Assembly (NCBI RefSeq): GCF_004122115.1
Contig: NZ_SBKP01000001.1
Span: 372,001 to 436,000, forward strand
DNA from: Sphingobium fluviale
GTDB lineage: Bacteria > Pseudomonadota > Alphaproteobacteria > Sphingomonadales > Sphingomonadaceae
Reading direction: 5' to 3'
Length of the DNA stretch: 64,000 nucleotides
Shown one piece after another: positions 1-64,000 of the stretch; the first letter of the stretch is position 1, and each line of letters starts with the position of its first letter. Position numbers and translations under genes: made by a program. A model generated the notes under the pieces. It saw only the letters and a program-made list of their open reading frames with translations, had not been told where the DNA came from and made no database searches.

Positions 1-523
1 TGACCGTGATCTCCGCGAGGCGGCTCCAGATCAGCCAGATACCGATCGAACCGAGCACGATCGTTTTGAGGAAGGATTTTCCCAGCTCGACCAATCCGTT
101 CATGCCGAACATGCGTTTGAGGCCGGCGGCAGGGTTGAGTTTTGATGGCTTGGGCATGAAGGCCTTGGTGCGGAACCCCAGCGAGCCAAGCATTGCGGGC
201 GCGGCAATCGCGGCGATGATCGTCGCCAGCATGATCCCGCCCACCGGAAGGGCAAGGCCAGACAACAGGCTGGCCCCGCGCTCCGCCGGGCTGAAATCCA
301 TCACATCCCCAGGCCCGAAACGCAGCGCCTGGGTCAGCATATCCTCCATGGCCGTCATGATCATCGGCCCGGCCATCGCGAACCAGCCCGCGCCCGCCAT
401 CACTACCAGAGCCGTCGCCAGCTCGCGCGACTGGAGAAGATCACCCTCCTTGGCTGCATCGGCCAGTTTCTTGGCTGTCGGCTTTTCTGTCCGTTCGCCG
501 CCACCATTGGATTGCTCTGCCAT
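1..523 (-). CDS. flhB: FlhB, flagellar export gate switch protein (5' part only)
   Basis: FlhB is an inner-membrane part of the flagellar type III export gate and switches substrate class from rod/hook to filament. About 174 N-terminal codons are visible; the gene leaves the window at the left edge, so the NPTH autocleavage site cannot be checked. The start has the family's charged cytoplasmic head (GERTEKPTAKKL, residues 9-20), followed by hydrophobic segments near residues 35-57, 85-110 and 145-165. ATG 523-521 lies 3 bases after the fliR stop, so it is translated as the last visible gene of the fli operon. Identification rests on the head motif and on gene order. Confidence 0.93.
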   Translation of the reverse strand, partial: MAEQSNGGGERTEKPTAKKLADAAKEGDLLQSRELATALVVMAGAGWFAMAGPMIMTAMEDMLTQALRFGPGDVMDFSPAERGASLLSGLALPVGGIMLATIIAAIAAPAMLGSLGFRTKAFMPKPSKLNPAAGLKRMFGMNGLVELGKSFLKTIVLGSIGIWLIWSRLAEITV

Positions 524-526
524 GGG

Positions 527-1309
527 CTAATTTCCCTCGGCAATCGACAAAGCCTGATCCAGCCCAGCCTGCAACGAGTCGGCAATCCCCTGCCCCATGA
601 TCGGCGCGGTAATGGCGAGCAGGATCAGCCCGCCGATGATCGCCACCGGCATGCCCACGGCAAAGAGGTTGAGCGAGGGGGCGGAGCGCGCCAGCATGCC
701 CATGATCAGCTGGATCATCACCAGCGCAAACGTCACGGGCAGCGCAATCGTCAGCCCGGCGCCCAGCAGTGTGCCCCCAAAGATCACCAGCGAATAGAGC
801 GCGTCGTTGGAAAGCATCGCCCCGCCGGGCGGCATCGCCTGATAGCTCTTGACCACATAGCTGGCGAGCAGCAGATGCCCATCCATCGCCAGCAGGATGA
901 ACGTCGCTAGGATCGAGAGAAACTGCCCGATGGCCTGCGTCGACTGGCCGGATTGCGGATCGACCATCGCGGCAAAGCCAAGGCCCATCGCGTTGCCAAT
1001 CGTCTCGCCCGCCACGAATGCCGATCCATAGCCGATCTGAAGCGCGAAGCCCATTGCCAGCCCGGCAAGAACCTCGCCCATCACCAGCAGCACACCGTCA
1101 AAGCTCGCGACGCCACCAGCGGGCATCTCGAACACCACGCTGTTCATCGCTGCCATGCCGATGGCGAGGCTGAGGATGAGCCGCAGCTGCACCGGCACCG
1201 CCCGCGCGCCAAAGATCGGGGCGGCGAGAAAGGCCGCGCCAGGGCGGATCATCGCGACCAGCCAGATCCAGAGCTGGTTCTCTACGCCGATGAAGCCTGC
1301 GGGGAACAT
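527..1309 (-). CDS. fliR: FliR, flagellar export gate membrane protein
   Basis: FliR forms the export-gate core with FliP and FliQ. The 260-residue product is almost entirely hydrophobic with several membrane segments, beginning MFPAGFIGVENQLWIW and including the FliR-like stretch FLAAPIFGARAVPVQLRL near residues 26-43. An in-frame ATG at 1363 exists but would overlap fliQ by 32 bases; ATG 1309 leaves a 22-base gap after the fliQ stop with a weak AGAGG ahead of it, so I prefer 1309. Length and position between fliQ and flhB fit the family. Confidence 0.94.
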   Translation of the reverse strand: MFPAGFIGVENQLWIWLVAMIRPGAAFLAAPIFGARAVPVQLRLILSLAIGMAAMNSVVFEMPAGGVASFDGVLLVMGEVLAGLAMGFALQIGYGSAFVAGETIGNAMGLGFAAMVDPQSGQSTQAIGQFLSILATFILLAMDGHLLLASYVVKSYQAMPPGGAMLSNDALYSLVIFGGTLLGAGLTIALPVTFALVMIQLIMGMLARSAPSLNLFAVGMPVAIIGGLILLAITAPIMGQGIADSLQAGLDQALSIAEGN

Positions 1310-1331
1310 GGGTGCGCCTCTGCCGCCCGGC

Positions 1332-1607
1332 TCAGGTGCCGAGGACTTCGGGGATGCGCTCAAACACCTCGCGCGTGAAATCCGCGATCAGCATCAATAT
1401 CGACCCGCCGAATATCGCCAGCATAGCCGCCACGACGATGAGCTTGGGCACGAAGGTGAGCGTCTGTTCGTTGATCGAGGTCGCCGCCTGAATCATGCCG
1501 AGCAGCAGGCCCGCCACCAGCGCGGGGATCAGGATCGGCGCGCTGGCGAGCGCCGTTACCCAGAGCGCCTGCTGGGCTATGCCGACGAAGAAATCAGAGT
1601 TTTCCAT
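1332..1607 (-). CDS. fliQ: FliQ, flagellar export gate subunit
   Basis: A 91-residue protein with two membrane helices (about residues 17-41 and 53-75), the standard size for FliQ, a small multi-copy subunit of the FliPQR export core. The conserved FliQ segment around SINEQTLTFVPK (residues 44-55) is present. It starts 13 bases after the fliP stop and precedes fliR, the usual P-Q-R order. Confidence 0.96.
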   Translation of the reverse strand: MENSDFFVGIAQQALWVTALASAPILIPALVAGLLLGMIQAATSINEQTLTFVPKLIVVAAMLAIFGGSILMLIADFTREVFERIPEVLGT

Positions 1608-1620
1608 GGTCTCGTTCTGC

Positions 1621-2454
1621 CTATGTCGCGAACGAGCCAGCGAGCGACCCCATGGTCAGCGCCCAGCCATCCACCATCACGAACAACAGCAGCTTGAACG
1701 GCATCGATATGATCGAGGGCGACAGCATCATCATGCCGAGCGACATCAGCGTCGACGCCACCACAAGGTCGATAATGAGGAACGGCAGGAAAATCATGAA
1801 GCCGATCTGAAACGCGGTTTTCAGCTCGCTCGTCACAAACGCGGGCAGCAGGATCGAGAAGGGCACCTCCTCCACGCTGCGATATTGCGGCGCTTCGGCG
1901 AGGCTGGAGAACATCTTGAGATCGCTTTGGCGCGTCTGCTTCGCCATGAAGACATGAAACACCTTGGCGGAGCGGCTCACAGCCTCCTCGATGGAAATCT
2001 GGCCCGCGCCATAAGGCGTGAACGCCTGTTGGTTCACCGCGTCGATCGTAGGGCGCATCACGAACATCGAGAGGAACAGGGCAAGGCCAACCAGCACCTG
2101 ATTGGGCGGCGTCTGTTGCAGGCCGAGCGCCTGCCGCAGCAGCGACAGCACGATGATGATGCGAGTGAAACTGGTCATCATCAGGATGAGCGACGGCAGC
2201 ACCGTCAGCAGGCTCATCAGGATGAGAATCTGGAGGCTTAGGGACAGCGGCGCGCCATTGCCGGAGACCTCGCCCAGCGCGCGCGTCAGTGCACCGCCGT
2301 TGGCGGTCGCGGGCGGCACGGCGGGCGGCGGCAACGCGGGCGCACCCTGCGCCACCTGCGCCATTACCGGGTGGGTGAACACAAAGGCGGCGAGCAGACC
2401 GATCACCGCGAGAACAAGGGCTTTAGCGCGCACGCAAATCGCTCCCTGTCGCAA
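1621..2454 (-). CDS. fliP: FliP, flagellar export gate protein
   Basis: FliP is the main subunit of the flagellar export gate. The 277-residue product has a cleavable-looking signal segment (residues 10-32), a Pro/Ala-rich linker, and the diagnostic block [16 protein letters not shown] (about residues 96-111) followed by LFLSMFVM. The ATG at 2454 makes it overlap fliO by 32 bases; an in-frame GTG at 2433 would cut the overlap to 11 bases and is an alternative start. Assignment to FliP is firm. Confidence 0.95.
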
Positions 2455-2716
2455 CCAGCCCGGAAAGCCGTGCGCCGTCGGCTATCTTCTCGATCCGCCC
2501 ACGCGTGACGGAGATGAGCACGCGCTGGCCGTCAAACTCCACAACCGCGAGCTTGCCGAAGGTGCCCATGGGCAGCATTTCCAACACCTTGATCGCGCGA
2601 TCACCCTGTGCGCCCAACAGTCCGGGCTGATATTTGCGCCACAGCCACAGCGCACCGAACGCCATGCCACCCACGAGCGGCAGCATGATGGCGAGCTTGA
2701 CGAAGTACCAGAACAT
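2423..2716 (-). CDS. fliO: FliO-like flagellar assembly protein
   Basis: A 97-residue protein with one membrane helix (residues 6-26, ending LWLWRK) and a small cytoplasmic domain containing [18 protein letters not shown]. FliO helps FliP assemble into the export gate. The sequence is poorly conserved across the family, so the name depends on size, topology and the slot between fliN and fliP. Its ATG overlaps the fliN stop by one base (TGATG), indicating coupled translation. Confidence 0.85.
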
Positions 2717-3042
2717 CAGCTGCGCCTTTCGACACCCGCCATCACCGCTTCGGTGTTGGCGACATCGACCACGCGGATGCCATAGCGGCCATTCACCGTC
2801 ACAACCTCGCCACGCGCGATCAGCGCGCCGTTGACCATGATATCGAGCAGGTCGTCCGCCTGCCGGTCCAGCTCCACCACGCTGCCCTCCGTAAGATCGA
2901 GGATCTCCGAGAGGCGCAGGCTGGTCGAGCCGACTTCGACCGTGAGGCGCACCGGAATGTTGGAGAGCAGATGATATTGCGGACTGGCATTCATCTTGCC
3001 GATCGCGCTCTCCATCTTCGGTGCTTCACTCATATCGCTCAT
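2716..3042 (-). CDS. fliN: FliN, flagellar motor C-ring protein
   Basis: FliN is a C-ring component that works with FliM and FliG in torque switching and as an export docking site. The 108-residue protein has a short variable N-terminus (residues 1-25) and a SpoA domain with the family core IPVRLTVEVGSTSLRLSEIL and LIARGEVVTVNGRYGIRV (about residues 29-95). It starts 13 bases after the fliM stop. Confidence 0.95.
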   Translation of the reverse strand: MSDMSEAPKMESAIGKMNASPQYHLLSNIPVRLTVEVGSTSLRLSEILDLTEGSVVELDRQADDLLDIMVNGALIARGEVVTVNGRYGIRVVDVANTEAVMAGVERRS

Positions 3043-3055
3043 GTCATTATGGTCC

Positions 3056-3925
3056 TTAGTTCATCTTTTCGATCATGAAGGCCGCGCGGCCGCTCTGCTC
3101 GCCGATAGTCCCCTCGGCGAGCACACGATTCCCCACGAGAAGGGGGAGGAAGCGTTCGATGGTGACGGGGATCACGTCCCCGTTCTTGAGGTTCAAGAGT
3201 TCATTCAGAGTCAGGCTGGGCCGCGCCAACACCGTCTTGGCGGGCAAGCGGATATTGCCCATCTGCCGGGCGAGGCGCGCCTGCCACAGCGGATCCTTGA
3301 GCTGGATCTCATCCGGCGCATTGGTGGCGAGCAGCGGCTCCAGCTGGCGCAGCGCCATAAGCGGGAACATCAGCTCGATCGTCCACTCCTGCCCCTTGCC
3401 CATAGTGAGGGTGAAGGTCTGGCTCAGCAACTGGTCTGTCGCTTCTGCAAACACCAGCGCCTGCGGATCATGCTCACGCGAGGCGAGCGACATCTCCATC
3501 GGCAGCAGGTCCGCCCAGGCCGCGATCAGCGCCTTCATGACATCGTCGGAGAGCTTGGCGCGCAGCCGGTCTTCGCTGCGGGTGAATTCGTTGCGTTCCG
3601 GCGCGGGGCGGGTGCCGGAACCACCATAGAACCGCTCGACCATCGATGTCACCATACCGGCATCAAGCTTGACGAGGATCGAGCCTTTCAGCGGATGCAG
3701 CTTGTATGTGGATAGCGAACAGAAATTGGGCGCCATCGCGGACCAGAGGTCATAATTGACCATTTCCGCCGGATTGGTCGCCAGATTGGGCTTGGCGCCG
3801 ATGATCTGTTCCAGCATCGCGCGCAAATGCCGCGCCACGCGCTCGCCGATCCGGTCCATACCGGAAAGCGATACGGGCGTCTGCGGTTCGGAAGTCCCGA
3901 ACGTGTAAGGCTGTACGTCGTCCAT
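3056..3925 (-). CDS. fliM: FliM, flagellar motor switch protein, short N-terminus
   Basis: FliM is the C-ring switch protein that receives phospho-CheY in most bacteria. The 289-residue product has the middle domain (MDRIGERVARHLRAMLEQ, residues 23-40) and a C-terminal SpoA domain (LARPSLTLNELLNLKNGDVI, about 225-244). It is shorter than typical FliM of about 330 residues because it lacks the N-terminal SQDEIDALL-type CheY-binding peptide. No alternative start restores it: an in-frame TGA lies about 13 codons upstream with no start codon between. It follows fliL after a 53-base gap. Confidence 0.94.
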   Translation of the reverse strand: MDDVQPYTFGTSEPQTPVSLSGMDRIGERVARHLRAMLEQIIGAKPNLATNPAEMVNYDLWSAMAPNFCSLSTYKLHPLKGSILVKLDAGMVTSMVERFYGGSGTRPAPERNEFTRSEDRLRAKLSDDVMKALIAAWADLLPMEMSLASREHDPQALVFAEATDQLLSQTFTLTMGKGQEWTIELMFPLMALRQLEPLLATNAPDEIQLKDPLWQARLARQMGNIRLPAKTVLARPSLTLNELLNLKNGDVIPVTIERFLPLLVGNRVLAEGTIGEQSGRAAFMIEKMN

Positions 3926-3978
3926 AACCCAATAGTCCCCTGCCCGCCACCAGAGGACACCTCAGGCTTTGGACAGTG

Positions 3979-4659
3979 CTATTGAATAATGAAATTGGTA
4001 AAATAAACGTTATCAACCCCGGAATAGCCCGTCTTTTCGCGCAATATTTTGTTAATAAGGGCTGTCAGGCGTTGTTGGAGGGCTTCCTTGCCCTGCGGCG
4101 TGGACAATTCGATCCCGCTCTGTTGCGAGAGCAGCATCAGAATCGCGGAACGCAGCGCCAGCTCATGAGTCTTGAGCGCGTCGGTCACGCGGGCGTCGTA
4201 AAAAGTGGAAATCGCAAGTGCCACCTGCACCAGCGAATCGGTATCCGCAAGGTTGGAGGTGTAAGGCGCGGGCATCTGAAAATAGGTCGCCTGATATTCT
4301 GCCGGCTTCTTGGGCCGTGGCAGGTCTATGCCGCCCTTGGGTATCTTGAAGTCGGTCTCCAGATGCGGAATGCCCGCATCCTTCTTTTCTCCTCCGCCTG
4401 AACCTTCACTCGGCGTGGCGCCAGATTCCGCAATCGCTTTTTCCGCAGCGGCAACGGGATCTTCGCCCTTTTTCACAAGCACAGGCCGGTTGGGGTCTGT
4501 CTGAACGATTTCCTCTTCCTCGTGCGCGCCAAAGGCGCCCGCGGCATACAGGCCGCCAGCAACACCCGCGCCGCTCATCAGCAGCACGATCAGGATGATG
4601 ATGATCATCCCCTTGCCTTTACCGCTCTTGGCGGGTGCATCGACTATGTCTTCAGCCAT
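3979..4659 (-). CDS. fliL: FliL, flagellar basal body-associated protein
   Basis: FliL is a single-pass inner-membrane protein around the stator that supports torque. The 226-residue product has a short basic cytoplasmic head, a strong membrane helix (IIIILIVLLMSGAGVAGG, residues 19-36), an acidic/Gly linker and a periplasmic FliL domain from about residue 125 ending in YSGVDNVYFTNFIIQ, the usual C-terminal signature. It sits between fliK and fliM. The last codons and the following spacer are noticeably AT-rich. Confidence 0.93.
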   Translation of the reverse strand: MAEDIVDAPAKSGKGKGMIIIILIVLLMSGAGVAGGLYAAGAFGAHEEEEIVQTDPNRPVLVKKGEDPVAAAEKAIAESGATPSEGSGGGEKKDAGIPHLETDFKIPKGGIDLPRPKKPAEYQATYFQMPAPYTSNLADTDSLVQVALAISTFYDARVTDALKTHELALRSAILMLLSQQSGIELSTPQGKEALQQRLTALINKILREKTGYSGVDNVYFTNFIIQ

Positions 4660-4695
4660 CGGTCCGGTCCTGCATTATGCCCGCTTCCCGCTCCG

Positions 4696-6414
4696 TCAGG
4701 CGTAGCGCGCGCTATCGCCACGCCCGGAACGCATCGGGCCGGTCGCCTCGTCGGCGTCCGCGCCTCTCATAACGGTCGTGGTGAACGGAGCTTTAGGACT
4801 ATTGCCACCCTGATTTTGTCCGGCGAGCGATGCGGCATCAGGCCGGCTCTGCTGCTGCCCGCCATTTCCACCTGTCTGCGCGCTCGTCTGCGACTGTGAG
4901 GATTGATTGCCCTGCTGCGGGTTGGCAGGATTCTGCTGTTGGGTATTGCCGCCCATGTCGCCACGTGCGGCCTCCTGAGGCGCCGCAAGCCGGTCTATAC
5001 GCAGCTCGCCGATGCGGACCGACGCCATGCGCGCATCCTGCATCAGGCGCTCCTTGTCTTCATTCAGCGCGGCGAATGCGGCATCGCTATCAACCCGCAT
5101 CAATATATCCGACCCGCCGCCCGCAGAGGCGGGTGCGATATCCACCTGCACCGCGCCCAGCTCCTGCGAGGCGATGCGGAAGCTGCCATGGCCGGGATTG
5201 GCGCTGATGCTGGCAATCTGCCGGGCGATGTCATTGATCCACTGGCCGCTGATGCCCATATCAACCACCTGCTGACCCAGCGTGTTCGCAATGCTCGGTG
5301 CGCCTGCCGCCGGTGTCAAGGCAACCGGGGCGGGGTGTGATGAAGGCTGCCCCGCCGCGTCTGTCCGTGGGATCTGCATGGCAGTGTTGACACCCGGGTC
5401 AGGCTGCACTGCGGCGCTATCGCCCTCGCGCGTTTCGGGTAAACCAACCATGTCCGCTCCCGCATCCGGCGCGGCATGGGCAGCGTCTGTGATGATAATA
5501 TTTTCTGTTATATTATAATGCTTTGTATTATCTTCTTTTTGCACATTATTAGAAACAATGTTCGCCACGATCCGCTCCAGGCCTGAGCCGTCCGGCTGTT
5601 TCAGCGCAGCGGATGCCTCACTGCTCACAGAGCTGGCCTGCGGCTGACTGGGCTTCGCGCTGGTCGGCAGAGCCGGGGCGAAATCAGGACCGGACTGAGT
5701 AGCTGGCGTGGCGTTCACGCCCTCCGTTTTAGCCCGGCCCTCGCCGCGACGCCGATCTCCCGACCCGCCCTCGGATGAGGGGAGTTGGACCACATTCCGG
5801 ATCGCTTCCGGCTCTGCCTGTGCCTGCACAATGACCGGTGAGGCGGGTTGGACTGTGGGCGCGATGGCAATTGGCGCTGGCGCGGCTTCGGCCACAGGCA
5901 CGGTGCCATTCTCTTTCGCTTCCCTCTTACCGCCACTGTCCTCTTCAGTTGTTGCCAAAGCAGCGGCGGCGCGACGTATGGCTGCCTTGCTAGTCGGCGG
6001 GGCGATAACGACTTCGGGTTGCGCCTGCTTCTCTACTTTGGTTTCACCCTTATCCTTGGGCGCCGTCGTCTGCGTCGGAGCAGCGGCAGGCGCAGTATCG
6101 CCGCCATTCTGAAGCGCCACGGCCAGCAGGGCGATGGCATCATCCGGCTTTTGCGCCGATGTGTCTGGCTCTTGCGGCACTAAGGCAGATGGCTGTGCAA
6201 GCTGCGCGGCGGCGACTTTGGCGGCCTCCGACGTTAGCACGGGCTGAATAATTCCGTGCATCAGCGCTGAGAAATCGACGCCATCCTTGCCCATGCCCGT
6301 GGCATCGCCGACATCGCCTGTCAGAAACTCAAGCCCGGTGGCAGGCGCAGAGCGGCCCGCGCCATGGGCCTTGCCCGGCGCGCCGTGTGTCGCATTTGAA
6401 AGTGCCATGGTCAT
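4696..6414 (-). CDS. fliK: FliK-like flagellar hook-length control protein
   Basis: FliK measures hook length and triggers FlhB to change export specificity. The 572-residue product is low-complexity (Ala, Pro, Gln, Thr), typical of the ruler region, with a C-terminal Flg_hook-type domain near residues 395-480 (GSFRIASQELGAVQVDI) and a Gln/Asn/Gly-rich tail. Naming depends on this domain and on position after fliJ, whose stop overlaps the ATG by 4 bases. Codons for about residues 286-308 fall in a 70-base segment with only 15 G/C bases, unlike the rest of the gene. Confidence 0.85.
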   Translation of the reverse strand: MTMALSNATHGAPGKAHGAGRSAPATGLEFLTGDVGDATGMGKDGVDFSALMHGIIQPVLTSEAAKVAAAQLAQPSALVPQEPDTSAQKPDDAIALLAVALQNGGDTAPAAAPTQTTAPKDKGETKVEKQAQPEVVIAPPTSKAAIRRAAAALATTEEDSGGKREAKENGTVPVAEAAPAPIAIAPTVQPASPVIVQAQAEPEAIRNVVQLPSSEGGSGDRRRGEGRAKTEGVNATPATQSGPDFAPALPTSAKPSQPQASSVSSEASAALKQPDGSGLERIVANIVSNNVQKEDNTKHYNITENIIITDAAHAAPDAGADMVGLPETREGDSAAVQPDPGVNTAMQIPRTDAAGQPSSHPAPVALTPAAGAPSIANTLGQQVVDMGISGQWINDIARQIASISANPGHGSFRIASQELGAVQVDIAPASAGGGSDILMRVDSDAAFAALNEDKERLMQDARMASVRIGELRIDRLAAPQEAARGDMGGNTQQQNPANPQQGNQSSQSQTSAQTGGNGGQQQSRPDAASLAGQNQGGNSPKAPFTTTVMRGADADEATGPMRSGRGDSARYA

Positions 6415-6857
6415 TCCTTATCCCCCGATTGCGCCATCATGCGCATTCTCAACAATTTGTGCGGCGGTATGGCGGATATACGCGCCTCCCGCTGTGCCTC
6501 GACCCGCGCCGATGCCTGCTCGCGCAGTCGCTCGGCAATCTCCTTTTCGCGGCTGGCCTCGACCTGCTTTTCCTGCTTGTGATCGATAACCTTGCGCGCA
6601 TCATACAGCGCGCCTTCGAGCTGCTTGCCCGCCCGCTCCAGCCGGTCAGCCATTTCACGATAAGCGGCAAGTGTACCACCCATCATATTGCTATCATTAT
6701 GAAAAAGATCAGATCGAACCCGCGCAACGCGTTGCGCATTATGCTCAATGCTCGCCGCTTCATCGCGGGCGCGAACCGTCTCCGCCACTGCCTGCGCGTG
6801 TTGAACCCCGCGCACTCGCACCAGCCGCTGCCGTCGGGAAACGAGCTTGCTGCTCAT
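6411..6857 (-). CDS. fliJ: FliJ-like flagellar export chaperone-escort protein
   Basis: A 148-residue, charged, almost fully alpha-helical protein with heptad-like spacing over residues 10-135, as expected for FliJ, the coiled-coil stalk of the FliH-FliI-FliJ export ATPase. FliJ sequences diverge strongly, so the call rests mainly on context: it starts within the last codons of fliI (4-base overlap) and overlaps fliK by 4 bases. Confidence 0.85.
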   Translation of the reverse strand: MSSKLVSRRQRLVRVRGVQHAQAVAETVRARDEAASIEHNAQRVARVRSDLFHNDSNMMGGTLAAYREMADRLERAGKQLEGALYDARKVIDHKQEKQVEASREKEIAERLREQASARVEAQREARISAIPPHKLLRMRMMAQSGDKE

Positions 6858-8188
6858 AGGCCAAACTCCGCCTGCAATGCGGCGATGCTGCTATCGAGAT
6901 CAACCTGACTTTTCGCGCTCTGGCGCAGGAAATCGAGTACCTGTTGCCGGCGAGACACCGCCTCGTCGATCAGCGGATCGTTGCCGGGGCGATAGGCACC
7001 CATCAGGATGAGATCGCGGTTTTCCTCATAGGCCGCCCACAGCGCGCGATACATGGCAGCGGCGCTCAAGTGCGCGTCATCGGTCACATCCGCCATCACG
7101 CGCGAGAGCGATTTGCCGATGTCGATGGCGGGGAAGATGCTCTGCTCCGAAAGATGGCGGGAGAGGACGATATGCCCGTCGACAATCGCGCGGGCAGCAT
7201 CGACAATCGGGTCGTCGGTGTCATCGCCATCGGCCAACACCGTATAGAGCGCCGTGATCGACCCGCCAGAGCGGCTATCCACCCCTGCCCGCTCGGCGAG
7301 GCGCGGGATGAGCGAAAGCGCGGAGGGCGGATAGCCCTTCATCGCGGGAGGCTCCCCCAGAGATAGGCCAATCTCGCGCTGGGCATGGGCGCAGCGGGTG
7401 AGGCTATCGATCAGCAGCAAAACCTGCTTGCCGCGCGCCCGGAAATATTCCGCGATGGCGGTGGCGCGGGCGGCGGCACGCAGGCGCAGCACCGGCGGAT
7501 GATCCGCTGGCACGGCGACGACCACGCTCTTGCGCATCATTCCGCCCGACAGCTTGGTCTCGATGAAATCCGTCACTTCGCGGCCGCGCTCACCGATCAG
7601 GCCGACGACGACGACATCCGCCTCGGCCCCGGCGATCATCTGGCCCATCAGTACAGATTTGCCGACGCCAGACCCCGCGATGATGGCAATGCGCTGGCCG
7701 CGCCCTGCGGTAAGCAGCGCATTGACAGCGCGCACGCCAAGATCGAACCGTTCCGTCACGCGGCCCCGGTCCAGCACATTGCCGCGCACGCCATTCAGCG
7801 GCCAATGGCCCTGCGCCATCACCGGCCCCTTGCGATCAAGCGGCTGGCCCATCGCATCGATAATGCGTCCGATCAGCCCCTCGCCCACCTGCACCATGTT
7901 GGCGGCGCTATCCGGCTCTACCCGCGCGCCATTTTCCAGGGCCGCGTCCATATCGAGCGGCACGAGCACGGCCTTGTTGCCGCGAAAGCCGACAACCTCG
8001 GCCCGCGCAGAGCCGCCGCCGATACCAGAGCAGGCTATTCGCGCCCCCGTGCCGATGGGGCGGTTGAAGCCCGTCACCTCCAGCATGCCTGCGTCATGGC
8101 TGACGAGGCGGCCGACATGGCGCGGCGCAGACGGCAGGGCCATATGATCGAGCAACTTTTCGGCGTGGAGCTGGGCAGCAGCGATCAT
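6854..8188 (-). CDS. fliI: FliI, flagellum-specific export ATPase
   Basis: FliI is the hexameric ATPase of the flagellar export apparatus, related to the F1 beta subunit. The 444-residue protein has Walker A GSGVGKS (near residue 170), Walker B VLLLIDSLTR (near 255) and the family signature PPAMKGYPPS. C-terminal ending YRPGNDPLIDEAV and a four-helix region are normal. It overlaps fliH by 4 bases and fliJ by 4 bases. Confidence 0.97.
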   Translation of the reverse strand: MIAAAQLHAEKLLDHMALPSAPRHVGRLVSHDAGMLEVTGFNRPIGTGARIACSGIGGGSARAEVVGFRGNKAVLVPLDMDAALENGARVEPDSAANMVQVGEGLIGRIIDAMGQPLDRKGPVMAQGHWPLNGVRGNVLDRGRVTERFDLGVRAVNALLTAGRGQRIAIIAGSGVGKSVLMGQMIAGAEADVVVVGLIGERGREVTDFIETKLSGGMMRKSVVVAVPADHPPVLRLRAAARATAIAEYFRARGKQVLLLIDSLTRCAHAQREIGLSLGEPPAMKGYPPSALSLIPRLAERAGVDSRSGGSITALYTVLADGDDTDDPIVDAARAIVDGHIVLSRHLSEQSIFPAIDIGKSLSRVMADVTDDAHLSAAAMYRALWAAYEENRDLILMGAYRPGNDPLIDEAVSRRQQVLDFLRQSAKSQVDLDSSIAALQAEFGL

Positions 8189-8826
8189 CGCTCGCCCTCC
8201 ATGTCATCGAGCAACGCCTTGAGGCGAGAAAGCTGCACGTCCGGGCCATGTTCGATCCAGCCATCACCCGCATCAAGCCGCACACAGCCGCGCGATACGG
8301 AAGCATCGGGCTGGATGCGATAGCCAATCTCTCGCCCGCCGAGCAGCGCTATATCCTCTGGGTTAAGGCACAGAATGCTGTTCGCTTGATCCTGTTCAAT
8401 AAACGCAGCGACGGCTTCGACCCGCTGGTACAGCAGCTCTGCGTTGACAGGCGCCTCACCGACAATCTGGCTCACCAGCCGGATGACGGCGGCAGAGAGC
8501 ATTTCCGACAATGCGCCATTGGCGGCGGGAACGATCTGCTCCAGCGCCTGCGCCAGACGCAGGCTGGCCTCGGCATCGGCGGCGTGGTTTTCCCCTGCGA
8601 TGCGCATGCCCGCATCAAAGCCCTCGGCAAAAGCATCGGCCCGCGCCTGCTCTATGGGGTCAAGCCGGCCAGCAGGCTGCGCCGAGGCAGGGCGCGTATG
8701 ATTGACCTCCTGCCCATCGGCAAAGCGCGCGCGAAAGGGCGTGGCGCTTCCACCAGTCTTGCCCAGCATACCGATGGAAACCGTCTGAGCATCGCCCAGT
8801 TGCGCCGGCGTGAAAACCCTAGACAA
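8185..8826 (-). CDS. fliH: FliH-like flagellar export ATPase regulator
   Basis: FliH dimers hold FliI inactive and dock it at the C-ring. The product is a charged, helix-rich protein whose last residues (LSRLKALLDDMEGER) reach into the fliI start. The frame is open further upstream, but that part lies inside fliG in another frame; the most economical start is TTG 8826-8824, which overlaps the fliG stop by 8 bases and gives 213 residues. The alternative is ATG at MLGKTGG about 18 codons later. FliH is weakly conserved; the name rests on the G-H-I order. Confidence 0.82.
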   Translation of the reverse strand: MSRVFTPAQLGDAQTVSIGMLGKTGGSATPFRARFADGQEVNHTRPASAQPAGRLDPIEQARADAFAEGFDAGMRIAGENHAADAEASLRLAQALEQIVPAANGALSEMLSAAVIRLVSQIVGEAPVNAELLYQRVEAVAAFIEQDQANSILCLNPEDIALLGGREIGYRIQPDASVSRGCVRLDAGDGWIEHGPDVQLSRLKALLDDMEGER

Positions 8827-9850
8827 AGTCGTCGCCTCCCGCGCCGAGCATAATAGTGCCCTGTTCGGCAAGGCGGCGGGCTTCGGCCACCACCTTCTTC
8901 TGCGCGTCGACCACATCGGCCAGGCGCATCGGTCCGCGCTCTTCCATCTCGTCGACAATAGACTGCGCCGCGCGCTGAGACATACAGCCCAACATCTTGG
9001 CCTTCAGCATCTCGTTCGCGCCCTTCAGCGCCACGACCAGCAGCTCTGTATCGACCCCGCGCAGCAATGCGCCCATATTCTTGTCGTCCAGCTCAATCAG
9101 GTTGTCGAAGATGAACATCTCTTCCTCGATCGTCTGGCTGATGATCTTGTCGCGCTTGGTCAGCGCCTTCATGATGCGCTGCTCCATATCCTTGCGGACA
9201 TTGTTCATGATCGCGGCGGCCTCGCTGGTGCCGCCACGCTGCGAGGTGGCGCCCTTTTTCTGCATCGGTGTGCCGCTGGAGAGCATCGCCTCCAGATCAT
9301 CGAGCGCATCGGCGCTCACCGGCCCCAATGTCGCGACGCGATAGATAACGTCTTCCTGACATTCGAGCGGCAGCATTGAGAGCACGTCGGCAGCAGCGCG
9401 CGGCTCCAGATGGGCCAGCACGATGGCCATCACCTGCGGATGCTCGCTTTCTATGATGGCGGCGATTTCGCCCGCTTCCATCCATTTGAGCATCGCGAGC
9501 TTGGTGGTGCGGGTGGGCGGCGTGATCCGCGCGAGGATATTGTCCGCGCGCTCCGGCCCCAGTGCCTTGTGCATCGCGCCGCGGATATGGCGGGTCGCGC
9601 CATAGCCGATGGTGGTGCGGCGCCGCGCCTTGCTCACGAACTGATCGAGCGCCTGATTGACCTCGTCAATCTCAACATCCGCCACATCATACATGGCATA
9701 GCCGAGCTGGCGCACTTCGTCCGGCTCCAGCCGCGAGAGGATCTCGGCGGCCTCGTCCTCGTTGAAGAGCATCAGGAGCACGGCGGCGGCCGCGCTGCCA
9801 TGCAGCGGCTTCAGGTTCTCTTCGTCAACGTCGAGATCGGGATCAGGCAT
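8819..9850 (-). CDS. fliG: FliG, flagellar motor switch protein
   Basis: FliG is the C-ring protein that contacts the stator. The 343-residue product shows all three domains: N-terminal FliF-binding part, middle domain with the EHPQ motif (ESEHPQVMAIVLAHLEP, about residues 132-148), and C-terminal torque domain with EEEMFIFDNLIELDD and charged residues on the following helix. The ATG overlaps the fliF stop by 8 bases. Confidence 0.97.
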   Translation of the reverse strand: MPDPDLDVDEENLKPLHGSAAAAVLLMLFNEDEAAEILSRLEPDEVRQLGYAMYDVADVEIDEVNQALDQFVSKARRRTTIGYGATRHIRGAMHKALGPERADNILARITPPTRTTKLAMLKWMEAGEIAAIIESEHPQVMAIVLAHLEPRAAADVLSMLPLECQEDVIYRVATLGPVSADALDDLEAMLSSGTPMQKKGATSQRGGTSEAAAIMNNVRKDMEQRIMKALTKRDKIISQTIEEEMFIFDNLIELDDKNMGALLRGVDTELLVVALKGANEMLKAKMLGCMSQRAAQSIVDEMEERGPMRLADVVDAQKKVVAEARRLAEQGTIMLGAGGDDFV

Positions 9851-11606
9851 TTTCTTTGGCCTTGCTGCCTTCTCTCAACAGATCCCGCACCACGAGCGCG
9901 GCACGATCAGGATCCTGCTTCACGAAATTGCGGATCAGGTCTGCGCGCTGGGCGTAATCCGGCGTGGAGCTGATCATATCGAGCGTCACCATATGGCTGC
10001 CGGGGTTGGCCTGAGCCGCCTTCGCCAGTTCCTGAGACATCTGCATGCCTATTTCCTGTCGTTTCGCGGCGCGCGCGGCGGGCGAGATGGCGGGCGCGGA
10101 TTTCGCCTCGCCCAGCTTCTTGAGCAGCGGCTTGCCGATGCCCATCACCACGACGATCACCACCGCGAGCGCGGAAAGATTGCGCACCAGCATCTTGAAC
10201 CATGGCGCCTCATAGAAAGGCGTGGTGGCGTCTGCCCCCAGCGCATCCTTGGCAAAGCCGCGCGAGGTGAGCGCAACGGTATCGCCGCGTGCCTGATCAA
10301 AGCCAACCGCGTTCTTCACGAGGTTTTCAAGCTGAGCGATTTCGGCGGCCGGGCGCGGCTTGCCGTTGGGCGCATTATCGAGCGCCACCGCAACCGAGAT
10401 TCGCTTGACGGTGCCGACCGCATCGCGGGTGACGGACACCTCACGCCCCAGCTCGAAGCTGCGGTTATAGCTCTCCTGCGTGCGCAATGGCGCGAGATTG
10501 GGCGTGGTCTGCCCGTTCTGCGCGGCAGATGGCGGTGTCGCCCCTGTGGCTGCCTGCGCATTGGCGGCCTGTGTGCCCACCCCCGGCGCGGGAGGCGCGG
10601 TGTTGGACAGCGCACCCGGTATGCCGCCCGGCTCTGCGGGAAGGCCGGGGCCGTTGTTGGGATTGCCCGCCTGCCATGCGCCCTGCTCCACCCGAAGCCG
10701 GGCTTCGTCCTGAGGATAGGTTTCGCGCGTCGCCTGGCGCTCATTGAAGTTCACATCGGCGTGGACCTCGGCGGAAAACTTGCCCGCGCCGACAATCGGC
10801 GTCAGCAGCGCGATCACCGCCTTGCGATAGCCTTCTTCGATCTTCTGCTGAATCGCGAGCTGGCGATTGGTCTCGCCTTCCACGCCACCCACGCTGGAGA
10901 GGAGGTTGCCGTTCTGGTCGACGACGGAAATGGCGTCTGTTGCCAGATCCGGCACAGACGAGGCGATGAGATGCACAATCGCCTGCACCTGCCCGTCTTG
11001 CAGCGATTTGCCGCTGGCGAGCTTCAGCATGACCGACGCGGCGGGCCGGCTGCGGTCACGCAGGAAAATGCTCGGCGTCTCGACCGCAAGATGCACCCGC
11101 GCGGCGTCAACACCGTCGATCGCCTCGATCGTCCGGGCCAGGTCCATCTCGCGCGCGGAACGAAGCTTCTCGCCCTCAACCGCGCGGCTGGCGCCCATTG
11201 GCAGGCTGTCTATCATGCTGTTGCCATCGGGCGCGCTTTTGGGCAGGCCTTCGGAGGCAAGCATGATCTTCGCCTTGAAATAGTCGTCCTCGGCCACCGT
11301 GATCGCGCCGGACTGGCTATCGAACTTGTATTTCATCGAATTCTTATCGAGCGCGTCGGCCACGGCGGCCTTCTCGCTATCGGGCAGGCCACGGAACAGA
11401 TCGCGCTGCGGCGGCTCGCGCAATGCGGTCCAGGCCAGCGCCGCAGCACCCACCACGCCGAGCAGACCCAGCATCGGCAGGCTCTTCGCCACCGCAGGCT
11501 GGCTCAATATATCGCCGAAGCGGAAGCTGGGGCGCGCAATGCCGCCGCCTGAAGGCGCAGCGACAGCCGGAAGCGCCGGTGCCGCTGGTGTGAAAGGATC
11601 ATTCAT
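9843..11606 (-). CDS. fliF: FliF, flagellar MS-ring protein
   Basis: FliF builds the MS ring, the base of the flagellar rotor. The 587-residue product has two membrane helices (about residues 43-63 and 440-462) flanking a large periplasmic region with ring-building motifs (FRGLPDSEKAAVADAL; AREMDLARTIEAIDGV; ARVHLAVE). The Pro/Ala/Gln-rich insert at about 330-375 is the usual variable linker. The C-terminus carries the FliG-binding segment DPDRAALVVRDLL. It starts 31 bases after fliE. Confidence 0.97.
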   Translation of the reverse strand: MNDPFTPAAPALPAVAAPSGGGIARPSFRFGDILSQPAVAKSLPMLGLLGVVGAAALAWTALREPPQRDLFRGLPDSEKAAVADALDKNSMKYKFDSQSGAITVAEDDYFKAKIMLASEGLPKSAPDGNSMIDSLPMGASRAVEGEKLRSAREMDLARTIEAIDGVDAARVHLAVETPSIFLRDRSRPAASVMLKLASGKSLQDGQVQAIVHLIASSVPDLATDAISVVDQNGNLLSSVGGVEGETNRQLAIQQKIEEGYRKAVIALLTPIVGAGKFSAEVHADVNFNERQATRETYPQDEARLRVEQGAWQAGNPNNGPGLPAEPGGIPGALSNTAPPAPGVGTQAANAQAATGATPPSAAQNGQTTPNLAPLRTQESYNRSFELGREVSVTRDAVGTVKRISVAVALDNAPNGKPRPAAEIAQLENLVKNAVGFDQARGDTVALTSRGFAKDALGADATTPFYEAPWFKMLVRNLSALAVVIVVVMGIGKPLLKKLGEAKSAPAISPAARAAKRQEIGMQMSQELAKAAQANPGSHMVTLDMISSTPDYAQRADLIRNFVKQDPDRAALVVRDLLREGSKAKENA

Positions 11607-11637
11607 GGCTTATTATTTCCCTTGGTTCCGTCCGCCA

Positions 11638-12003
11638 TCACACCGGCATGCTCATGATATCGCGATAGGCCGACAGCAGCTTGTTGCGCACCTGCAGCGT
11701 CGCCTCGAAACTGATCGAGGCCTTCTGCTTGGCGAGCATCACCGCCGCTATGTCTGTCGTTTCGCCGCGCTCGAAGGCGTTGGTCGCCGCGCTCGCCTCG
11801 CTTTGCAGGCCATTGACCTTCTCCAGCGCGCCTTTGAGCGCCGTGGTAAAGTCCGCCGGGCCAGAGGGCGCGCCAATGCCGCCGCCCTTTACGCCATCGA
11901 CCTGCGCGCCACCGGGCGTGGCAGTGGCATCGCGCAGCGCCGCGTTCTTCTGCAATATGGCGCTTCGGATCGCCATGATGCTGTCTGTGGAAATGCCGTT
12001 CAT
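11638..12003 (-). CDS. fliE: FliE, flagellar hook-basal body junction protein
   Basis: FliE joins the MS ring to the rod. The 121-residue protein has a Gly/Ala-rich head and the conserved C-terminal half (DFTTALKGALEKVNGLQ, EASISFEATLQVRNKLLSAYRDIM-like pattern at about residues 50-117). It is the first structural gene of the operon, 20 bases after the regulator stop, so it is probably transcribed with the regulator. Confidence 0.95.
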   Translation of the reverse strand: MNGISTDSIMAIRSAILQKNAALRDATATPGGAQVDGVKGGGIGAPSGPADFTTALKGALEKVNGLQSEASAATNAFERGETTDIAAVMLAKQKASISFEATLQVRNKLLSAYRDIMSMPV

Positions 12004-12023
12004 CGTTCAGCCCTCCCTGTGTC

Positions 12024-13325
<1,302 letters not shown>

Positions 13326-13408
13326 CGTTTCCAGTCCCCATCATATCGACAGGTCCGTGCCCCCGCACATTCCTGTCCCTTCGATGGGGTGATTGTGCGT
13401 AATAACGC

Positions 13409-13423
13409 TTAGGATATGGTTAA
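13409..13423 (-). promoter_or_regulatory. CtrA-like box upstream of the flagellar activator gene
   Basis: On the minus strand the site reads TTAACCATATCCTAA: a perfect TTAACCAT half followed by CTAA at the 7-base spacing of the CtrA consensus TTAA-N7-TTAA, with one mismatch. It lies about 85-98 bases upstream of the activator ATG. In Caulobacter and relatives CtrA drives early flagellar operons, so this fits the top of the cascade. Function is inferred from sequence. Confidence 0.5.
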
Positions 13424-13440
13424 TGGCTGCCGCCTTTATT

Positions 13441-13581
13441 GCCGGGCGGCAATTTTTTTCCGCATTGATGCATTTTTTGCCGCATCCTTTGCCGTACCCC
13501 CATTTATGGCGAAAATCTGCGGGTTTCAGCGCATGGCCGCTGGCCAGTTTTTGCCGCCTTTTTGCCGGTCTGGCGGCAAAA
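13441..13581. promoter_or_regulatory. Cluster of ftr-like CGGCAAAA motifs
   Basis: Several copies of TTTTGCCG or its complement CGGCAAAA occur within 141 bases: near 13446-13457 (CGGCAATTTT, imperfect), 13474-13482, 13548-13556, 13559-13567 and 13574-13581. They resemble the core of Caulobacter ftr sites bound by FlbD and lie between the FlbD-like gene and fliC1. Likely enhancer sites for the neighbouring activator. Confidence 0.45.
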
Positions 13582-13618
13582 CCGGGCCGTTAACGACTTA
13601 AGCGAACCCGGCAACAGA

Positions 13619-13642
13619 CGTTTTTTCGCTTCGAGGCCGCAA
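13619..13642 (+). promoter_or_regulatory. Shared flagellin leader/promoter element, copy 1
   Basis: CGTTTT, five unconserved bases, then TTCGAGGCCGCAA. The same bipartite sequence with the same spacing precedes fliC2. It ends 51 bases before the fliC1 ATG. GCCGCAA resembles the -10 part of sigma28 promoters, but no TAAA -35 is present at the right distance, so it could equally be a transcribed leader element. Confidence 0.45.
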
Positions 13643-13693
13643 GCATCAACACAGGCAAGCGACCGAAACATTCTTCAGGAAAGAGGAACGAAC

Positions 13694-14542
13694 ATGACTG
13701 TTATCGGAACCAACATTGCCGCAATGCGCGCCCAGGCCGCTTCCAACTCGGCCACCAACCAGCTTCAGAGCTCGATGGAGCGTCTGTCTTCGGGCAAGCG
13801 CATCAACAGCGCGAAGGACGACGCCGCCGGCCTCGCCATCGCCACCAAGATGACCGCGCAGATCCGCGGCCTCACCGCTGCTTCGCGCAATGCCAACGAC
13901 GGCATCTCGCTGGCGCAGACCGCAGAAGGCGCGCTCGGCCAGATCAGCAACATCATCCAGCGCGTTCGTGAGCTGGCTGTTCAGTCCGCCAACGGCACGT
14001 CCACCAACGCTGACCGCGCTGGCCTGGATAACGAGAGCCGCGCGCTGCTCGATCAGATCGACGCGATCGCCACCAAGACCAACTTCAACGGCGTTGCGCT
14101 GCTCGACGGTTCGGCCGCAAGCATCAGCATCCAGACCGGCACCGGCGCAAGCGATACTGTGGCGGTTGGCCTCTCCGACGCCCGCGTTGCTACACTGAAC
14201 ATCGCGAAGGCAGCCTCTCAGGGTACTGCCGGCACCAGCGAGATCGATCTCGCCACTGCCACCAACGCTTCGAATGCTCTTGCCACGCTCGACACCGCGC
14301 TCACCACGGTTGCTGCGGCCCGTGCGTCGCTGGGTGCCAGCCAGAACCGTCTGCAGGTTACTGTCGAGAACATCAGCTCGACCGTCACGAACCTGAGCGA
14401 AGCCCGCTCGCGCATCGAGGATGTAGACTTCTCGTCCGAGACGACCAGCCTCGCCAAGGCGCAGATCCTGAGCCAGGCCTCCACCGCGATGATCGCGCAG
14501 GCCAACCAGGCTCAGCAGGGCGTCCTCTCGCTGATCCGCTAA
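13694..14542 (+). CDS. fliC: Flagellin 1
   Basis: Filament subunit of the flagellum. The 282-residue product has only the conserved D0/D1 regions: N-terminal [37 protein letters not shown], and C-terminal [19 protein letters not shown] to [11 protein letters not shown]. The variable outer domain is nearly absent. I chose ATG 13694 because GAGGAA precedes it and because the product then begins at the conserved flagellin start; an open frame extends further upstream but has no support. fliC2 is a tandem paralogue of equal length. Confidence 0.97.
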
Positions 14543-14601
14543 GATCAACGAGTGACCTGAATTGACCGGCCGAGGTCTTGGTCCGCCTCGGCAAGTCATC
14601 G

Positions 14602-14640
14602 GACCCCCGGCATACTCCAGTCCCCACCGTGCCGGGGGTC
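14602..14640 (+). terminator. First 3' hairpin of fliC1
   Basis: GACCCCCGGCA (14602-14612) pairs perfectly with TGCCGGGGGTC (14630-14640) across a 17-base loop. No T-run follows, so it is not a complete intrinsic terminator by itself. The same hairpin, with a similar CTCCAGTCCCC loop, follows fliC2. Confidence 0.6.
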
Positions 14641-14700
14641 TTACCTTCGATCAAATGACCACAAGGCAAAACACGCCAAACAACGAAATACGCACAATTC

Positions 14701-14734
14701 TCCTCCGCCCCTTCCCCCAAGGGCGGAGGATTTT
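14701..14734 (+). terminator. Rho-independent terminator of fliC1
   Basis: Perfect 10-base stem TCCTCCGCCC (14701-14710) with GGGCGGAGGA (14721-14730), loop CTTCCCCCAA, followed by TTTT. A related hairpin ends the fliC2 transcript. Confidence 0.85.
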
Positions 14735-14770
14735 GTGTGCCTGTGAAAAAATAAAACCTAGTGAAAACAA

Positions 14771-14805
14771 TATGGTAAATAGAATCAGCAGAAAAATTTA
14801 CCATA
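14771..14805. repeat. Inverted repeat in the AT-rich region upstream of fliC2
   Basis: TATGGTAAAT (14771-14780) and ATTTACCATA (14796-14805) form a perfect 10-base inverted repeat separated by 15 bases, 95 bases before the fliC2 ATG. It may be an operator for a dimeric regulator or a stem. No counterpart is seen ahead of fliC1. Confidence 0.45.
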
Positions 14806-14831
14806 GCGATTAAAAGTCCACTCACATCCGC

Positions 14832-14855
14832 CGTTTTCCCCTTTCGAGGCCGCAA
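14832..14855 (+). promoter_or_regulatory. Shared flagellin leader/promoter element, copy 2
   Basis: CGTTTT, five bases, TTCGAGGCCGCAA, matching the element before fliC1 at identical internal spacing. It ends 44 bases before the fliC2 ATG. Conservation between otherwise diverged upstream regions argues for function. Confidence 0.45.
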
Positions 14856-14899
14856 TGGTTCCCATGCCAGAGCGACTTACCTGTTAGAAAGGGACCAAA

Positions 14900-15748
14900 A
14901 TGACTGTAATTGGAACAAATATCGCCGCGATGCGCGCTCAAGGCGCATCTATGTCTGCATCCATGCAACTGCAGGAATCAATGGAGCGTCTGTCTTCGGG
15001 CAAGCGCATCAACAGCGCGAAGGACGACGCCGCCGGCCTCGCCATCGCCACCAAGATGACCGCGCAGATCAAGGGACTGACTGCCGCTTCGCGTAACGCC
15101 AATGACGGCATCTCTCTGTCGCAAACGGCGGAAGGCGCGCTCGGCCAGATCAGCAACATCATTCAGCGCATCCGCGAGCTGGCGGTGCAATCCGCCAACG
15201 GCACCGTAACCAACGCGGACCGTCTGGGTCTGGACAATGAAAGCCGCGCTCTGCTCGATCAGATCGATACGATCGCGACAACCACCAACTTCAACGGCGT
15301 CTCGCTGCTGGATGGTTCGGCCGCCAGCGTGAGCATCCAGACCGGCATCAATGCAAGCGACACCGTGGCGATCACGCTCGCTGACAGCCGCAGCACGACG
15401 CTCAACATCAAGAAAGCTGCGGCTCAGGGCACCGCTGGCACCAGCGAGATCGACCTTGCAACCGCCGGCAACGCCTCGAATGCGCTCGCCACCTTAAGCA
15501 CCGCACTGGCTGCGGTCGCCTCGGCCCGCGCATCGCTCGGCGCCAGCCAGAATCGTCTGTCGGTCACGGTTGATAACATCGCATCGACCGTCACCAACCT
15601 CACTGAAGCGCGTTCGCGGATCGAGGATGTCGATTTCTCAGCAGAAACGACGACGCTGGCCAGAGCCCAGATCCTCAATCAGGCCTCCACCGCGATGATC
15701 GCGCAGGCCAACCAGGCTCAGCAGGGCGTCCTGAAACTGATCCAGTAA
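14900..15748 (+). CDS. fliC: Flagellin 2
   Basis: Second flagellin, 282 residues, closely similar to flagellin 1 over its length and likewise reduced to the D0/D1 core. The N-terminus [22 protein letters not shown] and C-terminus [11 protein letters not shown] differ slightly from copy 1. A 90-base tract and a 53-base tract are identical between the two genes while surrounding codons differ at many third positions. It has its own leader element and terminator, so separate expression is possible. Confidence 0.97.
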
Positions 15749-15762
15749 TACAGTTCGGCTTG

Positions 15763-15872
15763 GGAGCATTTTCTGGAAAAATGGAAACCGGTTTTCCGCC
15801 TGAAAATGCTCCAAATATAGGATAGACCATTTTCCGAGGCGATGACCGTTCGCGGTCATCTGGAAAATGGTC
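15763..15872 (+). repeat. Bipartite double-hairpin intergenic repeat, copy 1
   Basis: Two consecutive hairpins. The first has outer arms GGAGCATTTTC (15763-15773) and GAAAATGCTCC (15802-15812) around the palindrome AAACCGGTTT. The second has outer arms GACCATTTTCC (15825-15835) and GGAAAATGGTC (15862-15872) around GATGACCG-TTCG-CGGTCATC. A related 115-base copy lies at 38046-38160. Compared with fliC1, this element accounts for almost all the extra length between the flagellin stop and its terminator region, so it looks inserted. Confidence 0.85.
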
Positions 15873-15916
15873 GGGGACCGGCCCATGGTATTGGTCCGCC
15901 TCAAGCCGGTCTGACG

Positions 15917-15954
15917 ACCCCCGGCACTCTCCAGTCCCCCTCTGTGCCGGGGGT
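15917..15954 (+). terminator. First 3' hairpin of fliC2
   Basis: ACCCCCGGCAC (15917-15927) pairs perfectly with GTGCCGGGGGT (15944-15954). It matches the fliC1 hairpin at 14602-14640 in stem and loop; both are followed by CCTTCGATC and TGACCACAAG. No T-run follows. Confidence 0.6.
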
Positions 15955-16008
15955 TCCCCCTTCGATCGAGTGACCACAAGAGCATAATTTTCTGTAGAAA
16001 AATCAAAG

Positions 16009-16040
16009 CCCTCGCCTCTCCCCCAAGAGCGAGGGTTTTT
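16009..16040 (+). terminator. Rho-independent terminator of fliC2
   Basis: CCCTCGC (16009-16015) and GCGAGGG (16029-16035) form the stem, followed by TTTTT. The loop contains the CCCCCAAG seen in the fliC1 terminator, showing common origin. It lies about 50 bases from the convergent rmuC stop. Confidence 0.8.
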
Positions 16041-16087
16041 CTATGGTTGCAAAACATGGCGCTTCATATGTGGCCATACCGCTACAG

Positions 16088-17575
16088 CTATTCGGCGGCT
16101 GCGGCGCGCTCCTCATCCTGGTTTTGGTTTTGGTCCTGGGCGAGGGCGAGGCCAGCATCGGGCGCCAACGCATCCCCTATCAGCGCACCAACGGCCTCCG
16201 GCGCAGCGGGGTCTCGCGCCAGCATATCGATCTGTTCCAGCTCCTCTATCTCGCGCCCGCCAGTTTCGATATTGAGGTCACGCAGCTTACGCCCGGTGAC
16301 GAGCACGCGGCTTTCGAAGCTGGACGTGAACTTGTTATAATCGGCCACAGCGCCATTGAGGCTGCGCCCCATCTTCTTGAGACCAGAGGCCGCGACCGCC
16401 AGCCGCTCGTAGATTTCCTTGCCGAGATGGCCGATCTGCTTCGCTTCCTGCGCCATTTTTTCCTGCCGCCACACCGCGGCAACCGTGCGGGCGATCGCGA
16501 TGAGGTTGGTCGGCGTCGCCAGCAGCACACGCTTGGAATGGGCATATTCCCACAGGCCCGGCTCTGCATCCAGCGCGGCGGTAAGGAAATGTTCGCCCGG
16601 CACAAACATGATGACATAGTCTGGCGTATCGGAAAACTGCGCCTGATAATCCTTGCGGCCAAGCGCATCGACATGGGTGCGCATCGAGGCGACATGGCGC
16701 ATCAGGCACTCGGCGCGCAGGGCTTCGCCATCGGCCTCGAACGCATCCTGATAGGCGTTCAGCGATACCTTGGCATCAATCACCAGCGAGCGGCCGCCGG
16801 GCAGGCGAACGATCACGTCCGGTCGCAGCCGTCCGTCCTGCCCCTCGACACTCACCTCGGTCTGGAAATCGGCATGTTCGGACATTCCGGCCATTTCCAA
16901 TACGTTACGGAGCTGCTGTTCACCCCAGCGACCGCGCGCCTTGGGCGCGGCACGCAGCGATGTGACCAGCCTTTGCGCCTCGGCCTGCACCCGCTCCTGC
17001 CCGGCGCGCATCGAATCCATCAGGCCTTTCAGCTCGCCATAGGCCTCGGTGCGAGCGCGCTCTATGTCAGTAATACGCGCGTCATAGCTCTTGATCTGCT
17101 CTCCCACAGGATGCAGCAGCGCCTTCAGCTGCGCCTCGGATCGCTCATGCTGCTGCGAAAGGCGCTGATCGGCGCGCTCAAGGAAAGCGCGCTGCGCCTC
17201 GCCCAGCAATTTGCCGCCGATCTCGCTGAATTGCGCCGAAAGCTGCTCCTTCGCCTCGCCCAGCGCGCGGAGCTGCGCCTCCAGCCCCTCGGCCCGCGCC
17301 AGCGCATCCGCCTCCAGCGCGGCAAGCCGGGTGCGCACGGCATCGCGATCCTCGCGCAGCGCCATAACCTCGGCGCGAAGTCCCTCAGCGCGGCGCTGTT
17401 CCTCGGTAATGTCGCGCAGTGCGGCGTTGCGTTGTTCCTCGGCACGGACCAGCCCGTCCGCCGCCTCCCGCTCTCGCCGCCGCAGCTCCGCCACCGGTCG
17501 CGCGCCGAAAAACCAGCCCAGCGCAAGGCCTGCAAAGAGCGCAACAAGGCTGAAACCAAAGGCGAGCGAATCCAC
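16088..17575 (-). CDS. rmuC: RmuC family DNA recombination protein
   Basis: RmuC proteins are membrane-anchored, nuclease-fold proteins that limit recombination at inverted repeats; the exact reaction is not settled. The 495-residue product has an N-terminal membrane helix (residues 4-25), a long coiled coil (about 30-185) and a C-terminal RmuC domain with the family stretches RWGEQQLRNVLEMAGM, RPDVIVRLPGGRSLVIDAKVSL and FVPGEHFLTAA. It is the last gene of a recR-def-rmuC run on the minus strand. Confidence 0.95.
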   Translation of the reverse strand: MDSLAFGFSLVALFAGLALGWFFGARPVAELRRREREAADGLVRAEEQRNAALRDITEEQRRAEGLRAEVMALREDRDAVRTRLAALEADALARAEGLEAQLRALGEAKEQLSAQFSEIGGKLLGEAQRAFLERADQRLSQQHERSEAQLKALLHPVGEQIKSYDARITDIERARTEAYGELKGLMDSMRAGQERVQAEAQRLVTSLRAAPKARGRWGEQQLRNVLEMAGMSEHADFQTEVSVEGQDGRLRPDVIVRLPGGRSLVIDAKVSLNAYQDAFEADGEALRAECLMRHVASMRTHVDALGRKDYQAQFSDTPDYVIMFVPGEHFLTAALDAEPGLWEYAHSKRVLLATPTNLIAIARTVAAVWRQEKMAQEAKQIGHLGKEIYERLAVAASGLKKMGRSLNGAVADYNKFTSSFESRVLVTGRKLRDLNIETGGREIEELEQIDMLARDPAAPEAVGALIGDALAPDAGLALAQDQNQNQDEERAAAAE

Positions 17576-17652
17576 GCGAGTCCATTTCCGTCAGAGAGAA
17601 CGAAATGGGAACATATCGCCTGTCATCCCGCCGCGCAAGCGCGAAGATAGAC

Positions 17653-18183
17653 TCACGCCGCCCTGCGCGCTTTCTCCAGTTTTTTCAACAACATATCGCG
17701 CTTTAACCGCGAGAGATGGTCGATGAACAGCACACCGTTCAGGTGATCCATCTCGTGCTGGAGGCAGGTAGCGAGCAGGCCATCCAATGTCTGTTCGTGG
17801 ATGCGCCCTTCCCTGTCCAGCCAGCTCGCGCGGATGGTCGCCGGGCGCTCGACCTCGGCAAACTGATCGGGCACGGAAAGGCAGCCCTCGTTATAGATCG
17901 AAAGTTGCTCAGACCCTTCGAGGATCTGCGGATTGATGAATACGCGCGGGTTTTTGACCGGAGGCGCATCCTCCGCGTCGCTTTCCGGCTCCTGCAGGTC
18001 CATCACCAGCAGGCGCTTGGGCACGCCCACCTGTATAGCGGCAAGGCCGATGCCCGGCGCGGCATACATCGTCTCGAACATATCGTCGATCAGCTGCTGG
18101 AGCGCGTCGTCGATTGACTCCACCGGCGTGGAAATGGTGCGCAGGACGGGATCGGGCGCCTCGATGATCGGTAGAATAGCCAT
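17653..18183 (-). CDS. def: Peptide deformylase
   Basis: Removes the formyl group from nascent protein N-termini using a bound metal ion. The 176-residue product has the three family motifs: [10 protein letters not shown] (near residue 44), EGCLSVP (metal Cys) and HEMDHLNG (metal His pair and catalytic Glu). ATG 18183 is chosen because the product then begins [15 protein letters not shown] as in the family; the frame is open further upstream without homology. fmt, the enzyme adding the formyl group, lies nearby on the opposite strand. Confidence 0.97.
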
Positions 18184-18223
18184 AGCCTTCAGATATGGGA
18201 ACAAAGCGCGATTATCAAGGGGA

Positions 18224-18820
18224 TCAGGCGATGGGCCTGCGCGCGCGCAACGCCTGCGCCAGCGTACCCTCATCGAGATAGTCCAGCTCTCCGCCCACTG
18301 GCAGGCCGTGGGCAAGCTGGGTCAGGCGGATCGGCAGGCCTTCCAGCCGCTCTGCGATATAGTGCGCGGTCGTCTGCCCTTCCAGCGTCGCGTTCATCGC
18401 CAGCACCACCTCGTCGATCCCGCCCGCCGATACGCGCGCGAGCAGGCTGTCTATCCCCAGATCCTCCGGCCGCACACCCTCCAGCGCGGAAAGCCGCCCA
18501 CCCAGCACATGAAAACGCCCCGGAAACAGGCGGGATTTATCGAGCGCCCACAGGTCCGGCACATCCTCCACCACGCACAGCGCGCGCGCATCACGCCGGG
18601 GGTCGGCGCAGATGCCGCAGGGGTTGGTGGTGTCGACATTGCCGCATATGGAGCATGTTGAGAGCCGCTCGTTCACCTTTTCCAGCGCATTGAGCAGCGG
18701 GCCAAGCGCGCTCTCCCGCTTCTTGAGCAGATAGAGCACCGCGCGCCGGGCAGAGCGCGGCCCCAATCCGGGGAGGCGGGAAAGCGCCTGCGTCAGTGCC
18801 TCGATCTCTGGAGATGCCAT
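18224..18820 (-). CDS. recR: RecR, recombination mediator protein
   Basis: RecR works with RecO/RecF to load RecA at gaps. The 198-residue product has the helix-hairpin-helix start ([20 protein letters not shown], residues 13-32), a four-cysteine zinc finger ([16 protein letters not shown], about 56-71) and a Toprim domain ([14 protein letters not shown]). Size is normal. It is the first gene of the recR-def-rmuC group; a 197-base gap separates it from the divergent fmt. Confidence 0.97.
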
Positions 18821-19017
18821 CAGAGACCGCGAACCTCAGGGCCATTCGGGCCTGCGAATACCAGCTTTCTGCGCTTCCGGTGCTCACCTACCTTAAAGCA
18901 GGCTGCGCTCCGGTTCTCGAAATCTACCATTCTCGGCTCCGCCTGACCCTAAATTCACAGTCTCTGGCAACACATAAGGGCTTGCATCGCGAAGGCACAA
19001 GAGGTTGAGAGAGGCAC

Positions 19018-19923
19018 ATGAGAATAATCTACATGGGCACCCCTGATTTCGCGGTTCCGGCGCTGGAAGCGTTGCGCGATGCGGGGCACGGGATTGTCGC
19101 GGTGTATAGCCAGCCGCCACGGCCCGCCGGGCGCGGCAAGGCTCTGCGCCACTCTCCCGTCCATGCCCGCGCCGAGGCGATGGGGCTGGAGGTGCGCACA
19201 CCGGTGTCGCTGAAAGGCGCGGAGGAGCAGGCTTCGTTTGCGGCACTAGCGGCGGATGTCGCGGTGGTCGCGGCTTATGGCTTGATCCTGCCGCAGGCGA
19301 TTCTCGACGCGCCCGTGCATGGCTGCCTCAACCTCCACGGCTCGCTGCTCCCCCGCTGGCGCGGGGCGGCACCGATCCAGCGGGCGATTCTCGCAGGCGA
19401 TGCGGAGACGGGCGTTCAAGTGATGCAGATGGAGGCAGGACTGGATACCGGCCCGGTTCGCGCCACCGCGCGGACATCTATCGACGGCAAGACGGCAGGC
19501 GCGCTGGGCGGAGAGCTGGCGCAGATGGGCGCGGCGCTCATTGTGGACGTTTTGGCCGATCTTGCCGCTTACCCGCCGCAGCCCCAATCCGCCGAGGGCG
19601 TCACCTATGCCGCCAAGATCACCAAGGACGAAGCGCGGATCGACTTTACGGCGGGCGCTATTCAGGCCGAGCGGCAGGTACGCGCCTTCAACCCGGCGCC
19701 GGGCGCGTTTTTCACGCTGGGCGAGGAACGGTTCAAGGTGCTGGCGGCGGACGTGGTGGATCAGGCAGGCGAGCCGGGCCTCGTGCTCGATGAGCGCCTC
19801 ACCATCGGCTGCGGCGCGGATAGCATACGCCCCACCCTCATCCAGCGCGCAGGGCGCGGGGCAATGAGCGTGGACGAGCTGTTGCGCGGCTTCGCCCTAC
19901 CTGCCGGAACGCGCCTTTCGTGA
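19018..19923 (+). CDS. fmt: Methionyl-tRNA formyltransferase
   Basis: Formylates initiator Met-tRNA using 10-formyl-THF. The 301-residue product starts [19 protein letters not shown] and has the catalytic block [18 protein letters not shown] (near residue 105) and a C-terminal OB-like domain. It overlaps truA by 4 bases (GTGA), so the two are cotranslated. Confidence 0.97.
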
Positions 19924-20657
19924 CGCGCTTTGCCTTCACGGTCGAGTTTGATGGCCGCCCGTTCATGGGGTGGCAACGGCAGGCGCACGGCCCCTCCGTG
20001 CAGCAGGCAATCGAGGAAGCGCTGGAGCGGATTACGAGCGAGCGGGCCGTGCTGCACTGCGCCGGGCGCACCGATGCGGGCGTCCACGGCCTCGCGATGC
20101 GCGCCCATGCCGATATTGCGAAGGACATCACGCCGTTTAGACTGATGGAGGCACTCAACGCACATCTGAAGCCCGATCCGGTGGCGATATTGGCGTGTGA
20201 GGTGGTCGCGGACGACTGGCACGCCCGTTTTTCCTGCGTGGGCCGCGCCTATGTCTATCACATCCTCAACCGTCGCGCGCCGCTGACCTTCGAGAAAGGG
20301 CTGGTGTGGCAGGTGCCCCAGCCGCTGGACGCAATCGCGATGGCAGAGGGCGCCGCGTACCTCATCGGGCGGCATGATTTCACGACCTTTCGTTCCGCGC
20401 ATTGCCAGGCGGAAAGCCCGGTCAAGTCGCTCGATCGGCTGGATGTGGTGCGCGAGGGGGATCGCATTGCCGTCCATGCCGAGGCGCGCAGCTTTCTGCA
20501 TCATCAGGTGCGATCTATGGTCGGCTGCCTCGCGCTGGTGGGCATGGGAAGCTGGACGCCCGCCGACATGGCCGCCGCGTTGACCGCCAAAGACCGGGGC
20601 GCGCTGGGTCTCAACGCGCCGCCGGACGGATTATACTTTGTTAAAGCGAAATATTAA
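19920..20657 (+). CDS. truA: tRNA pseudouridine(38-40) synthase TruA
   Basis: Isomerises uridines 38-40 in the tRNA anticodon arm. The 245-residue product begins with a GTG inside the fmt stop overlap and has the catalytic motif [11 protein letters not shown] (Asp near residue 50), the [14 protein letters not shown] segment and the C-terminal [11 protein letters not shown]. Its TAA overlaps the convergent trxA stop within TTAA. Confidence 0.97.
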
Positions 20658-20974
20658 AGCTGACTCTCAAGCCACTGTTTTAGCTGGCTCTTAGGCGCCG
20701 CACCAACCTTGGTGGCGACGGCTTCGCCGCCCTTGAACAAGATCATGGTCGGTATGCCGCGCACGCCCAGCTTGCCTGGCATATCCGGGTGGTCATCGAT
20801 ATTATGCTTGGCGATAACGACCTTGCCAGCCAGCTCATCCGAAATTTCCTCAAGTGCCGGGCCGATCATCTTGCAAGGGCCGCACCATTCGGCCCAGAAA
20901 TCGACGAGTACGGGCACATCGGAGCCGAGCACGTCCGCCTGAAAACTGCTGTCGCTGATCGCTTTGGTCGCCAT
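20654..20974 (-). CDS. trxA: Thioredoxin
   Basis: Cytosolic disulfide reductant. The 106-residue product contains the active site [10 protein letters not shown] (near residues 28-37) and the cis-proline segment [11 protein letters not shown]. It lies 71 bases after addA and may be the last gene of the tsaE-to-addA run or have its own promoter; AAAAGGAGAT precedes the ATG. Confidence 0.97.
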
Positions 20975-21045
20975 GGGAATCTCCTTTTCTGGAAAGCTAT
21001 GTAGGGCTGCAGTCCACGCATCACAACGGTTCGCCGCAGATAGGA

Positions 21046-24000
21046 TTACTGTGGCACCAAAAAGCCGGGCTTGTGGGGCGCAAGGCGGGCCTCGGTAAGG
21101 CTGATGAGCTTTGGTCCGGCGGTATAGAGCAACGCCGCCTCTATCCTCCGATCGGGGAACACCGCCGCCAGCGCGGCGACATAGGCGGCCATCTGGCGCA
21201 GATGCGGCACCGGAATGGCGTCAGCATTGTCCGGCACCCGCCCGGTCTTGAAATCGATCAGCCGCACGACGTCTGGCCCGATCACCAGCCGGTCGATCAC
21301 CCCATGCACCACATCCTCGCCCACCACTGCCGCAATCGGCGCTTCGGCGAGGGCATCCGAGCTAAACAGGCCGTCGAGTTGCGGGTCGTTAATGATGCCA
21401 AGCGCCAGATCGGCCAGCGCAGCCCGCTCCTGCGCGTCTGCAACGCCGCCCTGCCGCTCCAGCCAGCGCAGGGCGGCGTCACGCCGTTCCTCTGGCACCA
21501 CATCCGGCAACCGCTCGAACAGGCTGTGGAGCAATTGCCCGCGCTCGGCAGCCTGGCGCATTGCCGGAGATGGTGGCGGGTAAGGCATATCATCCTCGCC
21601 CGGCGCTGTGGGCGCAAGCGGGCGCGAGGGGCGTGCCTCGTCTGGCGCGGGACGGTGCGCCCACTTCGGCAAAGGGGTAGGTGCGAGTTGCTCGCGCGCG
21701 TCTTTCCGGGCAGGCGCTTTAGATGGAAGCCGCTCTGCACCGTGCCATTCCAGCGCTGCGCCCCAATCTGCATCGGCCTGCCACTCTGCCCCAAGGTTCA
21801 GCAGCCCGCGCTCCACGGCGGCATACCAGCTTGCTTCCGCCACCACCCCCTTGGCGCGCGGCCCCAGCGCGCCGGTGACGTAAAGCTGCTCCTCTGCGCG
21901 CGTCATCGCCACGTAGAGCAAGCGCCAGTGCTCCTGCCGCTCGGTCTCACTGGCAATGAACGCGGCATCTTCAATGAGTCCCCAGCGTTCCTCCTTGCGC
22001 GGCGGCAAGAGCGGCAGCGCGATGTCGTCGCCCAGCGGAATTTCCAGCGCCTCGCGCCGCCGCGCGGCGTCCGGGTCGGCACACGCATCGGCGAGGATAA
22101 CCACCGGCGCCTGCAATCCCTTCGCGCCATGTACGGTGAGGATGCGCACTGCGTCTCCCCCGCCCTCGCTCTCGCGCTTGATGTCGCCCTGCTCCCTGTC
22201 GAACCAGTCGATGAAGCGCTGGAGCGAGGGCTGCTCCTGCTGCTCATATCTCAACGCGGCGTTCAACAGCTCCTCGATGCTATCCAGCGCCTGTGCGCCC
22301 AGCCGCTTCACCAGCCTGCGCCGCCCCTGCATCGGGCCGGAGAGGATATGTTCCAGCAAGCGATAGGGCGTTATGAAATCGGCGTTGTTCAATATGTCCT
22401 GAAGCGCGGCAATATCCTCCGCCGGGGTCAGTCCGCCCTCGCGCACCTGCCGCCACAAGCTGCCCTTCCGCGGGACCGCGCGTTGCCACAGTTCATCCTG
22501 CGACCAGCCGAAGAGCGGCGAAACGAGCAGGCAAGCAAGGCCGAGGTCATCTTCCGGCTGGGCGGCAAACCGCAGCGCTGCCATCAGATCCTGCACGCCG
22601 AGCGGCGCCTGAAGCCGCAGCCTATCCACCCCCGCCACCGGCACCCCGGCCTCATAGAGCCGCGCAACGATGAGACGCGCCAGGTCGCCACGCTTGCGCA
22701 GCAGGATCATGATGTCTCCGGGGCCAACCGCCCGCCCCTTCGATGCCAGCATCATGCCGTCATCCAGCCAGTCCTTGATCTGTCGCGCGATGCGCTCGGC
22801 CAGCAGCCGGTCCTGATCCGAAAGCCAGTCTTCCTCGCCGTCCGCTTCACTGTCTTCCGCCGCGTCGCCCTCCATCGGCACCGCGCTGATCGGCTTTAAC
22901 AGCGCCACCCGGCCCGGATAGCGGTTGCGGCTTTCATGATGCACCGCCCCTTCCGGCAGGCCGAGCGCCTCTGGTCCGATGGCCTCCACGCAGGCGTCCA
23001 CCACCTCCAGCACCGCCGGGGTCGAGCGGAAGCTCTCGTCCAGCGAGAGATCGTGAAACAGGTGCCTTGCCGCCTGTGCCCGCGCGCGGAAATGATCACG
23101 CGCGTCGGCGAAGGCGCGCGGGCTGGTGCCCTGAAAGCCAAAGATCGCCTGCTTGCGGTCCCCCACCGTGAACAGCGTGCGAAACCGCTCCCCGCGCGCG
23201 CCCTCGCCGCTGAAAAACTCGTCCACCAGCGCGCCGATGATTGCCCACTGGCGGCTGTTGGTATCCTGCGCCTCATCGACAAGGATGTGGTCTATGCGTG
23301 CATCGAGCTTGTAGCGAATCCAGTCCGCTATGCCCTCGGCGGAGAGGAGCGCGGCGCCATGCGCGATCAGATCATCGAAATCGACCGAGCCTGTGCGCCG
23401 CTTCGCCGCCTCATAGGCGCGGGCATAAGCGCGCCCGGCATAGAGCGCTTGCGCCGCACCTTCGGCATAGGCAGCGCGGGTGCGCAGCGCGAGCAGTTCC
23501 GATATCCATTCGCAAATATCGGATGCAAGATATTGATATTCCTTATCCGCCTTGATCTGGCCGGCTGTCACCGCGCGCGGCTCTCCTTTGCCGGTCAGGA
23601 AAGATTTGCCGAGGTCATCCAGCGTGGCCGCGCGGACCGGCGCCGATGCCCCAAGCCATGCGCCGATGCGATCCGCATGGCCAAGCCCGGTCTTTGTCCC
23701 CCAATCCGCATTGGCCTTTGCCAGCCGCCGCAATGCCGCGCCGTCAAACGCCTCATCCGCGCAGGCCGCTGCGATAGCCTCCTCAATGTCTCCCGTCGGC
23801 AAATCCAGCGCGGCGAACAGCCAGCCGCGGATGTCCTCCGGTACATTGGTAAAGGCATCATGCGAACGCGCGCAGCGCCGCAGATAGCTCTCCGCCCCCG
23901 CCTCACCCAGCCGCAGCGCCAGCGCATGTAGCGCGTCGATCAGCGTCTGATCGCCCAGCGCCTCGGCATCGACCACCATCTCCTCCAGCGCGAGGCGGGC

Positions 24001-24477
24001 CAGCTCCTGCTGCTCGCGCTCTTCCAGCGCGCGAAAGCCCGGCACAAGGCCTGCCTCCAGCGGGAAGGAGCCGAGCAACTGCTGACAAAAGCTGTGGATC
24101 GTCTGGATCGAAAGGCCGCCACCGGTCGCCTCCAGCACCCGCGCGAACAGCCGCCGCGCCCGCTCACGCACCGGCGGGCTAATGTCCTCGCCCAGCGCAT
24201 GCAGGTCTGCCGCCAGATCGGCGTCGCTCATCTGCACCCAGGCGGCGAGGCGCGCATGCACCCGCTCCGCCATTTCCGATGCGCCCGCCTTGGTGAAGGT
24301 GAGGCAGAGGATATGCTCCGGGTCCACCCCGCCCAACAGCAGTCGAAACACCCGCGCGGTCAATACATGGGTCTTGCCCGTCCCCGCCGATGCCGAGAGC
24401 CAGACATGGGCATCAGGCGCAGATGCGCGCGCCTGCGCGCCTTTCAAAGGCATCAGGGCGTTGGCGGCGCGGCTCAT
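21046..24477 (-). CDS. addA: AddA, helicase-nuclease for double-strand break repair
   Basis: UvrD-like 3'-5' helicase with a C-terminal RecB-type nuclease, partner of AddB. The 1143-residue product has Walker A SASAGTGKTHVL (near residue 25), motif II-like DHILVDEAQDTN, motif SLDESFRS, and nuclease motif GVIDRL...IDFKTGR near the C-terminus. ATG 24477 is chosen because it overlaps the addB stop in ATGA; the open frame upstream lies inside addB. The trailing residues include a RecB-type LLYTAGP segment. Confidence 0.95.
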   Translation of the reverse strand: MSRAANALMPLKGAQARASAPDAHVWLSASAGTGKTHVLTARVFRLLLGGVDPEHILCLTFTKAGASEMAERVHARLAAWVQMSDADLAADLHALGEDISPPVRERARRLFARVLEATGGGLSIQTIHSFCQQLLGSFPLEAGLVPGFRALEEREQQELARLALEEMVVDAEALGDQTLIDALHALALRLGEAGAESYLRRCARSHDAFTNVPEDIRGWLFAALDLPTGDIEEAIAAACADEAFDGAALRRLAKANADWGTKTGLGHADRIGAWLGASAPVRAATLDDLGKSFLTGKGEPRAVTAGQIKADKEYQYLASDICEWISELLALRTRAAYAEGAAQALYAGRAYARAYEAAKRRTGSVDFDDLIAHGAALLSAEGIADWIRYKLDARIDHILVDEAQDTNSRQWAIIGALVDEFFSGEGARGERFRTLFTVGDRKQAIFGFQGTSPRAFADARDHFRARAQAARHLFHDLSLDESFRSTPAVLEVVDACVEAIGPEALGLPEGAVHHESRNRYPGRVALLKPISAVPMEGDAAEDSEADGEEDWLSDQDRLLAERIARQIKDWLDDGMMLASKGRAVGPGDIMILLRKRGDLARLIVARLYEAGVPVAGVDRLRLQAPLGVQDLMAALRFAAQPEDDLGLACLLVSPLFGWSQDELWQRAVPRKGSLWRQVREGGLTPAEDIAALQDILNNADFITPYRLLEHILSGPMQGRRRLVKRLGAQALDSIEELLNAALRYEQQEQPSLQRFIDWFDREQGDIKRESEGGGDAVRILTVHGAKGLQAPVVILADACADPDAARRREALEIPLGDDIALPLLPPRKEERWGLIEDAAFIASETERQEHWRLLYVAMTRAEEQLYVTGALGPRAKGVVAEASWYAAVERGLLNLGAEWQADADWGAALEWHGAERLPSKAPARKDAREQLAPTPLPKWAHRPAPDEARPSRPLAPTAPGEDDMPYPPPSPAMRQAAERGQLLHSLFERLPDVVPEERRDAALRWLERQGGVADAQERAALADLALGIINDPQLDGLFSSDALAEAPIAAVVGEDVVHGVIDRLVIGPDVVRLIDFKTGRVPDNADAIPVPHLRQMAAYVAALAAVFPDRRIEAALLYTAGPKLISLTEARLAPHKPGFLVPQ

Positions 24478-27464
24478 ATTTCGCCCCCCGTTCCACCCGC
24501 GCGGCCATACCATTCCTCCAGCCGCATCAGCTGGTCATAATCGCCATAGCTCGGCAGCTCAGGGTTCAGCTGCGCGGTGAACGGCTCTTCGCCGGTAAGC
24601 CATTTGCCGGCGGCGATCAGGAATTTGCTCGCCGCATGGCTGACAAGTTCCTCGGTAGCGACGGTCTTTTCGCCGCCGCCCGGCTTAACGGGGCTGATAC
24701 GATAGCCGAAGCCACTCCTGCCTTTGGCCAGCGACCAATATTCGAAGGCGCTGGCCGTCGCCCCTGCCTTTACCTCAGCAAAGCCGCCCGCCTCCGCAAT
24801 CGCGCCCAGCAGGCCAAGCTGGAGCGCAAAGCCCTCAAACACCTGTTTTGCGCCCGGAGGCTTGCCGGTCTTGTAATCGACGATACCGAAGCTGCCGTCC
24901 GCCAGCCGGTCGATCCGGTCCGCCGTGCCGTTGACGGTAATGCCGCCGAGCATCATCTCGCCCTTCGTTTCGACAGCAACGATATGCCGCCCCTCTGCTG
25001 CATCCTGCGCCACCTGCTCCCCCAGCCAGCGCACCGACTCCAGTACGCGCGGCAGCCACAGCGCCCGCACGATGGGGTGAGAGTCGATCCCGCCCACCAT
25101 ATCCGCTGTGCGCGTCACCAGTTTTTCAGGATCGCACTTGTCCTCGCGAAACCACAGCTCCAGCGCCCTGTGCACCAGAGTGCCGCGCCATGCCGGGCCG
25201 GGATCGGCATCGACCATCTCCAGCTTTTGCAGTTTGAGGATGCGCGCGGCGTAAAAGGCATAGGGGTCCGCCGCCAGCCGGTCAGCCTGCGTGACCGCGA
25301 TGCTGGATGGGCGCAGCGCAAGTGGAGGCTGGGGCGCGGGACGCGCGGCAGGCTGAGGCACGCCGGGGTCGTCGAGCGCGTCCGCCCAGTGCAATACCTC
25401 GCTGGCATGGCGCAGGTTCTCGCCCGCAATCGCCTCCATCCGCAGCCAAAGGCGGGAAGCGATGGCCGGTGCATTACCCGAACGACGCGAGCGCGTCACC
25501 ACCACCTCCGGCGCGCCTAAGGCTGAGGCGAAATCATGCGCGGCGAGGCCAATGCGCTGCTCCAGCCCCGGCAGGCCAAGCTCTTGCCGGATGCGCGGCG
25601 CGAGCCACGGATCGGGCGCGGGCAGGCCCGGCCAGGTGCCCTCGTTCAACCCTGCAAGGATCATCAGGTCCGCCTGTTGCAGCCGCGCCTCCAGCAGGCC
25701 ATAGATCGCGACACGCGGATGGCCGCCCTGTGGCGGGCGGACCGCGCATTGCTCCAATATCCGCTCCAGCAGATCGGGCAGCGCACGAACCTCTACCGTT
25801 GCTGGACCATGCGGCGCGGCGCGCTCCATCTCGGCAAAACGCTCGGCCAGCGCCCGGCCCTGATAGCCAGCCCAGACCTGATCGGCGGTCAGCACCGAAG
25901 CGATCTCGCGTAACAGGCCGATCATCGTAGCGGGCGGACCATCGGCGAGGGTATCGAGCGGGGCGAGGACAGCGCACTCCTGCGCCCACCACGCGCCCGC
26001 GCGCGCGCGCAACGCCGCCTGCCGGTCATCATCGCGAGACTCAAGCAACGCCCTCAACCCGGCCATGCCGGGGCCGGGCCGTGGGCCGCGCAGCAGCAAG
26101 TCCAGCCCGCGCACCTGCTCCAGCCAGTCGAGCCGCCCCTCCCCCTTGCGCACCAGCGGGTGCTTCAACAGATCGAGCAACGGCACCGGCGCGAAACCTT
26201 CCGCCGCCACCCGCGCGATAGCGAGCATCAGCGTGCCCGGCGGGGTGAGATGAAGCGCCTGCCCGGCGCTGTCATCCGCTGCGATGCCCCAGCGCGCCAG
26301 ATGCGCCGAAACACGGGTCGCCAGCTCCCGGTCCGGCGTTACCAGCGCGGCAGTGCGCTCCGGCGTCTCCACCGCCTCGCGCAGCAGCAGCGCGATCGCC
26401 TGCGCCTCCTGCGCCGGGGTCGCGGCCTCCAGCAGGCGCACGCCGTTCAGGGTGCGCTCGTCGGCCTTCAGTCCGCGCCATTTGCCGGTATGGACCGGCG
26501 GCAGCATCGCGTTGGAAATGTTGCGGCTGCGCGCGGCGCGGGCGTCATGCCCCCCGCCCCAACGCCATAACGCCACCTCATCCCGCGCCACGCCGATCTG
26601 ATCGAGCATCAGCTTGAGCTGGAATTGCGGGTGGCTCTCCTCCGCGCGCGGGCGGCGGCCGGTGACGGGGTCAGGCTCGAACGGGCCGATGCTGTCCCAC
26701 TCTTCCCCGCTCATATGCTGATCGAGCGCCGAGAGCACCACGTCTCCCCCCGGCATAAACGCCACCGTGCGCAACACCGCGCAAATGGCGGGCGCGGAGG
26801 TGGCGATGCCCGCCGCGATCACGAACCCGGCAGGCAGCGCCTCACGCCAGCGCCTTGCCACATGGCCGAGCAGCCGGTTGCGCCTGTCCGCCATATCGAT
26901 CATGCCGAAGCGCGCGAGTTCTTCGGGCCAGCGGTCCAGCAATATTTCCAGCAGCCTCAGCGACGCATTCCAGTGGCTGGAGAGGGCATCGCTCAAATCC
27001 AGCTCGGCCAAGGCGCGCGGATCGACCTGCGCGACATAGAGCTGGTCTATCGTCGCGCCCAGCGCCTGCCCCAGCCGCATCGCCTCGCCAGCATCGACCG
27101 GCTGGCGGTGTTCAGCGCGCACCTGACTCACCAAGCGGGCGAGGATCATCTGGCGCTCCATCGTGGGAATGGCGGGCGGGATCTCCGCCCCCGCGCCGAT
27201 AGGGTCAAGCGCATTGCCGAGCCGCTCGCCCAGTTCCTCGTCACCGATTGGCACAAGCCGGGGCATCAAAAGCCCGCCGCCAGACGCGCGCACAAAGGCC
27301 TCGCTCAGCGCCCGCACCGCGCGTTTGTTGGGCAGCAGCACGATACCGCGCGCCAGCGCCAGCACATCCTTGCCATGCCGCGCGATAATTCCGATGGCGA
27401 GGGCGTCGGCAAAGGCCCGGTGCGCCGGGATCGTATGGATGGAGGGCTTATGGCCCTCAGCCAT
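24474..27464 (-). CDS. addB: AddB, helicase-nuclease subunit
   Basis: Second subunit of the AddAB break-repair complex that processes DNA ends for RecA. The 996-residue product has the alphaproteobacterial AddB layout, with a degenerate N-terminal ATP-site region (GIVLLPNKRAVRAL) and a C-terminal nuclease motif GTADRIDR...IVDYKTGK. The C-terminal cysteines that hold an iron-sulfur cluster in Bacillus AddB are not seen. ATG 27464 overlaps the upstream stop by 8 bases and precedes the homologous region; the earlier in-frame ATG falls inside murU. Confidence 0.93.
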   Translation of the reverse strand: MAEGHKPSIHTIPAHRAFADALAIGIIARHGKDVLALARGIVLLPNKRAVRALSEAFVRASGGGLLMPRLVPIGDEELGERLGNALDPIGAGAEIPPAIPTMERQMILARLVSQVRAEHRQPVDAGEAMRLGQALGATIDQLYVAQVDPRALAELDLSDALSSHWNASLRLLEILLDRWPEELARFGMIDMADRRNRLLGHVARRWREALPAGFVIAAGIATSAPAICAVLRTVAFMPGGDVVLSALDQHMSGEEWDSIGPFEPDPVTGRRPRAEESHPQFQLKLMLDQIGVARDEVALWRWGGGHDARAARSRNISNAMLPPVHTGKWRGLKADERTLNGVRLLEAATPAQEAQAIALLLREAVETPERTAALVTPDRELATRVSAHLARWGIAADDSAGQALHLTPPGTLMLAIARVAAEGFAPVPLLDLLKHPLVRKGEGRLDWLEQVRGLDLLLRGPRPGPGMAGLRALLESRDDDRQAALRARAGAWWAQECAVLAPLDTLADGPPATMIGLLREIASVLTADQVWAGYQGRALAERFAEMERAAPHGPATVEVRALPDLLERILEQCAVRPPQGGHPRVAIYGLLEARLQQADLMILAGLNEGTWPGLPAPDPWLAPRIRQELGLPGLEQRIGLAAHDFASALGAPEVVVTRSRRSGNAPAIASRLWLRMEAIAGENLRHASEVLHWADALDDPGVPQPAARPAPQPPLALRPSSIAVTQADRLAADPYAFYAARILKLQKLEMVDADPGPAWRGTLVHRALELWFREDKCDPEKLVTRTADMVGGIDSHPIVRALWLPRVLESVRWLGEQVAQDAAEGRHIVAVETKGEMMLGGITVNGTADRIDRLADGSFGIVDYKTGKPPGAKQVFEGFALQLGLLGAIAEAGGFAEVKAGATASAFEYWSLAKGRSGFGYRISPVKPGGGEKTVATEELVSHAASKFLIAAGKWLTGEEPFTAQLNPELPSYGDYDQLMRLEEWYGRAGGTGGEI

Positions 27465-28176
27465 GCCCCAGCTCGGCCTCGACCACGGGAATAGCCTGCG
27501 GCGTGCCGACATCGAACCACAGACCGGGGTGCGAGGCACCGTAAAGCCGGCCCGCCGCCATCGCCCGGTTCCAGAAGATATTGGTCGAAAATATCTCAGC
27601 CGGCGGATCAACCAGCACGCGCGGCGAAAGAATCTGCACACCAGTATAGACGAACGGCGCAACATGCCCCGGCTTGCGGCGTGAAAGCCGCCCGTCCGGC
27701 GCCATATGAAAATCGCCGGGGCCGGTGTGGCAGGTGGCGCGCGCGTGCGGGATCATCAGCAACAACGCGTCCATCTTCGCGTCGTCCCACAGCTCGGCGA
27801 GCATCAGGATCGAGTCGCGCGGGCCATCGACCCACAGGTTGTCGCTGTTGGCGCACAGAAAAGGCTGATCGCCCAGTAAGGACGCCGCCTTCATCAGCCC
27901 GCCGCCCGTTTCCAGCAGCTTGTCCCGCTCGTCAGAGATCAGATACTCCGCGCCGCATTTGCGCGCGTTCAGATGGGCGATCACGCTATCCGGGAGATAA
28001 TGGACATTGACGATAACGCGCCAAATCCCCGCCGCCTCGATCTTTTCGAGCGCATGGTCGATCAGCGCCTTGCCCGCAACGCGCACCAGCGGCTTTGGGC
28101 GCGTCGCGGTGAGCGGGCGCATGCGCTTGCCCAGCCCGGCTGCCATCAGCATCGCGGTGGAGAGCTTGGCGCTCAT
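27457..28176 (-). CDS. murU: MurU-like N-acetylmuramate-1-phosphate uridylyltransferase
   Basis: Sugar-phosphate nucleotidyltransferase, 239 residues, with the signature MLMAAGLGKRMRPLTATRPK (residues 9-28) and an NSDNLW metal-site segment. Beside an AmgK-type kinase it is best read as MurU, which makes UDP-MurNAc from recycled cell-wall MurNAc-1-P without de novo synthesis. A mannose-1-phosphate guanylyltransferase-like role is the alternative from sequence alone. Start and stop overlap both neighbours (ATGA with amgK, 8 bases with addB). Confidence 0.88.
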   Translation of the reverse strand: MSAKLSTAMLMAAGLGKRMRPLTATRPKPLVRVAGKALIDHALEKIEAAGIWRVIVNVHYLPDSVIAHLNARKCGAEYLISDERDKLLETGGGLMKAASLLGDQPFLCANSDNLWVDGPRDSILMLAELWDDAKMDALLLMIPHARATCHTGPGDFHMAPDGRLSRRKPGHVAPFVYTGVQILSPRVLVDPPAEIFSTNIFWNRAMAAGRLYGASHPGLWFDVGTPQAIPVVEAELGHG

Positions 28177-29162
28177 GCGGCGGCGTGGTCCTCTGGCGAA
28201 CGGGAGCGCACCTCCGCCGGGATGTTATGCGCGAACCATTCCGCCACGGGTGCGAGCGCCGGGTGCGTCAGATCCCGCTCCAGCAAGCCCCACATGCGTG
28301 GCAGGAAGGAGAGATAACGTGGCTTGCCGTCGCGCTGCCACAGCCGGGTAAAAATGCCGATGATCTTGGCGTTGCGCTGTGCGCCCAGCACTGCATAGGC
28401 GGCGTCAAACCCCGCGCCGGGTGCGGCGAGCGCCTTGTAGTGCACGAGCATCGCCGCTTCCAGCTCCGGCGACACATCGCGCCGTGCATCCTGAAGCAGC
28501 GAGACGAGATCATAGGCCGGGTGGCCAATCAGCGCGTCCTGAAAATCGAGCAGGCCGAGGTCGTGACTATCGGGTCGCCCCTCGATCAGCATGATGTTCT
28601 CGGCATGATAATCGCGCAGCACCGTTACGCGCGGGGCGTCATCCTGCTCCACCAGCGGCAACACCGCCTCCCATGCGGCGCGATAGCCGGGCAGGTCAAC
28701 CTCAAGCCCCATTGCCGGGCAATACCATTCGGTCAGCAGATCGACCTCGCGGGTATACGCCGCACGGTCATAGGGCGGGGCGTCAGCGGGAGGCAGCTTG
28801 TGCAGGTCTGCCAGCAGCGCCACCGCGCGGGCGTAGATGGCCGTTTCATCGGTCGGATTCGCATCCAGCCAATCCCGCACCCGCGCATCGCCGAAGTCCT
28901 CCAGCAGCACGAGGCCGTGGTCCAGATCCTGCCCGTAGATTGCGGGCGCAGCAAATGCATTATCAGAGAGATAGCGCGCAATCTTGAGAAAAGGTCGCGG
29001 GTCTTCGTGCGGCGGCGGCGCATCCATCAGCACTGCCTTGCGCGCGCCATCCGTCACGCGGAAATAGCGGCGGAACGAGGCGTCGCCCGCCAAGGGGCTG
29101 ATCTCCGCCCCTTCCCAGCCAATCGAGGCAAGGAACGCAGGCGCGGCGGCGGGAGGAATCAT
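28173..29162 (-). CDS. amgK: AmgK-like anomeric MurNAc/GlcNAc kinase
   Basis: Aminoglycoside-phosphotransferase-fold kinase that phosphorylates the anomeric hydroxyl of MurNAc in peptidoglycan recycling. The 329-residue product has the catalytic loop VLRDYHAENIML (near residue 190) and the metal motif LGLLDFQDAL. An upstream ATG at 29186 is possible, but ATG 29162 overlaps the tsaE stop as ATGA, the pattern used throughout this operon. Adjacent murU supports the pathway. Confidence 0.9.
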   Translation of the reverse strand: MIPPAAAPAFLASIGWEGAEISPLAGDASFRRYFRVTDGARKAVLMDAPPPHEDPRPFLKIARYLSDNAFAAPAIYGQDLDHGLVLLEDFGDARVRDWLDANPTDETAIYARAVALLADLHKLPPADAPPYDRAAYTREVDLLTEWYCPAMGLEVDLPGYRAAWEAVLPLVEQDDAPRVTVLRDYHAENIMLIEGRPDSHDLGLLDFQDALIGHPAYDLVSLLQDARRDVSPELEAAMLVHYKALAAPGAGFDAAYAVLGAQRNAKIIGIFTRLWQRDGKPRYLSFLPRMWGLLERDLTHPALAPVAEWFAHNIPAEVRSRSPEDHAAA

Positions 29163-29611
29163 GGAAAGGGCCATCGGTCCTTCCAAGACGGCGGCAGAGA
29201 TGCTGTCAAGCGTCGCGCGCCATCATCAAGGAAATCAAGCTGGAGCAAAAGCGCCTCCGGCCACATTCGGTCGCCCATCCGCTCCGGCCATTCGATCAGC
29301 AGCGCGCCATCGGCCAGATATTCCTCCAGCCCAAGCTCCTCGGCTTCTGCCGGGTCGTCGAGCCGATAAAGATCGACATGCGCAACAGGCAGGCGCACTT
29401 CCGGCGGCGCATAGGGCTGAACAATCGCGAAGGTCGGGCTGGGCGCTTCCTCGGCCAGCCCCAGCGCGGCGAGCAGCCCGCGCGCCAGCGTCGTCTTGCC
29501 CGCACCCAGCCCGCCAGAGAGCGCGATAACATCGCCCGCGCGCAGCACCCGCGCCAGCGCCGCGCCCAGGCCAAGCATCTCCGCCTCAGAGCGCGCGATC
29601 ACATCGGCCAT
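29159..29611 (-). CDS. tsaE: TsaE, tRNA t6A synthesis ATPase
   Basis: ATPase needed with TsaB and TsaD to make threonylcarbamoyladenosine at tRNA position 37. The 150-residue product has Walker A SGGLGAGKTTLARG (near residues 32-45), the PSPTFAIVQPY segment and HVDLYRL. It starts 5 bases after the divL-like stop and overlaps amgK by 4 bases. Confidence 0.95.
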   Translation of the reverse strand: MADVIARSEAEMLGLGAALARVLRAGDVIALSGGLGAGKTTLARGLLAALGLAEEAPSPTFAIVQPYAPPEVRLPVAHVDLYRLDDPAEAEELGLEEYLADGALLIEWPERMGDRMWPEALLLQLDFLDDGARRLTASLPPSWKDRWPFP

Positions 29612-29616
29612 GCCTG

Positions 29617-31986
29617 CTATTTCCCCAGCCGGGGCAAATCGCCGCGCGGCAGCTCCATCGTGAACACCGTCCCTTCGCCCGGCTCGGAGATCAGCGAGAG
29701 TGTTCCGCCATGCGCCTCGACCAGCTGGCGGGCGAGCGGCAGGCCCAGCCCCTGCGCATCGCCGCGCTCGGCATCGTTCATGCGGCTGAACCGGTCGAAC
29801 GCGCGCGCCTGGCTCTTGGCGTCCATTCCAGGGCCGTTGTCTGACACGATGAGCCGCGCGCCTCCCACCTGTCCATCGGAATGGAGCGAGATGCGCCCCC
29901 CTTCGGGCACCACGCGCACCGCGTTTTCCATAAGCTTGTCGAGCGCCTGCACCAGCCGCCGTTCATCGGCCATAATACGCCCGGTGGAGGGCTTGATGTC
30001 CACCACCAGCTCGATCTTCTTGGCGGCGGTAGCCACAGCCCACCTGTCACGGCAGGCGGCGATGAAGGCTGACAGATCAAGCGGCGCTCGCTCCATCGGC
30101 AATGTGCCTGCCTCGCCCTGCGTGAGGTCCAGCACGGTGTCTATGAGGCCAGAGAGCTTGGCGCTCGCCTCGATGATCGCCGCGACATACTCCTGCGCCG
30201 TATCCGGCAGCTCGCCCGCATAGCCCGCCTTCATCATCTCGGCAAAACCGCCGATGGAGGTGAGCGGCGTGCGCAGGTCATAGCTCATATTGGCGAGGAA
30301 GGCGGTTTTCACCTTGTCCGCCTCGGCCAGTGCTTCATTCTGCTCGCGCAGCACATGCTCGATCCGGCGGCTGTCGGTCACGTCCAGCATGGTGAACAGC
30401 GCATTGCCATCGGGCAGCGGGATTGCCGCGAAATCGAACGTGCGCCCGTCGGCAAAGCCGATGCGGCCATTGCGCTGCTTGCGATCCACGGTGCAGGAGC
30501 GCATCAGCTCGCGCACCAGGCTGGCCTGCGGCGGGCGCTCAAGCCGGTTGGCGAGCGACGTCATGAAGTCGTCGATGCGCGGATGGGCGGCCAGCACTTC
30601 CTCCTCCACGCCCCAGATAGCGCGGAAGCGGTTGTTCCACAGGTGCAGGCGTCCATCGGCGGCGAACACGCCGCTCCCCTCGAACAGGCTATCGAACGTC
30701 GCGGTGCGGACGCGCAGCAATGTGTCGCGCGCGCTGGAAAGCTGGATATGCTCCGTCCGGTCCTCGAACACCAGCAACAACCCGCCATCGGGCATCGGCT
30801 GGGCGAATACGCGCAGATGCGTGCCATCGGCCAGCAGCCAGTTCTCTTCGCTCGCCTCCTGCGCCGTGAACCACCCCCGCCGTTCCGATCGCCACGCCGG
30901 GAAATCACGATGTTCAGGGATGCGCTCGCCCTCGCGCATACGGTCCAGCACCCGCTCGAACTCCGGCCGATCGACCAGATGCTCTGGCTTCAGCGCAAAC
31001 AGGCTGACGAACGCCTTGTTCCAGAACACCAGAGACTTGTCTGGCCCAAACTGCGCCACCGCCGCCGTAAGCCGGTCCAGCATGTCGCGTTGCGAGGCAA
31101 CGGTGCGCGCCTGCTCGGTGCGCGCGCTCTCATAGTCTTGCTTGTCGATGGCATAGCCCGCCACGCCCGCGCGGCCCATCGGCACCTCGACCACCTGCAT
31201 CATGCGCCGCTCGCCCCCCAGCGTCGCAGGCACCACGCGGGTGAGCACCTCGCCCTTGTCCAGCGCGATGCGCGCGGCTTCGGGCGGCGGCAAACCGTCA
31301 ATCGTCTCGAACAGCTCGATCTGCTGGCCGATGACATCGGCTGCGCTCTGCGCTTCCACCGCACGGACATAGGCGCTGTTCACAAGGCTGAGCTTCAGGT
31401 CGGCAGTGCGGTGCCACATCGGCAAGGGCGCTGCCTCGATCAGGCCCGAAAGCGCCTCCAGCGCGTCATGCAGCAGCGCGCCCTCGCGCTCCAGCGTGGC
31501 GATTCGCGTCTGGCTCTCGGTCGCGTCGAACAACCACAGGATCGCGGCGCCGGGGTTGGCGAGATCCGGCCCGGCGGGCGCGCCTTTCACCAGCAGCGCG
31601 CGGCTCGACCCCCGCACCGTGACTGCACGGGAAAAGTTCTTGGCCCCGCGCTGGGCAGAGAGAATATCGTCAGAGAGCGCCGCGCTGTCCGCCACATCAA
31701 AGCATCCGCCCTCGCTCGTCAGCTCCGAGAGATAGGCGGGCACCGCAGGCAAACCGAGCCACCCCGCCAGCCGCGCAGGCGCCTCTATACGCCCATCGGG
31801 CCGGATCAGCATCGGGACGGCGGGGGCGGATTGCAACAGCGCGGCGAGCCGGTCCGCCTGCTCGCGCTGATGATGCCCGCGCCGCCTCAGCTTGAGGCCC
31901 GTAACCAACACATAAACGGCAGCGGCCAGCCACAGCGCCATCAATGCGCCTGCCACCACCATCACCGTCGCTGAAACCTGCACCAT
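29617..31986 (-). CDS. divL: DivL-like PAS histidine-kinase homologue with Tyr at the phospho-acceptor site
   Basis: A 789-residue membrane protein with one N-terminal helix (residues 6-30), several PAS-like domains (about 45-520), a HisKA region and a HATPase domain (about 660-785). The H-box reads ANMSYDLRTPL: codon TAT at 30280-30282 puts Tyr569 where histidine kinases have His. The ATPase boxes look intact (LMENAVRVVPEGG, SDNGPGMD, GLGLPLARQLVEAHGG). Caulobacter DivL, of similar length and layout, has Tyr550 there and controls the CckA-CtrA pathway as a sensor/regulator rather than a kinase. Orthology is inferred from these matches. Confidence 0.83.
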   Translation of the reverse strand: MVQVSATVMVVAGALMALWLAAAVYVLVTGLKLRRRGHHQREQADRLAALLQSAPAVPMLIRPDGRIEAPARLAGWLGLPAVPAYLSELTSEGGCFDVADSAALSDDILSAQRGAKNFSRAVTVRGSSRALLVKGAPAGPDLANPGAAILWLFDATESQTRIATLEREGALLHDALEALSGLIEAAPLPMWHRTADLKLSLVNSAYVRAVEAQSAADVIGQQIELFETIDGLPPPEAARIALDKGEVLTRVVPATLGGERRMMQVVEVPMGRAGVAGYAIDKQDYESARTEQARTVASQRDMLDRLTAAVAQFGPDKSLVFWNKAFVSLFALKPEHLVDRPEFERVLDRMREGERIPEHRDFPAWRSERRGWFTAQEASEENWLLADGTHLRVFAQPMPDGGLLLVFEDRTEHIQLSSARDTLLRVRTATFDSLFEGSGVFAADGRLHLWNNRFRAIWGVEEEVLAAHPRIDDFMTSLANRLERPPQASLVRELMRSCTVDRKQRNGRIGFADGRTFDFAAIPLPDGNALFTMLDVTDSRRIEHVLREQNEALAEADKVKTAFLANMSYDLRTPLTSIGGFAEMMKAGYAGELPDTAQEYVAAIIEASAKLSGLIDTVLDLTQGEAGTLPMERAPLDLSAFIAACRDRWAVATAAKKIELVVDIKPSTGRIMADERRLVQALDKLMENAVRVVPEGGRISLHSDGQVGGARLIVSDNGPGMDAKSQARAFDRFSRMNDAERGDAQGLGLPLARQLVEAHGGTLSLISEPGEGTVFTMELPRGDLPRLGK

Positions 31987-32042
31987 GCTGAGCGGACTAG
32001 CGCAAATGGAAAGGCGCGCAAAGCATCTGCTTCAAGCGGATA

Positions 32043-32074
32043 CGAAAAAGGGGCGAGTGCAGCACCCGCCCCTT
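32043..32074 (-). terminator. Rho-independent terminator of ahcY
   Basis: On the minus strand AAGGGGCG (32074-32067 complement) pairs with CGCCCCTT (32055-32048 complement), followed by TTTTTCG. It lies 57 bases after the ahcY stop and upstream of the divL-like gene, implying separate transcription of the latter. Confidence 0.8.
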
Positions 32075-32130
32075 GTCTGGTTTGATCCAAAACAGGCAGC
32101 TATGCTGCGTTTTGGATGGCCGCACGAAAC

Positions 32131-33534
<1,404 letters not shown>

Positions 33535-33659
33535 GGAATATTCTCCCTGAAATGCGTCAAACGGCGCGCACGGCAAAGTGCGCTGCGGCTGATCGCCCAT
33601 TAGCAATCGCCGCCGTACCTATCAAGGCAATATAAAGTTTTCTTTAAGTAGGTGGCCGG

Positions 33660-34154
33660 TTAGTTGCCGGAAGCCATCGCGACAGTAGCGGAACAGCGCG
33701 CGATCGGAACCGGCGGCTTCGATCCGATCTCGTTCGCCAGCGTCACCAGACTTGCGCGCACGGCAGGTGCCTCGGCCGCAGTGCGGGCCAGCGCCGCAAA
33801 ATCCTGGCACGCCATGCCGGTCATGCCGTTGCCATAGCTGTTGGCAATCTTGGTCATGAAGTCGTCATAGGCGCCAAGCGCCTTGGCCTTGCCCACAGAC
33901 TTTGCGAATTCTGTTTGAATCTCGATATTGGCCGCAGCGAGAATTGGCCGCTTATCGACCACAAATTTATTATAGTCGGTGCTGAAATCCGTGCCTTTCA
34001 TGCGGCACCGCAGAGTCGCCACCATCAGCATCATGTCCATATCGCGCAGTTGCGCGGCCTCATAGGCCGTGTCGCTCCAACAGTTCGCTGCTGCCTGAGC
34101 CTCGCCCGAAACAAGCGCCAGCCCTGCAGCCAGCATAGCAATCATAGATTTCAT
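33660..34154 (-). CDS. Secreted protein of unknown function
   Basis: A 164-residue product with a clear signal peptide (basic start, hydrophobic core, AQAA-type cleavage near residue 22) and a mature part with four cysteines (NCWSD, LRCRM, MACQD, ARCSA), suggesting two disulfides in the periplasm. No family recognised. It lies upstream of ahcY on the same strand but is separated from it by 125 bases. Confidence 0.75.
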   Translation of the reverse strand: MKSMIAMLAAGLALVSGEAQAAANCWSDTAYEAAQLRDMDMMLMVATLRCRMKGTDFSTDYNKFVVDKRPILAAANIEIQTEFAKSVGKAKALGAYDDFMTKIANSYGNGMTGMACQDFAALARTAAEAPAVRASLVTLANEIGSKPPVPIARCSATVAMASGN

Positions 34155-34304
34155 ATCTTCCCCGCTCTGACCGACATGATGCAGATTGGCCCATAACGCC
34201 TGACCAGTGGCTGACTAAACACAGTAAACGCAATTTTCATCCGACGAAGTGGTGTCCATCCAAGACGAACGGAAACGGCAATAATGCTCTTACAAGACAC
34301 ATGA

Positions 34305-34895
34305 TCATGCCTGCCCCATGGCCCCGCTAAGCAGCCTGCTATCCACCCCGCAGGCGGCATAACACTGATCCCACCGCTGCCCCGGCGCGAGGCGGGCGAG
34401 GTCTGGCAAGACAGGTCCGCCAAGAAACCAGCCATGCGCGTGCATTTCATGCTCAAGCTGGCCTGCGCTCCAGCCGGAATAGCCCAGGGCGACGATATAT
34501 CGCGATGGCCCCTCCCCCGCTGCAATCGCTTTCAGAATGTCCATAGAGCCGGAAAGATGCCAGTCATCGGCTATGGCGAGGCTATCCTGCCCGCCCCAGT
34601 CTCCGCCATGGAGCACAAAGCCGCGCTGCGCCTCCACCGGCCCGCCGCGCATCACCGGCACATGCGCGAGATGCGCCGCATCAATGCCGAAGCCGGCCAT
34701 CAGCTCGGCAACGCTCAGCCCCTCGATCGCATGGCCGACATCCAGCCCCATCGCGCCATGCTCGTCATGCACACACAGCGCGATAACGGCCCGGCTGAAA
34801 TTGGGGTCAGCCATACCCGGCATAGCGAGCAGCATCCGCCCGCCATAGAAACGGGGGCTATTCGTGCTGGTGTCTTCATCCTGTGCGGCTGTCAT
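34305..34895 (-). CDS. YqgE/AlgH family protein (UPF0301)
   Basis: A 196-residue protein with the family hallmarks GGRMLLAMPGMADPNFSRAVIAL (given as residues 18-40), MGLDVGHAIEGL, VMRGGPVEAQRGFVLH and ALGYSGWSAGQLE. Members are found across proteobacteria; a role as a transcriptional regulator (AlgH) was proposed but the biochemical function is not established. It stands alone, divergent from the peroxiredoxin gene. Confidence 0.93.
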   Translation of the reverse strand: MTAAQDEDTSTNSPRFYGGRMLLAMPGMADPNFSRAVIALCVHDEHGAMGLDVGHAIEGLSVAELMAGFGIDAAHLAHVPVMRGGPVEAQRGFVLHGGDWGGQDSLAIADDWHLSGSMDILKAIAAGEGPSRYIVALGYSGWSAGQLEHEMHAHGWFLGGPVLPDLARLAPGQRWDQCYAACGVDSRLLSGAMGQA

Positions 34896-35031
34896 CTCAT
34901 CATCCTAATCCCGCATCGCCAGCGCGCGCCAGCCCAAATTGCAAACAACCGGCGTATGAACGCTTGACTTGGCGCGATTATCCCCCACTTGAGCCATGCA
35001 TTCACACCGTAAAAGCCGAGGAGTATTTCCC

Positions 35032-35514
35032 ATGACCATTGCCAAAGGCGACAAGATCCCCGCCGCAACCTTCATCAAGATGACCGAAAACGGCCCGGAA
35101 CCCGTTGAAACCAGCGCCTTCTTTGCAGGCCGCAAGGTTGCGCTGTTCTCTGTCCCCGGCGCGTTCACGCCGACCTGCTCGGCCAAGCACCTCCCCGGCT
35201 TCGTTGAAAAGGCGGCAGAATTGAAGGCCAAGGGCGTAGACGAGATCGCCTGCACAGCCGTCAACGATGCGTTCGTCATGGGCGCATGGGGCAAGTCCGC
35301 CAGTGCCGACGGCAGCGTGACGATGCTGGCTGACGGCAACGGCGCATTTGCCAAGGCAGTTGGTCTGGAAATGGACGGCAGCAAATTCGGCATGGGCACA
35401 CGCGGCCAGCGCTTTTCGATGATCGTCAACGATGGCGTGGTCGAGGAGCTGAATGTCGAAGCGCCGGGCGAATTCAAGGTCTCCAGCGCCGAGCATATGC
35501 TGGGTCAGCTTTAA
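35032..35514 (+). CDS. Peroxiredoxin, Prx5-like
   Basis: Reduces peroxides using a peroxidatic cysteine. The 160-residue product has PGAFTPTCSAKHLPGF (Cys near residue 49) and the NDAFVMGAWGK and RFSMIVNDGVV segments typical of the Prx5/glutaredoxin-linked group. ATG 35032 follows GAGGAG, so the frame extension upstream is not used. A TTGACT at 34964-34969 could be a -35 element. It converges on the hydrolase gene, the two stops overlapping by 4 bases. Confidence 0.95.
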   Translation: MTIAKGDKIPAATFIKMTENGPEPVETSAFFAGRKVALFSVPGAFTPTCSAKHLPGFVEKAAELKAKGVDEIACTAVNDAFVMGAWGKSASADGSVTMLADGNGAFAKAVGLEMDGSKFGMGTRGQRFSMIVNDGVVEELNVEAPGEFKVSSAEHMLGQL

Positions 35515-36311
35515 CGTTCCAACAGATAATCCCGTATCGCCTGCCCCAGTTCGGGGCGGGCGATGCAGCTCATATGGGTGCCCGGCACCTCGATATAGCG
35601 GCCATGCGCCAGCTGGCGCGCCAGTGCGGGCGCGCTGCCATTATCCTGATCCTCATCGCCACAGATAACGCCGATAGGCACATCCGTCGCCACCAGCGCC
35701 GCAAGATCAACCTCGATCCCTGCGCACAGCAATAATCGCGCTGCCACCGCATCGATCTTCATCGTCTTCATGAACATCACCGCCATGAAATGCGGATCGT
35801 CACGCGTCACGGTCTCGCGCTTGTCTATGGCATCGAGGAAGAATTGCCGCCGGCCGGACCATGCCGAAAGCCCCTCCTGCCCCATGCCCGCCAGAATGGC
35901 CCGGCGCGGGCGCAGCCCTTGCGCCAGCAACGCCGCAGTCGTGCGTGCGCCCAGAGAAAAGCCGCCGAGGTCGAAATCTTCCAGCCCCAGCGCCGCGATC
36001 AGCGCCTGTGCATCGCGCACCAGCACATTATGCGGATAGGCGGCCTCCTCGTGCGGCGCCGCGCTTTGCCCATGCGCGCGCAGGTCCGGCATGATGACGC
36101 GAAAACCCGCCTCCGCGAGGCAGGCCGCATGGCCATATTTGATCCAGTTGACCTCTGCGCTGGAGAACAGCCCATGCAGCAACAGCAACGGCCGCGCGCC
36201 CGCATCCCCCACCTCGTGAACAGCCAGCGCCGCGCCATCGAAGCCGGGGAGCGTAGTGGTGTGGAGGTTACTCAGTTGCCCCTCCTGCAAGTGGCCGCAC
36301 AAGCGGCTCAA
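35511..36311 (-). CDS. Alpha/beta hydrolase
   Basis: A 266-residue alpha/beta-hydrolase with oxyanion segment LLLLHGLFSS (residues 42-51), nucleophile elbow GGFSLGA, acid region CGDEDQDNG and catalytic His in PGTHMSC. Substrate cannot be told. Its first 15 codons overlap the 3' end of the PIN toxin gene; a start further in, at the codons for NLHTTTLPGF, would remove most of the overlap but has no ATG/GTG/TTG that I can see, so the listed start is kept. Confidence 0.85.
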   Translation of the reverse strand: MSRLCGHLQEGQLSNLHTTTLPGFDGAALAVHEVGDAGARPLLLLHGLFSSAEVNWIKYGHAACLAEAGFRVIMPDLRAHGQSAAPHEEAAYPHNVLVRDAQALIAALGLEDFDLGGFSLGARTTAALLAQGLRPRRAILAGMGQEGLSAWSGRRQFFLDAIDKRETVTRDDPHFMAVMFMKTMKIDAVAARLLLCAGIEVDLAALVATDVPIGVICGDEDQDNGSAPALARQLAHGRYIEVPGTHMSCIARPELGQAIRDYLLER

Positions 36312-36684
36312 ACCGCGTTCCTCTGGCTTTCGCCAGAAAGCGTTGATCGGCGGTCACGAGAATATCGTCCTGATTTTCCGCGAGGGCTAGGTAAAGGCAA
36401 TCATATACAGGGTGCTTGAGCTCGCATGCGATCCTCAATGCATCGCTTGCAAGTGACTTTCCGTCTACCAAGAATACCATGTCCGGGAGCCGCGCGATTT
36501 GCTCGATTGCACCCTCAGGGTCGTTCATTTCCCCCCGCGCGATACGCTTCCACAAAGCGTTACCCACCTCCATCACCAGCCAGGAAGGCGCCTGTATATT
36601 GTCTTCGGCCAGCAGCGCGATTGCCTCGCTGCTGCCGTCCTCCGTCACCAACCATTTAAACGCGACGCTGGCATCGACGATCAT
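36268..36684 (-). CDS. PIN-domain toxin, VapC/FitB type
   Basis: Putative RNase toxin of a type II toxin-antitoxin pair. The 138-residue product has the PIN acidic residues: Asp4 (MIVDASVAFKWL), Glu near residue 40 (MEVGNALW), Asp in YDCLYLALA and Asp in VTADQRFL. The ATG overlaps the antitoxin stop (ATGA). It is in the minus-strand order antitoxin-toxin. RNA target unknown. Confidence 0.92.
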   Translation of the reverse strand: MIVDASVAFKWLVTEDGSSEAIALLAEDNIQAPSWLVMEVGNALWKRIARGEMNDPEGAIEQIARLPDMVFLVDGKSLASDALRIACELKHPVYDCLYLALAENQDDILVTADQRFLAKARGTRFEPLVRPLAGGATE

Positions 36685-36929
36685 CTGTCGTCGCGATCCT
36701 CACGGATCAGCTTCCAACCTTCGGTCTGCGGAACGCCGGGAACCATAGCCTGCTTGCTCCAAGCCTGCATGGCATGCGCCAATGCCACCTTTTCCTCGAC
36801 AGTGAGCGAAGCTGCACGCTGCACTGCCTCGCGCGCCAAAGCTTCGACAGAGGTACCTTGAGCCTTGGCTCGAGACTTCAGCCTCGCGATGGCGGCATCA
36901 TCCAGTTGTCGGATCAAAATCTGTCCCAT
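36681..36929 (-). CDS. Ribbon-helix-helix antitoxin, FitA/VapB type
   Basis: An 82-residue protein beginning MGQILIRQLDDAAIARLKSR, the FitA-like pattern: a short beta strand with alternating residues (QILIRQL) and two helices. The C-terminal half should wrap the PIN toxin. The dimer probably binds the palindrome just upstream of its ATG and represses the operon. Confidence 0.9.
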   Translation of the reverse strand: MGQILIRQLDDAAIARLKSRAKAQGTSVEALAREAVQRAASLTVEEKVALAHAMQAWSKQAMVPGVPQTEGWKLIREDRDDR

Positions 36930-36937
36930 GTCGCCAT

Positions 36938-36954
36938 GCTATCATGATGATAGC
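36938..36954. promoter_or_regulatory. Palindromic operator of the toxin-antitoxin operon
   Basis: GCTATCA (36938-36944), TGA, TGATAGC (36948-36954): a perfect 7-base inverted repeat 8 bases upstream of the antitoxin ATG. Position and form fit autoregulation by a ribbon-helix-helix antitoxin; binding is inferred. Confidence 0.65.
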
Positions 36955-36972
36955 ACAGTGACAAGGTTTGCC

Positions 36973-37998
36973 TCACCCCTTCTTGAGGTGCCTGCGCCCC
37001 AGCAGCTCCGCGATCTGCACCGCGTTCAGCGCTGCACCCTTGCGGAGGTTGTCAGACACGCACCACAGCACGAGGCCGTTGTCCACCGTCGGGTCCTCAC
37101 GCACGCGGCTGACGAACGTGGCGTAATCGCCCACGCACTCAACCGGGGTCACGTATCCGCCGTTCTCGCGCTTGTCGACGAGCATGACGCCCGGCGCCTC
37201 GCGCAGGATCGACTGTGCTTTCTTCGCGCTGATCTCGTTCTCGAACTCGATGTTGATCGCTTCACTGTGGCCGACAAACACCGGCACACGCACACAGGTG
37301 GCCGTCACCTTGATCTTGGAATCGAGGATCTTCTTGGTCTCGACCACCATCTTCCACTCTTCCTTGGTATAGCCATCGTCCAGGAAGACATCGATATGCG
37401 GGATCACGTTGAAGGCGATCTGCTTGGTGAACTTCTTCGCTTCTGCGGGATCACCCACGAAGATGTTGCGCGATTGCTCGAACAACTCGTCCATGCCTTC
37501 CTTGCCCGCACCGGAGACGGACTGATAGGTGGACACCACCACACGCTTGATCGTTGCGGCGTCATGCAGCGGCTTCAGCGCCACGACCATCTGCGCGGTT
37601 GAGCAATTGGGGTTGGCGATGATGTTGCGCGCCTTGTAGCCATCGATCGCGTCAGGATTCACTTCCGGCACGATCAGCGGCACGTCAGGGTCCATGCGAT
37701 AGAGCGAGCTGTTGTCGATCACGACGCATCCTGCCGCCGCCGCCTTGGGCGCATAGATCTGCGTCGGGCCGGAACCCGCGGCAAACAGCGCCATATCCCA
37801 GCCGGCAAAGTCGAAATGCTCTATGTTCTTGACCTTGAGCTTTTTGCCCGTGTCGCCATATTCAATCTCCATGCCGGTAGAGCGCGGCGAAGCGACCGCA
37901 GCGATCTCGTCAGCGGGGAACTCCCGCTCGGCAAGGATGTTGAGCATTTCGCGGCCTACATTTCCGGTGGCCCCGACGACAACGACACGATACCCCAA
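36973..37998 (-). CDS. asd: Aspartate-semialdehyde dehydrogenase
   Basis: Makes aspartate semialdehyde for lysine, diaminopimelate, threonine and methionine. The 341-residue product has VVVVGATGNVGREML at the start (NADP site), active-site cysteine in NPNCSTAQ and the His segment near VGHSEAI. I favour a TTG start at 37998: GGAG lies 8 bases upstream and the product begins GYRVVVVGATG; the only ATG is 16 codons earlier (38046) in a non-homologous stretch overlapping the intergenic repeat. Confidence 0.95.
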   Translation of the reverse strand: MGYRVVVVGATGNVGREMLNILAEREFPADEIAAVASPRSTGMEIEYGDTGKKLKVKNIEHFDFAGWDMALFAAGSGPTQIYAPKAAAAGCVVIDNSSLYRMDPDVPLIVPEVNPDAIDGYKARNIIANPNCSTAQMVVALKPLHDAATIKRVVVSTYQSVSGAGKEGMDELFEQSRNIFVGDPAEAKKFTKQIAFNVIPHIDVFLDDGYTKEEWKMVVETKKILDSKIKVTATCVRVPVFVGHSEAINIEFENEISAKKAQSILREAPGVMLVDKRENGGYVTPVECVGDYATFVSRVREDPTVDNGLVLWCVSDNLRKGAALNAVQIAELLGRRHLKKG

Positions 37999-38045
37999 TT
38001 TCCAAACTCCATTTCGGTCAGGATTGACACTCAAGCGCGCGCCCA

Positions 38046-38160
38046 TAGAGCATTTTCAGCAAAAGTGGAAACCGGTTTTGCGTCTGAAAATGCTCTACTA
38101 CTGAAAACCGGACCATTTTCCGAGCCGATGACCGCTTTTCGGTCATCTTGAAAATGGTCT
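38046..38160 (+). repeat. Bipartite double-hairpin intergenic repeat, copy 2
   Basis: First hairpin: TAGAGCATTTTCAG (38046-38059) pairs perfectly with CTGAAAATGCTCTA (38084-38097) around AAACCGGTTT. Second: GACCATTTTC (38111-38120) with GAAAATGGTC (38150-38159) around GATGACCG-CTTTT-CGGTCATC. Same architecture as 15763-15872. Several differences between the copies are paired changes that keep the stems. It lies in the divergent gap between asd and the lipoprotein gene. Confidence 0.85.
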
Positions 38161-38263
38161 GGCCTATTGCGCCTGCGAAAGCAAAGGGGCTATATCGTTC
38201 ATACAACAGCCAAAAGGCAGGGTCGCATCGTTACTGGGGGTGTATCGGGGGAAGCGCCAGACC

Positions 38264-39637
38264 ATGCGTCGTTCAGCTCTGCTTTTTTTCATGCTGCTTT
38301 TGCTCCCGGCCTGCGCAACGCGCGGTTCGCTCGATGTGTCCTGCACGGGCTTCACCGAAGCGGCGCCGGGCACCGTCGCATTCCGGCATCCGCTCCCGCT
38401 TTCACCGATCGAGCGGCAGATACGGGGGCTGGATGACAACCCCGGCCCGCTGGGTGACGGCCAGACCGAAAGCGGCCTCCTCACCCGCACCCTCTACGCC
38501 TATCAGAAGGCGGCGTTCCGGCAAAAGCTGCATGAGGCGGACCCGCTGAAGGACAACCCTGCTCTGGGCGAACCGGCCGTGCTGCTGCTCTCAGGCGGCG
38601 GGCAATGGGGCGCCTTTGGCGCAGGCTATCTCTCGCGCCTCGCCGAAAAAGGAGAGGTTCCGAATTTCTTCGTCATCACTGGCGTATCGACGGGGAGCAT
38701 GCAGGCCATGTTCGTTGGGTCAGACCATCCCGACAAATGGCAGTGGCTGAAGGCAGCCTACACAATCGACAAGGAGAGCAGGGTCGTGCGGCGCAACGCC
38801 AAGTGGCGCGCGCTGTTTACCGGATCGTTCGCGGGGCTGTCTCCCCTGCGCGGGCGGATAGAGGAAGCGCTGTGCGGCACGCCGGACTGCCCGGCAATCG
38901 AGGCATTGAGCCGGGCCGATCGCCAGATCCTCGTCGGCTATATCGAGGCACATTCAGGCGACTTCTTTTATTCCGATATCCACCAGATCGCGGCTGGCAC
39001 TGCGCCCGGCAACGCCCGCGCCTGCATAGCGGGCACCGCCCTCGCCTCCTCAGCCATGCCGGTTACTTTCCAGCAGGTGCGGATCAACGGCCGCGCCTAT
39101 TATGATGGCGGAGTGCGGCAATCCGTCTTCGCCAACTGGGCAGAGCAACTGGGGCGGGCCGTGCGCGCCTACGAAACGAAGCGCCCGCTGGAGAGCATCA
39201 ACGATCTGCCCTTCTATGTTATCCGCAACGGGCCCACGGCGCTCTCCAACGACAATGGCGGGGCCGACACCTCGCCCGATGCCATCACCGCCGCGCAACG
39301 CGCACAGGCGATCGTCACCAACCAGCTTGAGGTCGGCTCCATAGCGGGTCTACGCCTGCAAAAACCCAGCGGCCCGATCCGTTTCGTCACTGCAGACGGA
39401 TGGGAACGGCACGAATTTCTGCTGAGGGGACAGCCCGCCACCTGCAAAACGCTTTATGACAGCGCGAAGAAGAAAGGCCGGATCTTCGACCCCGATTTCA
39501 TGGCCTGCCTGATGAACTATGGCCGCGCCCGCGCCGATCAGCCCTGGAAAGAGCTGATGCCGGTGAGCCAGGACCGCAAAGAGAGCCTGCCACCTGTCCC
39601 GCCTTATGTGCCCCCGCCACCTGCCAACGACAACTGA
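38264..39637 (+). CDS. Patatin-like phospholipase lipoprotein
   Basis: Putative lipid acyl hydrolase attached to the envelope. The 457-residue product starts with a lipoprotein signal (MRRSALLFFMLLLLPAC; lipobox LPAC, lipidated Cys17). The patatin domain has the Gly-rich oxyanion loop SGGGQWGAFGAG (about residues 112-123), nucleophile GVSTGS and catalytic Asp in YYDGGV. ATG 38264 gives the signal peptide directly at the N-terminus; the upstream in-frame start would add 8 residues. It converges on the aminotransferase with a 15-base gap. Confidence 0.92.
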   Translation: MRRSALLFFMLLLLPACATRGSLDVSCTGFTEAAPGTVAFRHPLPLSPIERQIRGLDDNPGPLGDGQTESGLLTRTLYAYQKAAFRQKLHEADPLKDNPALGEPAVLLLSGGGQWGAFGAGYLSRLAEKGEVPNFFVITGVSTGSMQAMFVGSDHPDKWQWLKAAYTIDKESRVVRRNAKWRALFTGSFAGLSPLRGRIEEALCGTPDCPAIEALSRADRQILVGYIEAHSGDFFYSDIHQIAAGTAPGNARACIAGTALASSAMPVTFQQVRINGRAYYDGGVRQSVFANWAEQLGRAVRAYETKRPLESINDLPFYVIRNGPTALSNDNGGADTSPDAITAAQRAQAIVTNQLEVGSIAGLRLQKPSGPIRFVTADGWERHEFLLRGQPATCKTLYDSAKKKGRIFDPDFMACLMNYGRARADQPWKELMPVSQDRKESLPPVPPYVPPPPANDN

Positions 39638-39652
39638 GGGCGGCGAGCGCGG

Positions 39653-40873
39653 CTATGCGCTCCGGCGGGAAAGCAGCGGCAGAATGAGCTCGGCGAAGTG
39701 GGATACAGTTTCGGCCCGCAGGCCGGCAATGTTTATACGGCCAGACAACGGCATATAGACGCCAAATCGCTCGCGCAGGGAGCCTACCGCCTCAGGGCTG
39801 AGCGGGAGCGTAGCAAACATGCCGCGCTGGCTGGCCAGGGGAGCGAGCGCTGGATGCGTGGCGGCCAGCTGCGCCCTCAGCCCATTAAGGCGCTGGCGCA
39901 TGTCCGCCAGCTCTGTCTGCCACAGTGCGGTGAGCGAGGGGTCGGCAAGGATCGCCGCAACCACTGCCGCGCCATGATCTGGCGGCATTGACCAGAAGAC
40001 CCGGCTCAACGAGATCAGGTTCTCAAGGCACCGCGCCGCCTCGTCCGCCGCATCCGCGATCACGTACAGCGCGCCGGTGCGCTCGCGGTACAGCCCGAAA
40101 TTCTTGCTGCAACTGACCGCGACGATCGCCTGCGGCACAGCGTTCAGGAAGGCGCGGACCCCTGCCGCGTCTTCCTCCAGCCCGTCGCCCAGCCCCTGAT
40201 AGGCGAGGTCCACGAACGGCACGAGGCCGCGCGCACCCATGATGCCAGCGATTTCCTGCCATTGCGCCGGGGAGAGATCGGCGCCCGTAGGGTTGTGGCA
40301 GCATCCATGTAGCAGAAATATGTCGCCCGGCTGCGCGCACTCCATCGCCTGAAGCAGCGCATCGTACCGGACGGTCATGCCCGCCACGTCATAATAATCA
40401 TAGCGCTCGATCGGCACGCCCGCCTTCTGAAAGATCGGCGCGTGGTTGGGCCATGTCGGCTCGCCGAGCCAGATGCTTCGGCCCGGACTGCCGCGCACGA
40501 TCAGCTCTGCCCCCATACACAGCGCGCCCGTGCCGCCGGGCGTCTGTAGCGCTGCATGAAACGGGCGACCGCCCATGTCCGGGCCGAACACCAGATCACC
40601 CAGCAGCGCCACGTACGCCTTGTTGCCCTCCGCCCCCAGATAGGATTTGGTGCCCTGCTCTTGCATCAGCTGCTGCTCAGCCAGTTTGACGCTTTGCAGC
40701 ACAGGTGTGTTTCCCTGCTCGTCGCGATAGATGCCGACGCCCAGGTCCATCTTGTCGGATCGCGGATCGGCGGCATAGCTGGCGATCAGCGAGAGCAACG
40801 CATCGCCTGGTTGATGGTGCAGCCCAGCGAAGGGGGATGATGGCGAAGCGGATATCGCCGCTATGGTCGTCAT
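39653..40873 (-). CDS. Aromatic/aspartate aminotransferase
   Basis: PLP-dependent class I aminotransferase of the TyrB/AspC group. The 406-residue product has MDLGVGIYRDEQGNTPVL (residues 42-59), the substrate/PLP segments GGTGAL and HGCCHNPTGADL, and the PLP lysine in SCSKNFGLYRERTG. Expected substrates are aspartate and aromatic amino acids with 2-oxoglutarate. It follows the S9 peptidase gene after 53 bases on the same strand. Confidence 0.93.
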   Translation of the reverse strand: MTTIAAISASPSSPFAGLHHQPGDALLSLIASYAADPRSDKMDLGVGIYRDEQGNTPVLQSVKLAEQQLMQEQGTKSYLGAEGNKAYVALLGDLVFGPDMGGRPFHAALQTPGGTGALCMGAELIVRGSPGRSIWLGEPTWPNHAPIFQKAGVPIERYDYYDVAGMTVRYDALLQAMECAQPGDIFLLHGCCHNPTGADLSPAQWQEIAGIMGARGLVPFVDLAYQGLGDGLEEDAAGVRAFLNAVPQAIVAVSCSKNFGLYRERTGALYVIADAADEAARCLENLISLSRVFWSMPPDHGAAVVAAILADPSLTALWQTELADMRQRLNGLRAQLAATHPALAPLASQRGMFATLPLSPEAVGSLRERFGVYMPLSGRINIAGLRAETVSHFAELILPLLSRRSA

Positions 40874-40926
40874 GGTCTTAAATCCATTGCAAAAGCGGAT
40901 GGGATACTATGCTGGCGGGTGGACCG

Positions 40927-43182
40927 CTATCGTTTTTCCGGCCCGATCTGGCCCAGAAAGCGCTCAATCATCTGCCATTCATGGATATTCACCCCTTCAC
41001 CGGCAAAGCGGTGAGTCTGGCCGGGATAGAGCATCAGATCAAACGGGCGCGCTGCCTCCTGCATTGCCGTCATGAACGCGGTGGAGTGTTCCAGCACCAC
41101 ATTGTCATCCGCCATGCCGTGCATCAGCAGCAGCGGGTCCGTGATCCTGCCCGCCTCGGCGATGGCGTTGGCCGCCGGATAGGCGCTGCGCTTGGCGTTG
41201 GGGTCGCCCAGATAGCGCTCGGTGTAATGGGTGTCATACAGCTCCCATTTCGTCACCGGCGCGCCCGCTATGCCCGCCGCAAAGACACCGGGCGCCTTTT
41301 GCAGCAGCTTCAATGTCATATAGCCGCCATAAGACCAGCCATAGGTGGCGATACGCTCAGGATCGACGAAGGGCTGCCCTTTCAGCCATTCCACTCCGGC
41401 GAGCTGATCCTCCACCTCCACGCCGCCCATCGCGCGATATATCTGGTCTTCAAATGCCTTACCCCGGTCAGGCGTACCGCGATTGTCGATAGCGAACACG
41501 ATCCACCCGCGCTGGACCAGATATTGCTGCAACGCGCCGCCCCAGCCCTTCGTCACCTGACGCCCCGCGCCCGGCCCGCCATAATGGATCATGAAGACCG
41601 GAAAGCGCCTGCCCGGCTCCAGCTTTGGCGTCAGCAGCTTGTAATAGAGGTCGCTGCCGTCCTTCGCCTTGATAGAGCCAAAGCGCGTGGCCGCATGGGC
41701 GGCGCGATAGGGCGCATAAGGATGTGTGCCATTGATCGCATTTTCCGAGAGCCAGCGCAGGCGCTTGCCATCCTTGTCCGCCAGATAGGTCTGCGCCGGT
41801 TGCTCTGAGCTAGAACGGCTGACGATGATCCTGCCCGCCGCGCTGTCCATCACCCCGCCGTTCCACCAGCCCGGCTCAGTCAGAAGCTTGATCTCACCCT
41901 TGCCGGAGAGTGGCGCGCTGTAGACATGCTGTTCCAGCGGCGTCTCGCGGTTGCCAGTGAACCACACCACCCCGCGCTTTTCATCCAGCCCGATAACGTC
42001 GCGCACCTGCCACGCCCCGCTGGTGAGCGCGGTCCATTTGGCACCACTGACGCGATAGAGATGGCCGTGGCCGGACTTTTCCGACCACCACAGAAAGCTG
42101 CCGTCTGACAGCGCACGGAAATTGTTGTGCAGGTTGAGCCACGTTTTCGCCGTTTCGCTGAGGATCACCTTTGCCGCGCCGGTCGCGGGATCGACGGCAA
42201 GCAGATCGAGGCGCTTTTGGTCCCGGCTCTGGCGCTGGACATAGAGCGTCTTGCCGTCTTTCGCCCACGCAACGCGGGCGAGGTAGATGTCCTTGTCGTC
42301 CCCCAGATCGACCTTGATCTGGCGCTCTCCGAGCGGGTCCATCACATACAGCTCGACCACCGCGTTGGCTGTGCCCGCCAGCGGATAGCGCTGGGGATAG
42401 ATCTTGGTCCCCTCCGCGCCAATCGCCGCGCGGTTGACGATGGCCACGCCGCTCTCGTCCACCCGCGCCACGACGATATGCGCATCATCGGGCGACCACC
42501 AGTATCCCGCCTGCCGGTCCATCTCCTCCTGCGCCACGAACTCCGCCACGCCCCAGCTCACCGTATCGCTCGCGCCATTTGTGAGCTGTTTCTCCTGCCG
42601 GGTTGCGATATCGAGCACGATCATGTTGCCGCCGCGCACGAACGAGAGATAGCGTCCCTTGGGGCTGACCGCCGGGTTGAGCGCACCCGCCGCGCCGAGG
42701 CGCACCGCCTCCCCCTCCAGCGCGGCGAGGAACAGCTCGCCATCCAGCGGCACAAGGATGCGCTTGCCATCGGGCGACCAATCATAGGACACGATCCCGC
42801 GCGTGCCGCCGATGCGCGCGCGCTCGCGCTGCATCTTTTCCGCTTCGGAGAGCGCCGCCCCACTCCCCAGCTTCAGCGAATCGACCAGCATCCGCTCCTT
42901 GCCCGTCACCGTATCGATGGCCCACAGATCAAAGCGGTCCTTGTCGTTCGCCCGGTTCCTGAGCAGCGTGACGAGCTTGCCATCGGGCGAGAGCTTCATC
43001 GCGCGCGGCTGGCTGCCCGCAAGGTCAGGGCTGGCGAAGATGCGCTCCAGCGTAAGCGGCTTTTGCGCAGGCATGGCGAGCGGCGAAGGCGGCGGCGCGG
43101 CGGGCTTCTTGCTCTTCGCGGCAAGCGGTTGTGTCATCAGCATGGCTCCGGCAAGGGAGAGAAGGAAGGCGGCGCGAAACAT
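40927..43182 (-). CDS. S9 family prolyl oligopeptidase, DPP IV-like, secreted
   Basis: A 751-residue exported serine peptidase: signal peptide (MFRAAFLLSLAGAMLMTQPLAA), an N-terminal beta-propeller (about residues 50-490) with the DPP IV double-Glu motif in AEFVAQEEMDRQ, and a C-terminal hydrolase domain with nucleophile GWSYGGY, Asp in HGMADDNV and His in GQTHRF. These indicate cleavage of X-Pro dipeptides from peptides in the periplasm. ATG 43182 follows CGGAGA and starts the signal peptide; earlier in-frame codons do not encode a sensible leader. Confidence 0.94.
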   Translation of the reverse strand: MFRAAFLLSLAGAMLMTQPLAAKSKKPAAPPPSPLAMPAQKPLTLERIFASPDLAGSQPRAMKLSPDGKLVTLLRNRANDKDRFDLWAIDTVTGKERMLVDSLKLGSGAALSEAEKMQRERARIGGTRGIVSYDWSPDGKRILVPLDGELFLAALEGEAVRLGAAGALNPAVSPKGRYLSFVRGGNMIVLDIATRQEKQLTNGASDTVSWGVAEFVAQEEMDRQAGYWWSPDDAHIVVARVDESGVAIVNRAAIGAEGTKIYPQRYPLAGTANAVVELYVMDPLGERQIKVDLGDDKDIYLARVAWAKDGKTLYVQRQSRDQKRLDLLAVDPATGAAKVILSETAKTWLNLHNNFRALSDGSFLWWSEKSGHGHLYRVSGAKWTALTSGAWQVRDVIGLDEKRGVVWFTGNRETPLEQHVYSAPLSGKGEIKLLTEPGWWNGGVMDSAAGRIIVSRSSSEQPAQTYLADKDGKRLRWLSENAINGTHPYAPYRAAHAATRFGSIKAKDGSDLYYKLLTPKLEPGRRFPVFMIHYGGPGAGRQVTKGWGGALQQYLVQRGWIVFAIDNRGTPDRGKAFEDQIYRAMGGVEVEDQLAGVEWLKGQPFVDPERIATYGWSYGGYMTLKLLQKAPGVFAAGIAGAPVTKWELYDTHYTERYLGDPNAKRSAYPAANAIAEAGRITDPLLLMHGMADDNVVLEHSTAFMTAMQEAARPFDLMLYPGQTHRFAGEGVNIHEWQMIERFLGQIGPEKR

Positions 43183-43332
43183 GGGAGTGTCTCCGGGGGG
43201 CGCACCAATTCCTACCCGACATACCGCCCCTGACAAGCGACAAAACGATGCGGCGCACTTCAGCTCGTCGATCATTGACCCTGCTGCCTGCTTGCCGCAC
43301 ATGGAGCATCCCACAGTTTCGAGGTGTTACCC

Positions 43333-44274
<942 letters not shown>

Positions 44275-44295
44275 ATCGACAGCGCAGCGCGCACC

Positions 44296-44817
44296 TCAGG
44301 GCGCGATGGTATCCGCCTTCACCTTGCGCACCTCTGGCACCAGCCCTTCCGGCGTCATCACCTCAAGGCAGAGTATGCGGTCATCCTCTTCCAGCTTGCC
44401 GAGGTCGACATCGGCATGCGGCAGCACCACGATCGTGCGGTCCGGCAGGCAGACGAGAATCTGCCCTTTGTCCCGCGCCGCCGCGCGCGACCATTGCTTG
44501 ATCTCGCTGTAAAACGGCTCGGCGCGCCATGCGTTCTCGCGCCCGCCATCGACATGGATTTCCAGACGCCCCACCTGCGGGTTGGGGCAGACGATCATCT
44601 TGGAGCGGGCGGGAAACCAGTGTTCGCCCAGCGCCTCGTTGATCACATACAGGCAGTTGAACTCCCTACATTCGCCGGGCCGCTCGGCATAGATGGCACA
44701 GCCCTTGCCGACCCCGCAATGCGCGCACCACTGGTGTTTCGCCTTGCCGATGCCATCAACCCCCAGCACCTTGCAGCACAAGGTGCACGTTCCGCAATCT
44801 CGCGCGTTCATGCTCAT
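44296..44817 (-). CDS. YkgJ-type cysteine-cluster protein
   Basis: A 173-residue soluble protein with an N-terminal cysteine array (CGTCTLCCKVLG, CAHCGVGKGCAIY, CREFNC) that should hold zinc or an iron-sulfur cluster. The family has no settled function. ATG 44817 places the Cys motif near the N-terminus as in relatives; the frame continues 55 codons upstream through a G-rich, unconserved stretch. It converges on the DUF808 gene with a 21-base gap. Confidence 0.88.
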   Translation of the reverse strand: MSMNARDCGTCTLCCKVLGVDGIGKAKHQWCAHCGVGKGCAIYAERPGECREFNCLYVINEALGEHWFPARSKMIVCPNPQVGRLEIHVDGGRENAWRAEPFYSEIKQWSRAAARDKGQILVCLPDRTIVVLPHADVDLGKLEEDDRILCLEVMTPEGLVPEVRKVKADTIAP

Positions 44818-44988
44818 GCGCCGAGCATGACATGCCAATGTTACGCGCCCATGGCAGAGGGGGGGGTGAGGCGCGACCAAGCGGAAGGCGGGGACGATGG
44901 ACCTTGGGAGGTGGTGTATCAGGGGGGGCGGGCTGTAGAACTGGGTGTTCGTGGTCACTGTGCGCTTATAACGCTTACGCACCTAAAG

Positions 44989-45453
44989 CTATTCGCAGCT
45001 GCCCTGATCATACTTCATCCCTTTAACGCCCATAATAATAGTATACCATTGGCCCTCCCATTCAAATGTATCCAAGTTTAACTTTGGAAATGATTCCCAT
45101 CCTATCGTACTACCCAAAGGACCGGGTTGAGGGTTAGCGTTGAAGGATATTACGAGATCACGTCCTTCGCGCCGCACATGTCTGACGCCGTTCGCATATC
45201 CATCCGAACCACGAATGGTGATCTCGTTGGGCCCTGTGAAGAGCACACGAAACTCATCTGGCTGTGCGTCCCGACGCCGTGTTGCTCCGCCAAATAATTC
45301 TTGGTTATAGGTATGCACCGAGCAATACATGGATGTCCCGATTAAATTTGCCGGAACGGCGCCCGAGGACACCTTTCTTTTTTGTGCATATCCAATAACT
45401 GGAATTGAAAACGATATAACGGTTCCTGCTAACACTATTAACAGCTTACGCAT
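44989..45453 (-). CDS. Secreted orphan protein, AT-richer than its neighbours
   Basis: A 154-residue product with a signal peptide (MRKLLIVLAGTVISFSIPVIGYAQ, cleavage near residue 23) and a mature part with two cysteines (MYCSVH and GSCE at the C-terminus) and aromatic-rich C-terminal half. No family recognised. Codon choice and composition are clearly AT-richer than flanking genes, suggesting recent acquisition. Confidence 0.65.
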   Translation of the reverse strand: MRKLLIVLAGTVISFSIPVIGYAQKRKVSSGAVPANLIGTSMYCSVHTYNQELFGGATRRRDAQPDEFRVLFTGPNEITIRGSDGYANGVRHVRREGRDLVISFNANPQPGPLGSTIGWESFPKLNLDTFEWEGQWYTIIMGVKGMKYDQGSCE

Positions 45454-45588
45454 TTATTTTCTCCATTTTATCTGATCTCGTATGAATTGCGGCGACAGGT
45501 GCAATAACCAGCGAATACGTTCCGCTCAGCCATCCCCCCTGACTGTAGAATAATGCCCCGCGATCATATCCCATTACGCCCCAAATTC

Positions 45589-46308
45589 CTAAGCCGTACT
45601 CCCCCCATCCACCGTCATCACCGTGCCCGTAACCCGCGCGGCGGCGTCGGACAGCAGATACAGCACGGCGCCGGCTACCTGCTCCGAGGTCGGCAGGCCC
45701 AGTGGCGCGCGGCGGCGGATGGAGGCTAGTGCGTCGTCGCCGAAGCCTTCGGTCATCTCCGTTTCCAGAAATCCGGGCGCTACGCAGTTTACGGTCACTC
45801 CATATTTCCCCGCCTCGCGCGAGAGGGCGCGGCTGAACCCCTCCAGCCCCGCCTTGCTCGCGGCATAAACGGACATGGCGTGAAAGCCGCTCTGCGCCGA
45901 GATGGAGCTGATGTTGATGATCCGCCCCTCCTTGCGCGCCAGCATGGACCGCATCAGATATTTGGTCAGCGTCATCGGCCCCATCAGGTTGGTGGCCATG
46001 ATCCGCTCCATATCCGCCTGGTGCATGGTGGCGAGCACGCCCGCGCCGCCGATGGCTGCATTGTTGACGAGGCCATAGACCGGCCCATAGGATTTGGTGA
46101 TGGTGCGCGCGATGTCGGAGAGCGCGGCGATATCCGCCATGTCGCCCTGCACATAGGCGGTCTGGCCGGGATGCTTCGCCTCCAGCGCGCGGAAGGCCGG
46201 GCTTTCCCCCCGCCCAAGGCCAATCACGCCATAGCCCGCTTCCAACAGCGCTTTCGCCAGCGCAAGCCCCAGCCCGCGCGAGACGCCGGTGACGAGTACC
46301 TTCTTCAT
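45589..46308 (-). CDS. SDR-family 3-oxoacyl-ACP reductase-like protein
   Basis: A 239-residue short-chain dehydrogenase with TGVSRGLG cofactor motif (residues 7-14), LVNNAAIGG, catalytic Ser in NISSISAQ and YAASKAG. The layout is close to FabG-type reductases. It begins in the stop of the adenylating ligase gene (TAATG) and is the last gene of the acyl operon, so it may reduce the ACP-bound acyl group. ATG 46308 is chosen over an upstream in-frame start with no homology. Confidence 0.9.
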   Translation of the reverse strand: MKKVLVTGVSRGLGLALAKALLEAGYGVIGLGRGESPAFRALEAKHPGQTAYVQGDMADIAALSDIARTITKSYGPVYGLVNNAAIGGAGVLATMHQADMERIMATNLMGPMTLTKYLMRSMLARKEGRIINISSISAQSGFHAMSVYAASKAGLEGFSRALSREAGKYGVTVNCVAPGFLETEMTEGFGDDALASIRRRAPLGLPTSEQVAGAVLYLLSDAAARVTGTVMTVDGGSTA

Positions 46309-47669
46309 TATGCCCCCGTGCGCTCCGTCTTGCCCGCGATGCTGAGCGGCAGTTCCTGCACGATGCGGATCGTCGCCGGGCGCGCGGGCGGCGGCAGGCG
46401 GCTCTTGCACCACAGGGCGATCTCCTGACGCAGGGTGGCGGGGTCAGTCACCACCTCCGCGCGCGGCACGACCGAGAGGGTCAGCAGGCTGCCCATCATC
46501 GCGCTCGGCTTGGCGGTGATGCGGCATTGCGCGACCGCCGGGTGGGCGTGGACGATTTCCTCCACCGCCTCGACCTGCACCTTGATGCCGCCGACGTTGA
46601 GCGTCGCGTCCTCGCGCCCGGCAAAGCGCGCGCGGCCATCCTCTATGGCGATGCGGTCGCCGGTGCGGATGAACCCGCCATCGTCCCGCACGATATGCGC
46701 GGCGGTAGAGCTTGCTTCGCCCGCCGGGCGCAGCCACAACAGGCCATCCCGCACAGAAAGGCGCGCGCCGTCTATCTCCGCATTTTCCGCCAGCCAGTCC
46801 GCCGGGAAGCCCGCCTTGCCATCGCGCACGGCAAAGCCGGTGCCCGCCTCGGTCGAGGCATAGATATGGGTGACGCGCGCCTTGGGAAAGCGCGCCCGGA
46901 GCGCGCCGAGGATGGCGTCGTCCGCAATCTCTCCGCCCAGCGTGATCTGCCGTAACGGCAGGCGCATCGAGCCGGGGGCCATCAGCAGCCTGCGCCAGAG
47001 CGAGGGCGTGGCCGAAACATGGGTGCAGCCCTGTTCCACCAGCCAGTCGACCGTCTCGCCGGTGGTCATGCCGGAGCGCGGGGTGAGCAGGCACGCGCCG
47101 CCGAGCAGCGCCTGCGCCATCACCTGCGTGCCCGCGAACCGGCTGGGGTCATAGAGCATGGCCCAGCGGTCAGCGCCTGCGGCGGCGCGAGGCGTTTTGA
47201 CAGCGCGGAAGATCGTATCGCGCTCATGCCGCACCAGCTTGGGGACTCCGGTGGTGCCCGACGTGGTGAGCAGCCATTGCGTGGCGAGCGGCGCGCCCTC
47301 CCCGCCTTCTGCCAGCAGCGCATCGAGAGTCACGGCGCCGGGCAGATCGGTGCGCTCTGTCACTACCCGCTCCACGCCCGCCTCGCGCATCACGGTCTGC
47401 GCGGCTTCGGCGGGCAGATCGGGCGCGAGCAGCAACAGCGCCGCCACCCGGCCATCGAGGCTCAGCAGCGCGCGCAGCATCTCGAACGGCTCGGCGATGC
47501 ACAGCGCCACTCCCATACCGGCCAGCACCACGCCCATCTGCGCGATCAGGCGCACATCGCCCGCGCTCACTTCCCGCTCAGGCGAACGGATCAGCACATG
47601 GTCGTCTGGCAGATCGAGCGCGGCAATCGCCTGCGCCAGCGGTGCCGTCACTCCGGCTTGGGCGCGCAT
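46308..47669 (-). CDS. AMP-forming acyl/amino-acyl ligase
   Basis: A 453-residue adenylating enzyme of the ANL superfamily: TSGTTGVPK phosphate loop, YASTEAG, RTGDRIAIEDGRARFAGREDATLNVGG-like hinge (in separate motifs TGD, AGRED and NVGGIKV) and the catalytic lysine in SIAGKTER at the C-terminus. It should activate a carboxylic acid and load it on the ACP encoded just upstream. ATG 47669 overlaps the ACP gene by 22 bases; an in-frame GTG at 47651 would give the GTGA overlap seen elsewhere and is equally plausible. Substrate unknown. Confidence 0.88.
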   Translation of the reverse strand: MRAQAGVTAPLAQAIAALDLPDDHVLIRSPEREVSAGDVRLIAQMGVVLAGMGVALCIAEPFEMLRALLSLDGRVAALLLLAPDLPAEAAQTVMREAGVERVVTERTDLPGAVTLDALLAEGGEGAPLATQWLLTTSGTTGVPKLVRHERDTIFRAVKTPRAAAGADRWAMLYDPSRFAGTQVMAQALLGGACLLTPRSGMTTGETVDWLVEQGCTHVSATPSLWRRLLMAPGSMRLPLRQITLGGEIADDAILGALRARFPKARVTHIYASTEAGTGFAVRDGKAGFPADWLAENAEIDGARLSVRDGLLWLRPAGEASSTAAHIVRDDGGFIRTGDRIAIEDGRARFAGREDATLNVGGIKVQVEAVEEIVHAHPAVAQCRITAKPSAMMGSLLTLSVVPRAEVVTDPATLRQEIALWCKSRLPPPARPATIRIVQELPLSIAGKTERTGA

Positions 47670-47962
47670 TGCGCGTAGAAGGCGACGAATTCCGCGAAGG
47701 TCTGAGGATAGACAGGCTCTTCGACCATGGTGAACGGATCAAAGCCCAGCTCGTCGTCCAGCCGCGCGACCAGCACCGCAAAGGCCATGCTGTCGAACCC
47801 GGTTTCGAGCAGCACTGTATCATCCACCAGCGCGGGCGGTTCGTCCTCGCGGTCCTCGCGCCACATCTCGTTGAACAGCGCGGTGATGCGCGCGCGCAGC
47901 TCGTCTGGCGTGAGGATCAGCGGCTGGCCGTCTCCTGCGAAAGGTGCCCACATCTGGGTCAT
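47648..47962 (-). CDS. Acyl carrier protein-like protein
   Basis: A 104-residue acidic protein with a carrier-protein fold pattern and the phosphopantetheine attachment serine in GFDSMAFAVL (near residue 52). It is longer than FabF-pathway ACPs (about 78 residues) because of an N-terminal extension. ATG 47962 overlaps the acyltransferase stop (ATGA). Being in one operon with a ligase, a reductase and an acyltransferase it is likely a dedicated carrier. Confidence 0.85.
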   Translation of the reverse strand: MTQMWAPFAGDGQPLILTPDELRARITALFNEMWREDREDEPPALVDDTVLLETGFDSMAFAVLVARLDDELGFDPFTMVEEPVYPQTFAEFVAFYAQCAPKPE

Positions 47963-48468
47963 GACACGGCCTTCAGGTCTGGCTTGTCGGGCGAGGCGGG
48001 CACCGCGACATTGGGCGGCACATTCTGCGGATCGCGGATGCGGATGCCCCAGCGCCCGGTCTGGATATTCTGCTCGATCGGGCGGGCGGGATTGCCCATC
48101 ACCACGGTATGCGGCGGCACATCGCGCATCACGATCGCGCCGGTTGCGACGATGCTGTGATCGCCCACGGTGATGCCGGGCATGATGACGGCATGCGCGC
48201 CGATGAAGCAATAATCGCCGATGCGCGTGGTGGAATGGACGTTGTTGACGAAATCATGGCTGAGGATCGCCGCGCCGAAGGTGATCGCGGTCGATTTGCC
48301 GATGACGATGCCATCGGGGTTCGCCTTGTCGAGCTTGGCCGAGAGCGAGATGCGGCAATCCGGGCCGATATGCATCCCCCAGACCGTACGATAATACCAG
48401 TTGACGCACTTCACGACCAGAAAGCCGTGCATAAAGCGCCGCAAACGCACCAATGGACTATAGGACAT
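47959..48468 (-). CDS. Hexapeptide-repeat acyltransferase
   Basis: A 169-residue left-handed beta-helix transferase of the WcaF/NodL kind: hexapeptide repeats from about residue 47 (IGPDCRISLSAKL, IVIGKSTAITFGAAI), active-site His in LSHDFVNN, and C-terminal VVMGNPARPI. It should acylate a sugar hydroxyl or amine. ATG 48468 (MSYSPLV) is chosen; an in-frame ATG 13 codons earlier is possible. It is the first gene of the four-gene operon. Confidence 0.88.
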   Translation of the reverse strand: MSYSPLVRLRRFMHGFLVVKCVNWYYRTVWGMHIGPDCRISLSAKLDKANPDGIVIGKSTAITFGAAILSHDFVNNVHSTTRIGDYCFIGAHAVIMPGITVGDHSIVATGAIVMRDVPPHTVVMGNPARPIEQNIQTGRWGIRIRDPQNVPPNVAVPASPDKPDLKAVS

Positions 48469-48598
48469 TGCCACCCGGCCCGCCTCTTCGAATTCCGTCG
48501 TCCCCAAGCATGAGCAAATACCACGAAGTCGTTACCAACTCCATACTGTGCATCGCACCATTACAAACTGTTTCATCCCTGCACATTAACCATGTTTT

Positions 48599-49294
48599 TC
48601 AAGATTTTGATAAGGTTATGGCAAATTCCGCAACTGCTTTGGCCGCGCCTTGCCCATGTGCCCACACTGCGCTGCTGACGGCGATGAAATCCGCACCCGC
48701 CCGCACCAAAGGCGCGGCGTTTTCCGCCGTAATCCCGCCTATCGCGACGCAGGGCAGGCCGAACAGCGTAGTCCACCACGAAAGGATGGAAGGATCGGGC
48801 CGGTGCTGCGTCTCCTTGGTCTGCGTGGGGTAGAACGCGCCAAACGCAACATAGTCCGCGCCCGCCTCTCCCGCCTCCATCGCCAGATGGCGGCTGTCAT
48901 GGCAGGTGACGCCGATCTGCGCCGCTGGGCCGAGCAGCGCGCGCGCCTCGCGCGGGTCGCCATCCCCCTGCCCCAGATGCACGCCATCCGCACCGAGTCT
49001 TTTGGCGAGCGCCATGCTGTCGTTGATGATGAACGCGCAGTCATGATCGGCACACAGCTTTTGCAGTGGCTCCGCCGCGCGGGCGATGGCGTGTTCGTCC
49101 AGCCCCTTGAGCCGCAGCTGAAACGCCGCGACCGGCCCGCCGTCAAACGCGGCCTTTAGCGCATCCTCGAAACCCGCATCGATGTCGGGCGGGGAGATGA
49201 GATAGAGCTGGCATGGCGGGCGGCGCATGTCACGCTCGAAACGCGCGGCGAAATCGGGGTCGAGCGTCAGCTCTTCGTCGGTAAAGTCTGTCAT
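48599..49294 (-). CDS. thiE: Thiamine-phosphate synthase family protein
   Basis: Joins hydroxymethylpyrimidine pyrophosphate and thiazole phosphate in thiamine synthesis. The 231-residue TIM-barrel has [66 protein letters not shown] (seen as separate motifs) and [10 protein letters not shown]. The usual NDR is replaced by NDS, so a diverged or TenI-like role cannot be excluded. ATG 49294 gives the conserved start region. Confidence 0.88.
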
Positions 49295-49388
49295 GCCGCC
49301 TGTTAGCGCGGGATGACCCGCTGCACCAGAGCGCCTGTTGCCTCGCCCCACTTCACCCCGCCCTCTCCTGCCGCTATGCCATCATCCC

Positions 49389-50333
49389 ATGAGCGCCCCA
49401 CCGATGAGACCCGATGTCGCCGCCTATGTCGCGGCCGATAACGCGATAGCCCGCCCGCGCCTGCACGACATGCCGGTGGATGTCGCGCGTCGCGTCGTGC
49501 GCAGGCTGGCGCGCAAGACGGACCTGCCTCTGCAGCCGGTGGCGGTCGACCGCTGGCTGGAGGTGCCGCTGGCGGAGGACGGCACCATCGGCCTGCGCCT
49601 GTTCGATACCGTGGCGAATCGCCTTCCCGGCCCGGCGATACTGTATTTTCACGGCGGCGGCTGGGTGCTGGGCGATGTGGACATCTACGCGCCCGTGTGC
49701 GCCGAGATAGCCCGCGCGCTCGATCTGCCGGTCCTGTCCGTGGAATATCGCCGCGCACCGGAACACCCTTCCCCCACCGGCCAGATGGACTGCGAGGCCG
49801 CGGCGCGCTGGATCGCGACCACCCCCTCCGCGCTACCCATCACCCCCACCTCGCTTATCCTCGCTGGCGATAGCTGTGGCGGCGCCTATGCGATCAGCAC
49901 CGCGATGGCGCTGCGCGATGCGCCAGCCGCCATTCCGGTCGCCTCACAGCTCATCTTCTACCCATCGGCTGACATCGCCACACGCTATCCCTCCTTTCGC
50001 GAATTCGCGACCGGCTATCTGCTCGACAAGCATCTGATGCGCTGGTTCGCCGAGCATTTCCGCCCGGATGATACCGATTTTCGCGCCTCGCCCATGGCGG
50101 GAAAGCTCGAAGGCCTGCCCCCTGCCCTCGTGGTGACGACCCAGCTCGATCCACTGCGCGATCAGGGCCGCGCCTTTGCCGCCGCGCTCGAACAGGCGGG
50201 CGTGTCGGTCATAGCGCATGAGGCGGCAGGCATGACGCACGGGTTCCTGACGATGCGCGCGGCCATCCCCTCGGCGCAGGCCGAGCTGGAGGCGATCCTC
50301 GCTATGTTTCGGAAGCTCATCCCGCCGCGCTGA
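49389..50333 (+). CDS. HSL-family alpha/beta hydrolase (esterase)
   Basis: A 314-residue hormone-sensitive-lipase-type esterase: oxyanion HGGGWVLGD (near residue 89), nucleophile AGDSCGGAYA, acid TTQLDPLRD and His in GMTHGF. It probably hydrolyses short-chain esters. ATG 49389 is used; ATG 49404 (MRPDVAAYV) is an alternative, and an upstream start at 49338 is less likely. It faces thiE across a 94-base gap. Confidence 0.92.
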   Translation: MSAPPMRPDVAAYVAADNAIARPRLHDMPVDVARRVVRRLARKTDLPLQPVAVDRWLEVPLAEDGTIGLRLFDTVANRLPGPAILYFHGGGWVLGDVDIYAPVCAEIARALDLPVLSVEYRRAPEHPSPTGQMDCEAAARWIATTPSALPITPTSLILAGDSCGGAYAISTAMALRDAPAAIPVASQLIFYPSADIATRYPSFREFATGYLLDKHLMRWFAEHFRPDDTDFRASPMAGKLEGLPPALVVTTQLDPLRDQGRAFAAALEQAGVSVIAHEAAGMTHGFLTMRAAIPSAQAELEAILAMFRKLIPPR

Positions 50334-50404
50334 ACGCTCCATCCACCTTCATACCGCACTGCAAAAACTTGTAAGCACCGGCGTCCTGACCTAGAAGGGC
50401 GGTA

Positions 50405-51385
50405 ATGATAGAGCTGGTCAAGAACCCGGACGCCCAGATTCTCGCCACTGCACGGCGGGTTTTGGCAACTGAAGCCGCCGCTTTGAAAATGCTGGCGGAT
50501 AACATTCCCCTCGAATTCGAGCGGGCGGTAGAGGCCATGCGCAATGCGCCGGGGCGTATCATCGTTACTGGCATCGGCAAATCCGGTCATATCGGCCGCA
50601 AGATTTCGTCCACCCTTTCGTCTACCGGCACGCCATCCTTTTTTCTGCACGCCGCAGAGGCGAGCCATGGCGACCTGGGCATGATAACCCCGGATGACGT
50701 GTGCGTCATGCTCTCCAACTCTGGCGAGACGGCGGAACTGCGCGATATATTGGCCTATGTGCGCCGGTTCGAGATTCCGCTGATCGCTATCTCAGCCCGC
50801 AGCAACAGCGCGCTGATGCGGGCGGCAGATTTCAAGCTGCTGTTGCCGGATGCTCCCGAAGCCTGCTCCAACGGCCTTGCCCCTACGACTTCCACCACTC
50901 TTATGCTCGCGCTGGGCGATGCGCTTGCCATCGCCCTGATGGAAGCGCGCGGCTTTGCCGTCGAAAATTTCCGCCAGCTTCACCCCGGCGGCCGCCTTGG
51001 TGCACAGATGAGCAGGGTGGCGGACCTCATGCACGGCAACGAGGAGCTGCCGCTTGTGCAGCTCGATGAAAACATGGCCGAAACTCTGCTCGCCATGACA
51101 TCGCGCGGGTTCGGCATGGCGATCGTGGTCGAGCCGGAGCGCGGCAGGCTGGCCGGCGTCGTCACCGACGGCGATTTGCGGCGCAACATGGCCGGCCTGA
51201 TGGACCGCACGGCGGGCGAGATCGCAACCCGTGCGCCCGCCTCGGTCAAGCCTGACACGCTCGCCGCCGAGGCGCTGGCGCTGATGAACCGGCGCGCCAT
51301 CTCGGTGCTGCCGGTGGTGGACGACGCCGGGCTTCCGGTCGGCGTGCTGCATGTGCATGATCTGCTGCGCGCGGGCGTGGCCTAA
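50405..51385 (+). CDS. kdsD: Arabinose-5-phosphate isomerase KdsD/KpsF
   Basis: Converts ribulose-5-P to arabinose-5-P, the first step to KDO. The 326-residue product has an N-terminal SIS domain (GIGKSGHIGRKISSTLSS, HAAEASHGDLGM, SNSGETAEL; about residues 40-180) and two C-terminal CBS domains (about 205-326). It is followed by kdsB after 9 bases, so the three KDO genes form one operon. Confidence 0.96.
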   Translation: MIELVKNPDAQILATARRVLATEAAALKMLADNIPLEFERAVEAMRNAPGRIIVTGIGKSGHIGRKISSTLSSTGTPSFFLHAAEASHGDLGMITPDDVCVMLSNSGETAELRDILAYVRRFEIPLIAISARSNSALMRAADFKLLLPDAPEACSNGLAPTTSTTLMLALGDALAIALMEARGFAVENFRQLHPGGRLGAQMSRVADLMHGNEELPLVQLDENMAETLLAMTSRGFGMAIVVEPERGRLAGVVTDGDLRRNMAGLMDRTAGEIATRAPASVKPDTLAAEALALMNRRAISVLPVVDDAGLPVGVLHVHDLLRAGVA

Positions 51386-51394
51386 GCTCATCCG

Positions 51395-52207
51395 GTGAAG
51401 CGCGCCGCCATCCTCATTCCGGCGCGTTATGCCTCGACCCGCTATCCCGGCAAGCCGCTCGCGGAACTGACGCTGCCCGATGGATCGCGCAAGACCCTCA
51501 TCCGCATGAGCTGGGACGCCGCCTGTGCCGTAGCGGCGCGTGAAGATGTCTATGTCGCCACCGATGATGACCGCATCGCCAGCCATTGCGCGGAGTTTGG
51601 CGCGCAGATCGTCATGACCGCGCCCGAATGTCGCAACGGCACGGAGCGCTGCGCCGAGGCGGTGACCAATGCGCGGATCGAGGCGGACATCATCGTCAAC
51701 CTTCAGGGCGATGCGCCACTGACTCCGCCCTGGTTCCTTACCGCGCTGATCGAGGCGATGCAGAACAGCGACTGCGCCATCGCGACCCCGGTGCTGCGCT
51801 GCGACGCGCAGACCTACGCGCATTTCACCGAGGATCGCCGCGCCGGGCGCGTTGGCGGCACCACGGCGGTGTTCGGCGCGCAGGGCGATGCCCTCTATTT
51901 CTCCAAGGAAGTGATCCCGTGGCTCGACCCAGCCAGGTTGGCCGACACAGCCGCCCCGCCGGTATGGCATCATGTTGGCGTCTATGCCTATACGCGCGCG
52001 GCGCTCGCCGCCTATAGCGCGCTGCCGCCGGGCAGGCTGGAGGAGCTGGAGGGGCTTGAGCAGTTGCGTTTCCTCGAACATGGGCACAGCATACGCTGCG
52101 TAGAGGTGGAGGCGCGCGGGCGCGTGTTCTGGGAACTCAACAACCCCGCGGATATCCCCCGCATTGAGCAGGCACTGAGGGAGATGGCATGCCCGGCCGT
52201 ATCGTAA
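51395..52207 (+). CDS. kdsB: CMP-KDO synthetase
   Basis: Activates KDO with CTP for transfer to lipid A or capsule. The 270-residue product begins [18 protein letters not shown] (residues 8-25) and has [13 protein letters not shown], a segment [12 protein letters not shown] and [12 protein letters not shown] near the C-terminus. The start is GTG 51395. It overlaps kdsA by 19 bases. Confidence 0.96.
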
Positions 52208-53022
52208 CCATTAGCGACATCCGCATCGGCAATGCCGAACCGCTGCTGCTGATCGCGGGGCCGTGCCAGCTCGAAAGCCGCGATCATGCCCGCATGATGG
52301 CCGAAAAGATCGCGCAGGCCTGTGCACCCACCGGCACCCGCTTCATCTTCAAGGCATCCTATGACAAGGCGAACCGCACGTCCCTCTCCGCCACGCGGGG
52401 GCTGGGCATTGAGGCGGGGCTGGAGATATTGGCGCGCATCCGCGAGGAATTCGGCTGCCCGGTGCTGACCGATGTGCACGAGACAGGCCAGTGTGCCCGC
52501 GCGGCGCAGGCGGTCGATGTGTTGCAGATCCCCGCGTTCCTCTGCCGCCAGACGGACCTGCTGCTCGCCGCCGGAGAAACGGGCGCGGCTGTCAACGTGA
52601 AAAAGGGCCAGTTCCTTGCCCCGTGGGATATGGCCCATGTCGCCGCCAAGATCGCCTCGACCGGAAACGAGCGCATCTTGCTGACCGAGCGCGGCGCGAG
52701 CTTTGGCTACAATAATCTGGTGAGTGACATGCGCGCGCTGCCGATCATGGCGGAAAGCGGCTGGCCGGTGGTGTTCGATGCGACGCACAGCGTGCAGCTC
52801 CCCGGCGGACAGGGCGGCTCGTCTGGCGGGCAGCGGCAGTTCGTCGCCCCGCTCGCCCGCGCCGCCTGTGCCGTCGGCGTAGCGGCGGTGTTCATCGAGA
52901 CGCACGAGAATCCAGACAACGCGCCGAGCGATGGGCCGAACATGGTGCCTGTGCGTGATCTCGCCGCGCTCCTCGCCGATCTTGTGGCGCATGATCGGCT
53001 GGCAAAGGCGCGTCTTTCCTAA
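52189..53022 (+). CDS. kdsA: KDO-8-phosphate synthase
   Basis: Condenses PEP with arabinose-5-P. The 277-residue product has the DAHP-synthase-like motifs [54 protein letters not shown] and [18 protein letters not shown] in order. The product cannot be mistaken for DAHP synthase given its kdsD-kdsB partners. Its stop overlaps the convergent prsT stop. The KDO-8-phosphatase gene kdsC is not in the window. Confidence 0.97.
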
Positions 53023-54959
53023 CCGGCAGCGCGCGCTTCCGCCAGATGCCGCTTCACCAGCGGCTCGGCGGGCGCCAGAGATTCCGCCTTTTCCAGCAGC
53101 TCAATCGCGCGTTCGTCTCCCGGTGCGGCGTTGAACAGCGCCCAGCCGAGCGCATCGCTGGTCACTGCACTGCCCGGTAGCAAGCGATAGGCATGCACCG
53201 CATAGGGAAGCGCCGCCTGCGCGTCGCCCGCGCCGATATAGGCATGCGCCAAGTTCGCCATCAGCAACGCATCGCGCGCGCCCAGCCGCTCACGCAGCCC
53301 TTCCAACACCCACAGAGCGCGCTCATGATGGCCCGCCGCCAGCCAGTAGGTCGCGGCCAGCCGCTGGCCCGCCACGGATTCAGGGTTTTGCCAGAGCAGC
53401 AGGCGCAGCGCATATTCCGCGCGCTCGCGCCTGCCCGCCCGGCGCCACGCATCGGCGAGCCGCAGCGCGGTGTCTTCATCAAAGCGGAGGTTGCCCGCCG
53501 CCGCATAGGCTTGGCCCGCATCGGCGGGCTTGCCGGCGGCGATCAGCGTATCACCCAGCGCGATGGCCGCCGCAGGCGCGCCAGGATTGGCCGCCTGAAG
53601 CGCCCTTGCGCGCGCCAGCGCCGCTGGCCCCTGCCCCGCCTCCAGCAGAGCGCGGATATAGCGCAGATTGGGCGCGGCAGCCTTTGGGTTGGCATTGGCG
53701 GCAGGCGCGGTTTCGCCCAGCGTTCCTGCCCCGCGATAAACGAGCGATGGCCCCGGCGTCATGGCGGCGGCGCGGGCGCTGAAACGTGTGGCGACATCCG
53801 CATTGCCCAGTGCGGTGTGGATATGCGCGGCGAGGGAGAGCGCATAGGTGCCCGCATCCGCTCGCTCCACCAAGGGAAACAGCGTTGCCTCCGCATCCTG
53901 ATATTGCGCATCGGCGGCATAGGCTCGCGCCAGCAACAGGCGCGCACGAATGTTGAGCGGTTGCGCGGCGAGCAGCGGCTTCAGCTCCGCTATGGCGAGC
54001 GTCGCGTTGCCGCCCTCCATATGCAGCACCCCGCGCAACAGGCGGGTCGCCGCCTGCCCGTCGAGCGCGCCATGCGTGCGCGCAAGCAGGCTGCGCGCGA
54101 GCGTATAATTGCCCGCGCGCGCGGCGATCAGCGCCTGAATGAAATAGGCACGCGGCAGGCCGGGGGCGTTGCTGAGCGCGCGGCGGGTGAGCGCAACGGC
54201 CTGAGACGCGCGGCCCATATCGGCCAGCGTGGCGGCATATTCGGTGAGCGCGGGCACATAATCGGGGTTGCGTTTCAGCGCCGCGTCGAACCAGCGGGTG
54301 GACTCGGTGAGGCCATATTGATCGCGCGCCAGCACGGCTTTCAGCGTCAGCGCATCGACGCTTTTCGGGGCGAGGGAAATCGCGCGGTCAGACGCGGCGA
54401 GCGCCGCCGCCATGTCGCCTGTGGCGATGCGATAGCGGGCGATGTCCGCCCACAGCGCGCTGTCTTGCGGCGCAAGCGCGAGTGCGCGGTCAAACGCCTG
54501 CGCCGCCTCGGCAAAGCGGCCAAGCGCCTGATAGGCCTGCGCCTCGATGCGGGTGCGGAACAGGATTTCGCGCGGGTCGGCATCCGGCGCGGAAGCTTCC
54601 CGGATGGCGGCTTCCGGATCGCCGTTCAGAAGCGCCGCGTGGGCGCGCAAATGCCGCATCGGCCCCAGCGGCGCGCCAAGCTGGCCAGCGCGGTCCAGCT
54701 CGTCCTGCGCGCCGCGCCCGTTGCCGAGCATCAGCAGCACGCGCGCCTGTAGGATCCGCGCCTCGGCCAGTGTTGGATCGGCCTTGATCGCGTTCATCAG
54801 CTCGACCCGCGCCGTCCTTGGGTCATCCTGTTGGAGCGCGGCCTGTGCCCGCGCCAGCCCCGCCCGCGCGTCCTCGCCCGGCCCCGCCTGCACCGGCATA
54901 ACCGCGAGGCACAGCACCATCATTCCACATGGAAAAAGCCTTCTACGAACCGATATCAT
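53019..54959 (-). CDS. PrsT-like TPR protein of the XrtA/PEP-CTERM system
   Basis: A 646-residue exported protein with a signal peptide (residues 1-25, PVQAG) followed by many tetratricopeptide-type repeats along its length (for example [53 protein letters not shown]). Position directly after prsR and prsK points to the XrtA-system TPR protein PrsT. It overlaps prsR by 17 bases. Function in polysaccharide or exosortase export is inferred. Confidence 0.82.
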
Positions 54960-56322
54960 AATTGCGCATCAGATCGTAGAGCGTCGGGCGGCTGATACCC
55001 AGCATCTTGGCCGCCCCGGAAATATTGCCCTGGCTGCGAGCAATCGCGCGGGATATGGCGGCGCGGTCCGCCACCTCGCGTGCGCTCTTTAAGTTGAGGA
55101 TGTTACCGCCTGCTTCCTCTGTCTGGATCAGATCGAGATCGGCCGCGGTAATGAGCTTGCCGTCCGCCATGATGACCGCCCGCTTCATCCGGTTTTCCAG
55201 CTCGCGCACATTGCCGGGCCAGTTCCAGCTATCGAGCGCGGCCAGCGCATCGGGCGCAAAGCCCGTGGCTGGCCGTTTCATCTCGTCGGCAAAGCGGGTG
55301 AGGAAATGTCGCGCCAGCAACACCGCATCGCCAGCGCGTTCCGCCAACGACGGGATGCGCACGACGATCTCGGCGAGGCGATAATAGAGATCCTCGCGGA
55401 ATGACCCCGCAGCGATCATCTCCTCCAGATTCTGGTGGGTGGCGCAAACGATGCGGGTATCGACCGGGATGGGCTGCCGCCCGCCGATGCGTTCGACCAC
55501 CCGCTCCTGCAAAAAGCGCAGCAGCTTCACCTGAAGCGGCAGCGGGATGTCTCCCACCTCGTCCAGAAAGAGCGTACCGCCTTCCGCCAACTCGATCTTG
55601 CCCGGCGTGGTCTTCACCGCCCCTGTGAACGCGCCCTTCTCATGGCCGAACAGCTCGGACTCAAGCAGCGTCTCCGGGATCGCCGCACAGTTGATCGCGA
55701 TGAAAGCCCCCTCTTTGCTCTGGCTGGCGTCATGAAGCCCGCGGGCCAACAGCTCCTTGCCCGTGCCGCTTGCACCCAGCAGCATCACGGAGACATTGGC
55801 GGCCGCAACCCGCTCGATGGTCCGCGCTACCTTGAGCATCTCCGGCGCGGCGGTGATGATGCGGCCCAGCACCGGCGCATCGCCTGCCCCGCGCGCAGCA
55901 AGGCGGGCATTTTCACGCTCCAGCGCATGCACATGAAAAGCGCGGCGCACGATCATGCCCAGCGTGTCTATATCGATCGGCTTCTGATAAAAGTCCCACG
56001 CGCCAGATGCGATCGCGCGCAGGGCACTTTCGCGCGCACCATGACCAGACGCTACAATCACTCTGGTGTCGGGCTTGAGCGCCAATATTTCCGCAAGCGT
56101 CGCAAAGCCTTCACTGGTGCCATCGGGATCAGGCGGCAGGCCAAGATCAAGTGTCACCACATCCGGCTCATGCGCACGCAGCATCTCTATCGCCTCGGCG
56201 CGCGACGAAGCACACACCACGTCCACATCCTCATACGCCCATCGCAACTGGCGCTGTAGTCCAAGATCGTCTTCAACGATCAACAGCTTCGGGCGCGTCT
56301 CGATCTCGGTCGCGTCACGCAT
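54943..56322 (-). CDS. prsR: PrsR, sigma54-dependent response regulator of the PEP-CTERM system
   Basis: A 459-residue regulator with a receiver domain (phospho-acceptor Asp in [10 protein letters not shown], about residue 59), AAA+ sigma54 domain (Walker A GASGTGKE, canonical GAFTGA loop, [14 protein letters not shown]) and a Fis-type DNA-binding end ([19 protein letters not shown]). Cognate kinase prsK precedes it with TGATG coupling. It should activate PEP-CTERM and exopolysaccharide promoters with -24/-12 sites. Confidence 0.92.
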
Positions 56323-58427
56323 CAGGCGGCCCTTTCCCTGCCGCCGCCAAGAGGCGGCAAAGAAACAGTTTTATCGGCCAGTGGCAAACGAAGTGTAAAA
56401 GTCGTCCCCTTGCCTGGCGCGCTTGTAACGCCGAGACTGCCGCCCATGGTGCGCACCAGCTCCCGCGCCTCATAGGCACCAATGCCGAAGCCGCCTTGCT
56501 TTGTGGAGGAAAAGGGCCGGAACAGCTCGTCGCGTACATAGTCAGCGCTCATGCCACAACCATGGTCGATGACATGAAGCACAACACTGCCTTCCTCCGC
56601 CTCGGCACGCAGGACAACCGGAGAGGCAGGGTCCGACGCGTCGACCGCGTTTTGGAGCAGATGGCCAATGACCTGCTCCAGCCTTGATCTGTTGGCGAAA
56701 ACAAGGAGGTTGCGATCTCCCTCGATCAGGACAGGATGGGTTGCTCCATGGCGCCCTGCCACCAACACCAGGACATCGCCTAGCGCTACATCTGCGGCAA
56801 CAAGAGGCTCGGTAACTCCACCATGCTTTGAAAGTCTTGCCAACAGAGTGTTCATCCGCTCTGCGCAGTCCTGAAGCGTCAGGATCATATCCGCGCGAAA
56901 CGCAGGGTTGTCAGCATGACGCTCTGCATTGCGGGCGGTGAGCGCAATCTGGCTCACAAGGTTCTTGATATCGTGCATGATGAAAGCAAAGCGCTGGTTG
57001 AACTCCTCGAAACGCCGTGCCTCCGCCAGTGCCGCCTGCCCGCGCGCTTCCGATAAATAGCTTGCCACTTGCCGGGCCGCGGCACGTAGCATATCAAAAT
57101 CTTCCCAGTCGAGTGCACGAACGATAGGAGGATGCCCCAGCAGCATCAGACCGACCAGCTCATCGAAATGCACCAGCGGAACCAAGGCCCAACCGGCCTG
57201 CTCATCGCGCAGCCACAAGGGTATATCGTCTGCGCCGCTCCGCGCCTCTGCAAGGTCAGTGATCCAGCCTCTGCTTCGCATCTGGTCAGCCATCGAGCGC
57301 GAGAATAGGAGGGTGCGAGGGTGCTCGCCCTTCCAGTTCCAGTCTGTGTGCCACATAAACTGCGCCGGTTCGTCTGCTGCGAGCAACAGCACCCCGCAAG
57401 ACGACTGGGTGATGTCTGCCATCGCCCGAATGACGCGACTGTGCATGTCGTCCGCTTCACCCATACCCGCGCCGCGTCCCAGAGTATCGGCAAAGGCCAT
57501 CCATTGTTCGCGATAGTCATAGCGATGGCGGAAAAGATGCTTGGTCGCCAGCACCTTCGCCGCGCGATGCAGCCGTGTGGCCGGCACAAACAGCAGACCC
57601 CCCGCAACCGATACAAACAGTGCAGCACTCGCCACCGCTTTTACAACTGGGCTAGCCAGATCATCCAGTGCGAGCATCGCGCCGAGCATCAGCATCGCGA
57701 GCGCCAGCCCAATAGCCACGCCCAGCCCACGCAGCGCGAGCGTACGGGATGGAGCTACTATAGCGCTGCGGCCGGTGTGCCCAACAAGCGCGATCACCGG
57801 CGTCAACGCTGCCATGTTAAGCCCGCGCAACGCGAACAACAGAGATGTAAGCCCCTCTGCCCGGCTGAAAGCAGTGCTGTAAAGGAAAAGGTCATAGCTC
57901 CACATAGCGGCCAATGCGGCCGCGACAGGCGCGATCGTCGCGCGAACCTGCTTACTGCACGCCGTATAAATGCGCTGCGTCAACAGCAACGCGCCGATTG
58001 CCCACAGCATGCGCAGCACGATTGTGCTTTCGAAAGATCCGGCAAACACCATTCTGCCCGATGCCCTGATATTCGCAAGAATATCGAGCCCAGATTGCGC
58101 AATAAGAAGTAACGCCAACACCAGATACAGCGGCCTTGCGCCGCGAGCCTGCCGCGAAGCCCGGTGGCCGAACTGCGCGGGAAGCACGAACAGACACACC
58201 AGCCAACTGCAGTTGCGCAGGCTCTCCAATATGCCGGTCTCAAGCCGGTCGACGCCGGCAAACGCCACGGACAGCAGCCATGTCGATGTGAGCGCTAGCG
58301 CGACGACCAGCAGCTTGCCAGCTTGCTGCATGGCGAAGCGCCTGCCGATCCATATTGTGAGCGCCGCAAACAGCCCGGCAGCGAGGGCATGCCCCCAATC
58401 GCCGAAAAAGAGGAGCGTTGGGCTCAT
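56322..58427 (-). CDS. prsK: PrsK, membrane histidine kinase of the PEP-CTERM system
   Basis: A 701-residue sensor kinase with about eight N-terminal membrane helices (residues 10-300), a GAF-like domain (about 310-460), an H-box of the HDIKN type (FAFIMHDIKNLVSQIAL, near residue 480) and a HATPase domain with VIGHLLQNAVDAS and GFGIGAYEARELVRTMGG. Layout and neighbours identify it as the XrtA-linked PrsK, partner of PrsR. It starts 12 bases after the sugar-transferase stop. Confidence 0.92.
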   Translation of the reverse strand: MSPTLLFFGDWGHALAAGLFAALTIWIGRRFAMQQAGKLLVVALALTSTWLLSVAFAGVDRLETGILESLRNCSWLVCLFVLPAQFGHRASRQARGARPLYLVLALLLIAQSGLDILANIRASGRMVFAGSFESTIVLRMLWAIGALLLTQRIYTACSKQVRATIAPVAAALAAMWSYDLFLYSTAFSRAEGLTSLLFALRGLNMAALTPVIALVGHTGRSAIVAPSRTLALRGLGVAIGLALAMLMLGAMLALDDLASPVVKAVASAALFVSVAGGLLFVPATRLHRAAKVLATKHLFRHRYDYREQWMAFADTLGRGAGMGEADDMHSRVIRAMADITQSSCGVLLLAADEPAQFMWHTDWNWKGEHPRTLLFSRSMADQMRSRGWITDLAEARSGADDIPLWLRDEQAGWALVPLVHFDELVGLMLLGHPPIVRALDWEDFDMLRAAARQVASYLSEARGQAALAEARRFEEFNQRFAFIMHDIKNLVSQIALTARNAERHADNPAFRADMILTLQDCAERMNTLLARLSKHGGVTEPLVAADVALGDVLVLVAGRHGATHPVLIEGDRNLLVFANRSRLEQVIGHLLQNAVDASDPASPVVLRAEAEEGSVVLHVIDHGCGMSADYVRDELFRPFSSTKQGGFGIGAYEARELVRTMGGSLGVTSAPGKGTTFTLRLPLADKTVSLPPLGGGRERAA

Positions 58428-58439
58428 GCTTTGCCCCGC

Positions 58440-59840
58440 CTAACGCGCGCCATCATGCCAGAGAATCACACGCACGGTCTGGAGCAGGATCAAAAGGTCC
58501 AGAAACGGCGTGTAATTCTTGGCGTAATAGAGATCATATTCGAGCTTGTGGCGCGCATCCTCAAGGCTGGCGCCATAAGGATAATTAATCTGCGCCCAGC
58601 CAGTAATACCCGGCTTCACCATGTGCCGCTCAGCGTAGAAACGCAGGTCCTTTTCCAGATCCTTGACAAACTGCATCCGCTCTGGCCGGGGGCCAACGAA
58701 GCTCATATCGCCTTTCAGCACTACCCAGCACTGCGGCAGCTCGTCTATCCGCAGCTTGCGCAGCCAGTAGCCGAGCCGTGTGATACGCGGATCGTCCTTT
58801 TCGGCCCACACCGCCTGCCCGTCCACCTCGGCATCGGTGCGCATGGTGCGCAGCTTGGTAATCCAGAACTCCACGCCATACAGGCCAACCCGCTTCTGGC
58901 GATAAAAAGCCGGCCCCTTGCTGTCGAGCTTCACAAGGATCGCCGCGAAGGCAATCAGCGGCGCGGTCAGCACCAGCAGGATCGCGCTCACGATTAGATC
59001 AAACAGTCGCTTGGAAATGGTCGAAAGGCGGCGGCCAGACGAAAAGCCGTCGGAAAAGATCAGCCAGCTTGGGTTGACGCTGTCCAGATCGACGCGCCCC
59101 GTCTCGCGTTCCAGAAAGGTCGACAAATCGTTCACATGCACGCCGGTGGTCTTGATCCGCAGCAAGTCCTCCATCGGCACAGCATTGCGCCGCTCCTGAA
59201 GGGCGAGGATCACTTCGCTGGCGCCCAGCCGGACGACATAGTCCGCAAGGTTGTGGATCGCCTTGCGCGGGATCGCCTCCTCGATCACATGCTCGCTTCC
59301 CTTCTCACTATCGCGCATGGAAATATAGCTGACGACGAAAAAGCTGCCGCCGGGGCGCTTCTCTAGCTGGCGAATACGGTTGGCCCGATCGCCCGCGCCC
59401 AGCACAATGATGCGACGGCGAAATACCTCGCCACCAAAGATGGAACTGAGCAGCACTCTGGAGCCGATCAGCGCTGCGGTTGCCAGCACCATCGCGTACA
59501 GGGTGTTGGAGCGCCACAGCACCATTCCCGGCAGCATGAAATAGAGGACGCTGTGAAGGATCACCCCCAGCGACACCGCCACCAGCACCCGCGCCACTGA
59601 ATAGCGCAGCGATTGCAGTGATTCCGTACTATATACCCCGACCGCGACCATCGCCGCCTGCAGCGCCGCCGCGAAGCCGAGCAGCGGCACCGCACGGTTG
59701 AAGATATAGTCCACCTCCATGTGGATTTGCTGGGCACGGATAACCCACGCCGCCTCCGCCGCACAGATCAGCAGCACGAAATCGAGCAGGCCCACCAGCA
59801 GCACCGCATGCGGCACATAATGTTTGAAAATCCGAACCAT
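58440..59840 (-). CDS. XrtA/PEP-CTERM-associated undecaprenyl-phosphate sugar transferase
   Basis: A 466-residue bacterial sugar transferase that starts an exopolysaccharide repeat on the lipid carrier. It has four N-terminal membrane helices, a nucleotide-binding-like middle domain (VLGAGDRANRIRQL), a further helix and the catalytic domain (SKRLFDLIVSAILL, FYRQKRVG, WITKLRTMR, RKLRIDELPQ, SFVGPRPER, KPGITGWAQINY). This matches the TIGR03013-type EpsE family found beside exosortase genes. It heads the prs operon. Confidence 0.9.
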   Translation of the reverse strand: MVRIFKHYVPHAVLLVGLLDFVLLICAAEAAWVIRAQQIHMEVDYIFNRAVPLLGFAAALQAAMVAVGVYSTESLQSLRYSVARVLVAVSLGVILHSVLYFMLPGMVLWRSNTLYAMVLATAALIGSRVLLSSIFGGEVFRRRIIVLGAGDRANRIRQLEKRPGGSFFVVSYISMRDSEKGSEHVIEEAIPRKAIHNLADYVVRLGASEVILALQERRNAVPMEDLLRIKTTGVHVNDLSTFLERETGRVDLDSVNPSWLIFSDGFSSGRRLSTISKRLFDLIVSAILLVLTAPLIAFAAILVKLDSKGPAFYRQKRVGLYGVEFWITKLRTMRTDAEVDGQAVWAEKDDPRITRLGYWLRKLRIDELPQCWVVLKGDMSFVGPRPERMQFVKDLEKDLRFYAERHMVKPGITGWAQINYPYGASLEDARHKLEYDLYYAKNYTPFLDLLILLQTVRVILWHDGAR

Positions 59841-59864
59841 GCCCTCTCACCCACTTTCGAGAAT

Positions 59865-59894
59865 ATCTTACACTGCGGCAGCCCGCTGTAAGAT
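59865..59894. repeat. Perfect 8-base inverted repeat upstream of the sugar-transferase gene
   Basis: ATCTTACA (59865-59872) and TGTAAGAT (59887-59894) flank CTGCGGCAGCCCGC, which can itself partly pair. It lies about 25-55 bases upstream of the ATG. It could be an operator or a leader hairpin of the eps-prs operon, or a terminator of the regulator gene upstream, though no T-run is seen. Confidence 0.4.
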
Positions 59895-59966
59895 TTCCCG
59901 ACAGGGTTAGGAGCTATGGCGCAAATTCACGAACAATTGTTGAACGGTGACGGAATTTTTTACAAT

Positions 59967-59980
59967 TGGGGGCACCCCCA
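59967..59980 (-). terminator. Possible weak hairpin after the glyoxylate regulator gene
   Basis: TGGGGG and CCCCCA form a short G/C palindrome 6 bases past the regulator stop. The loop is only 2-4 bases and no clear T-run follows, so termination is doubtful. Confidence 0.25.
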
Positions 59981-59986
59981 GCGTGA

Positions 59987-61381
59987 TCAATCCGCCGCAA
60001 ATTCGAACGGTGTCAGGCCTCGCTCCCGCTCGTTGAAGCGGAGCGCGCGTCCGCGTGGCGGGGCGCTGCGTTGGGCGCAGGTTGGGCGGGTGCAGGAGAC
60101 GCAGCCAAGGCCGATCGGCTGGGCGTCGCCCTTGTCCAGATCAAGCCCGCGTGCATGGAGCAGGGGCCGGGCATAATCGGCCTTCAACCCCAGCGCGATG
60201 GAAAAAATCGCCTGCCCTGCGCGTAAGCCCGCGCTCTGCCCCGCAACGGTTCGGTTCAAAGTAAACCAGCGTTCGCCGTCTTCCAGCTCTACCAGTTGCG
60301 CCGCGATTTCTCCAGGCCGGTCGAACGCGCTGTGGATAGCCCAGAGCGGGCAGCGGCTATCCGCTTCCACCATAGGCGCGGCCGACGCCCCGGTATAGCG
60401 CTTGGACGATTGCCCTGCCCGGTCGATCCGCACCATGAAGAACGGGAGCCCACGGGCGCCTACACGCTGGAGCGTCGTCAACCGATGTGCCACCTGCTCA
60501 TAACCCGCACCAAAACGACGCTGGAGCAGCAGCGGATCATAGCCGCTCGCCTCGCAGGCGCGCAAAAAGCGTTCATAAGGCATCATGATCGCGGCGGCAA
60601 AATAGCTGGTGAGGTGGCGGCGGAACAGGCGCTCCGCATGACGATCCGCAAACGCCGCGCCATGGACCAGCGCGTCGATTTCGGCCCGCGCCTCCAGCTC
60701 TGCAATCAAGAAGGCTGCGTGGAAGGTGCGCGAGGCGCTGTCGAGCATCTCTGAAAGCTGGAGCTGGCGCGCATGCAAATCGAGCCGGCGCACATGATCT
60801 GGCATCACGTCGGTAGGCAATATGCGGATGGCGAGCTGATGCTTCTGGCGCAGACGCTCTGCAAGGCCCCCGTATAGATCGCCTGTCGCTATGCGTAAGT
60901 CATCAGCCATGGCTTCTGCCTGCGCGTCGAGATCCGGGAAATGATTGCGCCAGCGCTCGATCTCGCGCCGCACCTTCATCACCGGTAGCGCTTCTACTGA
61001 GGCAGCAGACGGCGCGCCGCCCTCTCCCATGCGATCAAACGCGCGCGCAAACGCCTCCACCCCGGCAGGCGCGGCGGCAAGCCACTCCTCAACCTCCGCT
61101 TTATCGATGGCTATATCCACGAAGAGAGGGTCAGCGAGACGGCGCCTTATTCCTTCCACTCCCCCGCCGGGTGCGTCGCCGCCAAGCTTGCGGGGATCAA
61201 AGTCAAACCGCTCGGCCAGCCGCAGCATCAGGGCGGCGGAAAGGGGCCGCTGGTTCTTCTCGACCAGGTTCAGATAGCTGGGGGAAATCTCCAACACGTC
61301 AGCCAGTGCCACCTGCGTCAAACCCGCTGTACGCCGCAGCCGCTTAACGGCGTGCCCTGCATAGATCTTGCGCTCAGCCAT
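59987..61381 (-). CDS. Short-chain fatty-acyl transcriptional regulator, XRE/IrrE-like type
   Basis: A 464-residue regulator with an N-terminal Cro/C1 helix-turn-helix (LRRTAGLTQVALADVLEISPSYLNLVEKN, in the window residues 15-43), an IrrE/M78-like middle domain in which a zinc-binding HExxH is not seen (LTSYFAAAIMMPYERF), and a C-terminal domain with the cysteine motif LGCVSCTRPTCAQR. This family (ScfR/RamB-like) controls acetate and propionate genes. It is divergent from isocitrate lyase, which fits direct control of the glyoxylate shunt. Confidence 0.88.
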   Translation of the reverse strand: MAERKIYAGHAVKRLRRTAGLTQVALADVLEISPSYLNLVEKNQRPLSAALMLRLAERFDFDPRKLGGDAPGGGVEGIRRRLADPLFVDIAIDKAEVEEWLAAAPAGVEAFARAFDRMGEGGAPSAASVEALPVMKVRREIERWRNHFPDLDAQAEAMADDLRIATGDLYGGLAERLRQKHQLAIRILPTDVMPDHVRRLDLHARQLQLSEMLDSASRTFHAAFLIAELEARAEIDALVHGAAFADRHAERLFRRHLTSYFAAAIMMPYERFLRACEASGYDPLLLQRRFGAGYEQVAHRLTTLQRVGARGLPFFMVRIDRAGQSSKRYTGASAAPMVEADSRCPLWAIHSAFDRPGEIAAQLVELEDGERWFTLNRTVAGQSAGLRAGQAIFSIALGLKADYARPLLHARGLDLDKGDAQPIGLGCVSCTRPTCAQRSAPPRGRALRFNERERGLTPFEFAAD

Positions 61382-61391
61382 TCGTAAATCC

Positions 61392-61407
61392 TGTAAATAT
61401 ATTTACA
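61392..61407. promoter_or_regulatory. Perfect 16-base palindrome between the regulator and aceA genes
   Basis: TGTAAATATATTTACA reads the same on both strands. It lies 11 bases upstream of the regulator ATG, within the 177-base divergent gap. Further TTTACA copies follow at 61409-61416 and 61453-61460. A helix-turn-helix dimer site is likely, giving autoregulation and possibly control of aceA. Confidence 0.65.
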
Positions 61408-61558
61408 ACTTTACAGAATTAACTACCACAAATCCGACTATATTGCCAATATTTTTTACAAAAATGATAGCGCAAATCCATGTTGCGGCGCACCATCGCA
61501 ACCAAGGGCAGCATAACGCGCCCTATAAAGACACTTATCCAGCGTGAAGGAGGCATCC

Positions 61559-63157
61559 ATGTCCTACCAGGAAACAATCGCAAAGGCCGGCAGCCTGATC
61601 CAGAGCAACGGCGCGCCGTGGGACGGCATCAGCGCCGAGTCCGCCGCGCGCATGAAGCTGCAAAACCGCTTCAACACCGGCCTCGATATCGCAAAATACA
61701 CCGCGAAGATCATGCGCGCTGACATGGCCGCCTATGACGCCGACCCCGCCAACTACACCCAGTCGCTGGGCTGCTGGCACGGTTTCATCGGCCAACAGAA
61801 GCTGATTTCGATCAAGAAGCACTTCGGCACCACCAAGCGCCGTTACCTCTACCTCTCCGGCTGGATGGTCGCCGCGCTGCGTAGCGAGTTCGGCCCCCTG
61901 CCCGATCAGTCGATGCACGAGAAGACCTCTGTCTCAGACCTGATCGAGGAGCTGTACACGTTCCTGAAGCAGGCCGATGCGCGCGAGCTGGGCATGATGT
62001 TCCGTGATCTCGACGCGGCGCGCGAGTCGGGCGATCAGGTCAAGGCCAAGCAGATCGAGCATGCCATCGACAATTACGAGACGCACGTCGTTCCGATCAT
62101 CGCAGACATCGACGCGGGCTTCGGCAACGCCGAGGCGACCTACCTCCTCGCCAAGAAATTCATCGAGGCGGGCGCCTGCTGCATCCAGATCGAGAACCAG
62201 GTTTCGGATGAAAAGCAGTGCGGCCACCAGGACGGCAAGGTCACGGTGCCGCACGAGGACTTCCTCGCGAAGATCCGCGCAGTCCGCTATGCCTTCCTTG
62301 AGCTGGGCGTTGACGATGGCGTCATCGTTGCGCGCACCGACAGCCTCGGCGCCGGCCTCACTAAACAGATCGCTTATGTGAAAGAGCCGGGCGACATCGG
62401 CGACCAGTATAACAGCTTCCTCGACTGCGACGAGGTTGACCCCTCCAACGTCGGCCACGGCGATGTGCTGATCGCCCGCGACGGCAAGCTGATGCGCCCG
62501 AAGCGCCTGCCCAGCAACCTGTTCCAGTTCCGCTCCGGAACCGGCGAGGACCGCTGCGTGCTCGATTGCATCACCTCGCTGCAAAACGGCGCGGACCTGC
62601 TGTGGATCGAAACCGAGAAGCCGCATATCGGCCAGATCGGTGGCATGGTGAACCGCATCCGCGAGGTCATCCCCAACGCCAAGCTGGTCTATAACAACAG
62701 CCCCAGCTTCAACTGGACGCTGAACTTCCGCCAGCAGGTGTTCGATGCCTGGACAGCCGAAGGACGCGATATGTCGGCCTATGACCGTGCAAAGCTGATG
62801 AGCGTGGATTATGACAGCAGCGAGCTGTCTGCCGAGGCGGATGAGCGCATCCGTACTTTCCAGAAGGATGCGGCGGCACAGGCGGGGATCTTCCACCACC
62901 TCATCACCCTGCCGACCTATCACACGGCGGCGCTAAGCACCGACAACCTCGCCAAGGAATATTTTGGCGATTCTGGCATGCTGGGTTATGTTCTGGGCGT
63001 ACAGCGTCAGGAAATCCGTCAGGGCATCGCCTGCGTGAAGCATCAGAACATGTCCGGCTCCGACATCGGCGACGATCACAAGGAGTATTTCGCCGGTGAA
63101 GCCGCCCTCAAGGCAGCGGGCAAGGATAACACGATGAATCAGTTCGCCGCGGCCTAA
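61559..63157 (+). CDS. aceA: Isocitrate lyase
   Basis: Splits isocitrate to succinate and glyoxylate in the glyoxylate shunt. The 532-residue product has the catalytic cysteine motif KQCGHQDGK (near residue 220), metal motif DIDAGFGNAE, and the C-terminal segments YNNSPSFNW and KHQNMSGSDIGDDH. KQCGH rather than KKCGH and the length near 530 match the long bacterial subfamily seen in Pseudomonas aeruginosa. ATG 61559 follows AAGGAGG; a GTG 15 bases upstream would include that ribosome binding site and is rejected. Confidence 0.96.
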   Translation: MSYQETIAKAGSLIQSNGAPWDGISAESAARMKLQNRFNTGLDIAKYTAKIMRADMAAYDADPANYTQSLGCWHGFIGQQKLISIKKHFGTTKRRYLYLSGWMVAALRSEFGPLPDQSMHEKTSVSDLIEELYTFLKQADARELGMMFRDLDAARESGDQVKAKQIEHAIDNYETHVVPIIADIDAGFGNAEATYLLAKKFIEAGACCIQIENQVSDEKQCGHQDGKVTVPHEDFLAKIRAVRYAFLELGVDDGVIVARTDSLGAGLTKQIAYVKEPGDIGDQYNSFLDCDEVDPSNVGHGDVLIARDGKLMRPKRLPSNLFQFRSGTGEDRCVLDCITSLQNGADLLWIETEKPHIGQIGGMVNRIREVIPNAKLVYNNSPSFNWTLNFRQQVFDAWTAEGRDMSAYDRAKLMSVDYDSSELSAEADERIRTFQKDAAAQAGIFHHLITLPTYHTAALSTDNLAKEYFGDSGMLGYVLGVQRQEIRQGIACVKHQNMSGSDIGDDHKEYFAGEAALKAAGKDNTMNQFAAA

Positions 63158-63192
63158 AGGCCACGGTGGGAACCAGTTCGCCGCAGCCTAAA
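63140..63192 (+). repeat. Short direct duplication of the aceA 3' end
   Basis: The last aceA codons and stop, CAGTTCGCCGCGGCCTAAA (63140-63158), recur as CAGTTCGCCGCAGCCTAAA (63174-63192) after 15 intervening bases, with one mismatch. It looks like a small tandem duplication that left a second stop codon in the 3' untranslated region. Confidence 0.8.
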
Positions 63193-63238
63193 AAGTCAGG
63201 CAGACCGGTTCGCATAGACAAAAATTGATGATAATGTG

Positions 63239-63260
63239 GGATGGTAATCACCAACCATCC
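63239..63260 (+). repeat. Small hairpin ahead of the 53-residue ORF
   Basis: GGATGGT (63239-63245) pairs with ACCATCC (63254-63260), loop AATCACCA, ending about 23 bases before the small ORF start and before its GGAG. It could modulate translation. Confidence 0.35.
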
Positions 63261-63283
63261 TACCATCACACAGGAGAATAGCG

Positions 63284-63445
63284 ATGGACGAACAGCCGAC
63301 ACCAGCACGCTCACGTGCAGTCTTTTCGACCGAGGATTTTGAGCTGATGAAGGAAGCCGTGGCGGACTACATCAAGAAAATTCAGGACGATCCGCGTTCT
63401 TCCAAGTTCGCCAACCTCTATCACCGCCTGGGCCGCCTGAGCTAA
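63284..63445 (+). CDS. Small hypothetical protein (53 residues)
   Basis: A short open frame with CAGGAGAA 7 bases upstream of ATG and codon use like nearby genes. The product begins MDEQPTPARSRAVFSTEDFE and is charged and helix-rich (MKEAVADYIKKIQ, then NLYHRLGRLS). No family recognised. It sits between aceA and a strong terminator, so it may be cotranscribed with aceA. Confidence 0.6.
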   Translation: MDEQPTPARSRAVFSTEDFELMKEAVADYIKKIQDDPRSSKFANLYHRLGRLS

Positions 63446-63470
63446 TCACGCAGACCCTCTCGGACACGAT

Positions 63471-63488
63471 CTTTCCTGGGGAGGAAAG
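63471..63488 (+). repeat. Small hairpin after the 53-residue ORF
   Basis: CTTTCCT (63471-63477), loop GGGG, AGGAAAG (63482-63488): perfect 7-base stem just before the main terminator. Confidence 0.4.
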
Positions 63489-63492
63489 TCTT

Positions 63493-63533
63493 GACCCGTC
63501 GCAGCCTTGAACAGGCTGCGGCGGGTCATTTAT
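63493..63533 (+). terminator. Strong terminator between aceA/small ORF and gltB
   Basis: GACCCGTCGCAGCC (63493-63506) and GGCTGCGGCGGGTC (63514-63527) form a 14-base stem with one G-T pair, loop TTGAACA, followed by ATTTATAT. The genes on both sides converge on it, so it may work in both directions. Confidence 0.85.
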
Positions 63534-63564
63534 ATGGTACGCGCAACGGCGAGAGGAGCGAGGC

Positions 63565-64000
63565 CTACTCCGCCGCCTCAACCTCTGGCCGGTCGCTCAG
63601 TGGCTGAGCAAGCCGCGCAATCATCTCCTTGGGGCAAACCTGCCAGAACTGCCCGCGACGGCGCTCCCAGTCCTCCAACAGCGCGGCAGACCATTTGCTG
63701 CCCGTCCTCTCGACATGCTCTTCAATCAAATCTCGCAGCACGCCTCCCCAATGGGCGCTGTCCAGCCTCTGCCAGACGATGCTTTCCGGGTTGGCATGCG
63801 CGGCGAAGCTGCCGTCATCATCCAGCACGAAGGCCATGCCGCCGGTCATGCCAGCGCCGAAATTCGCGCCAACCTTGCCCAGGATCACGGCAGTGCCGCC
63901 GGTCATGTACTCACAGCCATTGGCGCCGCAGCCCTCTACCACCACCTGCGCGCCAGAGTTGCGCACGGCGAAGCGCTCGCCCGCCTGCCCCGCCGCAAAC
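63565..64000 (-). CDS. gltB: Glutamate synthase large subunit, C-terminal end (partial)
   Basis: Only about the last 144 codons are visible; the gene runs off the right edge. The visible part is the GXGXG beta-helix domain of GltB (EGCGANGCEYMTGG, GKVGANFGAGMTGGMAFVLD) followed by the FWQVCPKEM-type tail. The frame stays open up to the window edge through GQAGERFAVRNSG. GltB makes glutamate from glutamine and 2-oxoglutarate with GltD. Confidence 0.95.
   Translation of the reverse strand, partial: FAAGQAGERFAVRNSGAQVVVEGCGANGCEYMTGGTAVILGKVGANFGAGMTGGMAFVLDDDGSFAAHANPESIVWQRLDSAHWGGVLRDLIEEHVERTGSKWSAALLEDWERRRGQFWQVCPKEMIARLAQPLSDRPEVEAAE

Follow-up and report, generated by a model that had tools for sequence, protein, structure and literature searches.

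The CIR of Caulobacter reportedly go back to Chen and Shapiro in 2003. These CcrM/CerM-associated intergenic repeats have been treated in reviews (PMC2229807, PMC10969869). The account in PMC2229807 describes them as units of about 110 bp with two long inverted-repeat arms, a linker and TA termini, present in alphaproteobacteria as several related repeat species, and the repeat described here resembles them in all of these points. REPs are described as having a GTAG head (PMC2817692). In the description of REPINs given in PMC3116915, an inverted pair of imperfect hairpins is dispersed as one unit and single arms occur too, which is also seen here. RIME and the AB and C palindromic repeats of Sinorhizobium meliloti are likewise presented as intergenic palindromic mosaic elements of alphaproteobacteria (PMC2573895, PMC2873474), and were set beside our units by description alone. 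The RUP and Correia/NEMIS MITEs, as summarized in PMC2229807, share with our units a length of about 107–155 bp, TA at ends or targets, and non-autonomy. The available part of a paper on GTAG/CGTC repeats (PMC3733652) contained no mention of sphingomonads under the term "sphing". The titles listed on repeat and REP/RAYT topics named no Sphingobium repeat family, which does not prove that none has been published, and a literature search with the core sequence gave no bacterial-repeat title among the matches listed.

The window analysed is a stretch of 64,000 nucleotides from Sphingobium fluviale (contig NZ_SBKP01000001.1). It carries two flagellin genes, fliC1 and fliC2, and the element at 15763–15872 lies between the fliC2 stop codon and a block that both genes share, 14 bases from the stop. 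The features of the locus are as follows.

14540..14563, plus strand: fliC1 stop codon and the 21-nt spacer ahead of the shared block, the paralogous site without the element (from the sequence and relatives).
15746..15762, plus strand: fliC2 stop codon and the 14-nt upstream flank (from the sequence).
15764..15811, plus strand: arm A, an imperfect palindrome with an unpaired bulge on its 3′ (linker) side (from the fold; pairs kept in five units).
15812..15824, plus strand: linker of 13 nt joining arms A and B (from the sequence and the fold).
15825..15872, plus strand: arm B, an imperfect palindrome with an unpaired bulge on its 5′ (linker) side (from the fold; pairs kept in five units).
15876..15960, plus strand: block common to fliC1, GACCGGCC ... 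inverted repeat CCCCCGGCA/TGCCGGGGG (from the alignment of the fliC1 and fliC2 3′ ends in the window and relatives).

The sequence-only reading had counted 21 bases between stop codon and shared block in fliC1 and 127 in fliC2, 110 of them belonging to the element. These counts and coordinates were exact on recheck. The fliC1 stop TAA is at 14540–14542 and GACCGGCC starts at 14564; the fliC2 stop TAA is at 15746–15748 and GACCGGCC starts at 15876. The shared block, with its strong inverted repeat, is a probable terminator. The six best orthologues of fliC2 were all in Sphingobium genomes.

Folding agreed with the double hairpin that had been proposed at 15763–15872, giving two stable palindromic arms and the 13-nt linker. 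Arm A has the exact form GAGCATTTTC-N28-GAAAATGCTC at 15764–15811, and arm B the exact form GACCATTTTC-N28-GAAAATGGTC at 15825–15872. Folded as RNA, the 110-base element reached −53.1 kcal/mol (z −7.1); 200 dinucleotide shuffles averaged −26.9, and none was as low. Both arms carry the unpaired bulge on the side facing the linker, which makes A and B an inverted pair in shape. The larger bulge also pointed to the linker in the A-B units (arm A, linker, arm B) and B-B units and in most folds of the A′-C class described below; the C arms of L219 and L225 were without it. Across five A-B units, standard pairs were found in 96.4% of pair cells, against 37–55% when the partners were slid by 1–3 columns. 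The covariation score of these five units was matched in 11 of 500 shuffles, and their three two-sided covarying pairs were equalled in 70 of 500. These values support pairing of the arms kept across the A-B units, with weak covariation. An Rfam search of 13000–17500 gave one match only, to RF02450, which lies outside the element and scored 22 bits, below the gathering score of 60.

The two flagellin genes had been taken as an empty and a filled site. The first part stands, as fliC1 carries no element. The bases beside the two stop codons fail to align, however, and paralogues alone are no proof of insertion, so this comparison was dropped as proof; the orthologues give better evidence of insertion. 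At the orthologous fliC2 site, the element is present in the window, in G061 (L047) and in G063 (L049, Sphingobium sp. DEHP117). The site is empty in G062 (L048), G064 (L050), G065 (L051) and G066 (L052), and the empty orthologue L048 reads TAATACAGTTCGGCTT-CAACTA-GGACCGGCC. No element was visible in G067 (L108), where the sequence is too divergent to be read. The alternative that the element had been deleted from fliC1 found no backing, as no element stands at fliC1 in the window or in G061–G064 (L047–L050), the four relatives in which a fliC1 orthologue was read. In a tree of the fli region built with the element left out, the fliC2-filled species lie on one side of a branch with support of 94/97 (81–88 in an earlier alignment), which corresponds to one change. 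Alternative trees with G062 among the filled species gave p-AU values of 0.019, 0.043 and 0.010, and the rival grouping of G000 (the host genome), G061 and G062 was barely rejected (0.043). The asd tree conflicts with the fli tree by grouping G062 differently. The junction of the fliC2 copy is not clean.

Cleaner junctions were found elsewhere. The window holds a second complete unit of the same class.

38048..38159, plus strand: second complete A-B unit, 82% identity, with putative asd on the minus strand to one side and a putative patatin-like gene on the plus strand to the other, as named from their translations.

This unit is missing in seven of seven relatives, and the bases that it splits are intact in five of them. 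The window reads CCCATA[GAGC..GGTC]TGGCCTATTG where G061 and G063 read CCCATAGCCTAT; the sequence ATAGCCTAT, split by the unit in the window, is intact also in G062, G064 and G067. G065 and G066 are likewise without the element. Upstream of asd, the five relatives keep ATAGCCTAT, possibly a part of the promoter of this gene. Among the A′-C units, 10 joined sites were queried in four relatives and seven aligned. Readable junctions showed L226 to be empty in G063 and G061, and L216 to be empty in G063 and G062. At L209, L211, L219, L222 and L223 the unit was missing in several relatives, and at L239 and L240 relatives were shown without the unit; the junctions of all seven were unclean and they were left out of the precise count. 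The site of the copy on contig C44 yielded no empty site that could be read. G062 carries an A-B unit, L228, whose site is also filled in G061 (L230) and is empty in G000, G063 and G064; the empty site of G064 reads CTGAT/TAAGG exactly. Set against the fli tree, this distribution needs either a loss (possibly by clean excision), recombination or a wrong tree.

The copies in the genome were then counted. Within the window, the two arm motifs had 14 and 13 matches at no more than one mismatch, against 4.3 and 2.4 expected, and none of 100 shuffles had as many; the motifs overlap at one mismatch, and the two units account for eight of the matches in each search. The host genome is a draft of 3.07 Mb in 48 contigs. 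BLAST with the 110-base unit found three places at E ≤ 0.01, namely the unit itself, the second unit (82%, E 8e-24) and an eroded copy on contig C44 (78%). BLAST alone would imply a nearly single-copy element, and this was corrected by a covariance model, R1, built from the five A-B units. R1 gave 24 rows at E ≤ 0.01, three of them both-strand duplicates, and hence at least 21 distinct places, which is a lower bound because 150 of the 371 first-look candidates were scored. The element is therefore not single-copy. The 21 places comprise 2 A-B units (fliC2 and asd), 2 units of an inverted B-like arm and B (L209, L210), 4 fragments with the B arm (L014, L211, L212, L214), 1 lone arm A (L213) and 12 A′-C units (L215–L226), in which the core of arm A is kept in A′. 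Nine of the 12 A′-C units are mutually 90–99% identical, and the remaining three are 73–92% identical to the rest. Such near-identical copies are probably recent. A further class, consisting of a short arm (e.g. GAGCGTTTTC..GAAAACGCTC) and B, was seen at L234, L236, L238 and L240, with lengths of about 88–92 nt.

The core pattern AAAAGTGGNNACCGGTTTT occurred 23 times in the genome, and its reversed control did not occur. At least five of these sites lie outside the 21 R1 places, judged from 13 listed of the 23. Elsewhere the pattern was found in 10 of 288 sampled genomes of the class, with at most seven occurrences each; three of these genomes belong to the same family and none to the same genus. 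Within the genus, R1 matched 59 of 94 genomes (host included) at E ≤ 0.001 when no more than 40 candidates were scored in each.

Most units end at TA. By script, 12 of the 16 complete units of the genome have TA immediately outside the left arm and 13 have it outside the right arm; the right end of L226 was mis-anchored by the script and is TA by eye. The fliC2 copy is flanked by GG on both sides instead of TA, and the asd copy by TA and TG. A single TA in the empty site corresponds to TA on both sides of the unit at L216 and L226, and to TA on one side and TG on the other at asd, from which a duplication of a TA target appears likely. No TA was added at L235, a single-arm unit, or at L228. 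Six of the 16 units (L210, L216, L221, L222, L223, L226) have a boundary at which an open frame of 90 or more codons ends; these frames are mechanical, and TAG at the boundary alone would close one frame in three. L216 and L223 lie between the stops of two convergent open frames, and each boundary forms or touches a stop codon. Beside L221 and L224, a second dispersed repeat was observed (GGGGCTGTGGGGATT...CCCATATGGGCC), for which G063 showed 21 matching places. This repeat is similar to the end of the L292 IS5-like element and is a possible IS5-type MITE.

We conclude, with a probability of about 85%, that the fliC2 element is a copy of a double-hairpin repeat of Sphingobium that is dispersed and non-autonomous and spread by insertion. 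The earlier suggestion of a discrete mobile or copied unit agrees with the empty and filled orthologous sites and with the related places in the genome. The spreading unit is a pair of inverted imperfect hairpins with a linker, about 100–114 bp long and mostly TA-ended. It inserts between genes at TA-containing sites, sometimes directly behind stop codons, and would be moved by an enzyme that acts in trans and recognises the hairpins. The fliC2 copy may have entered once, in an ancestor of the three species that carry it, and then have been inherited and have decayed.

A different origin would be a functional RNA or DNA structure of the fliC2 3′ region, such as an mRNA stabiliser or attenuator, that is ancestral and has disappeared from fliC1 and some of the species. 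The position between the stop codon and the probable terminator, the very stable fold and the persistence of the arms in G061 and G063 fit such a role. However, the A-B unit also stands in unrelated places, such as beside asd; the fliC2 site is empty in four of the seven species read and the fliC1 site wherever it was read; and one gain is enough on the fli tree. We regard a retained structure as very improbable. The element could instead be a REPIN, in which two inverted REPs are moved in trans by a RAYT (Y1 HUH) transposase with single-strand cutting. Its two imperfect hairpins, inverted to each other and joined by a short linker, match the description of REPINs in PMC3116915, and the TAG/CTA that is fixed at the feet of the arms is reminiscent of the GTAG head that PMC2817692 describes for REPs. 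The enzymes speak against it. A Pfam search for PF01797 (RAYT/Y1), the REP-associated transposase, gave no match in the host genome (99.99% completeness) and found the domain in 19 of the 61 genomes searched. Among the 37 genus genomes common to both searches, R1 matches occurred in 9 of 12 with Y1 and in 18 of 25 without, and the three highest R1 counts (18, 15 and 14) were all in genomes without a Y1 match. Four Y1 loci of the 25 matches listed were scanned for cognate REPs, and no R1 match lay within 1.5 kb of them; one of these loci belongs to a different genus, and another to a genome that has no R1 match. A REPIN is thus an unlikely identity for the element.

Another possibility is a MITE-like unit whose mover is a DDE insertion sequence that targets TA, of the IS5/IS427 or the IS630/Tc1-mariner type, with duplication of the TA target. 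The single and double TA at asd, L216 and L226 agree with this, and the A-B units have near-matching ends (GAGCATTTTC, GACCATTTTC), whereas the two ends of the A′-C units share only the terminal GAGC and the additional TA is missing at L235 and L228. For the IS630 type, PF13358 (DDE_3) had no match in G000, G061 or G063. It matched in G062 (3), G006 (1), G035 (10) and G014 (6), and no R1 match was found around these 20 loci. PF13340 (IS5-like) matched in G000 (2), G061 (1), G062 (4) and G063 (8), and four copies in G063 (L300, L302, L303, L305) have YTA[G..C]TAR junctions, as in most units. The IS5-like L296 of the host genome starts with GAGC and sits at TTA. The ends of the IS5-like elements nevertheless differ from those of the units (GGGTCAGGAC); terminal repeats were sought by script in 11 of the 15 loci, and no end sequence shared with the units was found beyond, at best, the GAGC of L296. 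Near the 15 loci, R1 matched only at L297 and L304, both in G063; in each, the IS occupies a CTAG of a unit that was already there. L304 (1418–2260) has its IS5-like element at the CTAG end of a double-hairpin unit. L297 (954–1811), with R1 arms on both flanks, had been considered as a parent element and was rejected; the IS has entered a unit at a CTAG of its linker, and at this site the unit is uninterrupted in G006 and G110. A domain search may miss degenerate or unfamiliar enzymes. An IS5-type mover was kept as a possibility, and the DDE explanation was weighted higher, because the IS5-like copies share the junction pattern; we consider it possible but doubtful. The element is therefore REPIN- or MITE-like, as had been proposed, in its non-autonomous behaviour, but its membership as a REPIN or an IS630 MITE is not supported, as the host genome matched neither PF01797 nor PF13358.

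Returning to a non-autonomous repeat spread by insertion, we tentatively consider a modular TA-site element, though this is rather less than probable. The mover would recognise a single hairpin arm and not a terminal inverted repeat, and differing arms (A, B, A′, C and the short arm) would be paired in inverted orientation. Such a mover may be a hairpin-handling transposase that has so far escaped recognition, an enzyme of the IS5 type that acts without matching ends, or one supplied by the host. Arms seem to have been exchanged between the unit classes. With filled and empty sites and probably recent copies at hand, and the usual enzymes not found, the search for the mover becomes concrete. 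The repeat also calls for caution, since a hairpin behind a bacterial gene may have been inserted as a repeat rather than have evolved as a terminator or regulator.

In comparison with the known systems, CIR are the nearest described kind, judged by the published descriptions and not by sequence. CIR carry a conserved GANTC at or by the arm loop according to PMC2229807, whereas the A-B units do not: GANTC occurred in neither of the two A-B units of the genome and in 7 of 34 units overall, against a background of 63 occurrences in the 64-kb window. REPINs are tied to RAYT genes as described in PMC3116915, and no RAYT was found in this genome; the units here occupy some two dozen places and have TAG/CTA at their feet instead of GTAG. 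RUP and Correia/NEMIS have terminal inverted repeats of 9 and 24 bp in the account of PMC2229807, and those of RUP resemble an IS. In contrast, our units have self-folding arms, and the A′-C ends agree only in GAGC. The family was placed among the two-arm intergenic repeats because it has a CIR-like architecture without GANTC and a REPIN-like pair without RAYT. We regard it as a new family within these repeats of alphaproteobacteria, mobile by the empty-site test. If the modular-arm reading is true, the CIR-like repeats of alphaproteobacteria would form one wide class with that mover.
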